A stretch of DNA of 39,687 nt from Trichococcus palustris (GTDB lineage: Bacteria; Bacillota; Bacilli; Lactobacillales; Aerococcaceae), in contig NZ_FOTD01000021.1 of NCBI RefSeq assembly GCF_900114465.1, positions 1-39,687 on the forward strand, in the 5' to 3' direction. Each line of letters begins with the position of its first letter. The stretch's first letter is position 1. Below the pieces are notes generated by a model. That model was not told the DNA's origin and did no database searches. It saw only the letters and a program-made list of their open reading frames with translations. A program made the position numbers and the translations under genes. Positions 1-39,687 of the stretch are shown piece after piece.

Positions 1-132
1 CGAATGGCTGAGCACACAAAAAACCAGCACACCCGTACCCATCGCCTCGCCAAAAATATTTGATGCCGTATGACGGATGGCAGGTGCTGTGGAAAAGACG
101 CCCATCATCTGCACGCCTATCCCATTATCCAT
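1..132 (-). pseudogene. glpF: 5'-truncated glycerol uptake facilitator (MIP/aquaporin) fragment, running off the left edge
   Basis: Read on the minus strand, positions 132 to 1 encode 44 residues that match the middle of GlpF-type MIP channels: a GVFST-x-PAIRHTASN stretch followed by an E-x-MGTGVLVF helix start. In Bacillus GlpF this region sits roughly 120 residues into the protein, between the two half-channels. The upstream reading frame is open only to a stop at 160-162 and contains no first half (no early membrane helices, no first NPA loop). Instead, an intergenic hairpin (165-199) follows at once. So the amino-terminal half is missing here. This is seen in the sequence; that the copy is non-functional is inference, because the rest lies outside the window. 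A rearrangement at the repeat patch (165-330) is the simplest explanation. Confidence 0.7.
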
Positions 133-164
133 CCGTTGACACTCCCTCTTCCTTAACTGTTAAA

Positions 165-199
165 GAAAGAGGCTGGGGACAAAAGTCCTAGCCTCTTTC
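165..199. repeat. Intergenic hairpin, GAGGCTGGGGAC/GTCCTAGCCTC type
   Basis: Arms GAAAGAGGC (165-173) and GCCTCTTTC (191-199) enclose a second short stem GGAC/GTCC closed by an AAAA loop. Hairpins of this kind are scattered between genes in many Lactobacillales. It directly abuts the truncated glpF fragment. It has no good T-tract, so a terminator role is uncertain. Confidence 0.6.
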
Positions 200-231
200 G
201 CATTTCCTAACAATTAATCGTAAACGTGTTC

Positions 232-330
232 CAAAAAGCAGACCTGAAGTCACTTCACGAATAATGCTCAGACGGTCTGCGACCATCCTCCGCTTATTCG
301 CTCCAGTGATTCGGGTCTAAACGCTTTTTG
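232..330. repeat. 99-nt nested inverted-repeat element
   Basis: The ends are inverted repeats, CAAAAAGC (232-239) and GCTTTTTG (323-330). Moving inward, AGACCTGAA pairs with TTCGGGTCT, TCACT with AGTGA, and CGAATAA (258-264) with TTATTCG (294-300), giving a long interrupted stem. The loop contains a further perfect 11-bp palindrome, CAGACGGTCTG (269-279). No reading frame fits it. It looks like a miniature palindromic mobile element or a structured RNA; no second copy was seen in this window. Bases 345-560 beyond it hold no gene I can support, only a 14-bp palindrome (368-381). Confidence 0.6.
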
Positions 331-563
331 TCTCACTCTCTTCTCTATTTAAATATTCCTAAACTGGCGGGAAATTTCCCGAATAATCTTCCTACATTCG
401 AGGATCTCGCCATGTGCAGGCTTTTTAGTTGCTGGATCAGGGAGCGCGACGGGTTATTCCAAGAGACCGCGCCGTCTTAAGTATCCCTCAAAATAAGACA
501 GCCCCTTCTAATAGAACACTCGTTTCTAAATTTTATCCCTTTTTTCAGTCAGTGATGTCCTTC

Positions 564-1040
564 TTAGCAGCAGCCACCGTGTCCGCAGCCGCATGAAGGT
601 GTTTCGCTTTTTTCAGATTGGCAGCAACCGCCCTCTGATCCAGCTCCGCAGCCGCAGCCCTCTTCTTCGTCTTCGTCTTCGGAACCACAGCCGCATGATC
701 CGCAACCGCACTCTTCGTCGGTCACTTCAATAAAACGGACGCCGATATAGTCGGTGATTTCATCATTCGAAGGATAGCCGCCTGTCTTTACGATTTTACC
801 GTCAACCATTGTGATTGGTAATGCCTCAACGCCTTCGGCTTGCAAAACTTCCGTAATCTCTTTGTTTTTGATGAATTCATCCGGGTTGTTTGACAAGTTG
901 TAGCGAATCGCTTCAAAGTATTCAGAATCCCCTAAAGCTTCCATTACGGCTGTGATGCGCATTAGATCTTGGTCAACGGAAGGTCCGCAAACACCTGTAC
1001 TGCAACACATTGCCGGTTCAAAAATTGTTATATTCGTCAT
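564..1040 (-). CDS. arsD: ArsD-family arsenic metallochaperone with a cysteine-rich C-terminal tail
   Basis: The 158-residue protein has the ArsD thioredoxin-like fold region (about 1-105). It contains the conserved vicinal pair C12-C13 plus C18, the three thiols that bind As(III) or Sb(III) and hand it to the ArsA pump ATPase. From residue 111 the chain becomes a 48-residue tail with 12 cysteines in CGCG, CC and GCC clusters mixed with acidic and glycine residues, far richer than the two Cys pairs of classical ArsD. The ATG follows an AAGGGG-like site. No arsA, arsB/acr3, arsR or arsC lies beside it, so it is an orphan in this window. A strong promoter with an internal dyad lies upstream. 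The family call is firm; the metal actually bound by the tail is not known. Confidence 0.9.
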   Translation of the reverse strand: MTNITIFEPAMCCSTGVCGPSVDQDLMRITAVMEALGDSEYFEAIRYNLSNNPDEFIKNKEITEVLQAEGVEALPITMVDGKIVKTGGYPSNDEITDYIGVRFIEVTDEECGCGSCGCGSEDEDEEEGCGCGAGSEGGCCQSEKSETPSCGCGHGGCC

Positions 1041-1112
1041 TATTTATTTCCCCTTAAAGTAAGTTTTTTATATAGATCCAGAACCGTCTGCATGGCAGAC
1101 CATTATTTACTT

Positions 1113-1141
1113 AATATAGATTTTCTTCTATCTAATGTCAA
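1113..1141 (-). promoter_or_regulatory. arsD promoter with internal operator-like dyad
   Basis: On the minus strand there is TTGACA (1136-1141), a 17-bp spacer and TATATT (1113-1118), a near-consensus sigma-A promoter about 75 bp before arsD. The spacer contains the inverted repeat TAGAT-N8-ATCTA (1117-1134), overlapping the -10 region. That position suits a repressor of the ArsR/SmtB type, though no such gene is in the window. Confidence 0.75.
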
Positions 1142-1294
1142 TAGCCTGAATTGAAAAAAGCATGGTCAAAACGCTGGGGCATATCATTTTGATTTCGAGG
1201 CAGCACCAACGTTTCGCTTACCCGACTCATCCAGCTTACTGTCCATTGAAAAACTTTCCCCACTTTGGATTCGATGGACCTGCCCGTACGTATA

Positions 1295-1900
1295 CTAGCC
1301 GCTGACCTTCTTCAAATGAATATTATTTTTCATGCAAAATAGCCTTATGAGGAACGTGCCAACAAAACAAGTATATAGTGCTGCTTCATTTCCAAACATT
1401 TTATAGACTGCTAAGAATAGGACTGCGCCTAAAATGGATGCCACTGCATAGACTTCCTTGCGGAATACATAGGGTATTTCCTTAGCGAATACATCCCTTA
1501 TTATTCCCCCGCCAGTCCCGGTAAGGACCGCCAGCGTTATGACAATAAATGGCTGATGGAATCCCTCCCTGATGGCCACATCTGCACCAATGGCAGTGAA
1601 TGCCCCAAGACCGACAGCGTCAAAGAGCGGCAGAATTTTAGCCATTCGGTGGATTTTCTTATAAAAGGCGATTACGAAAGCGGCAGATAGGATGCTGATT
1701 ATCGCATAGGACGGATTGGCGAAGGAAGCCGGCAAGCTTCTATTGATCAGGACATCCCTGACAATTCCGCCCCCAACCGAGGTAATGATTGCAAAAACCG
1801 CAATTCCGTAATAATCCAGCTCCTTCTCAATGGCAGTCAAAGCCCCCGACATCGCAAAAGCGACCGTACCAATAAATTCTACAATTGAAATAAACTCCAG
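1295..1900 (-). CDS. TRIC-type (UPF0126) cation channel family membrane protein, probable CTG start
   Basis: This is a seven-helix membrane protein of the bacterial TRIC/YvgT-YadS family, whose studied members are trimeric monovalent-cation channels. It has the two glycine-rich repeats GGGIVRD and GGGIIRD that mark the two homologous halves. The first ATG (1852) would cut into helix 1. Reading upstream in frame gives L-E-F-I-S-I-V-E-F-I-G-T-V-A-F-A-M-S-G-A-L, which is the normal family N-terminus. The codon at 1900 is CTG, six bases after an AGGAGGGG ribosome site (1907-1914), with no ATG, GTG or TTG in a suitable place. I therefore take CTG as the start, giving 201 residues. The gene is monocistronic, with a possible -10 TATACT at 1932-1937. 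Confidence 0.85.
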   Translation of the reverse strand: MEFISIVEFIGTVAFAMSGALTAIEKELDYYGIAVFAIITSVGGGIVRDVLINRSLPASFANPSYAIISILSAAFVIAFYKKIHRMAKILPLFDAVGLGAFTAIGADVAIREGFHQPFIVITLAVLTGTGGGIIRDVFAKEIPYVFRKEVYAVASILGAVLFLAVYKMFGNEAALYTCFVGTFLIRLFCMKNNIHLKKVSG

Positions 1901-1962
1901 TTGAAACCCCTCCTAGATAGAATGCACTGATAGTATACCGTTCCTGCCGTTCTTCTTCCAGC

Positions 1963-1999
1963 AAAAAAAGAATGCACCGCTAATAAAAGCGCTGCATTC
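1963..1999 (-). terminator. Terminator of the MFS exporter operon
   Basis: An 11-bp stem GAATGCACCGC (1970-1980) / GCGCTGCATTC (1989-1999) with one mismatch is followed on the minus strand by seven T (1963-1969). It lies just after the stop of the MFS gene. Confidence 0.8.
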
Positions 2000-2054
2000 C
2001 CTGTTCCCTTAGCCGATGGAATCATCACAGCAATAAGGCTTCATTCTAAAAAAA

Positions 2055-3446
2055 TTATTCGGCAACCTGAGCTGCTACATTTGCTTTTGGCGTAGTCATG
2101 AAAATTGAGATCAAAGCAATCACTCCAAAAGCGACGTTAAGAATCAGACCCATAGAACCGGCAACTTCCAAGTTACCTTGTGCCCCGATCGCATTGTACA
2201 GACTTGAAGAAAGGGCAACCCCTGTTGCTCCGCCTAAAGAACTGGCCATTTTGTAAATTCCGGATGCACTACCGACTTTATCAGCAGGCGCATTGGAAAT
2301 GGCTGTATCCGTTGAAGGAGTAGCATAAATACCCAAACCAAAACCATATAAAGCATAGCCGACGAATACCAAGAAATTATAGGCGATTCCTGGCACAAAA
2401 GTAAAGGCCATCAAAACAATGCCGCTTGTTGCAATGAGCGTACCCGTCATCATTGGCTTGCGGGAACCAAATTTTTGCAATGCTTTTTCACCCATACGGA
2501 TGGAGCTCAGCACGCACACCAGGTAACCGATCGTCAACAATCCGGATTGGAATGAAGAGAAGCCGCGGCCGACTTGAACATAAGTATTTGCAACCAGCAT
2601 TGTACCTGCAGAAGCATTCAACAAGAAGTTAGATAAAGTAGCACCGCTGTACGCTTTATTTTTGAATAGCGAGAAGTCGATGAAGCTGTTTGCATGTCTT
2701 TTTTCGATATTCACAAAAAGAATAACGGAAATGACGAATGCAACCGCCAATCCCAAGATGATAGGATTTGTCCATCCCAGGGTTCTTCCTTGGCTGATGA
2801 AAATATTGAACGTCAGCATAGCAATTACAAAAGTAATCAGCCCGCCGATGTCAAAAGGTTTCTTTTCGCCGACTGCTTCAAATTTGCTTTCCGGAGTTCC
2901 CTTAAGCAAAAGCATACCGGCAATGGCAACCACGATCGAGACGATGAAGATTGCGCGCCAGCCGAAGTAAGTGGCTACTAAACCGCCGAAGAATGAGCAG
3001 ATTCCTGAGCCGCCCCAAGAACCGATTGACCAGAAACTCAACGCACGTTGTCTGTCGGCGCCGTCGAAGTATGTCTTCATCAAAGCCAAAGTAGCCGGCA
3101 TGATGCATGCAGCGGATAGCCCTTGGATGATGCGCCCGATGATCAACAAAGCTGGGCCGTTTGCCAATACTAAGCACAAAGAACCGATGATGCTTAAGAT
3201 CATCCCGATATTCGTTAATTTTACGCGGCCATATTTATCCGCAAGCCCACCGGCAACAACCATGAACATACCTGAAAATAAAGATGTCACACTGATGGCG
3301 ATCCCCAAGATGCCTGATGAAATGCCCAAGTCAGCTTGAATGGCCGGCACAATGTTTACCATTGTTTGAGCAAACAACCAGAATGTTACAACCCCAAAAA
3401 CAATCCCAAGAATAAGTCTATTATTTCCTTTATATTGCGTCTCCAT
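2055..3446 (-). CDS. MFS transporter, DHA2 (EmrB/QacA-like) family
   Basis: A 463-residue integral membrane protein of drug:H+ antiporter type. The N-terminal half has motif A (GGLADKYGRVK) in the loop after helix 2 and motif B-like GRIIQGLSAACIMP in helix 4. Length and hydrophobic spacing fit the 14-helix DHA2 group (SdrM/QacA relatives). Its ATG shares one base with the stop of the upstream amidohydrolase (TAATG), so the two are translationally coupled. That pairing suggests it moves the substrate or product of the hydrolase, for example an N-acyl or otherwise conjugated amino acid, rather than being a general drug pump. This is inference. A strong terminator follows. Confidence 0.88.
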   Translation of the reverse strand: METQYKGNNRLILGIVFGVVTFWLFAQTMVNIVPAIQADLGISSGILGIAISVTSLFSGMFMVVAGGLADKYGRVKLTNIGMILSIIGSLCLVLANGPALLIIGRIIQGLSAACIMPATLALMKTYFDGADRQRALSFWSIGSWGGSGICSFFGGLVATYFGWRAIFIVSIVVAIAGMLLLKGTPESKFEAVGEKKPFDIGGLITFVIAMLTFNIFISQGRTLGWTNPIILGLAVAFVISVILFVNIEKRHANSFIDFSLFKNKAYSGATLSNFLLNASAGTMLVANTYVQVGRGFSSFQSGLLTIGYLVCVLSSIRMGEKALQKFGSRKPMMTGTLIATSGIVLMAFTFVPGIAYNFLVFVGYALYGFGLGIYATPSTDTAISNAPADKVGSASGIYKMASSLGGATGVALSSSLYNAIGAQGNLEVAGSMGLILNVAFGVIALISIFMTTPKANVAAQVAE

Positions 3447-4648
3447 TATTTTCCACTACCTCCATTTAAATAATCAATTACTAATGTTCCCATCGTTTCA
3501 GCGGCAATCGTCATGCTTTCCGGATTAATTCTGAATTTTGGATGGTGATGCGGGTATGCCTCGCCTTCCTCCGGACTTGCACCAACGTATAAGAAAACGC
3601 TAGGGCGTTCTTTTGCATAGTAAGCAAAGTCTTCTGAAGGCGGTTGAGCTTCACAACGTTCCACAGCATTTACTCCCGGCATATCAGTAGCCTGCAAAGC
3701 ATTCGCTGCGAATGCGGTCATTTCTGGATCGTTATACAATACCGGATAATCATTATCATAATCCAATTCATAGGTCACATCGAACATGGCGGCGACGCCA
3801 TCCAATTTGGCACGGATTTCTTTTTCAATCAAATTGCGCGTCGCTTCAGACATCGAGCGTACGTCCCCTTCAAGGAAGACCGAATCTTTGATGACATTGA
3901 AAGAACCGCGTCCATCAAAATTGCCGATTGTGATGGACCCGACATCGAATGGGTTCAAGCGGCGGCTAACGATGGATTGTACAGCGACCACAAAATAGCT
4001 GGCTGCCACGATGGCATCGTTCGCTTTATGCGGTGATGAACCATGTCCACCGACGCCTTGGATCTTCACATGGAAGTTGGCGCGGCCTGTTTGAACATTC
4101 CCTTCGCGGTAGAACACTTTACCGTATTCCATTTGGGACATCACATGAATACCGAAGACATTGTCAACGCCGTCCAATGCGCCGTCTTTGATCATGCCGA
4201 TTGCTCCGCCCGGCGGAACTTCTTCAGCAGGCTGATGCAGGACAACAATCTTTCCTTCCAATTGTTCCTTCATTTCAATCAAGGATTCAGCAAGGATCAG
4301 CATATAGGATGTATGGGCATCGTGTCCGCAAGCGTGCATCACGCCTGGTGTTTCAGAAGCATACGGCAAGCCCGTTTCTTCTTGGATCGGCAACGCATCG
4401 AAGTCAGCACGGATAGCAAGCGTTTTGCCTGGTTTTCCGCTGTCGATGGTCACGACAATGCCGCGCCCGCCAACATTGGTACGAACATCACAATCTTTTC
4501 CCTGATAAAAAGCTTCGATATACTTGGCTGTCTGTTCTTCTTGGAAAGACAGTTCCGGATGGGCATGCAGGTAGCGATACATGTCAACCATGCGGTCATG
4601 CTTTTCGGCTATTTTTTTGAATAATTGCTCTTTCATTGCTTCGTTCAC
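3446..4648 (-). CDS. M20 family amidohydrolase (N-acyl-amino-acid / hippurate hydrolase type)
   Basis: A zinc- or manganese-dependent amidohydrolase of subfamily M20D, which removes an acyl or carbamoyl group from amino acids. Visible motifs are HAHPELS near the N-terminus, MHACGHDAH with the Cys and His metal ligands, QPAEE with the catalytic Glu, and a C-terminal PSEDFAYY and HHPKF. A GTG at 4646-4648 lies about nine bases after GGGGAGAG and is the best start (about 400 residues). Upstream ATG codons lack a ribosome site and add an unconserved leader. It is the first gene of a two-gene operon with the MFS exporter. The physiological substrate cannot be read from the sequence. Confidence 0.88.
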   Translation of the reverse strand: MNEAMKEQLFKKIAEKHDRMVDMYRYLHAHPELSFQEEQTAKYIEAFYQGKDCDVRTNVGGRGIVVTIDSGKPGKTLAIRADFDALPIQEETGLPYASETPGVMHACGHDAHTSYMLILAESLIEMKEQLEGKIVVLHQPAEEVPPGGAIGMIKDGALDGVDNVFGIHVMSQMEYGKVFYREGNVQTGRANFHVKIQGVGGHGSSPHKANDAIVAASYFVVAVQSIVSRRLNPFDVGSITIGNFDGRGSFNVIKDSVFLEGDVRSMSEATRNLIEKEIRAKLDGVAAMFDVTYELDYDNDYPVLYNDPEMTAFAANALQATDMPGVNAVERCEAQPPSEDFAYYAKERPSVFLYVGASPEEGEAYPHHHPKFRINPESMTIAAETMGTLVIDYLNGGSGK

Positions 4649-4833
4649 TCTTTTTCTCTCCCCTTTTGTATTTTCATGCAGCACATTTTTGCAGTATCTC
4701 CTAATCACTCAGCTAGTATACCGCCTCCAAAAAATAAAGACAGGTCAGTTTTTATTCAAAATACCCCTATTTTTGCTTTTTTCTTTTCAAAAAAACAGCT
4801 GAAAGCAAATAAAAAGGGAACATTTTTGTCATT

Positions 4834-4841
4834 AAGCGCTT
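4834..4841. promoter_or_regulatory. Possible operator upstream of the amidohydrolase-MFS operon
   Basis: AAGCGCTT is a perfect 8-bp palindrome in an A/T-rich stretch upstream of a minus-strand -10 box TATACT (4715-4720). It resembles the core of LacI-family and cre sites, but the flanks match poorly. It is suggestive only. Confidence 0.25.
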
Positions 4842-4890
4842 CCGCGACTTATTGGTTGCCTAACTTTTTCAGAAAAAACAAAAAATGATA

Positions 4891-4928
4891 CAAAAAAAGT
4901 CCGAGGCACACATTTTGTGCCCCGGACT
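4891..4928 (-). terminator. Terminator of the AraC-GH39 regulator gene
   Basis: A 13-bp stem AGTCCGAGGCACA / TGTGCCCCGGACT (4898-4928), one mismatch, is followed on the minus strand by a run of T. It sits 30 bp past the stop of the regulator gene. Confidence 0.85.
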
Positions 4929-4957
4929 CTGTTCGTATACAGGTCGCCGTACTCTTT

Positions 4958-7309
4958 TTAGACAATTGCTCTGCGGTATTCGATTAACTGGATGGCGTTG
5001 CTGGCCAGAGAAACATAGAAGGTCCAATCTTCGCCAATTTGTTCATCTTTTATCTCCAAAGTCGGTGATGAAGACTGCACGATATAGTCCATCACCTCAA
5101 AATCAACGCCATATTTGCTGTTCAGTTGTCCCCATTTCGAATAAAGACCACCGTTTTCCTTGTCAAATTGGTATTTTCGGACTTGGTATTCGCCAGGCTC
5201 CATCCCCAACAAGCGGACATGCAGTTCTTTGCTGCGGTTCCTCATGAACAATTCATCGACCGAATAGCGCGGGTTGAAATGCTTTTCATTGAAAAGCATA
5301 AGTTGGTAACCGTCTTCGTTTCCCGTCATCACATAATCCCCCCCTTGGGCGATCACTTTTCCGGTCATCCGCTCCTTGAACATCAAGGTGAAGAAAGCGG
5401 GCCGTTTCCCGTTGAAGAAATGGAATAACTCCAACCCATCCACTAAAATATCGCGGCTTCCGCTGATTTGTTCGTGGATTTCATTGTTTACCCAGAAACC
5501 CAGCCCCTCCACTTCTGTGCTCAAATCCAAAATTGTTTTTAAAATCAACGCACCCCTGAAAAACGTTCCGTTGGTATAGCGGGTGTTTCCGGTCAGCGTG
5601 TTCCAACTGTCCAAATAAAGCGGCTTCTTCAACTGATGCTTCTTCAAGAAATGCTTTAATTTCTGTGTCTTATTCAAAATGTAATCCCGACTGTTCAAAA
5701 AATCCTCATCACTGATGTTTGAAAAATCGACGATTTCATTTTGATCCGCATCATAGGCTATAAAATCGATTTTATCGGCTTGATTGAATTGCCATTGATG
5801 ATGTACCGAGATATTTTCCCTATCTTCCCGGAAGGGGAAAAAAGTTCCCATCCTCAATTGTACGGAGCGTTTTCGTGTCACTTCATGTATCCTCAGATAA
5901 ATACGCTCCAATTCTGTAGACAAGACGGTTGTTTCTTTGGCAGCGTAATAAAGGATTTGCCACTGATCGACAAATGCCCTGCCAAAGATTTGAAGCGCGT
6001 GGACCAAAAACCTGTCCAATTCGATAAAGAAATGCTCTTCATTGTGGATGACTTCTTTGTATTCGATCCTAAAAAAAAGGCTGATTCCTTGATTCTTCAG
6101 AAACTGCAAAGCCAAATCTGAATTGGCATATTTCGGTGAAGTCGGCACCAATTCGTCCGTATCCACTTCCGGTAATAAGGTCGATCCTCCAATCAGATGG
6201 CGCACCCCGACGAAATCGACACGTAATTTTTGCTTGGACAAAATAACCTGTTCTTTCACATTTTCCTTCAGCAGCTCCTTCAGTTCACCGACAAAAAGAA
6301 TATGCTTTTCTCGTTCCAACGATTCCGCCACTTCGCATTTCCCGACAATGATTTCACGTTCTTCAATCGGCACTTCATCCGGCAACAAACCTTGTTTCGC
6401 TGATTCTTCCAGATATTGAGCCAAGCGGATGAGCGCTTCCGGCGAATCCAAGACTTGCTTGGTTTCCATTTTGACCGTCCTTGCTTCTTGCTTCTCCAAC
6501 TTTTCATTTTGGTGTTCTTTCCGGTACTGTGCCGGTGTTTGCTCATATTCTGATTTAAAGGCTAATGAAAAATTTTTGGCTGTCGAAAATCCGTTCTTTA
6601 CGGCAATCTGGAACAGATTATCCGAGGTATACAGCAAATCCTCCACAGAATGCTTCAAACGGACCATTTTCAGGTATTCCAAAAACCCCATTCCGGTCGA
6701 CTGCTTAAAGTAACGGGACAGATAAGAGGGGGACAGATATTCACTCTCTGCCATTTCCGCTAACGTCAAGGGCTCAGCATACCGTAGTTCAATGATTTGG
6801 ATGATGCGGGCGATGCGTTCATCACTCGTTTCACCACCCTTGAAGTTCGGCACTGTCTTCTTGAAGAAGCGGGTCATCAAAAGCATCACCTGATAAAGGG
6901 CGCTTTGAACTTCCAGAAAGCTCCCTTCCTCCCCGCGTGAGTTGGCGATTACGAATTCGGACAACAGCCTGCGCAACTGGGCAACGACACTCTCGCGCCC
7001 CGGATCCAGCTCTTTCGTATAACACTCAAAATAGTAATGAAAGTATTTCGCATAATGCGTCACAAAAAAATGGCTGGAGATGCTCAGGCAAATCACGATG
7101 TTGCTTTCATTTCCTGTAATGGTGTAATTATCATTCCGGTTGACAAAAAGGATGTCGCTTTCTTCCAAAACATAATTTTTCCCGCTTACCGCCACCGTTG
7201 CTGTTCCCTTGATGACCAATAAGATGCGCGTACCGTAATAGCGTTGTGGAGCAGAATAACGGATATTCTCCATGGTGATTTCAAAATCTGCTGTGCCTTC
7301 TCTTGGCAT
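4958..7309 (-). CDS. AraC-family regulator fused to a degenerate GH39-like domain
   Basis: A 783-residue protein in three parts. Residues about 1-130 form a cupin-like sensor. About 165-265 hold the double helix-turn-helix of AraC proteins (LTLAEMAESEYLSPSYLSRYFK and the IAVKNGFST...FKSEYEQTPAQYRKEH second helix pair). About 280-783 resemble a GH39 beta-xylosidase barrel plus beta-sandwich. In active GH39 enzymes the acid/base sits in a W-N-E motif and the nucleophile in a T-E-W-N-like motif. Here the corresponding stretches read QILYYAAKE and YLDSWNT, so both glutamates appear lost. The domain is therefore more likely a sugar sensor than a hydrolase. The ATG follows GGGAGG at good spacing. 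The genes it controls are not obvious; the neighbouring hydrolases and transporters are candidates. Confidence 0.88.
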   Translation of the reverse strand: MPREGTADFEITMENIRYSAPQRYYGTRILLVIKGTATVAVSGKNYVLEESDILFVNRNDNYTITGNESNIVICLSISSHFFVTHYAKYFHYYFECYTKELDPGRESVVAQLRRLLSEFVIANSRGEEGSFLEVQSALYQVMLLMTRFFKKTVPNFKGGETSDERIARIIQIIELRYAEPLTLAEMAESEYLSPSYLSRYFKQSTGMGFLEYLKMVRLKHSVEDLLYTSDNLFQIAVKNGFSTAKNFSLAFKSEYEQTPAQYRKEHQNEKLEKQEARTVKMETKQVLDSPEALIRLAQYLEESAKQGLLPDEVPIEEREIIVGKCEVAESLEREKHILFVGELKELLKENVKEQVILSKQKLRVDFVGVRHLIGGSTLLPEVDTDELVPTSPKYANSDLALQFLKNQGISLFFRIEYKEVIHNEEHFFIELDRFLVHALQIFGRAFVDQWQILYYAAKETTVLSTELERIYLRIHEVTRKRSVQLRMGTFFPFREDRENISVHHQWQFNQADKIDFIAYDADQNEIVDFSNISDEDFLNSRDYILNKTQKLKHFLKKHQLKKPLYLDSWNTLTGNTRYTNGTFFRGALILKTILDLSTEVEGLGFWVNNEIHEQISGSRDILVDGLELFHFFNGKRPAFFTLMFKERMTGKVIAQGGDYVMTGNEDGYQLMLFNEKHFNPRYSVDELFMRNRSKELHVRLLGMEPGEYQVRKYQFDKENGGLYSKWGQLNSKYGVDFEVMDYIVQSSSPTLEIKDEQIGEDWTFYVSLASNAIQLIEYRRAIV

Positions 7310-7344
7310 CCGTATCCCTCCCTTTGTTCGCTTTTCTTTTTTCC

Positions 7345-7373
7345 ATTATAACCAACCCAGCTCAACTTTCACA
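7345..7373 (-). promoter_or_regulatory. Promoter of the AraC-GH39 gene
   Basis: A perfect -10 TATAAT (7345-7350) with a weak -35 TGTGAA (7368-7373) at 17-bp spacing, about 36 bp upstream of the ATG. The rest of 7380-7600 holds no coding signal that I can support. Confidence 0.55.
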
Positions 7374-7609
7374 GTCCCTGACGTTGCGTCGCCCTTTATG
7401 GCCATGATACGCGGCGGAAAAGAGATTGCAAGGGAAATGTGGGGATTTCTCATCAAATATTCCTCGAATTATTAAAGGTTTGTCACGAAATCTTCACAAC
7501 TGCACGGTATACTCTTTTCATACCAAACAAACCTAATCTTTTCTTTAGATCTCCCCTCCGATTGTTCGAAGCTGCAACTTCGGCAATCCCTTTCTAAAGA
7601 TAACCAAAT

Positions 7610-7679
7610 CACCGACTCAGCAGCTTATGCTGAGTCGGTGCAAAGAAACCTCCACGAAAAAATCGTGGAGGTTTCTTTG
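7610..7679 (-). terminator. Two perfect hairpins placed back to back
   Basis: Stem 1 is CACCGACTCAGCA / TGCTGAGTCGGTG (7610-7640; 13 bp, 5-nt loop). Stem 2 is a 17-bp arm (7641-7657) and its exact complement (7663-7679) around AAAAA. There is no base between them. Both lie after the stop of the serine hydrolase gene (minus strand), so a double terminator is likely, although neither ends in a long T-tract. Confidence 0.7.
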
Positions 7680-7687
7680 TGCTGCGG

Positions 7688-8701
7688 TCATGCTTTGGTT
7701 CTTTCCTTTTGATAGGTGTCGATCAGTTCATCCCTGACCAGAATCCATTCGGGCCGGTGGTCGTCCGGATGGACACGGTTGGAAAGGAAAAGGAACCCTT
7801 GTTTTGCCGCCGGGTCCAAAATGAGGAAAGTGCCCGTATACCCGGTATGGAAAAGGGCCTGTCCAAAGCCAGCACCAAGCAGGTTCCAGCCCAGCGAACG
7901 GGCATTCCCTGGCACGTGCCCCCAATCCTGCAGCAGCATCCGGACAGTCTCCTTCTTCAGGATGCGGACGCCTTCCCACTCGCCCTCATGCAGCAGCATC
8001 TGGCTGAAGCGAAGCACGTCCTTCATCGGAGCGAACAGGCCAGCGCTCCCGCAATGGTCGCCCAGGATGCGCGCTTTGGGATCATGGACCTCTCCGCGGA
8101 TCACCCCGCGCTGCGGGTGGTTTTCGGTCGGTATGCAGTCCGCTGAGGCAGCCGGATGATAGGTGCTGGCATCCATTCCCAACGGCTTTTTGACGCGTTC
8201 TTCAAAATTTTCCGCCACCGATTTCCCGGTCAGCTTCTCGATGATGAATCCGGCGATGATGAGCCCCGCATCCGTGTACGTCACCTTCTTGCCGAATTGC
8301 GACTCGGGTTCCAAGGTGAGCAACGCTGCTGAGAGCTCCGCCGCGGACAAGGCATCCCGGTTTTTGATGTATCCTTTCAAGTCTGCCGTGTGCGTCAACA
8401 AATGCCGCAGCGTCACCTTCGGGGAAGAAAAAGCCGGCAGAATCGCTTGCACCGGTTGGTCGAAATCGATTTCCCCCTCTTCATAGAGCTGCAGCAGGAT
8501 GGTCGTCGTAACGACCACTTTGGTCAGCGAGGCCAAATCATAGAGCATGCCTTCCCGTAAAGGTTCTGTTTCCGGATAGGCTGCCGCGACGCCCTCCCGG
8601 TATTCCCAGACCGCTTCCCCTTCTATGAAGGCATAGCTCGCTCCGGGGAAAACCTTCTCCTCGAGCATCTTCGCGATTTTTTTGCGTGTTTCCGGGTACA
8701 T
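7688..8701 (-). CDS. Serine hydrolase, class C beta-lactamase / PBP-like family
   Basis: A 337-residue member of the beta-lactamase-related serine hydrolases (Pfam Beta-lactamase; EstB/PBP4* relatives). The nucleophile motif SxxK is S-L-T-K, the second motif is Y-T-D (instead of Y-x-N), and HTGYTG near the C-terminus matches the third box. No signal peptide is visible, so it is probably cytoplasmic and more likely an esterase or peptidase than a resistance enzyme. The ATG at 8701 is set by AAGGAG eight bases before it; a longer open frame to 8830 adds 43 unconserved residues and overlaps the promoter. The gene stands alone, divergent from the MFS gene at 8914. Confidence 0.85.
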   Translation of the reverse strand: MYPETRKKIAKMLEEKVFPGASYAFIEGEAVWEYREGVAAAYPETEPLREGMLYDLASLTKVVVTTTILLQLYEEGEIDFDQPVQAILPAFSSPKVTLRHLLTHTADLKGYIKNRDALSAAELSAALLTLEPESQFGKKVTYTDAGLIIAGFIIEKLTGKSVAENFEERVKKPLGMDASTYHPAASADCIPTENHPQRGVIRGEVHDPKARILGDHCGSAGLFAPMKDVLRFSQMLLHEGEWEGVRILKKETVRMLLQDWGHVPGNARSLGWNLLGAGFGQALFHTGYTGTFLILDPAAKQGFLFLSNRVHPDDHRPEWILVRDELIDTYQKERTKA

Positions 8702-8737
8702 GCCATCCACTCCTTGTGTTGATAGTCCTTTCCTCCA

Positions 8738-8767
8738 ACTATAGCAGAACGACGGAAAACAATTCAA
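8738..8767 (-). promoter_or_regulatory. Promoter of the serine hydrolase gene
   Basis: TTGAAT (8762-8767), an 18-bp spacer and TATAGT (8738-8743) on the minus strand, about 36 bp upstream of the chosen ATG. This also argues against the upstream ATG at 8830. Confidence 0.6.
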
Positions 8768-8846
8768 GCCCTCCGGAATCTGCCCATTCGTTTCGGATTG
8801 CAGTGTTTCATAAATGATGAAATGTAACATTATTCTATTTCCATTA

Positions 8847-8883
8847 ATAAAGCGTTCTCACTTTCAGTTAACCGTGCTAAACT
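8847..8883 (+). promoter_or_regulatory. Promoter of the MFS importer with an overlapping cre-like site
   Basis: An extended -10 TGCTAAACT (8875-8883) lies 17 bp after TTCTCA (8855-8860). The 14-mer ATAAAGCGTTCTCA (8847-8860) matches most of the CcpA cre consensus, including the AARCGYT core, and would cover the -35 box. Carbon catabolite control of a sugar-type MFS transporter would be reasonable; this is inference. Confidence 0.45.
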
Positions 8884-8913
8884 AAAGAGAAATAATTTTT
8901 GGGAGGTTTTTTA

Positions 8914-10098
8914 ATGGAATATTTCCGGGACAAATTGTATTGGAAATATGTTGCATTATTTATTTTTTATTTTTTGGCTATGGCGGCTCTGTCTTCCTTA
9001 ATTTCGGTTTACTTGACCGGCATAGGGAAAAGCGGATCGGAAATTTCACTTATCCTGATCGTCGCAAGCATCATCGCGATCGGGATCCAAGGCTTGGTAG
9101 GCATCACCAATGAACGTTGGAGCATCCGGACAAACATAACCATCTATCTCTTGGTAGGCGCAGCCATTGCTCTCCTTTTTTTCGTCACTACCGACACGTG
9201 GCTTCTCGGCTTCGTTTATGGCCTCAGCAATGCCATCATCCTGGGGGTCAATCCCTTATTTGAAGGCATGGCTACCGAAAGCCATTTCCGTTACGGCTTG
9301 ATTCGCTTGTGGGGTACGCTCGGCTATGCCGCCGGCCAACAAGTGACCGGGATCATCTATGATTATATCGCGCCGAATTCCATTTTCATCCTGTTCATCG
9401 TAGCCTCGCTGCTAGCGGTTGTCTGCATCTATATTTTACCGAAGCCCAAAGCGGCTACCAGTCCTACCGGCGTCATTGAAATAAGCGAGAATCCAGAAAA
9501 ACATACCGTCAAAAATATCTTTAAAAACAAATTATTCATCACCTATCTGGTTATCGCATTCCTCTTTTTTGGGCCAAATATGATAAACACCAGTTACTTG
9601 CCGTTGTTATTGAAAGCAACCGGGGCCCCTGTATCGATCGTCAGCGTCACTTTGACGGTTGCTCTATTTGCAGAAGTACTCGTCATGATTTTCTCAAATC
9701 GTTTCATGGACCGCTTCACCAACAAGCAGCTGTTGATGGCCGTGCTGTTGCTGACAGCCGTTAACTATCTCGTCTGTTATCTGTCGTCGGACTTCCTTGT
9801 CCTTTCCTTTATCGTGATAACTACGAAGTTCTTCGCTTCCGGCACCTTTCTCATGCTGCATATCAAGATTGTTTCAACAATCCTGAACCGAAAACTGATC
9901 ACTACCGGATTGACCGTGGTCGCCATGATTTCGCGGAACATAGGCACCATCTTTTTCCAGATGATAGCCGGTCCTGTGATCGACAACTTAGGTTTGCATA
10001 TGCTCTATTTGATACTGCTGATTTTCACGGTCATCGCCATGGCAATCGCCATCCCCTTCCAGATACCACCGCAGCCTAAAGAAAAACTGTTCTCCTAA
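8914..10098 (+). CDS. MFS transporter, 12-helix sugar/nucleoside H+ symporter type
   Basis: A 394-residue membrane protein with 12 predicted helices and no drug-antiporter motif A. The stretch R-Y-G-L-I-R-L-W-G-T-L-G-Y-A-A-G at about residues 128-143 is typical of MFS_1-like permeases (oligosaccharide, nucleoside or phenylpropionate symporters, PPP/NHS/OHS groups), where the Arg and Trp line the transport path. The ATG at 8914 follows GGGAGG by seven bases. A perfect 18-bp bidirectional terminator comes immediately after the stop. The substrate is unknown. Confidence 0.82.
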   Translation: MEYFRDKLYWKYVALFIFYFLAMAALSSLISVYLTGIGKSGSEISLILIVASIIAIGIQGLVGITNERWSIRTNITIYLLVGAAIALLFFVTTDTWLLGFVYGLSNAIILGVNPLFEGMATESHFRYGLIRLWGTLGYAAGQQVTGIIYDYIAPNSIFILFIVASLLAVVCIYILPKPKAATSPTGVIEISENPEKHTVKNIFKNKLFITYLVIAFLFFGPNMINTSYLPLLLKATGAPVSIVSVTLTVALFAEVLVMIFSNRFMDRFTNKQLLMAVLLLTAVNYLVCYLSSDFLVLSFIVITTKFFASGTFLMLHIKIVSTILNRKLITTGLTVVAMISRNIGTIFFQMIAGPVIDNLGLHMLYLILLIFTVIAMAIAIPFQIPPQPKEKLFS

Positions 10099-10105
10099 GA
10101 AAAGC

Positions 10106-10149
10106 AAAGAAAGAAGAAGCGGATTTTTTATTCCGCTTCTTCTTTCTTT
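10106..10149. terminator. Bidirectional terminator between the MFS gene and the small membrane protein gene
   Basis: A perfect 18-bp stem AAAGAAAGAAGAAGCGGA (10106-10123) with its complement (10132-10149) around an 8-nt T-rich loop. It serves the convergent genes on both sides. Confidence 0.85.
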
Positions 10150-10163
10150 ACGTCCTGGATCCA

Positions 10164-10490
10164 TTAAAAACCTTCGCTCAAAAATGCAACCACGATAACG
10201 CTCAGCAGCAGGCAGAGGATTACGATGAGCAGCACCAAAACGGAGCGTTCCTTCTTCCTGATCATGGCGACCAATCCGGTTACGAATCCCAGAAAAAGGG
10301 AGAGGATGCCGATGACCGTCAAGCTGGCGAAAACAATCCCAGCCCAATTGCCTTGGCCCGCACCACCTGGTTCCAAATTTCCGAATTGAGGCTGCAAGAT
10401 GCTGACAAGCGTCCAGGTTACGACAAACAGAACGAAAAACCCGATAGCCAACTTGCCCAGAAACGTCTTAGGTAAAACGGTGAGGTGCAT
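10164..10490 (-). CDS. Small three-helix membrane protein, unknown function
   Basis: A 108-residue hydrophobic protein that I do not recognise. Three membrane segments are evident (about 12-33, 48-75 and 80-105). A short basic loop MIRKKERS lies between the second and third, so the C-terminus is probably outside. The ATG follows a strong AGGAGG at eight bases, which supports real translation. It is monocistronic, convergent with the MFS gene, and 220 bp of unremarkable sequence separates it from the aldo/keto reductase gene. Confidence 0.75.
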   Translation of the reverse strand: MHLTVLPKTFLGKLAIGFFVLFVVTWTLVSILQPQFGNLEPGGAGQGNWAGIVFASLTVIGILSLFLGFVTGLVAMIRKKERSVLVLLIVILCLLLSVIVVAFLSEGF

Positions 10491-10710
10491 ATCCTTTTCC
10501 TCCTCGATCCTGTTTCCTGGCGATTTGCTTCATTTATACGTTTATTTTACCATGAACGCGCCGGGGCATACATTATGGCGCTCAATCATAGCAGATACGC
10601 AAAAGGGTCCTTCAGGGCCAAAATAAAAGCCACCAAAGATTCCTCGTATTCGAAACGAAGTCCCTTTGATAGCTGATGCACCCCTAAAAATGGTTCAGGT
10701 TTGATTCGGC

Positions 10711-11757
<1,047 letters not shown>

Positions 11758-11783
11758 TTATTCGGATATATCGTGACAAAAGC

Positions 11784-11810
11784 AAAAAGCTGTCTCATTA
11801 CAAGACAGCT
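11784..11810 (-). terminator. Terminator of the 6-phospho-beta-glucosidase gene
   Basis: A perfect 8-bp stem AGCTGTCT/AGACAGCT (11788-11810) followed on the minus strand by TTTTTGC. It lies about 55 bp past the stop. Confidence 0.75.
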
Positions 11811-11864
11811 CTTCCTTTCCGATTCATTGTAAACATTGCAAGCTGAATGCGCAACTGCTCAGCT

Positions 11865-13337
<1,473 letters not shown>

Positions 13338-13349
13338 TTAACTAACTCA

Positions 13350-13380
13350 ACTCTACCACTTCACCTTGACTTTAAGTCAA
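13350..13380 (-). promoter_or_regulatory. MerR-type promoter of the GH1 gene
   Basis: TTGACT (13375-13380), a 19-bp spacer and TAGAGT (13350-13355) on the minus strand. The perfect inverted repeat TTGACTT-T-AAGTCAA (13366-13380) overlaps the -35 box, and the 20-bp operator copy 13358-13377 fills the spacer. Confidence 0.65.
13358..13377. promoter_or_regulatory. 20-bp operator candidate, copy 1
   Basis: ACTTCACCTTGACTTTAAGT, identical at 18 of 20 positions to the site at 13421-13440. Both ends are ACTT...AAGT, a weak dyad suited to a MerR dimer. Confidence 0.65.
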
Positions 13381-13420
13381 CAGGAAATAGGAAATTTTAT
13401 CCATTTGAAAGTTTTACTTG

Positions 13421-13440
13421 ACTTAACCTTCACTTTAAGT
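13421..13440. promoter_or_regulatory. 20-bp operator candidate, copy 2
   Basis: ACTTAACCTTCACTTTAAGT in the same orientation as copy 1 and exactly 63 bp from it, about six helical turns. It overlaps the -35 region of the merR promoter. Confidence 0.65.
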
Positions 13441-13459
13441 TGTAAGCTTTGCCTATAAA
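13429..13459 (+). promoter_or_regulatory. Promoter of the merR / DXS-like operon
   Basis: TTCACT (13429-13434), a 19-bp spacer and TATAAA (13454-13459), again the long spacer typical of MerR targets. An alternative -35, TTGACT, lies at 13418-13423. It suggests autoregulation by the first gene of the operon. Confidence 0.55.
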
Positions 13460-13489
13460 ACAAATTAGGCCAATCAGGAGGTGAAAAAC

Positions 13490-13843
13490 ATGAATATTTC
13501 AGAAGCAGCAGAAAAATCAGGGCTGACAGCGGTAACCCTGCGTTATTACGAACGGATCGGCTTGATCCCACCCGTAACAAGGGGCAACGGCGGCGTCCGG
13601 TTGTATGAAGAATCCGATCTTGGGTGGATCGATTTCATCAAGTGCATGCGCAATGCCGGCTTGTCGATCGAATCTTTGATCGAATACACGGCTTTGTTCG
13701 ATAAAGGAAAAGATACCGTCATTGCAAGGAAGGACATCCTGATCGAAGAACAGAAAAAACTGCAGGAACGTTACGACGAACTAGGAAAAACACTGGAAAA
13801 ACTGAACAAGAAAATAGAACATTATGAACAAGAACATTCTTGA
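13490..13843 (+). CDS. MerR-family transcriptional regulator, AdhR-like
   Basis: A 117-residue regulator. Residues 1-68 are the MerR winged helix (MNISEAAEKSGLTAVTLRYYER-type start, then IGLIPP and GVRLYEESDLGWIDFIKCMRNAGLSI). Residues about 80-115 form the dimer coiled coil (EEQKKLQERYDELGKTLEKLNKKIEHYEQ). It has no metal-binding Cys cluster, so it resembles the AdhR/NmlR aldehyde-responsive branch. The ATG follows AGGAGGTG by six bases. It is the first gene of an operon with the DXS-like transketolase (36-bp gap) and a close paralogue of the gene at 15775. It probably binds the duplicated 20-bp sites upstream; that is inference. Confidence 0.9.
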   Translation: MNISEAAEKSGLTAVTLRYYERIGLIPPVTRGNGGVRLYEESDLGWIDFIKCMRNAGLSIESLIEYTALFDKGKDTVIARKDILIEEQKKLQERYDELGKTLEKLNKKIEHYEQEHS

Positions 13844-13879
13844 GAATTGCTTATACAGCCGAAAAGGAGTGCTTAACAT

Positions 13880-15646
13880 TTGCATACACTACAAACAACA
13901 ATTATCGATAACGTGAACAGCCCCGCAGACGTGAAGACACTGAACCTCGTTGAAATGGAACAATTGGCTGGAGAGATCCGCTCGTTGGTATTGAACAAGG
14001 TCAGCCAGGTCAGCGGCCACGTCGGACCCAACTTGGGTGTTGCCGAATTGACGATCGCTTTCCACCATGTTTTCGATTCGCCAAAGGATAAGATCGTCTG
14101 GGACGTTTCCCACCAGTCCTACCCTCACAAAATTCTGACAGGCCGCAAACATGGCTTCGTCGACAAAGAAAATTTCCATTCCGTCACAGGCTACACTTCT
14201 CAATACGAAAGCGAACACGACTTCTTCACGGTGGGACATACTTCCACATCCATCAGTCTCGCTGTCGGGATGGCGAAAGCTAGGGATCTGAAGAAGGAAA
14301 CAGGAAATGTCGTTGCTTTGATCGGTGACGGTTCCCTGAGCGGCGGGCTGGCCTTCGAAGGTCTGAACAATGCTGCTGAACTGAATTCCAACCTGATTAT
14401 CATCCTCAACGACAATGAAATGTCGATCGATGAGAATTTCGGCGGTCTATACCGTTCGTTGGCAGAGCTGCGTGCGACCAATGGTGAAGCGTCGAATAAT
14501 CCGTTCAAAGCATTGGGCTTTGATTACCGTTACCTCGAGGAAGGAAACGATTTGACGAAAATGATCGAAACCTTCCGCGAGGTCAAGGACATTGCCCATC
14601 CGATCGTGCTTCATGTCCACACCGAAAAAGGTCACGGCTACGAAAAAGCCACTCAGGAAAAAACGAACTACCATTGGCGTTCACCATTCAACTTGGAAAC
14701 AGGCGAAAGCTTGCGCCCGGCTGCTGGTGAATCGTACAATTCCATCATCATGGATCATCTGATCAAAAAGGTCAACGAGGACGAAATGAAACTGGCTGCC
14801 ATCAATGCCGCCATCCCGGGGCTGTTCGGCCTGAACGCTTTCCAGGCTGCTCATCCGGAGCATTACTTTGATGTAGGCATCGCGGAAGGTCACTCGATTA
14901 CGTTTGCCGCTGGCTTGGCTTCACAAGGAGTCAAACCGGTCGTCTTCCACTCGAGCACCTTCCTTCAGAGAGCCTATGACCAATTGTCACACGATCTGGC
15001 CATCAACGAGTTGCCGGCCGTACTGATCATCGGCGGCGGGAATATCTCTGGCGGAGCGGTGACGCATCTGGGTCTGTTCGACATTCCATTAATCAAGAGC
15101 ATCCCTAATTTCAACTATCTTGCGCCGACAAGCAAGGAAGAACTGCTTGCGATGCTAGATTGGGCGCTGCAACAGGAAAACGGACCGATCGCCATCCGAT
15201 TGCCGAACGGACCGGTTATATCCAGAAAAAATAAGTTTGCCGACTTCCAATCGCCAACCTATGAGATTCTCCGCAAAGGCAACAGAGTGGCAGTCCTGGC
15301 GCTTGGTTCTTTCCTTTCCCTCGGCGAGCAAGTCGCTGAGCAAATGAAGGCTATAGCCGGGGAGGACATCACCTTGATCAACCCGCGTTCCATCACCGCT
15401 CTTGATGTCAAGACGCTGAAGGAGCTGGAAACAAATCATGACCTGATCGTTACTCTTGAAGACGGTTCTTTGGCTGGCGGCTTCGGCGAGCAAATCGCTT
15501 CATTCTATGGAGCCTCAGCTGTCAAAGTTTTGAACTTCGGCGCGAAAAAAGAATTTACGGACAATGTTCCGCTTGAAACGCTTTATGAGCAGTTCCATCT
15601 GACTCCTGAATTGATTGTAAGGGACATCTTGGACACATTGGCATAG
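13880..15646 (+). CDS. DXS-like transketolase with altered substrate site
   Basis: A 588-residue thiamine-diphosphate enzyme, closest in layout to 1-deoxy-D-xylulose-5-phosphate synthase. Conserved parts are SGHVGPNLG (46-53), DVSHQSYPHKILTGR (75-89), the cofactor motif GDGSLSGG (149-156), LNDNEMSIDEN (176-186), the catalytic Glu336 in GIAEGHS, and FLQRAYDQ (361-368). DXS carries substrate-phosphate arginines in DRAG and YPRG motifs; here the same places read IGGGNISGG and RLPNG, so both arginines are absent. It starts at TTG, nine bases after AAAGGAG. No other MEP-pathway gene is near, and most Lactobacillales use mevalonate. Cotranscription with a MerR regulator next to a phospho-glucosidase points to a catabolic or aldehyde-linked transketolase of unknown product. 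Confidence 0.85.
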   Translation: MHTLQTTIIDNVNSPADVKTLNLVEMEQLAGEIRSLVLNKVSQVSGHVGPNLGVAELTIAFHHVFDSPKDKIVWDVSHQSYPHKILTGRKHGFVDKENFHSVTGYTSQYESEHDFFTVGHTSTSISLAVGMAKARDLKKETGNVVALIGDGSLSGGLAFEGLNNAAELNSNLIIILNDNEMSIDENFGGLYRSLAELRATNGEASNNPFKALGFDYRYLEEGNDLTKMIETFREVKDIAHPIVLHVHTEKGHGYEKATQEKTNYHWRSPFNLETGESLRPAAGESYNSIIMDHLIKKVNEDEMKLAAINAAIPGLFGLNAFQAAHPEHYFDVGIAEGHSITFAAGLASQGVKPVVFHSSTFLQRAYDQLSHDLAINELPAVLIIGGGNISGGAVTHLGLFDIPLIKSIPNFNYLAPTSKEELLAMLDWALQQENGPIAIRLPNGPVISRKNKFADFQSPTYEILRKGNRVAVLALGSFLSLGEQVAEQMKAIAGEDITLINPRSITALDVKTLKELETNHDLIVTLEDGSLAGGFGEQIASFYGASAVKVLNFGAKKEFTDNVPLETLYEQFHLTPELIVRDILDTLA

Positions 15647-15668
15647 ACTGATTCCTCCCGGACATAAT

Positions 15669-15714
15669 AAAACCATCCAAGCGGACGTTGGACAACGTCT
15701 GCTTGGATGGTTTT
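15669..15714. terminator. Bidirectional terminator between the DXS-like gene and the second merR
   Basis: A 21-bp stem, AAAACCATCCAAGC... (15669-15689) with its complement (15694-15714), one mismatch and a 4-nt loop. A- and T-runs at both ends serve the convergent genes. Confidence 0.9.
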
Positions 15715-15774
15715 CACTTTATTGGAAATGATTCCGTTCGGTTACCGGCTCTTCATCTGGAGCAACGAACGGCA

Positions 15775-16152
15775 TTAATGGCTCAGACTCTGCTCGGAAT
15801 CCCGCAAGTCGCCCTCATAGCTTTTGATCTTACCGTTCAGGCGTTCGATCGTTTCGCCGATTTCCTTGTACTTCAAAAGCAATAGGTCCCGCTCTCTGAT
15901 TAGGATATTTTTGCGTTCTTCTGCTGTATCTGTCCCGTCTCTGAATAAAGACGTATATTCGATGAGCGACTCGACGGACAGTCCCGCACTGCGCATACAT
16001 TTTACGAACTCGATCCAGCCTAGGTCATCCTGTTGATAATCCCGGACACCGCCATTTTTACGGGTGACAGGTGGAATAAGCCCTTCTCTTTCATAGTAGC
16101 GTAACGTGGCTGGAGTAACTCCGTTTATTCTTGCAGCTTCAGATATATTCAT
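15775..16152 (-). CDS. MerR-family transcriptional regulator, paralogue of the 13490 gene
   Basis: A 125-residue regulator with the same architecture as the one at 13490. The winged helix begins MNISEAARINGVTPATLRYY and contains EGLIPP and DLGWIEFVKCMRSAGLSVESLIEYTSLF, nearly identical to its partner. The C-terminal coiled coil is more diverged and ends in an acidic tail. The ATG at 16152 aligns with the partner's start; a TTG one codon earlier is also possible. The gene is convergent with the DXS-like gene. Two related regulators bracketing one enzyme gene suggests duplication followed by division of labour, for example different inducers acting on shared or related sites. Confidence 0.9.
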   Translation of the reverse strand: MNISEAARINGVTPATLRYYEREGLIPPVTRKNGGVRDYQQDDLGWIEFVKCMRSAGLSVESLIEYTSLFRDGTDTAEERKNILIRERDLLLLKYKEIGETIERLNGKIKSYEGDLRDSEQSLSH

Positions 16153-16228
16153 CAAGGTATCATCCTTTCTCGTATATAGTATACTCCACTTAGCAATCCA
16201 TATTAAATCTAATGAACTTTGTTTTACT

Positions 16229-16242
16229 TAAGAAGCTTCTTA
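16229..16242. repeat. Perfect 14-bp palindrome TAAGAAGCTTCTTA
   Basis: It lies upstream of the second merR promoter region (-10 TATACT near 16185) and before the terminator of the amino-acid ABC operon. It could be an operator for the second MerR or another regulator. Only the symmetry supports it. Confidence 0.35.
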
Positions 16243-16258
16243 TGGAAGCGCAAATGTC

Positions 16259-16304
16259 AAAAAAGCCTGAAAGAAAAACCCTTCACGGGAAATTCTTCCA
16301 GACT
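16259..16304 (-). terminator. Terminator of the glutamine-type ABC operon
   Basis: On the minus strand AGTCTGGAAGAA-TTT-CCC pairs with GGG-TTT-TTCTTTCAGGCT around GTGAA, with an internal TTT/TTT loop, followed by TTTTTT. Confidence 0.75.
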
Positions 16305-16430
16305 TCCTTACAAAATTTAGAGTGTAGAACTTGCTATTTTCCGAACTCCTAAAACAGATCCATGTTATTGCACAAAAGTCTCTGCCGCTGATATTTCAAG
16401 ATTATCGCTTGATAAGTCATTCATTCAGCT

Positions 16431-17084
16431 TTACTTCGCCAATCTCACTTCCAGACGTTTGGATAGGAGTGATAATGCGTAACAGATGACAAAGTAGAAC
16501 AGTGCCAGCGCCACGAACATCGGGATGACATAGCTTGTATCTTGGCCATAGATGATTTTGGCATTGTGCGTCAATTCCGGCAAGGAAATGATGGTCGCCA
16601 ATGAGGTATCTTTGATCAAGGCGATCAGCTGGCTCACGATGGAAGGCAACATGGTGCGCAGCCCCTGCGGTAAGACGATATACCAGAGCGTCTGCATTTT
16701 CGTCAATCCGGTCGAAAGCCCCGCTTCGGTTTGCCCTTTCGGGATGCTGATCAGACCACCGCGGATGATTTCAGAAATCATCGCCGATTCAAAGATCGAC
16801 ATTGCCGCCACCGTCGACCAGAAGATATCGAAGCGGATGCCTAATTGCGGCAACGCAAAATAGGTGAAGAAGATGATCAGCAACAGCGGCAGATTCCGGA
16901 TGACATCGATGATGAATCCGATGATCTTGGACACTGCCGGAATTTTCAGATAGCGCAGGACACCCAATAGTGTCCCCATCAGCAAGCTGATGATGATCGA
17001 TAGGACTGCCACCTCCAGCGTAATAAGGAGGCCGTCAAACAAAAAGCGGATATTCATCCATGAAAAAGCATTTGTAAAATCCAT
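16431..17084 (-). CDS. glnP: Amino-acid ABC transporter permease
   Basis: A 217-residue permease of the HisM/GlnP family with about five helices. The cytoplasmic EAA loop that docks on the ATPase reads EAGLSTGLTKMQTLWYIVLPQGLR. It is the last of four genes in the order glnQ-H-M-P. The ATG at 17084 is eight bases after AAAGGAG; a GTG three codons earlier is too close to that site. It pairs with the 17100 permease to form the heterodimeric membrane channel for a polar amino acid, probably glutamine or glutamate. The symbol follows operon order rather than proven substrate. Confidence 0.88.
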   Translation of the reverse strand: MDFTNAFSWMNIRFLFDGLLITLEVAVLSIIISLLMGTLLGVLRYLKIPAVSKIIGFIIDVIRNLPLLLIIFFTYFALPQLGIRFDIFWSTVAAMSIFESAMISEIIRGGLISIPKGQTEAGLSTGLTKMQTLWYIVLPQGLRTMLPSIVSQLIALIKDTSLATIISLPELTHNAKIIYGQDTSYVIPMFVALALFYFVICYALSLLSKRLEVRLAK

Positions 17085-17099
17085 TCGGTGCACTCCTTT

Positions 17100-17747
17100 C
17101 TATGCTTTCGAAGCAAAACGTTTTTCGACATGACTCATCAAGTAGGTCAACGGAACCGTAAGAAGCAAGTAGAACAAAGCCACTAAGATATAGGTATCAA
17201 ACGTGTTGAACGTTTCACTGGCGATCAGGTCCCCGTAATACATCAAATCCAAACCTGCCACCATCGCCAAAACGGATGAATTTTTCACAAGATTGATGAA
17301 TTGGTTGCCCAACGGGGGGATGACGATTTTAAGAGCTTGCGGCAACACGATGTACCGCATCACGCCTGCAAAGCCGAGCCCTTGCGAATACCCCGCTTCA
17401 AATTGTCCGCGCGGCACACTCATTATCCCGCTGCGGATGACGTCGGCAATGAAGGATGACGTGTAGATCGTCAATCCGATGATGCCGGCCGTCAACCCAT
17501 CTATTTGAAAGAGATAGAGGGGGATGACAACATAAAAGAACATAACGATAACCAAAAGCGGAATGTTCCGGAAGAATTCGACATAAGCTGTTGCGATTAT
17601 TTTTAAGAATCGGTTATTGGAAACCTGCAAGATTCCCAATAACGTTCCGATGATTAAACTGAAGACCAACGCGATGACACTTGAGTACAAGGTATTGCGG
17701 AAGCCCAAGATTAAATCTGGTGAATAAGTTTGTAATAGTTCCACCAT
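17100..17747 (-). CDS. glnM: Amino-acid ABC transporter permease
   Basis: A 215-residue HisM/GlnP-family permease, paralogous to its downstream neighbour. The first helix follows a GFRNTLYSS start typical of the family, and the ATPase-contact EAA loop is EAGYSQGLGFAGVMRYIVLPQALK. Only 15 bp separate it from the downstream permease gene and 23 bp from the binding-protein gene upstream, so all are in one operon. It works as the second half of the transmembrane channel. Confidence 0.88.
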   Translation of the reverse strand: MVELLQTYSPDLILGFRNTLYSSVIALVFSLIIGTLLGILQVSNNRFLKIIATAYVEFFRNIPLLVIVMFFYVVIPLYLFQIDGLTAGIIGLTIYTSSFIADVIRSGIMSVPRGQFEAGYSQGLGFAGVMRYIVLPQALKIVIPPLGNQFINLVKNSSVLAMVAGLDLMYYGDLIASETFNTFDTYILVALFYLLLTVPLTYLMSHVEKRFASKA

Positions 17748-17770
17748 GCTTTTTTACACCTCGTTTCGTA

Positions 17771-18571
17771 TTATTGCGTAGCCTCAGGGAACCATTTGCC
17801 GTAAATGGCATCATAGGTCCCGTTAGCTTTAAGGGTCGCCAGGGCGTCGTTCAATTCGGCCAAGAAAGCCTTTTGGCCTTCATTGACGGCAATCCCGTAC
17901 GGTTCGTCAGTGAAAGCAGGGCCAGCTAAACGGTAGCCTGGATTCTCTGCCATGATCCCCAACAGGATAGCATTATCCGTTGACATGGCATCGCCTTGAC
18001 CGGATTGCAGGGCTGTGAAGGCTTCGGAATAATTCTCCAATTCCAAAATCTTGGCTTCAGGCGCATGTTCACGGATGCGGGTAGCGGAAGTCGAGCCCTT
18101 GACGACCAAAACAGTATCCTTGCTTGTCAGTGACGTCACATCCTTCAACGGGGAGTCTTCCGGAACAAGCAAGGCTTGTCCTGCTTCAAAATACACATCG
18201 GTGAAATCGACCACTTTTTCCCTTTCAGCCGAGATGGTCATGGTGGCGATGATTGCATCGATGTTCCCATTCTTCAACAGCGGGATGCGCGTTTTGGAAG
18301 TCACTTCGACAAACTCCGCTTTCCCTTCTTCACCCAATATTTCCTTCGTCAGCGCTTCGGCGATATCAATATCGAAGCCTTCGATTTTTCTGCTGGAAAT
18401 ATTATAGAGTCCAAATAAATTTGTATCGGTTTTGACACCCCAAGTAATCGTCGGTTTTTCTGCGTTCTCCAAACGCTCTGCGATATCGACAGCTGCAACA
18501 GTCGATTTCCCGCAAGCGGCGAAAAAGAAGAACAGGGGCAACAGAAAAATAAATTTCATCATTTTTTTCAT
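17771..18571 (-). CDS. glnH: Polar amino-acid ABC transporter substrate-binding lipoprotein
   Basis: A 266-residue extracellular binding protein of the SBP_bac_3 family. The signal peptide ends in a lipobox, F-A-A-C at about residue 20, for lipid anchoring. The mature part shows GFDIDIAEALTKEI, the ligand-contact stretch IIATMTISAEREKVVDFTDVYFEAGQALLV, and KGSTSATRIR. The Arg in SAERE and the Asp in TDNAI contact the alpha-amino and carboxyl groups in relatives. It lies between the ATPase and permease genes. Glutamine or glutamate/aspartate is the likely ligand; the exact one cannot be fixed by eye. Confidence 0.9.
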   Translation of the reverse strand: MKKMMKFIFLLPLFFFFAACGKSTVAAVDIAERLENAEKPTITWGVKTDTNLFGLYNISSRKIEGFDIDIAEALTKEILGEEGKAEFVEVTSKTRIPLLKNGNIDAIIATMTISAEREKVVDFTDVYFEAGQALLVPEDSPLKDVTSLTSKDTVLVVKGSTSATRIREHAPEAKILELENYSEAFTALQSGQGDAMSTDNAILLGIMAENPGYRLAGPAFTDEPYGIAVNEGQKAFLAELNDALATLKANGTYDAIYGKWFPEATQ

Positions 18572-18584
18572 CTGCTCACCTCTT

Positions 18585-19316
18585 CTAATGATTAATGATT
18601 TTGCTTAGGAATTGAATTGCTCTCTCGTCTTCGGGATTCTCGAAGAAGCTGTTGCTTTCCTTGTCTTCCAGAATTTCCCCGTCCGCCATGAAAATGACGC
18701 GGTCGGATACTTCGCGTGCGAATCCCATTTCATGCGTCACGACGATCATGGTCATCCCGGTTTCTTTCGCGACATATTTCATGACATCCAGCACTTCTCC
18801 TACCATTTCCGGGTCAAGCGCAGAAGTCGGTTCATCGAACAGCATCACTTTCGGGTTCATCGCAAGTCCGCGGGCGATGGCGACCCGCTGTTTTTGCCCG
18901 CCCGACAGGTTCGGTGGATAGGCATCCTTCTTGTCCCACATGTTTACGCGTTTCAACAATTGTTCCGCATATTCCATCGCTTCGGCTTTGCTCTTACCTA
19001 ACACTTTCATGGGAGCCAATGTGATGTTTTCTAAAACCGTCATATGTGGATATAATTCAAAATGTTGGAACACCATTCCGATATTTTTACGGACATTGTT
19101 GATGTTCGTCGACTTGTCGCGGATGTCCGTTCCTTCGATGAAGAGGTGCCCCTCTGTGATGGTCTCCAATCCGTTGATACAGCGCAATAGCGTGCTTTTT
19201 CCTGATCCGGACGGTCCGATCAGCGTGACGACCTCGCCTTCCTCGATCGTCAAATTGATATTTTTTAACGCATGGAACTTCCCATAATATTTTTCTACAT
19301 CCTTAAAAGTAATCAT
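18585..19316 (-). CDS. glnQ: Amino-acid ABC transporter ATP-binding protein
   Basis: A 243-residue ATPase of the GlnQ/HisP group. Walker A is GPSGSGKST, the signature is [16 protein letters not shown], Walker B is [12 protein letters not shown] with the catalytic Glu, and the switch His is in [10 protein letters not shown]. The first gene of the operon, it energises uptake through the two permeases. The ATG at 19316 is eight bases after AAAGGA; an in-frame open stretch up to 19403 adds 29 residues with no conservation and belongs to the leader. Confidence 0.92.
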
Positions 19317-19433
19317 ATTCATCTTCCTTTCTGTTGCCTGAAGCAAACCCATTCGTTTGCTCATCGTTTCGTTTATATGACGGTTGCGCTCATCCATTTG
19401 CATGCATTACGGCTATTTTCAACACGTTTTCAA

Positions 19434-19463
19434 ATTATAGATCATGAAAACAAGGATTTTCAA
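19434..19463 (-). promoter_or_regulatory. Promoter of the glnQHMP-like operon
   Basis: TTGAAA (19458-19463), an 18-bp spacer and TATAAT (19434-19439) on the minus strand give a leader of about 110 nt. A stem-loop CGTCGG..GTCA/TGAC..CCGACG (19475-19507) lies just upstream, and a second weaker promoter, TTGATA-N19-TATAAT, near 19570-19600. Confidence 0.65.
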
Positions 19464-19624
19464 ACAACTTCTTCCGTCGGGATGTCAGTAATCATGACCT
19501 GCCGACGAACTCCTAGTGGTTCGGTTTCTTGAAAACGCATTATCGATAAGTTAACAATCAATTATATTCCACAGCTGAACTATCTTATCAAAAAAAACGG
19601 CCAATAGCAAAAAATATTAAGGGG

Positions 19625-19661
19625 AAATGGCTTCAGCACCCATTCGGGGCTGAAGCCATTT
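19625..19661 (-). terminator. Terminator of the trhP1-trhP2 operon
   Basis: A perfect 13-bp stem AAATGGCTTCAGC/GCTGAAGCCATTT with an 11-nt loop, about 55 bp past the stop of the minus-strand gene; T-rich sequence follows after four C. Confidence 0.75.
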
Positions 19662-19714
19662 CCTTATTATATCCAGTTATGGGTGCTTTGCCGGTGCGCG
19701 GTTCGGCAGGAATG

Positions 19715-20953
19715 CTATCTCTTTTTTCTGATCATATCATGTCGTTCGACAGGTGTGTTGACCTTCATCTTGACGGTCATCATGGCGTTCGGTGCACGGT
19801 CGATGGACTCGTCGTTCTCATCCCACATGGCTTCGACCGTCTGTTTGCTGTGGCGAAGTCCCGGTCCGTAGAACTCGATTTCGTCGCCGACCCCGAAGTT
19901 GTTCCGTTGTTGGATCGTTGCCATCTGCGTTTCCGGATCGTAGGCCATCACTTGGCCGATGAAGCCATAACGCGGAATCTTGCGGCGTTGGCCGAACAGC
20001 TGCTCGTCTTCCGTCGGTTCTTGATAGAAGAAACCGGTCGCCAATTCGCGTTGGGCAACCTTCCATAGTTCGTCCACCCATTCTTGCTTCAATTCATAGT
20101 TGTCCGGATCGGCACAGTAGGCATCCACCGCTTTGCGGTAGACGTTGACTGCCGTCGATACGTAATGGATCGATTTCATGCGGCCTTCGATCTTCAGGCT
20201 GTCCACACCACTCTCGACCAAGTCGGGAATGTGTTCCAGCATGGATAAGTCGACCGCACTCATTGAGAATGGTTCTTCGATGCCCTCTTCGCCGGCACCG
20301 ACAGGGTTTTGCTCGCCCAATAAAGGCATATCGAACAGACCGTATTTCCAACGGCAGGATTGCGCGCAGCCGCCGCGGTTGGCATCGCGGTTGGACATGT
20401 GGTTCGACAAGACGCAGCGTCCCGAATAGGAGATGCACATGGCGCCATGGACGAATGCTTCGATTTCGACATTGGTCTTTTCGTTCATTTCTTTGATCTC
20501 TTCCATCGATACTTCGCGGGCCAAAACAACGCGCTCCAAGCCTTCGGTTTCCCAGAAATTCAAGGTCTGGTAGTTCGTTGCGGAAGCTTGTGTCGACAGA
20601 TGGATCGGCAAGCCGGGCGCATCCGTCACGGCGATTTCCATCAGGGCAGGATCCGAAATCAGGACCGCATCGATTCCGATATCACGGATGGTACGGAAAA
20701 AGTCGCCCGCACCTTCCTCATTGCCTTCATGGGTTACCATGTTGGCAGCCACATAGACTTTGGAACCGTGGCTGTGCGCAAAAGCTACGGCTTCAGCCAT
20801 CTCTTCATAGTCGAAGTTCCCTGCACGGGTGCGAAGCCCGTACGCTTCCCCGCCGATATAAACGGCATCCGCTCCGTAATGGATAGCCGTCTTCAATTTC
20901 TCTAATGTTCCGCCTGGGGCCAAGACCTCAGGCTTCTTTGTTATTGTACGCAT
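19715..20953 (-). CDS. trhP2: U32 family protein, tRNA 5-hydroxyuridine-forming TrhP2-like
   Basis: A 412-residue member of the U32 'peptidase' family, equivalent in size and context to Bacillus YrrO (TrhP2). With its partner, that protein takes part in hydroxylating U34 of tRNAs to ho5U, using prephenate; no protease activity is expected. The N-terminal barrel starts KPEVLAPGGTLEKLKTAIHYGADAVYIGG. The four iron-sulfur cysteines stand in C-I-S-Y-S-G-R-C and, 15 residues on, C-A-Q-S-C. The C-terminal beta-domain has the usual GRMKS and QRNNFGVGDEIEFYGPG. It sits 40 bp downstream of the 306-residue partner gene in one operon. Confidence 0.88.
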   Translation of the reverse strand: MRTITKKPEVLAPGGTLEKLKTAIHYGADAVYIGGEAYGLRTRAGNFDYEEMAEAVAFAHSHGSKVYVAANMVTHEGNEEGAGDFFRTIRDIGIDAVLISDPALMEIAVTDAPGLPIHLSTQASATNYQTLNFWETEGLERVVLAREVSMEEIKEMNEKTNVEIEAFVHGAMCISYSGRCVLSNHMSNRDANRGGCAQSCRWKYGLFDMPLLGEQNPVGAGEEGIEEPFSMSAVDLSMLEHIPDLVESGVDSLKIEGRMKSIHYVSTAVNVYRKAVDAYCADPDNYELKQEWVDELWKVAQRELATGFFYQEPTEDEQLFGQRRKIPRYGFIGQVMAYDPETQMATIQQRNNFGVGDEIEFYGPGLRHSKQTVEAMWDENDESIDRAPNAMMTVKMKVNTPVERHDMIRKKR

Positions 20954-20993
20954 ATTTGCACTCTCTTTCTCTATAGGCTCAAGGGAATCATCA

Positions 20994-21914
20994 TCAAACG
21001 ACTTCGTTCGGATCCTTCAGGTAGAATCCGGTATCCAAGTCTCGGTTGGCTGGATGCAAGGCACGCAAGGACGCATCCAATCGGCTGGCCAATTCCTCTG
21101 TCCAGGTGCCGTCGGCGAAAGCATTGCGGGCCTGCACAAAGATTTTAGCGATTTCCAAGAAATTTTCACCCGGCGCGAAGATGCCTTCCAGCTTCCATTG
21201 GGAAACACCGATTTCGGTCAATTCGCCTAAATGAGGCAGCAGATCGATGTCGTTGTTGGCAAAAATATGGGTGCCGTTGCGGTCTTGGTAGATGGAATAG
21301 TGGGAATCCACTTTTTTCGGCTCAGAAATGAACAAACCGCGGTCCTTGTTCACCGTTTCTTCTTTTTCGATGAAATTGAAGTAGTTCTCCAAGAGGCGAC
21401 GTTTGGATTGATGGATGCAGGTCGCACCGTAAACCAAGATTTCGACCGGAATCAGCGCCTCCGGAACCAGTTGCTTCAATTCTTCATACGGCACTTCACG
21501 GGCCAAAACAGAACCGACAGCTCCGCGTTTCGCCCAAAAATTGATCTGTCTGCTGGATGTCACCATCACCTGTGCATCATAACGGTAAGGGATGAATAAA
21601 TCCTGTTCACGCATGACTTGGACCACTCCCGGGTCACCCAAGGTAATCGTATCCACCTCGGCTTCGCGCAAGAACGTCAGATATTCGGCCACCTGATTGA
21701 TGCGGTCGTTATGAAAAATCACATTCACCGCTGCACTGACCTGTGCCCCTTTTTCGTGTGCATAGCGAATCACTTCGATCTGCTCTTCTCTGGTGAAGGA
21801 ATACGGCAAACGTAAGCCATACTCATCTTCCCCTATATATAAAATATCTATACCGCAATCCACTAACGCTTTGGCTTGCGCTACTGATTCAGCTGTTGCA
21901 ATCAGCTCGATCAT
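20994..21914 (-). CDS. trhP1: U32 family protein, TrhP1-like
   Basis: A 306-residue U32 protein corresponding to Bacillus YrrN (TrhP1), the shorter partner for tRNA U34 hydroxylation. It keeps the barrel (ALVDCGIDILYIGEDEYGLRLPYSF, then ITLGDPGV and VLAREVPYEELKQL). It has only one cysteine (YGATCIHQS) where the partner has its four-Cys cluster, so it should not hold an iron-sulfur centre itself. The ATG at 21914 is eight bases after AGGAGG. It is first in the operon; an extended -10 TGTGATAAT lies close upstream on the minus strand. Confidence 0.85.
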   Translation of the reverse strand: MIELIATAESVAQAKALVDCGIDILYIGEDEYGLRLPYSFTREEQIEVIRYAHEKGAQVSAAVNVIFHNDRINQVAEYLTFLREAEVDTITLGDPGVVQVMREQDLFIPYRYDAQVMVTSSRQINFWAKRGAVGSVLAREVPYEELKQLVPEALIPVEILVYGATCIHQSKRRLLENYFNFIEKEETVNKDRGLFISEPKKVDSHYSIYQDRNGTHIFANNDIDLLPHLGELTEIGVSQWKLEGIFAPGENFLEIAKIFVQARNAFADGTWTEELASRLDASLRALHPANRDLDTGFYLKDPNEVV

Positions 21915-22120
21915 CAAAAATTCCTCCTATTATTCGATTTCCTTGATAAGATTATCACATTACTTATAAAAAGTGAATAGCTGTAAAAGATTGATTTCGC
22001 TTCCTTCCAGGAAATAATAGCCATCCATGCCAGCCAGGATTGTTGCGCCTATCGATTAAATTCAACTTCGCTTCAAATTATGTCCCTATGGGTTTACGAT
22101 GTTCTTTCTCGTGCTTGTAA

Positions 22121-22129
22121 TGGTATAAT
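22121..22129 (+). promoter_or_regulatory. Extended -10 promoter of the NAD(P)H-hydrate repair gene
   Basis: TGGTATAAT is a consensus extended -10 box, with TTCTTT as weak -35. The 125-nt leader that follows contains the stem GGAAAGC/GCTTTCC (22181-22199); its role is unclear. Confidence 0.6.
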
Positions 22130-22253
22130 ATCCCTTGAGCAAAATGGTTCTCAATTTTAGAGAGTCCTGAATCCACCCATGGAAAGCGTCTCGCTTTCCT
22201 ATCAAAAAGGCTGGTCCCAAGGGATCCACCAAAACCTCAGGAGGAATAATCGG

Positions 22254-23801
22254 ATGAAGAAACTCGTTAACAGCACACAAATGAAAGAAATAGATGCTTT
22301 TGCAATCGATAAAGTAGGGATACCCTCTTTAGTATTGATGGAAAATGCGGCCAATCAAGTGGTCAACGCAATGGAAGAGCGCATTTCCAAGGAAGACATC
22401 ATCCTTGTGGTCTGCGGATCGGGCAACAACGGCGGCGACGGCCTGGCAGTGGCACGCATTTTATTGAACCATGGCTTTCAGGTAGACGTTTATCTCGTCG
22501 GAGAACGCGATAAAATGACGGAGGAAACCAAAAAGCAACTCGAAATCGCAGAAAATTTGGATATGGTCATTTGGGATGATGCCAATGAAATCAATTTTAA
22601 ATCCTATACCGTTTTGGTTGATGCCATCTTCGGGATCGGCTTGGACCGCGAAGTCACCGGCAAACATGAAAAAATCATCGCAATCATGAACGCGTTCCAC
22701 GGTTATGTTTTCGCCGTCGATATTCCGTCCGGCATTTCCGCTGACAGCGGGCAAGTTCTGGGTACGGCTGTCCGTGCCGATGTGACCATCACCTTCGGCA
22801 TCGAAAAAATTGGCCAATTGCTTTATCCCGGCTCGTTGCATACCGGGAAATTGATCGTCAGCGATATCGGGTTCCCGCCCGTCGCCGTCGAATCCGTCTC
22901 ATCGAACGTATCCATGTATGATGAAACCGATCTTTTCTCGCTTCCGAGACGCTCCGCATATTCAAACAAAGGCAACTACGGTCGCGCCGTCATCGTAGCC
23001 GGATCCGCAAACATGAGCGGTGCCGCCTACTTATCCGCAAAAGCGGCTTACCGCACGGGCGCAGGGCTTGTACAGATCGTGACACCGGAGGAGAACCGGG
23101 CGATCTTGCAGACGCAATTGCCGGAAGCGATTTTGACGACCTATTATACCGACAGCTTAGCTGAAGAAGCGGAGCAAGAAAAAATCATCCAAGCGGTATC
23201 CGGAGCGGATGCCATCGTCATCGGACCGGGAATCGGCACTTCCGATGCAGCCCGAAAGGTATTGGATTTGGTCTTATACAACGCGAAAAGTCCGTTGATA
23301 CTGGATGCAGATGCATTGACCATCGTGTCCGAACTCTATAATAAATTCCCTTTGCTGCGCAACAATCCTTGCGCGCGCATTTCCGAATTGGCGCATTCCG
23401 TTCCGAAAGATACGATTTTGACGCCTCATCTGAAGGAACTCGCACGCCTCTTGGATAAAAACCTTGATGAGATCAAGGGAAATCTGTTGGGGACAGCCGC
23501 GCTTTGCACCGCTGATTCGAATCTGACCCTTGTCATGAAGGATGCCCGCACCGTTGTCTCCCATCATGAGGAGCAGTACATCAACGCTTCCGGAAACAAT
23601 GGCATGGCAACCGGAGGATCGGGAGACGTTTTGACCGGCGTGATTGCCGGATTACTGGCGCAAGGGATGGTGGCTTCCGAAGCGGCAAAACTGGGTGTTT
23701 ACATCCACGGCCTTGCCGGCGATGTAGCCGCAAAAGAAAAATCAGAATACAGCCTCATGGCCAGCGACATCATCGAAGCCTTGACTGCCGTTCTGAAATA
23801 A
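22254..23801 (+). CDS. nnr: Bifunctional NAD(P)H-hydrate epimerase / ADP-dependent dehydratase
   Basis: A 515-residue metabolite-repair enzyme that restores hydrated NADH and NADPH. Residues 1-220 are the YjeF N-terminal epimerase (NAXE) with GSGNNGGDGLAVAR. Residues 230-515 are the ribokinase-like ADP/ATP-dependent dehydratase (NAXD), with NKGNYGRAVIVAGSANMSGAA, VIGPGIGT, LDADAL and the anion-hole motif NGMATGGSGDVLTGVIAG. The ATG at 22254 is set by AGGAGGAAT. The gene is monocistronic, with a long hairpin downstream. Confidence 0.93.
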   Translation: MKKLVNSTQMKEIDAFAIDKVGIPSLVLMENAANQVVNAMEERISKEDIILVVCGSGNNGGDGLAVARILLNHGFQVDVYLVGERDKMTEETKKQLEIAENLDMVIWDDANEINFKSYTVLVDAIFGIGLDREVTGKHEKIIAIMNAFHGYVFAVDIPSGISADSGQVLGTAVRADVTITFGIEKIGQLLYPGSLHTGKLIVSDIGFPPVAVESVSSNVSMYDETDLFSLPRRSAYSNKGNYGRAVIVAGSANMSGAAYLSAKAAYRTGAGLVQIVTPEENRAILQTQLPEAILTTYYTDSLAEEAEQEKIIQAVSGADAIVIGPGIGTSDAARKVLDLVLYNAKSPLILDADALTIVSELYNKFPLLRNNPCARISELAHSVPKDTILTPHLKELARLLDKNLDEIKGNLLGTAALCTADSNLTLVMKDARTVVSHHEEQYINASGNNGMATGGSGDVLTGVIAGLLAQGMVASEAAKLGVYIHGLAGDVAAKEKSEYSLMASDIIEALTAVLK

Positions 23802-23870
23802 CCGCCTCTTTTTTCGAATAGAAGCCTGCATGATAAGGGCAAGCTGCTGGAAAAGTATTGATATAAAAGA

Positions 23871-23919
23871 AAATGGCAAGTTAGATTGTTGATAAATCAA
23901 CATTTCTAACTTGCCATTT
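23871..23919. terminator. Strong hairpin after nnr
   Basis: A 15-bp outer stem AAATGGCAAGTTAGA/TCTAACTTGCCATTT and a 7-bp inner stem TGTTGAT/ATCAACA close on two bases. It lies 70 bp after the nnr stop. The remaining stretch to 24141 contains degenerate repeats (see findings) and no gene. Confidence 0.75.
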
Positions 23920-24141
23920 CTACTGTTATTCAACTTTTTCAGCAGCGCCGATAAGTGGCTGTCTCTCTTCTTGTGCGAAAGTGTGCGCTTGTCAAAAAAA
24001 AATAAGGCAAAATTTCAAGGAAAGTAGCTGTCTTGCGAAAAACCCGGATAGGTGATGAGTATCCGATTTTCCGCGCTCAGCCGTAGCCAAAATAGTCGGA
24101 TAAGTGCCAAAATTTAGGGCTCCTCGACAGCCCTTATCACT

Positions 24142-24753
24142 TTATTTATCATTGCTGCCTTTGCGTTCCCTTGGTTCAGGGTTTGCGACACGGAATACTT
24201 TTTCGCTCCGCTCATAGGGCACATCCGGCACTCCTTTACGCGCATTTGCCACACGCGCCAGGATGAACAGATAATCCGATAGCCGATTGATGAATTGCAG
24301 CACAAACGGGTTCACTTCTTCCGGTTCCTCTTCCAGGAAATCGACGATCCGGCGTTCGGCATTCCGTGTCGTTGTCCGCAGAATATGGAACCAGCCAGCC
24401 AACTCCGTCCCCCCAGGGATGATGAAATATTGCGTTTCTTCCGGTTCTTCGCTGTAGTTGTCGATCCGGCTTTCCAGCCAAACGATGTGCTCCTTCGTCA
24501 TTTTGTATTCCCGGTACCCTTTCGGGATGGACAGATCGGTGGAGCAATCGAACAGGAATTGCTGAATCAAGGCGATATCAGCCTTGACGTCTTCGCCGAT
24601 GTCCACTTTTGACTGCACCAACCCAAACCAGGAATTCAGGTTGTCGATTTCACCATATGCCTCCACCCGTTTGGCGTTTTTCGAAACGGCTTGCCCGCCG
24701 CCGAGGCGCGTCTTGCCTTTATCCCCGGTGCGCGTATATATTTTATATTTCAT
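24142..24753 (-). CDS. PduO-type cob(I)alamin adenosyltransferase
   Basis: A 203-residue ATP:cob(I)alamin adenosyltransferase, which makes coenzyme B12. The N-terminal ATP loop is IYTRTGDKGKT, followed by VEAYGEIDNLNSWFG, the catalytic helix RTTTRNAERRIVDF, and NRLSDYLFILARVANARKG. It ends in a short charged tail. It stands alone: no B12-dependent enzyme, B12 transporter or cobalamin riboswitch is next to it. AAAGGAG sets the ATG. A promoter-like TTTGCT-N17-TAAAAT (24833-24861) lies upstream, and its leader folds into a perfect 9-bp hairpin (24801-24825). Confidence 0.92.
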   Translation of the reverse strand: MKYKIYTRTGDKGKTRLGGGQAVSKNAKRVEAYGEIDNLNSWFGLVQSKVDIGEDVKADIALIQQFLFDCSTDLSIPKGYREYKMTKEHIVWLESRIDNYSEEPEETQYFIIPGGTELAGWFHILRTTTRNAERRIVDFLEEEPEEVNPFVLQFINRLSDYLFILARVANARKGVPDVPYERSEKVFRVANPEPRERKGSNDK

Positions 24754-24923
24754 GCTAGGTCTCCTTTATCGCTCATTGCCGTATTTTATGATGTTCAGAA
24801 AGAGTAGCCTGTCCTCGGCTACTCTTCCTATCATTTTACTATTCCTATCGCGAACAGCAAACAGATTGGCTCCCGGCTCCTTGTTTATATCAAAAAAATT
24901 GGCTGAATACGACCTTCGCAGTA

Positions 24924-24951
24924 TTGTTTTGCGGCTGAAGTTTGTTAAACT
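24924..24951 (+). promoter_or_regulatory. Promoter of the AI-2E family gene
   Basis: TTGTTT (24924-24929), a 16-bp spacer and extended -10 TGTTAAACT (24943-24951), about 75 bp upstream of the ATG. Confidence 0.5.
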
Positions 24952-25025
24952 TATCTTATAAGCACTTATTGCTGTACACTGATTTATAGATCCCATTCCA
25001 TTCTCCACTTAGAAAGGAAATGTCC

Positions 25026-26309
25026 ATGTCGAAATCACACGAAACAAAAAAAGGACATTCGGAAGATATGCGCCTCATAAATTTTTTGGGCGGCAAAAAT
25101 ATCCTCTTCATTTTGTCCATTCTGCTCCTGATCGGGATACTGATCTATATCTTTAATACCATCTCCTTTGTTTTCAAGCCTTTACAGGTGATGTTCTCGT
25201 CGATTATCGCCCCCATCATTTTGGCCATTGTCTTCTATTACATTTTGAATCCGATTGTCACCTTTTTGGAGCATCGAGGGACGAATCGTACTCTGGGGAC
25301 AGCCATCGTCTTCATCCTGTTCATCCTGTTGGTCGTCTATGGCTTCGTGCTGTTGATCCCTATCATAGCCACGCAATTGACTAATCTGGTCAACGAATAT
25401 CCGAAGTACATCGAACAGATGAATGCAGGCATTGATCGTCTGACCGCTAACAGCAGCTTCAACAACTATTATATCCAGGCAAGGGATTGGCTGGACAGCA
25501 CGGTGGGTGATATCCCTAAAATGATTCTGGATTGGCTGGGCAATTCGTCCGATAAAATCATGAACATCTTCTCCACCATATCCAGTGTTGTCGTCGTCTT
25601 GGTGACTTTCCCGATCATCCTGTTCTTCATGTTGAAGGACCCTGATAAGTTTAAACCATTTATGATGAAGATTATCCCGCCCGCTTTCCGCGAGGATATC
25701 GAAAAAATATCGCAGAAAATGACGAAAAAAGCCGGTTCCTATATCCAAGGACAGATGTTCGTTGCTCTAACGCTGGGCGTCCTTCTGTTGACAGGTTATC
25801 TCATCATCGGATTAAATTACGCCTTCGTCCTTTCCCTTATTGCAACATTTACTGCGGTCATTCCCTTCGTCGGTGCGACCATCGGGGTCATTCCCGCCAT
25901 ATTTGTCGCAGCCTTCACTTCTCCAGCGATGTTGTTCAAAATGGTTATCGTCTGGGTGGTGGCTCAACTCATCCAAACGAACATCGTCGAACCGAACATC
26001 ATGGGCAGGAATCTGAAGATGCATCCCTTGATGATCATGATCGTCCTGTTGATCATGGGTAATCTTTTGGGTTTCATCGGCATGATTCTGGGCGTCCCCC
26101 TATCCGCAATGCTGAAGATTCTCATTGAGCACATCTTCGAAAAATTCAAAATACGCTACAACCGCTATTTCGGCGATGAGGACGGATTCTATGCGCTGAA
26201 TGAAGAGGAGGAACCGCCTTTAAGCGGTTCCTCCCCCGTCAAGGATTTCGCGACCGTTCAGGTTTATCCGGAGATGACGGAGAAAGAAGAAAAGCCTTCA
26301 GAAGAATAG
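25026..26309 (+). CDS. AI-2E family transporter (PerM/YdbI-like)
   Basis: A 427-residue membrane protein of the AI-2E/UPF0118 family, with about seven to eight helices. The family marker is in the C-terminal half (FVLSLIATFTAVIPFVGATIGVIPA and VEPNIMGRNLKMHPLMIMIVLLIMG), preceded by a re-entrant amphipathic region at about 120-200. Members include autoinducer-2 exporter TqsA and Na+/H+ antiporters, so the substrate is uncertain. The C-terminus is an acidic cytoplasmic tail. ATG 25026 is seven bases after GAAAGGA; an in-frame ATG two codons earlier is too close to it. Confidence 0.88.
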   Translation: MSKSHETKKGHSEDMRLINFLGGKNILFILSILLLIGILIYIFNTISFVFKPLQVMFSSIIAPIILAIVFYYILNPIVTFLEHRGTNRTLGTAIVFILFILLVVYGFVLLIPIIATQLTNLVNEYPKYIEQMNAGIDRLTANSSFNNYYIQARDWLDSTVGDIPKMILDWLGNSSDKIMNIFSTISSVVVVLVTFPIILFFMLKDPDKFKPFMMKIIPPAFREDIEKISQKMTKKAGSYIQGQMFVALTLGVLLLTGYLIIGLNYAFVLSLIATFTAVIPFVGATIGVIPAIFVAAFTSPAMLFKMVIVWVVAQLIQTNIVEPNIMGRNLKMHPLMIMIVLLIMGNLLGFIGMILGVPLSAMLKILIEHIFEKFKIRYNRYFGDEDGFYALNEEEEPPLSGSSPVKDFATVQVYPEMTEKEEKPSEE

Positions 26310-26310
26310 A

Positions 26311-26350
26311 AAAGAACCGTTTGCTCAGCAAGTTGAGCAAACGGTTCTTT
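26311..26350. terminator. Bidirectional terminator between the AI-2E and lipoprotein genes
   Basis: A perfect 17-bp stem AAAGAACCGTTTGCTCA/TGAGCAAACGGTTCTTT with a 6-nt loop and flanking A/T runs, directly after the AI-2E stop. Confidence 0.92.
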
Positions 26351-26366
26351 TGGTTTCCTGCTTGTT

Positions 26367-27074
26367 TTAGTTCATCATCTGTTGATGATAGTCTTGGGGA
26401 ATATCGAAACTGTCGGCTGGCACATTATCGGACAGTTCCAAAATCTCCATCATATTCACAACTTCGCCGTCTACCGTCTTTATTTTCTTCAGATTTTTTC
26501 CATCGAAATAATAGAACATATGCATGCCGCTTCCGGAGCGGTATTCCTCATATGTGAGACCATCTTCCTTGCCGCTGCCGACATATTCGATATCATCCAT
26601 CATAGGCATCACATTATCTTCGATGCTGGAGATGGCACTGTCCGATTCAGCAGCTTGATTCATGACACTTACCATTCTGTTCATGTGGTCGATCAGATAA
26701 ACTTTTCCGTCCATCATGATCATTTGCGTTTCCACGCCGTCTACTATGGAAGTGTATGCCGTCTTACCGCCTGAAACGATGGTGGTAGCCTCAGTTCCCA
26801 TCATCGCTCCGGCACCATCCGTTGCAGTTGTCCGCGTCCTCATATAATAGTGTCCGCTGTTGAACAGGTTTATATAATCCTTCGCTAACGTCCCTATTTG
26901 CTCACTTGTCCCTGATTCCGCACCCTCACTCGATTGATTATTGGTTGTTTTCGATTCCGTTTCCGATTGGCTTGTTGCCTCACTTGTTTTCGTAGTGGTG
27001 TCATTATTTTGACTGCACCCGACGATGAACAGACCCGCCATCAGCAGGATTCCATATAATTTGACTTGCTTCAT
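26367..27074 (-). CDS. Secreted lipoprotein, unknown function
   Basis: A 235-residue protein with a typical lipoprotein signal: MKQVKLYGILLMAGLFIVGC, cleavage before the Cys of the F-I-V-G-C box. A Ser/Thr/Glu-rich linker of about 40 residues follows. The folded part (about 60-235) alternates beta strands and is rich in Met (IMMDGKVYLIDHMNRMVSVM, GMHMFYYFDGKNL), recalling LolA/RsiV-like lipid- or cell-wall-sensing folds, but I do not recognise the family. The ATG at 27074 follows GGGAGTGG. It is monocistronic. Confidence 0.75.
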   Translation of the reverse strand: MKQVKLYGILLMAGLFIVGCSQNNDTTTKTSEATSQSETESKTTNNQSSEGAESGTSEQIGTLAKDYINLFNSGHYYMRTRTTATDGAGAMMGTEATTIVSGGKTAYTSIVDGVETQMIMMDGKVYLIDHMNRMVSVMNQAAESDSAISSIEDNVMPMMDDIEYVGSGKEDGLTYEEYRSGSGMHMFYYFDGKNLKKIKTVDGEVVNMMEILELSDNVPADSFDIPQDYHQQMMN

Positions 27075-27134
27075 CAAAATCCACTCCCTTTCGATACGTC
27101 CCCGTTAACTTTGACAGCGCATTCACTTTCTTTA

Positions 27135-27163
27135 AGTATACTCCAAAAAAATACTGCCCACAA
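27135..27163 (-). promoter_or_regulatory. Promoter of the lipoprotein gene
   Basis: TTGTGG (27158-27163), a 17-bp spacer and TATACT (27135-27140) on the minus strand, about 60 bp upstream of the ATG. Confidence 0.65.
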
Positions 27164-27259
27164 TTTCCGGGCGCTCCTGCCCCAAAGTTGTGTAATGCAT
27201 TTTTACTAACACTCCTTGCAGATAAGCGAAACCAGCTATTTTTGCTGCATAAGGATGCG

Positions 27260-27268
27260 TGCTATACT
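27260..27268 (+). promoter_or_regulatory. Extended -10 promoter of the NRDE gene
   Basis: TGCTATACT, a consensus extended -10 box, about 75 bp before the ATG at 27345; only T-rich sequence stands at -35. Confidence 0.5.
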
Positions 27269-27344
27269 GTAAGTAAAATCGAATGGAAAACGAAATCAGC
27301 CAACAATCTAGGCTTATTATTTTTCCAATGAGAGGAGAGTTCCT

Positions 27345-28121
27345 ATGTGTCTCATTGTATTACAAATCGATCAGCATCCGCGCTACAAATTTATCGTAGC
27401 CGCAAACCGCGATGAAGACTATGCGCGCCCGACAATGGCGGCCCATTTTTGGCCGGAATACCCCGGCTTGTTGGCGGGAAAGGATCTATCGGCGAAAGGC
27501 ACTTGGCTGGGAATAACCAAACAAGGCAGATTCGCCGCCATCACGAACGACTATACAGGTACCATGCCCAAGCTGCCGACTGGCGTCTCCAGGGGTAAAC
27601 TTGTCTTGGATTATCTGAGCAGCAATGAAAATCCCTTAGCTTACCTGCAACAGATTCAGGCAAAAAGGTTGCAATACAGCGGATTCAACCTTATCTTGGG
27701 CTCCATCGTACATCTTTACCACTACAACAACAGCATTGATGAAATAACCTTAATAGACGCGGGAATCCACGGAATAAGCAATGCGACGCTGGATACGCCG
27801 TGGCCAAAAGTCACCCAAACGAAAGCAGCCCTTTCCTCCTTGGATGCGCCCAGTGTTATCGACGAAGAAGCACTCTTCCACATCATGGCGGACAAAACGC
27901 CCGCACCGGATGAACTGCTTCCCGATTTGCCTTTGCCTATTGAGCAAAAACGGGCTGTTTCCGCCAATTTCATCGAGACACCGCATTTCGGCACGCGTTC
28001 CACCACCCTGCTGCTCGTCGATCATGCCGATCAGGTGACCTTTGCCGAACGGACCTACCTGGCGAACGGTGGAACAACGGATGTTCGTTTTTCATTTCCG
28101 ATCGAGCCGGCTGAAAGCTGA
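27345..28121 (+). CDS. NRDE family (TANGO2-like) protein
   Basis: A 258-residue Ntn-hydrolase-like protein. It begins MCLIVLQI and carries the eponymous N-R-D-E motif (AANRDEDYARPT) near residue 22; after initiator Met removal Cys2 would be N-terminal, as in Ntn hydrolases. GTWLGITKQGRFAAITN is also family-typical. The eukaryotic homologue TANGO2 is linked to haem and lipid handling, but the bacterial function is unknown. The ATG follows GAGGAGAG. It is monocistronic and convergent with gpmA. Confidence 0.85.
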   Translation: MCLIVLQIDQHPRYKFIVAANRDEDYARPTMAAHFWPEYPGLLAGKDLSAKGTWLGITKQGRFAAITNDYTGTMPKLPTGVSRGKLVLDYLSSNENPLAYLQQIQAKRLQYSGFNLILGSIVHLYHYNNSIDEITLIDAGIHGISNATLDTPWPKVTQTKAALSSLDAPSVIDEEALFHIMADKTPAPDELLPDLPLPIEQKRAVSANFIETPHFGTRSTTLLLVDHADQVTFAERTYLANGGTTDVRFSFPIEPAES

Positions 28122-28124
28122 TGC

Positions 28125-28177
28125 AAAAAAGAGCAATTACGGTCAGTGGATTATCCTCTGCCCGTAATTGCTTTTTT
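28125..28177. terminator. Bidirectional terminator between the NRDE gene and gpmA
   Basis: Stem GCAATTACGG (28133-28142) / CCGTAATTGC (28162-28171), flanked by A6 on one side and T6 on the other. Confidence 0.9.
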
Positions 28178-28181
28178 CATT

Positions 28182-28868
28182 TTATAGGTAATATTTTTTG
28201 ATGACGGATAAGTCATCCTGCAGTTCATAGACCAAAGGCTTGCCGGTAGGTATCTCCAGCGCCATGATCTCGTCATCAGGTATTTCTTCGATGTATTTGA
28301 TCAATGCCCGCAGGGAATTTCCGTGCGCGGCGACCAGCACCGTTTTCCGATCCAATATCGCCGGGGCGATCTGGTCTTCCCAGAACGGGATGACCCGTTC
28401 CAACGTGGTCTCCAGATTTTCGCCCATCGGAATGACGCGTTTTTGCAGATTGGCGTAGCGGCGGTCGTTGGCTGGCGAAAGTGGATTATCCGGGTTCATC
28501 AGCGGCGGCAACGTATTGTATGAACGGCGCCATTGATGAACCAGCTCCTCGCCGTATTTCTCTGCCGTCTCCTGTTTGTTCAGACCCTGCAGATCGCCAT
28601 AATGGCGTTCATTGAGCCGCCAGCTCTTCACTTCCGGCACCCACAATTGGTCGGTTTCCTCCAAGATGATATGGCAAGTTTTGATCGCTCTTCTCAGCAC
28701 CGAGGTAAAGGCCAGGTCAAATTCAATCCCGGCTTCCTTTATTTTCCGGCCGGCTTCTTCCGCTTCCAGAACGCCCTTTTCACTCAGATCCACGTCGACC
28801 CATCCCGTAAACAGGTTCAGCAAATTCCATTCGCTCACACCATGACGGACAAAAACAATTCTCCTCAT
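28182..28868 (-). CDS. gpmA: 2,3-bisphosphoglycerate-dependent phosphoglycerate mutase
   Basis: A 228-residue glycolytic enzyme interconverting 3- and 2-phosphoglycerate. It has the phosphohistidine motif V-R-H-G-V-S-E-W-N at the N-terminus, [14 protein letters not shown] with the catalytic Glu, RRSYNTLPP, and the second His in [15 protein letters not shown]. Two ATG codons follow each other; the second (28868) has better spacing from AGGGA. It is monocistronic, with no other glycolytic gene near, so it may be one of two mutases in the genome. Confidence 0.92.
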
Positions 28869-28927
28869 CATCGTCCCTACTTTCTACCTGCATTTTTCTT
28901 TTATTGTACTACTGCAGGCTGTAAAAG

Positions 28928-29719
28928 TCAGGTAATAGGACTGTTCGCTTTGCCGCGTATGGCATCCACAATGCCCGCGACAAATTCGCCGACGGGTTTC
29001 GGAGAATCTTCTCCGTATTTCTCCATGATGTTGATGATCGCCGAACCGATGATGACGCCATCTGCCGCTTCACTCATCGCTTTGGCCTGCTGGGCGTTGG
29101 AGATGCCGAAGCCTACGGCGCAAGGGATGTCGCTGACTTTCCGGATTTCCGCCAAAATCGTTCCGATATCCGTCGTGATGTCGCTGCGTACGCCGGTGAC
29201 GCCCAACGAAGAAACGACGTATAAAAATCCTTCCGCTTCCTTGGCGATCATGGCGATGCGCTCCGCCGAAGAAGGGGCGACCATTGAGATAAGGGTGACG
29301 CCATTCTTTCTGCATGCGGCCTGAACCAAATGCTTCTCTTCAAATGGCACATCCGGGATGATGATGCCATCGATTCCCACTTCGCTGCAGCGTGCCATGA
29401 ATTTATCGATTCCGTAAACGAACACCGGGTTGATGTAGGTCATAAAAACAAAAGGCGTAGTGATCTCGGTCCGCAGTTCAGCGACCATCCGGAAGATATC
29501 GTCCGTATTGATGCCGTTTGCCAGCGCCCGCTCGTCCGCTTTTTGAATGGCCGGTCCTTCCGCCACCGGATCGGAGAAGGGGATCCCTATTTCGACGATA
29601 TCCGCCCCGTTCGCCACTATTTCCCTGATCAATTCCTTCGTTGTCGCCAGATTTGGATCACCCGCCGTCACGAAAGGGATAAACGCTTTATGCCGAAATG
29701 CATCTGTTATTCTACTCAT
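28928..29719 (-). CDS. trpA: Tryptophan synthase alpha chain
   Basis: A 263-residue TIM barrel that cleaves indole-3-glycerol phosphate to indole and passes it to TrpB. It starts [19 protein letters not shown]. The catalytic Glu is E43 ([10 protein letters not shown]). The second catalytic acid, an Asp in the usual D-P-L-A-D-G motif, is Glu here (DPVAEG, E54), a variant I associate with clostridial-type TrpA. Loop 6 region [12 protein letters not shown] and phosphate-binding GFGIS and IIGSAI are intact. Its ATG overlaps the end of trpB by eight bases, with its own AAAGGAG inside trpB. Confidence 0.95.
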
Positions 29720-30893
29720 AGATTTCCACTCCTTTATATCTTGCGATTGCCGCTACGTCTTTATCCCCACGCCCGGACAGGCAGATGACGATCACCTTGT
29801 CCTTGTCCAGCGTCGGCGCCAACTTGATGGCATGTGCCAAAGCGTGCGAACTTTCGATGGCCGGGATGATTCCTTCCTTTTTCGATAAATATTCAAAGGC
29901 TGCGACGGCTTCATCATCCGTGACGGAAACATATTCCGCACGCTCGCGATCATAAAGATCGGCGTGTTCCGGTCCGATGCCGGGATAATCCAATCCTGCC
30001 GATATGGAGTAGACCGGTGCGATTTGGCCGTATTCGTCCTGGCAGAAATAGGACTTCATCCCGTGGAAAATGCCGGGAGTCCCCGTTGCGATGGTGGCTG
30101 CCGTATCTTTCGTGTGGATACCCCGGCCGGCTGCTTCGCATCCGATCAGGCGCACACTTTCATCACCGATGAAATCATAGAAGGTCCCGATGGCGTTCGA
30201 ACCGCCGCCTACACAGGCCATCACGACATCCGGCAGTTTCCCTTCCGCTGTGAATAGCTGCGCTTTGGTTTCCTCGCCGATGATTTTCTGGAAATCACGG
30301 ACCATCATCGGGAAAGGATGCGGTCCCATCACGGAGCCGATGCAGTAATGCGACTCCTCAAAGGTAGCGGCCCAATCCTTCATCGCTTCGTTCACGGCAT
30401 CTTTCAGGGTAGCCGTCCCACTCGTAACCGGAATCACTTTCGTCCCGAGCAGCTCCATCCGGAAAACATTCAATGCCTGACGCTGGGTGTCCTCTTCCCC
30501 CATGTAGACGACGCATTCCATATCCAGCAAAGCTGCGGCAGTTGCGGTCGCCACGCCGTGTTGGCCGGCACCCGTTTCCGCAATGATACGTTTCTTGCCC
30601 ATCTTCTTCGCCAACAACACTTGCCCGAGCGCATTGTTTATTTTGTGGGATCCCGTATGGTTCAGGTCTTCCCGTTTCAAATAAACCTTTGCTCCGCCCA
30701 AATCATCTGTCATCTTCTTGGCAAAATATAACCGGGATGGTCTCCCCGCATAATCATTCAACAAATCGTTTAGTTCCTTCTTAAAGCCAGTATCTTCCTG
30801 ATAATGGAAAAATGCCTTTTCCAATTCCAAACAAGCGTTCATCAATGTTTCGGGAATAAATTGTCCCCCGTGGTTGCCAAAATACTGATTCAT
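29712..30893 (-). CDS. trpB: Tryptophan synthase beta chain
   Basis: A 393-residue PLP enzyme that condenses indole with serine to give tryptophan. The PLP lysine is in HTGSHKINN, the catalytic Glu in [11 protein letters not shown], and the phosphate-binding loop is [10 protein letters not shown]. It begins [15 protein letters not shown], the TrpB1 (alpha-dependent) form. The ATG follows AGGAGG. It is the first structural gene of a two-gene trpBA operon; trpE, G, D, C and F are not here. A Trp-specific T-box and a short leader open frame precede it. Confidence 0.95.
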
Positions 30894-30998
30894 CTGTTTA
30901 CCTCCTACTATTCTCTGTGATTATCATTCTGTTCTTTCGCACAAACGATTGGCTGCCTTTTGCCTGTCCCTTGCATCATTTTTATCTCATTAATCCTA

Positions 30999-31055
30999 TT
31001 AAGGACGCCAATACCGATTGGAGGTTGAATGGCATGATCTATTTTTTGTCTGCAT
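30999..31055 (-). CDS. Candidate 18-residue trp leader peptide
   Basis: Between the T-box terminator and trpB lies ATG with a good AGGGGG site seven bases before it. It encodes M-Q-T-K-N-R-S-C-H-S-T-S-N-R-Y-W-R-P and stops. The single Trp sits three codons from the end, like attenuation leader peptides of other trp operons (which usually have two or more Trp). It ends about 105 nt before trpB. Evidence is position, ribosome site and composition; translation is unproven. Confidence 0.5.
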   Translation of the reverse strand: MQTKNRSCHSTSNRYWRP

Positions 31056-31106
31056 CTTTTTTCCCCCTAATTCCTGATTCCTAGCGAAAGAATGATTTTC
31101 GGGTAC

Positions 31107-31412
31107 AAAAAAAGCCCTTGTCCCCCCTTTAAAGGGACAAGAGCTCTGATTATCTCCTGCGATACCACCCAAATTGACGATTTCCATCGCCCACTCGTTA
31201 CGCATACTACCATATGCGCCTGCCTGATAACGGATCAGGTTTCCCGTTCGCCCCTACTCTTTTCAAGGCAACCCTCTCAAGCCCATTCCGTATCAATCCT
31301 GTTGTCGCATTCTCACTGGTGGCGACTCTCTGGAAACATTGTATGATACGTACTCTTCTTGATTGTCGGTTTCATTAGATAACCATGCTTTTTCTAACGT
31401 TTTTTTAATGTT
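31107..31412 (-). promoter_or_regulatory. Tryptophan T-box riboswitch upstream of trpBA
   Basis: Read on the minus strand, a Stem I region with CAGAGAG and GTGAGAA landmarks leads to a specifier GAA-TGG-GC (Trp codon at 31283-31285). The T-box GGGTGGTATCGCAG follows (near 31160-31173), then the terminator CTCTTGTCCC/GGGACAAGGGC with seven T (31107-31146). Uncharged tRNA-Trp should favour read-through into trpBA. Confidence 0.93.
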
Positions 31413-31418
31413 GAGGAT

Positions 31419-31447
31419 ATCTTAACGCATTGTTTTCCTTTCGTCAA
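31419..31447 (-). promoter_or_regulatory. Promoter of the trp T-box transcript
   Basis: TTGACG (31442-31447), a 17-bp spacer and TAAGAT (31419-31424) on the minus strand, just upstream of the T-box. Confidence 0.7.
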
Positions 31448-31570
31448 CTGTTTTTATGTTTTTATTTTTTTGTCACTGATTTTCAGTGACTTCATTATTT
31501 TGCAGCGGGTTTCACATTCTATGTTTTCGGAAAATTCGTGTAAAATAAATTCATAACAAAGATAAAGGAC

Positions 31571-32089
31571 GTGTTCCCCCTGAAACAGCCAGACCGAATA
31601 ACTTCGATGGCGCCTGTTATCGATTCCGAAGCCAAGGTATTGATCTTGGGATCGATCCCCGGCGTAAAATCATTGCAGGCGCAACACTATTACGGGAATC
31701 CGCGGAATCATTTCTGGGAGATCATCTTCGCAATCCTGCAGGAAGAAGATCCCGGAGAATACGCGGCTAGGCTTGCGCTTCTGCAACAGCACCACATCGC
31801 CCTATGGGATGTGATCCATTCCTGTTACCGCAAGGGCAGCCTCGACTCGGCCATAACCGAAGAACTCCCCAATGACCTGGAAAAGCTTTACCGCGATTAT
31901 CCCAAACTTAGGGTCGTCGTCTTCAACGGCGGCAAAGCCTACCGGAGTTACCGAAAGCACATCGGGTTGGATGCTGCTCCCTGCCTCCGCTATTTGCCGA
32001 TGCCCTCGACAAGCCCGATGCCGGGAAAGAATGTCAAAAGCCTGCCTGAGAAGGTGGAGGCTTGGGCGGAACTGAAGCAGTATCTCTGA
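31571..32089 (+). CDS. DNA-deoxyinosine (hypoxanthine-DNA) glycosylase, UDG family 6
   Basis: A 172-residue base-excision repair glycosylase of the uracil-DNA glycosylase superfamily. Motif 1 is LGSIPGVKSLQAQHYYGNPRNHFW; in family 6 the catalytic Asn is the one in G-N-P-R-N rather than an Asp or Asn of other families. The C-terminal DNA-binding motif is L-P-M-P-S-T-S-P-M. Such enzymes remove hypoxanthine produced by adenine deamination. The reading frame opens at GTG 31571, close to AAAGGA; CTG at 31580 has better spacing, so the exact start is open. It is monocistronic. Confidence 0.88.
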   Translation: MFPLKQPDRITSMAPVIDSEAKVLILGSIPGVKSLQAQHYYGNPRNHFWEIIFAILQEEDPGEYAARLALLQQHHIALWDVIHSCYRKGSLDSAITEELPNDLEKLYRDYPKLRVVVFNGGKAYRSYRKHIGLDAAPCLRYLPMPSTSPMPGKNVKSLPEKVEAWAELKQYL

Positions 32090-32092
32090 AAA

Positions 32093-32139
32093 GAAAAGCT
32101 TAGATACCAAGGTTAAAAAACCGTGTATCTAAGCTTTTC
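32093..32139. terminator. Bidirectional terminator between the glycosylase gene and metY
   Basis: A perfect 15-bp stem GAAAAGCTTAGATAC/GTATCTAAGCTTTTC with an inner GGTT/AACC step in the loop, between convergent genes. Confidence 0.9.
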
Positions 32140-32149
32140 GTTTGTTGTT

Positions 32150-33430
32150 TTAGATTTGTTGGAACGCTTGATCCAAGTCAGCGATGATGTCGTCCGCATT
32201 TTCGATTCCGATGGACAGACGGATCATGTCGCCGGATACGCCCGCAGCCACCAAGTCCTCTTCACTCAGTTGGGCGTGGGTTGTACTCGCCGGATGGATG
32301 ACCAAGGATTTCGCATCGGCAACGTTCGCCAACAGGGAGAACAGTTCCAGTTTGTCGATCCAGTCGATCCCGGCTTGCTTGCCGCCTTTGATGCCGAAGG
32401 TGAAGATGGAGCCGACGCCTTTAGGGAAGTATTTATCCGCCAAGGCTTTGTATTTGCTGTCTTCCAATTCCGGATAATTCACCCAAGATACTTTCGGATG
32501 GTTCGCGAGGTAGGTAACGACTTTGCGGGCGTTTTCCACATGGCGTTCCACGCGCAGCGACAACGTTTCGATCCCCTGCAGCAACAGGAAAGCGTCAATC
32601 GGCCCGATGCAGGCGCCAGTGTCGCGCAACAATTGCACACGGATTTTGGTTGTGAATGCTCCCGGACCTAAGTCGGCATAGACCAAGCCATTGTAATGTT
32701 CATCGGGTTCCGTGAAGCCGGGGTATTTTCCGCTCGCTTTGTAATCGAATTTGCCGGATTCAACGACAACGCCGCCCATGGTCGTGCCGTGGCCGCCCAG
32801 GAATTTTGTGGCGGAATGGACAACGACGTCCGCGCCGAATTCGAAGGGACGGATCAGGTAAGGCGTCCCGAAGGTGTTGTCGACGATCAAGATGATGCCG
32901 TGTTTATGCGCAATATCGGCCACTTTTTCGATGTCGATCAGGTTGATGCTTGGGTTACCGATCGATTCGATGAAAATTGCTTTCGTTTTTTCGGTGATGG
33001 CCGCTTCGAAGTTGTTCAGATCATCCGGATCGACGAAAGTCGTTTTGATTCCCAGATTCTTCAACGTTGCACCGAACAGGTTGAAGGTTCCGCCATACAG
33101 GGTGCTCGCAGCGACGATTTCATCGCCTGCGCCTGCAACGTTCAGGATGGCGTAAGTGATCGCCGCCGAACCGGATGCAACCGTAATGCCTGATGTTCCG
33201 CCTTCCAACGCCGCAACGCGCGCATCCACGACTGCTGTCGTCGGATTCGTCAGACGGGTATAGACGTTACCTGCATCCGTCAATGCAAAACGGCCGGCCG
33301 CTTGTTCCGCACTGTCAAAGACAAAAGCGGTTGTTTGGTAGATCGGAACCGCACGGGCACCTGTCACGGAATCCGGTACTTGTCCTGCGTGTACTTGTAG
33401 TGTTTCAAAGCTATAATTCGTTGCTGTCAT
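32150..33430 (-). CDS. metY: O-acetylhomoserine sulfhydrylase (O-acetylhomoserine aminocarboxypropyltransferase)
   Basis: A 426-residue PLP enzyme of the Cys/Met metabolism family that makes homocysteine from O-acetylhomoserine and sulfide. It starts [29 protein letters not shown], and the PLP lysine is in [14 protein letters not shown]. The MetY-specific internal insert ([29 protein letters not shown]) separates it from shorter CGS/CBL enzymes. The ATG follows AAGGGAAAG. It is the only structural gene behind a methionine T-box; no metA/metX is adjacent. Confidence 0.93.
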
Positions 33431-33534
33431 TTTTCATCTTTCCCTTCTGATTTTCAAATTGTTTTCCCAATAGTAATCGCTTTTACTAGTAATTGTCGGT
33501 TTAGCCGAGAGTGAGTCCCCTTCCTTGCGGAAAA

Positions 33535-33815
33535 ATAAAAAAAGCTCTCGTCTCTATATTTCAAATGTTTGAAATACAGGGACGAAAGCTCTTCGTGTTA
33601 CCACCCAGGTTCATACGGACCTCACGATCCATATCTTAAAAAGTACGCAAGATTGCTCTTGTTATACTCCTGTACCGTAACGTGTACAAAACGAAGCAAC
33701 ACTATCTGCATTGCCTTGCTCCAAGACCATCTTCGCTTCTTCTCACCATACCCCTTTTCACCTGCCGGGGCTCTCTGAAATGATAATTGAAAGGTACTCT
33801 TCTCTTCATCGCTCT
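33535..33815 (-). promoter_or_regulatory. Methionine T-box riboswitch upstream of metY
   Basis: On the minus strand, the Stem I landmarks TTTCAGAGAG and GGTGAGAA precede a likely specifier ATG (33728-33730) within GCGAAG-ATG-GTC. The T-box GGGTGGTAACACG lies near 33594-33606. The terminator stem AGCTTTCGTC...GACGAGAGCT (33542-33589) is followed by seven T. Low charged tRNA-Met should switch metY on. Confidence 0.9.
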
Positions 33816-33833
33816 TCTATTAAGATTGGATTA

Positions 33834-33862
33834 AATATAACACCAGTTTCTAACCTTGTCAA
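33834..33862 (-). promoter_or_regulatory. Promoter of the metY T-box transcript
   Basis: Consensus TTGACA (33857-33862), a 17-bp spacer and TATATT (33834-33839) with an extended TG on the minus strand, starting the T-box leader. Confidence 0.85.
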
Positions 33863-33976
33863 ACACTTATTTTAAAGAAATGAGAAGATTTTTGGTAGCT
33901 TTGCCCTCCAGCTGAGCAAACCGGACCTCATTTTCCTGTTGAATGCCTTATACTTAACAATAAGAGGTGATAAAAA

Positions 33977-34315
33977 ATGAAACTGACATTCACGGAAAAT
34001 GCCATCAGTCGCTTGGGAAAATTGGGGATGACCGAAGACCTTTCACTTTTCATGAGTTCCATTTATGGCTGCGGCGGTCCCGACGGCAGCATGTTCACGA
34101 TCCGCGCATTCGATACGGACAACCCCGCCTATAATACGATTTTGGATACCAATTTAGGCGCGGTCAAAGCCGTCAAAGATAACTTGGTTCAATTGGACGA
34201 CGACAATACCATCGATTTCAACGACAGCACGTTCTCCTTCGTCCTGAAGAGCGATCGCGGTTTACTGAATCCGAATATGCCCTACGAAAATATGAAGCTG
34301 AAAGCCAACAAATGA
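33977..34315 (+). CDS. HesB/YqkB-like small protein (iron-sulfur biosynthesis family fold)
   Basis: A 112-residue protein with the A-type (HesB) fold pattern: LTFTENAISRLGKL, then the YGCGGPDGSMFTIRA hairpin and a VQLDDDNTIDFNDSTFSFVLKSDRGLLNPNMPY end. It has only one cysteine (in Y-G-C-G-G), not the three of true A-type iron-sulfur carriers, which matches the Firmicutes YqkB/YneR branch of unknown role. The ATG follows AGAGGTG. It is a single gene with its own terminator. Confidence 0.8.
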   Translation: MKLTFTENAISRLGKLGMTEDLSLFMSSIYGCGGPDGSMFTIRAFDTDNPAYNTILDTNLGAVKAVKDNLVQLDDDNTIDFNDSTFSFVLKSDRGLLNPNMPYENMKLKANK

Positions 34316-34328
34316 TGAACAGGAACCA

Positions 34329-34358
34329 AAAAGGGAAAGCCAACGCGCCTTCCCTTTT
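34329..34358 (+). terminator. Terminator of the HesB-like gene
   Basis: Stem AAAAGGGAA/TTCCCTTTT (34329-34337, 34350-34358) followed by CTTGTT, 15 bp after the stop. Confidence 0.75.
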
Positions 34359-34399
34359 CTTGTTAATATAACGTTTTTTTCCGGAATTGTTTGGCCAGG

Positions 34400-34437
34400 A
34401 AGATCGCCCTGATGGTTATGTCGATCAGGGCGATCTT
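34400..34437. repeat. Perfect 14-bp hairpin preceding the CTCCGG array
   Basis: AAGATCGCCCTGAT (34400-34413) and its exact complement (34424-34437) enclose GGTTATGTCG. It directly abuts the first CTCCGG arm and has no T-tract. Confidence 0.75.
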
Positions 34438-34614
34438 CTCCGGTGAACCAGATTTCCGCCGGAGCAGAGAACCCAAAAAATGTCTCCTCCGGTCAGCTAG
34501 GCTTCGCCGGAGTTCTGCTACCCAGAAATAAATCTGCTCCGGCCAACAGATTGCTTGCCGGAGCTGGGTACCACGAAAGACTCCGTTCTTCGGCGAACGC
34601 CTCCTTCATCGGAG
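34438..34614. repeat. Array of four CTCCGG...CCGGAG hairpin units, about 49-bp period
   Basis: Inverted arms CTCCGG and CCGGAG occur at 34438-34464, 34487-34512 and 34537-34563. A shorter-armed fourth, CTCCG...CGGAG, is at 34581-34614. Unit starts are spaced 49, 50 and 44 bp. Each loop is about 14-15 bp, and the linkers share an ACCCA-like word followed by an A-rich stretch. Long open frames on both strands are by-products of the repetition. It fills the gap between the HesB-like gene and the ABC operon terminator. Confidence 0.75.
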
Positions 34615-34658
34615 ATGCCGCTCTCATCCGGGAATTTAGTTCCCACTTACTACGAAAT

Positions 34659-34708
34659 AAAAAGGGGGTGGACCTGCCGTCGCTTGACTGCAGGTCCACC
34701 TCCTTTTT
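34659..34708 (-). terminator. Terminator of the marR-ABC exporter operon
   Basis: A 19-bp stem with one mismatch, arms 34659-34677 (AAAAAGGGGGTGGACCTGC) and 34690-34708, ending in T5 on the minus strand just after the stop of the exporter gene. Confidence 0.92.
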
Positions 34709-34714
34709 GTGTTA

Positions 34715-36598
34715 CTAATTCATAACCGGTGCAATCGGTTCTTCGTCTTCGAATTGGCTGTTGTAAAGGTCGGCGTAGAAGCCGCCTTTTGCCAATAGTT
34801 CTTCGTGGGTCCCTTGTTCGATGATGTCGCCCTCGTTCATGCACAAAATCAAATCGGCATTCTTGATGGTCGACAGGCGATGCGCGATGATGAAGCTCGT
34901 TCTGCCATGCATCAGCGTGTCCATCGCTTTCTGGATCAGCACTTCGGTCCTCGTGTCGACGGAACTGGTTGCTTCATCCAGAATCATGATCTGCGGATCC
35001 GCCAAGATGGCACGGGCGATCGTCAATAGTTGCTTCTCGCCTTGCGATACGTTGTTGGCTTCTTCGTTCAGTACCATGTTGTAGCCATCCGGCAAGGTCC
35101 GCACGAAGTGGTCCACTTGGGCTGCTTTTGCGGCCGCAATGACTTCTTCATCCGTCGCATCCAACTTACCGTAGCGGATATTCTCCATGATGCTTGCGTT
35201 GTATAACCAGGTATCTTGGAGAACCATCCCGAATTCCGTACGCAAATCGCTGCGCGTGAAATCGGTCAGGCTATGGTTGTCGATGTAGATGGTGCCGCCG
35301 GTCAGATCATGGAAACGCATCAGCAATTTCACCATCGTCGTCTTCCCTGCTCCGGTAGGTCCGACAAGGGCCACTTTTTGCCCTTCCTTCACATCTGCCG
35401 AGAAGTCTTTGATGACCAGATGACTTGGATCATAACCGAATTTGACGTGTTCGAAGCGGACATTCCCTTTGACGTTCGCCGTCGCCATTTCGGCTTTCGC
35501 TTCGTAGACAACTTCTTCCTCTTCTTCCAGGAATTCAAAGATCCGTTCGGAGGAAGCAACCATCCGTTGCAGTTGGCTGCTCACTTGAGCGACCTGAGTC
35601 AGCGGTTGGGTAAAATTACGTACATATTGCAGGAAGGCCTGAATATCCCCAATCGTCATTTTTCCATTTGCCGCCATCGCGCCACCCATGATACAGACGA
35701 CGACGTAACCCAGGTTCCCGATCAAGCTCAGCAAGGGCATCATCAAACCGGAAAGGAATTCCGATTTGAAACCAGCTTCGATCAATTGGTCATTCTCATG
35801 ATCGAAATCGGCTACGGATTTTTTCTCGCCGTTGAAGGCTTTCATGACGACATGCCCGCCGTACATCTCTTCGACATGCCCATTGACCGCACCCAAATAC
35901 TTTTGTTGGTTCGCAAAATGTTTTTGGGATTTCGACATGATCAGCGCCAAGAGCATCATGGACAGAATCAGGACAGCCAAAATAACAAGCGTCAATGACC
36001 AGCTGATCGTCAGCATCATGATGAAGACACCCGTCAAAGTCGTGATGGAGGTGATGATCTGCGTCATGCTTTGGTTCAAACTGGTATTCAGGGTATCCAC
36101 ATCGTTGGTGATGCGGGAAAGCACATCCCCTTGGCTATTTTTATGGAAATAGGCTAAGGGAAGCTTGTTTATTTTTTCCATGATATCTTTCCGCAAAGTG
36201 TAGGATACCCTGGAAGAAACGCCCGCCATCAAGAATCCTTGCAGATAGGAAAACGCGGCGCTGAACAGGTACAAGCCCAGCAAGCCCAACAGGATTTTGC
36301 CGATGTAATCGAAGTCGATGCCGCCTGTTCCACCCGTAAATTTCAGCATAACCCCGCTGACCAGTTTATCGATGGCCAAAGCCATGATTTTAGGCCCTAC
36401 GATGCCGAAAAGGGAAGATGCAATGGCCAAAACCATGACAACCGCAATCGACCATTTGAAGGGTGAAAGATAGGCAGCCAATTTTTTGAAGCCGCCTTTG
36501 AAGTCTTTGGCTTTCACCACTGGCGCGCTCATTCCGGCCATCGGTCCGTGTCCGCCACCGGGACCTCTCTGTGGTTTCTGTTGTTTCATTTCGCTCAT
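34715..36598 (-). CDS. ABC exporter half-transporter, catalytic-site half
   Basis: A 627-residue fused permease-ATPase of the multidrug (MsbA/LmrCD-EfrCD) type: a Gly/Gln-rich N-terminus, six helices (about 45-340), then the ATPase. Walker A is GPTGAGKTT and Walker B is IMILDEATSSVD with the catalytic Glu, but its signature is the deviant V-S-Q-G-E. Its ATG overlaps the stop of the upstream half by four bases (36595-36598), so the two are coupled and should form a heterodimer. Pairing this half's Walker motifs with the partner's normal signature gives one competent ATP site. Substrates are probably drugs or lipids; this is inference. Confidence 0.92.
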   Translation of the reverse strand: MSEMKQQKPQRGPGGGHGPMAGMSAPVVKAKDFKGGFKKLAAYLSPFKWSIAVVMVLAIASSLFGIVGPKIMALAIDKLVSGVMLKFTGGTGGIDFDYIGKILLGLLGLYLFSAAFSYLQGFLMAGVSSRVSYTLRKDIMEKINKLPLAYFHKNSQGDVLSRITNDVDTLNTSLNQSMTQIITSITTLTGVFIMMLTISWSLTLVILAVLILSMMLLALIMSKSQKHFANQQKYLGAVNGHVEEMYGGHVVMKAFNGEKKSVADFDHENDQLIEAGFKSEFLSGLMMPLLSLIGNLGYVVVCIMGGAMAANGKMTIGDIQAFLQYVRNFTQPLTQVAQVSSQLQRMVASSERIFEFLEEEEEVVYEAKAEMATANVKGNVRFEHVKFGYDPSHLVIKDFSADVKEGQKVALVGPTGAGKTTMVKLLMRFHDLTGGTIYIDNHSLTDFTRSDLRTEFGMVLQDTWLYNASIMENIRYGKLDATDEEVIAAAKAAQVDHFVRTLPDGYNMVLNEEANNVSQGEKQLLTIARAILADPQIMILDEATSSVDTRTEVLIQKAMDTLMHGRTSFIIAHRLSTIKNADLILCMNEGDIIEQGTHEELLAKGGFYADLYNSQFEDEEPIAPVMN

Positions 36599-38826
36599 GC
36601 TAATTCCTCCTCTGAAAGCTGAGATTTAGCAATTTCTTGATAAGTCTCACAGTTTTTCATTAATTCATCGTGAGTCCCTATCCCGACAATTTTACCGTAA
36701 TCGAGTACGATGATCTGTTCGGCTTCCATGATGGTGCTCACCCGTTGTGCAACGATCAATACCGTGGCATTATCGGTGTAGTCATCCAATGCGGCACGCA
36801 ATGCCGCATCCGTTTTGAAGTCCAAGGCCGAGAAGCTGTCGTCAAAGATGTAGATGGGCGCTTTTTTCACCAAGGCGCGGGCAATGGCCAACCGTTGCTT
36901 TTGACCTCCGCTGACATTCCCGCCGCCTTGAGCGATCGCTGTTTCGATTCCGTCTTCTGATTCGGCGACAAAATCTTTGGCTTGCGCCACCTCAATGGCT
37001 TTCATGACTTCATCCATGGAAGCACCCTCTCTACCGTAAAGAACATTGGACGCGATGTCGCCCGAGAAGAGCATCCCTTTTTGAGGCACGTAGCCGATAT
37101 TCCTCCGCAAGTCCTCTTGCGTGAGGTTCCGGATGTCAACGCCATCGATTTCAATGGTGCCATCCGTCACATCATAGAAACGAGGAATCAGGTTGATCAG
37201 CGTCGATTTCCCTGACCCTGTGGATCCGATGATGGCAGTCGTTTCACCCGGTTTTGCAGTGAAAGAGATGTCTGTCAAAACGTTGTCGCTTGCCTTAGGA
37301 TAATGGTAGGAAACGTTTTTGAATGCAATCACCCCTTGGCTCTTGCCGATTTTTTGGGGATTTTTTGGATCGGTGATGCTCAAATCCGTGTTCAGCACTT
37401 CGCTGATCCGCACTGCGGAAACCGAAGCCCTTGGCAGGAAGATGAACATCATCGAAATCATCAGGAAGGCCATGATGATCTGCATTACATATTGGATATA
37501 GGCCATCATGTCTCCGATCTGCAGTGTGGAGTCCGCGACTTGTTTGCTGCCGAACCAGATGATCAAAATGGAAACACCGTTCATGATGATGGTCATCGCC
37601 GGCATCATGAGGGACATCAGGCGTTGCACAAAACGGTTCGTGTAGGTATATTCTTCATTCACGCCATTGAAACGGTTCTCTTCGAATCCTTCATTTCCGA
37701 AGGCGCGAATGACCAGCATACCGGAAAGATTTTCTCGGCTGACCAGATTCAATTTATCCGTCAAGGTTTGCAATATCTTGAATTTCGGCATCGCAATCGA
37801 GAAGATAGTCGTCATGACACCGACAAGGGCGACCACGGCAACGACAATCGTCCAAGCCAACGAGACGCTCTTGTCTACCGCCATCACCAATCCGCCGATA
37901 GCCAATATCGGTGCGTAGCACAGCATCCGGATACCGATCGTGATCAGTTGCTGGATTTGTTGCACATCGTTGGTTGTACGGGTGATAAGGGAGGCTGTCG
38001 AAAAATTGTCGAATTCGCTGTTCGAAAAGCTTTCGACCTTCGCAAAGACATCACGCCTCATTTTACCGGAAACCCGGGCAGCGATCCGTGATGAGAAGAA
38101 TGCGACAGCAACGGATGCGACCGATACTGCCAGAGCGATGGCCAGCATCTGTGCGCCTTTCATCAGGATGTACCCATTCTGCACCCCCTTCAAGTCCGTC
38201 CCCAATTCTTTATAGAAGAGCTTGGTGAACGTAATGCCGATTTGGCTGTACAGCATCGGTTCTGCTTTGTCCGCACGAGCGATGAAATCCGCGAAGCCTT
38301 CCGCCGGCATCAGCTGCAGTTGCGGCAAGAGTGCATAGATCTGGGTCATATCCACATTGTCAAAGCCCTTTGTGGCATCGACTGCGTTTGCGCCAGTACC
38401 TTGCTGCGCACGCATCGCTTTCATGAATTCGACGAAGCTGTAGCTTGCTTTACCATAGATGGTTTCGAGTCTCGCAAGCTCAGCCGCAGTTACGTCCTTC
38501 AAAACATACAGATTCTCATTTTTTATTTCCGGATAGTCCTTGCTGTAATCTTTTGCAGCGGCCGAACCGGATTCGACCAGTGTGTAGTCCCCCTGGAACG
38601 TTTCTTTATCCTGTTCCTTCATGAACATCGTCATCAGCGTGTAGCCATCTTTGCTGATGGCTTTCGGCGTCGCCTGCTCGATTCCGCCGTTTTGGATACC
38701 CGTATTGACGATTTCACTCATCAAATTCGGCAAACTCAATTCCCCTGTCGCCTGCCCAAACAGAATCAACAGGCTGAGTAGAATGGTTGCCGTAAAAGGT
38801 TTTAGGTATTTAAAAATTAATTTCAT
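36595..38826 (-). CDS. ABC exporter half-transporter with large inserted extracytoplasmic segment and degenerate ATP site
   Basis: A 743-residue permease-ATPase, over 100 residues longer than its partner. The extra sequence is a hydrophilic block between helix 1 (about 10-30) and helix 2 (about 235), roughly 180 residues, which must lie outside the membrane. The ATPase has Walker A GSTGSGKST and a normal signature V-S-G-G-Q, but Walker B ends I-Y-I-F-D-D-S, with Asp in place of the catalytic Glu. This is typical of the degenerate half in heterodimeric exporters. It is first after marR in the operon, with its own weak promoter and a copy of the probable MarR site upstream. Confidence 0.92.
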   Translation of the reverse strand: MKLIFKYLKPFTATILLSLLILFGQATGELSLPNLMSEIVNTGIQNGGIEQATPKAISKDGYTLMTMFMKEQDKETFQGDYTLVESGSAAAKDYSKDYPEIKNENLYVLKDVTAAELARLETIYGKASYSFVEFMKAMRAQQGTGANAVDATKGFDNVDMTQIYALLPQLQLMPAEGFADFIARADKAEPMLYSQIGITFTKLFYKELGTDLKGVQNGYILMKGAQMLAIALAVSVASVAVAFFSSRIAARVSGKMRRDVFAKVESFSNSEFDNFSTASLITRTTNDVQQIQQLITIGIRMLCYAPILAIGGLVMAVDKSVSLAWTIVVAVVALVGVMTTIFSIAMPKFKILQTLTDKLNLVSRENLSGMLVIRAFGNEGFEENRFNGVNEEYTYTNRFVQRLMSLMMPAMTIIMNGVSILIIWFGSKQVADSTLQIGDMMAYIQYVMQIIMAFLMISMMFIFLPRASVSAVRISEVLNTDLSITDPKNPQKIGKSQGVIAFKNVSYHYPKASDNVLTDISFTAKPGETTAIIGSTGSGKSTLINLIPRFYDVTDGTIEIDGVDIRNLTQEDLRRNIGYVPQKGMLFSGDIASNVLYGREGASMDEVMKAIEVAQAKDFVAESEDGIETAIAQGGGNVSGGQKQRLAIARALVKKAPIYIFDDSFSALDFKTDAALRAALDDYTDNATVLIVAQRVSTIMEAEQIIVLDYGKIVGIGTHDELMKNCETYQEIAKSQLSEEELA

Positions 38827-38842
38827 CGGTTTTACCTTTTCT

Positions 38843-38871
38843 TTCCTAGAATTTTTAAATCATTTTGACAA
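38843..38871 (-). promoter_or_regulatory. Possible internal promoter of the ABC exporter genes
   Basis: TTGTCA (38866-38871), a 17-bp spacer and a weak TAGGAA (38843-38848) on the minus strand. The operator-like site 38871-38889 lies just upstream of its -35 box. Confidence 0.4.
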
Positions 38872-38889
38872 ATAGATGGCCCGCTATGT
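38871..38889. promoter_or_regulatory. Candidate MarR operator, copy 2 (before the ABC genes)
   Basis: On the minus strand ACATAGCGGGCCATCTATT, matching 16 of 19 bases of the site at 39354-39372 in inverted orientation. Confidence 0.65.
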
Positions 38890-38904
38890 TTCTGCCGATA
38901 CCTG

Positions 38905-39333
38905 TCATCCCTCCAGATTGTGCAGCATCCTCTTGAAACAGCCTTCGAGTATGCCCAACTCTTCCTCGGAAATGCCCTGTAATAGATGCTCGTTGGCCTC
39001 ATGCATAGCCTTTTTCATCTCTTCATTGGCCTTGTAGCTCTTTTCTGTCATCGTAATTTTTTTTGAACGGGCATCCTTGCTGCTGACGCTGCGTTCAATG
39101 AAACCTTTTGTTTCCAATCGTTTGATGATGCCTGTTACAGTCGGATTGGACAGATTGAACCGCTCCTCGATATCCTTCTGGATCACTTCACGATTTTCAT
39201 TATTCTTCAAGTAAAATAAGATGTGGATTTGCGATGTCGTCAAATCCAGCTGCTCTACCGAGCGATTCAGTTGTTCCTTGAATTGATTATGGATCATGGT
39301 GATATACATCCCCATAGTTGCGTGCGATAGCAT
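38905..39333 (-). CDS. MarR-family transcriptional regulator
   Basis: A 142-residue winged-helix regulator. The recognition region reads TTSQIHILFYLKNNENREVIQKDIEERFNLSNPTVTGIIKRLETKGFIERS and the wing ends in S-S-K-D-A-R-S-K-K-I, the MarR DxR signature. N- and C-terminal helices form the dimer interface. The ATG at 39333 is placed by GGAGG six bases upstream; an earlier ATG (39357) lies inside the operator. It leads the operon with the two ABC genes (79 bp to the next), so it should repress them and itself until a ligand binds. Confidence 0.9.
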   Translation of the reverse strand: MLSHATMGMYITMIHNQFKEQLNRSVEQLDLTTSQIHILFYLKNNENREVIQKDIEERFNLSNPTVTGIIKRLETKGFIERSVSSKDARSKKITMTEKSYKANEEMKKAMHEANEHLLQGISEEELGILEGCFKRMLHNLEG

Positions 39334-39353
39334 TTGTTCCCTCCTCCCGATAT

Positions 39354-39372
39354 ACATAGCACGCTATCTATT
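39354..39372. promoter_or_regulatory. Candidate MarR operator, copy 1 (marR promoter)
   Basis: ACATAGCACGCTATCTATT on the plus strand, centred on the inverted repeat ATAGC-AC-GCTAT (39356-39367). It lies between the marR -10 box and its ribosome site. Confidence 0.7.
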
Positions 39373-39373
39373 A

Positions 39374-39401
39374 TCTCATTATCTTTATGAAAGTCAATTG
39401 G
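39374..39401 (-). promoter_or_regulatory. Promoter of the marR-ABC operon
   Basis: TTGACT, a 16-bp spacer and GATAAT on the minus strand. The operator copy 1 lies immediately downstream, where a bound repressor would block transcription. Confidence 0.65.
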
Positions 39402-39542
39402 TAACGCTAGTTTTGGCAAGAAAAGCTGTCCAAGCCCGCCCTGCCTCGGTCAAGTGTATCATGCCTCTAAGCGATTGAAATCGCAAGAGTCATGACAATT
39501 TAGGAAATCTGGCCCTGCAACTTTCCCTACGGCCACCATACT

Positions 39543-39574
39543 GGGACTCTAAGGGATGAATCCCTTAGAGTCCC
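39543..39574. terminator. Perfect 15-bp hairpin, possible terminator
   Basis: GGGACTCTAAGGGAT and its exact complement, closing on a GA tip. There is no T-run, and the region 39410-39687 contains no gene I can support. It may end a gene located beyond the right edge or be an intergenic repeat. Confidence 0.5.
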
Positions 39575-39651
39575 ATGCAAATGAGCATACTGCGCAATTG
39601 CTGAGAGACTTCCAAAAATAAAGGAATCAACGTGACCGTACCGGTCAGTTA

Positions 39652-39678
39652 CTCAAACGTCACAGTGCGACGTTTGAG
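39652..39678. terminator. Hairpin at the right edge
   Basis: CTCAAACGTC (39652-39661) / GACGTTTGAG (39669-39678), a perfect 10-bp stem with a 7-nt loop. It may belong to a gene beyond the window. A near-palindrome TGACCGTACCGGTCA (39633-39647) precedes it. Confidence 0.45.
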
Positions 39679-39687
39679 GTGCTTCTT

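Follow-up and report, generated by a model that had tools for sequence, protein, structure and literature searches.

The window analysed here is the whole stretch of 39,687 nucleotides from Trichococcus palustris, and it contains a dxs-like gene (13880..15646, + strand), an open frame with a TTG start that is preceded by a Shine-Dalgarno-like GGAG and encodes a protein of 588 amino acids. The TTG start is kept in Trichococcus paludicola, and a terminator-like hairpin of 20 pairs (15669..15714, +) lies downstream of the gene. On the same strand, 36 bases separate the dxs-like gene from the stop codon of merR1 (13490..13843, +; a GTG at 13481 is also allowed as start). The best family of MerR1 is NF041849, matched at 146 bits and thus under the cut-off of 175, and its conserved sensor cysteine (KCMR) lies in IDFIKCMRNAGLS, at a position that aligns in 15/15 regulators adjoining dxs-like genes. 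Divergent from merR1 and the dxs-like gene runs a gene for a GH1 6-phospho-beta-glucosidase (11865..13313, −), and a second NmlR/AdhR-like regulator that keeps the cysteine, MerR2 (15775..16155, −), is convergent with the dxs-like gene. The initial annotation had placed an aldehyde-type MerR regulator and a phospho-beta-glucosidase beside the gene, and both identifications hold, the regulator being of the NmlR/AdhR-like type. Beyond the GH1 gene lies an aldo/keto reductase gene (10711-11742, −), whose nearest NCBIfam model is the YdjG methylglyoxal reductase at 163 bits, far under the cut-off of 550; aldo/keto reductases recur beside some relatives of the dxs-like gene.

The interval between the GH1 gene and merR1 holds two MerR-type promoters, one facing each way. 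The promoter of merR1 and the dxs-like gene (13418..13448, +) is composed of TTGACT, a 19-base spacer with a dyad, and TAAGCT, and that of the GH1 gene (13350..13380, −) of TTGACT, a 19-base spacer and TAGAGT. They are the two matches to TTGACT-N19-TARNST in the whole window, and the chance figure of 0.02 attached to them belongs to a pattern built from these same two sites and is not a probability. A 20-base operator is repeated in both sites with 90% identity. Spacers of 19-20 bases are described for promoters of the metal-sensing MerR family (PMC5045206), and the GH1 gene probably belongs to the same regulon as merR1 and the dxs-like gene.

The dxs-like product has the DXS fold and the Pfam domains DXP_synthase_N (PF13292, 287 bits), Transket_pyr and Transketolase_C. 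Its best NCBIfam family is PRK12315 (NF008968; 921 bits, cut-off 510); NF003933 (PRK05444) is matched at 630 bits, the dxs model TIGR00204 at 512 bits, above its cut-off of 466, and the transketolase equivalogs TIGR00232 (52 vs 682 bits) and NF004559 (123 vs 488 bits) are failed. Of the 398 genomes of the window's class, 309 reach the 510 bits set as the threshold of NF008968, and the loci inspected among these are mostly canonical DXS; since canonical DXS also passes this cut-off, NF008968 cannot separate it from the arginine-less form described below. An AlphaFold2 model of the window protein, built with 29 sequences, reached a mean pLDDT of 91.3 and a pTM of 0.89. Among the 50 chains listed, the nearest solved structure to this model is 9kpq (TM 0.96, 53% identity), and DXS chains follow at TM 0.81-0.91 and 31-36% identity.

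Alignment with E. coli DXS (L035), which served as the reference for the pocket columns, bears out the initial annotation in both halves of what it had claimed for the active site, namely that the thiamine-diphosphate and catalytic elements of DXS are kept and that the arginines holding the phosphate of glyceraldehyde 3-phosphate (GAP) are lost. The motifs GDGSLSGG and LNDNEMSI and the catalytic Glu336 (E. coli E370) are present, and H49, H80, H122, D152, N181, H299, E370, R398 and H431 (E. coli numbering) are all kept, R398 and H431 as Arg364 and His396 of the window protein. By contrast with canonical DXS, the arginine of the DRAG motif (E. coli R420) is replaced by Gly386 and that of the YPRG motif (R478) by Asn443. 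R99 (Glu97), D427 (Gly392) and Y392 (Ser358), which the initial annotation had not listed, are likewise absent; two of these, D427 and R99, belong to the lactyl-ThDP network. About 30 residues of E. coli DXS between approximately positions 196 and 240 have no counterpart. In canonical DXS, R420, R478 and Y392 are reported to line the GAP pocket (PMC11019550), and D427, H431 and R99 to contribute to the persistence of lactyl-ThDP (PMC11908136). The reported effects of losing the arginines are severe, an R478A variant of the E. coli enzyme having a raised Km for GAP of 1400 uM (PMC11019550) and an R420A variant of DXS an extremely inefficient turnover (PMC11908136). Judged by its residues, the window protein retains the catalytic half of DXS and has an exchanged acceptor half.

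This exchange is not peculiar to Trichococcus. The pocket columns were counted in 128 rows, 39 of them canonical DXS (that of E. coli, 24 encoded by genomes in the same class as the window genome and 14 by dxr-positive carriers of the arginine-less gene) and 89 belonging to the arginine-less clade. R99, Y392, R420, D427 and R478 each occur in 39/39 canonical rows, whereas in the clade R99 survives in 1/89 (with Lys in one further row), Y392 in 12/89, R420 in 3/89 (L047, L151 and L152), D427 in 0/89 and R478 in 1/89 (L085), and no clade row holds two of R420, D427 and R478 together. Position 420 is taken in the clade by Trp (22 rows), Gly (19), Tyr (12), Thr (9) and others. H49, H80, H122, D152, N181, H299, E370 and R398 are invariant across all canonical and clade rows, and H431 is kept in 88/89 of the clade. 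Outside this count stand 22 named rows: L033 and L092, which run into contig ends; L055 and L102, whose frames are broken; L141, which is shorter than 500 amino acids; 16 repeats of included genes; and L056, excluded in error as partial. The last has Trp at 420 and Ala at 478, in line with the clade, and L092 retains R420. Six columns have also become basic in the clade, and the window protein shares this gain at three of them, K210, K261 and K557, with K261 four residues ahead of the catalytic His265. A differently placed phosphate or carboxylate could, as far as the sequence tells, be held by these lysines, which bears on the refuting condition set by the initial annotation, conserved arginines at another place in the pocket.

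In a FastTree phylogeny the 89 arginine-less rows are split from the 39 canonical DXS on one branch with an SH-like support of 100, and the window protein groups with the former. One scan of genome contigs yielded at least 595 stretches; a relative was encoded in 586 of these, and the 80 best were retained. Carriers among these 80 include Trichococcus, Enterococcus, relatives of Lactobacillus, Lactococcus, Streptococcus, Clostridium, Ruminococcus, Roseburia, Veillonella, Selenomonas and Prevotella, together with metagenome-assembled genomes named Treponema, Gastranaerophilales, Alphaproteobacteria and Elusimicrobia; going by their names, we take many of these 80 to be anaerobes. L009, a clade member by score, was rejected, being a canonical DXS with both DRAG and YPRG. 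Within the window's own genus 10/13 genomes (9/11 of those of good quality) have a homologue with at least 65% identity, hence the gene is accessory there. Two irregular cases were seen: in Lactococcus fujiensis an in-frame stop splits the dxs-like gene (L043 10004-11752) into 459 and 119 amino acids, perhaps making it a pseudogene, and the single genome of Selenomonas G413 has, besides a canonical DXS, DXS-like sequence at three more places, one of which is the arginine-less L093 and another of which has an internal stop.

A DXP synthase should be accompanied by a use for DXP, and the initial annotation had noticed that no MEP-pathway gene lies nearby. At the level of the whole genome dxr and PdxJ gave no match, no second full-length DXS was among the matches listed, and HMG-CoA synthase and mevalonate-diphosphate decarboxylase are present, the MEP pathway being judged by dxr. 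A DXS serving isoprenoid synthesis in the Trichococcus host was rejected on the absence of dxr and the presence of the mevalonate markers, and one serving pyridoxal on the absence of PdxJ. For thiamine, the window genome has six partial ThiG matches (20.5-29.3 bits), four of them above the Pfam cut-off of 23, a threshold that 13/14 control genomes pass too. The pathway survey covered 34 genomes that carry the gene, selected mainly from those with names, in which dxr (18/34) and HMG-CoA synthase over cut-off (16/34) never overlap. The 16 carriers with HMG-CoA synthase are the Lactobacillales, the window genome among them; dxr and PdxJ were each found in 0/16 of these, and mevalonate-diphosphate decarboxylase passes its cut-off in 15/16, the miss being G398, a genome of 1.9 Mb that is small for its genus. 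ThiG matches occur in 9/16, all partial (19.7-35.5 bits, within frames of 232-344 amino acids), and rise above the Pfam cut-off in 7/16 including the window genome; because 13/14 named control genomes pass as well, we judge these weak matches to be other barrel enzymes, and a role of the window enzyme as a DXS for thiamine to be unlikely.

A canonical DXS (at least 668 bits) accompanies the arginine-less gene in 14 of the 18 dxr-positive carriers, in all 14 with the arginines in place, and the four carriers without one are two Veillonella, Allisonella and Gastranaerophilus, for which a DXS role of the arginine-less gene is possible. In the Veillonella family, surveyed in 28 genomes, dxr is found in 28/28 and a DXS match as strong as that of the canonical enzyme in 0/28, and a full-length DXS-like gene is present in 16/28 by our reading of the match list, that of G439 in broken frames. 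Pocket columns of 9 of these 16 genes retain R478 or D427 in no case and R420 in two. The idea that the arginine-less form is the sole DXS of Veillonella is weakened by the remaining 12/28 genomes, which have dxr and neither the canonical nor the arginine-less enzyme. With a separate canonical DXS in 14/18 dxr-positive carriers and neither form in 12/28 Veillonella-family genomes, the distribution of the arginine-less protein does not follow a requirement for DXP. Each of the 28 genomes also carries the C-terminal half of a split transketolase-like enzyme (frames of 314-329 amino acids, 207-234 bits against TIGR00204), and this split enzyme is a candidate DXP maker in the family.

Neighbouring genes were taken from a simple ORF-calling script that missed some, such as the upstream MerR of L036, which was found by eye. 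MerR is the most recurrent neighbour family of the dxs-like genes, with 14/157 genes at the ±1 positions vs 5/1092 at positions 2 to 12. In a Pfam scan of 143 of 150 ±1 neighbours (those of at least 80 amino acids; five were left out for length and two as pieces of dxs-like genes) there were 14 MerR, five Flavodoxin_4, five Flavodoxin_2, four aldo/keto reductase, four FMN_red and three GH1, where one protein may match several families. The NmlR/AdhR cysteine is kept in all 15 adjacent MerR proteins, L036 included, and in four of five further MerR encoded in the loci, being absent from L103. This cysteine is described as absolutely conserved in the NmlR clade, and a C52A exchange in AdhR as abolishing the response to formaldehyde (PMC4776306). 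Several loci have carbonyl- or redox-related neighbours, namely flavodoxins, aldo/keto reductase, FMN reductase, iron alcohol dehydrogenase, DJ-1/PfpI, CMD and cupin. For example, the order in Clostridium cuniculi (L041) is beta-glucoside PTS, GH1, dxs-like gene, MerR and iron alcohol dehydrogenase, with an aldo/keto reductase on the opposite strand, and that in L099 is CMD, cupin, MerR and dxs-like gene. Many ±1 neighbours are unrelated to carbonyls, and most loci are without an adjoining MerR. Sugar genes recur as well: of eight GH1 genes forming one similarity cluster, seven lie within three genes of a dxs-like gene, and an FGGY kinase adjoins the dxs-like gene in some Lactobacillus loci. 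GH1 as a fixed partner was rejected, since the upstream sequence differs in 3/11 rows of the genus.

The promoter type recurs across the clade. When TTGAC..TA...T was searched in 82 upstream regions, 30 matches had a spacer of 19 bases, and no other spacer length between 14 and 22 gave more than three. With a dyad rule, which was itself drawn from sites in the same data, a MerR-type promoter was found before 22/80 arginine-less genes (two of the 82 were dropped for having fewer than 120 bases upstream), 0/38 canonical DXS genes, whose starts are approximate, and 6/1067 other genes of the same loci. The same rule at spacers of 15, 17 and 21 gave 0/80 arginine-less genes, and eight of the 1067 other genes at 17. 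A looser dyad scan gave 21/80 vs 17/1067, and when it was run at six other spacers each let through between zero and two of the 80 genes; the promoter in the window is not one of those 21. Under the dyad rule 58/80 clade genes have no such promoter, and 13 of the 22 promoter-bearing genes have no MerR within two genes in the ORF table. Related loci are not independent, although the promoter label requires 16 changes on a tree of 77 rows.

In the genus, the site TTGACTTAACCTT(C/A)ACTTTAAG(T/G)TGTAAGCT is kept in 11/11 aligned rows, L036 and L167 apparently coming from a single genome, and the promoter of the dxs-like gene stays also in the three rows whose upstream sequence differs. A divergent dxs-like copy in G459 (L172) has a 19-base-spacer site of its own, and MerR1 was not found at that locus. 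A third operator in the window genome, with two mismatches, lies in TTGACT-N19-TATGCT (L163 1498-1530, G000:C14) before a gene for DUF3737, a domain of unknown function, and by count such sites do not exceed the backward-pattern control (three sites vs five control matches at up to three mismatches). A DUF3737-like gene (L037 9081-9974) also lies directly upstream of the dxs-like gene in Enterococcus pallens. DUF3737 and the dxs-like gene are connected in two ways, in the window genome through a MerR-type promoter that is nearly identical and in E. pallens through adjacency. No paper naming DUF3737 was found in the open-licence PubMed Central literature.

From the residue losses, the clade, the genome context and the architecture, conservation and enrichment of the promoter, we consider that the window enzyme is very probably not a DXP synthase, and we propose with moderate confidence that it is a carboligase which depends on pyruvate, acts on reactive aldehydes that are probably not phosphorylated, and is induced under carbonyl stress. 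Pyruvate is the presumed donor because the catalytic residues are conserved; it would be activated on ThDP to lactyl-ThDP and then hydroxyethyl-ThDP, and the two-carbon unit would pass to a small reactive carbonyl lacking a phosphate at the place where DXS expects it. Canonical DXS is reported to take aldehydes other than GAP (PMC11908136). Candidate acceptors here are formaldehyde, methylglyoxal, glycolaldehyde and an aldehyde released from a beta-glucoside, and the product would be a less toxic acyloin, which would make detoxification the purpose of the reaction. MerR1, presumably cotranscribed with the dxs-like gene, would sense the carbonyl through its cysteine and, binding both operators, would activate both the operon to which it belongs and the divergent gene for the phospho-beta-glucosidase from the stretched promoters with 19-base spacers. 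NmlR/AdhR-type control repeated over several phyla suggests a carbonyl as the signal and probably also as the acceptor. That the promoter type is shared with GH1 in Trichococcus allows the guess that the aglycone is the aldehyde in question. The initial annotation had suggested an undescribed transketolase or acyloin synthase for another aldehyde; the part concerning the aldehyde probably stands in the form of the carboligase, and the word undescribed does not, given that PRK12315 and 9kpq exist.

That the protein still makes DXP (or 1-deoxyxylulose) in a re-shaped pocket and feeds some unknown DXP-using route appears rather improbable to us. The DXS fold, the passed TIGR00204 cut-off, the gained basic residues that could bind phosphate elsewhere, the four dxr-positive carriers without canonical DXS and the partial ThiG matches over the Pfam cut-off (7/16 carriers, with the same in 13/14 controls) are compatible with it, but arginine variants of E. 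coli DXS are reported to be crippled with GAP (PMC11019550, PMC11908136). The absence of dxr and PdxJ from the Lactobacillales carriers, the separate canonical DXS in most dxr-positive carriers, the Veillonella-family genomes that have dxr and neither DXS form, and the carbonyl-type control all speak against a DXP synthase as well.

Two further readings keep the ThDP chemistry and change its use. The enzyme might be a lyase or two-carbon transferase acting on a ketose or alpha-ketol derived from a beta-glucoside or another sugar rather than a detoxifying ligase, which we regard as unlikely: the promoter type common to the window GH1 gene, the clustered GH1 genes close to dxs-like genes, the beta-glucoside PTS and GH1 genes upstream in C. 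cuniculi and the FGGY kinase of some Lactobacillus loci would fit it, yet GH1 makes up only three of the 143 scanned ±1 neighbours, the dxs-like promoter stays where the upstream sequence changes in the genus, and the regulator type points to electrophiles. Alternatively, it could be a pyruvate decarboxylase or oxidase triggered by aldehyde or O2, forming peracetate or acetate as a redox or stress device with no specific ligation product. Canonical DXS is reported to accept O2 (PMC11908136) and can itself reduce O2 at the carbanion (PMC11019550), and the D427 and R99 implicated in lactyl-ThDP persistence (PMC11908136) are missing from almost every clade row. Flavodoxin and FMN-reductase neighbours would also suit such a device. 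With many carriers presumably anaerobes, however, O2 reduction is unlikely to be the main job, and we hold this last reading to be very doubtful.

Among known systems, canonical DXS (E. coli Dxs and D. radiodurans 2o1x/6ouv) shares the whole fold, the ThDP site and the catalytic residues with the window protein, which differs in having none of R99, Y392, R420, D427 and R478, in residing in a genome without dxr, and in its regulation. The AdhR regulon of B. subtilis comprises adhA, yraC and yraA (PMC4776306). AdhR/NmlR regulons resemble some dxs-like loci in the MerR with a conserved cysteine, the 19-base-spacer promoters and partners of the CMD, alcohol dehydrogenase and aldo/keto reductase types; unlike them, MerR1 stays under the NmlR cut-off, and the consulted portion of PMC4776306 names no DXS-like enzyme for these regulons. 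The structure 9kpq, released on 2025-08-20 under the title 'A ThDP-dependent enzyme belonging to the DXPS-like subfamily', belongs to the same clade and is likewise without the DRAG and YPRG arginines, and differs from the window protein by Trp at position 420 and a kept Tyr392 in the alignment; the rows nearest to it are Clostridia-like. The subfamily is thus already on record as PRK12315 and 9kpq, and this prior recognition by others lowers the novelty of our finding. In open-licence PubMed Central papers we found none carrying the code 9kpq, no published role for the PRK12315/DXPS-like subfamily in titles and abstract openings of the papers listed, and no report in print of the clade's link with MerR-type promoters over several phyla, which appears to be new.

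Both forms are named DXS in databases, and the entry enzyme of the MEP pathway is therefore wrongly implied in genomes that have mevalonate markers and no dxr. The clade represents a natural experiment in which a ThDP enzyme swaps its sugar-phosphate acceptor and keeps its catalytic residues, and it is a possible source of biocatalysts forming C-C bonds. The promoter evidence gives the subfamily a direction, that of carbonyl stress. Tentatively, and with less assurance than for the window enzyme itself, we suggest that many gut, rumen and oral bacteria may possess a second, DXS-derived enzyme that joins reactive aldehydes to pyruvate under a cysteine-sensing MerR switch, a carbonyl-stress enzyme standing under the database name of an isoprenoid enzyme.
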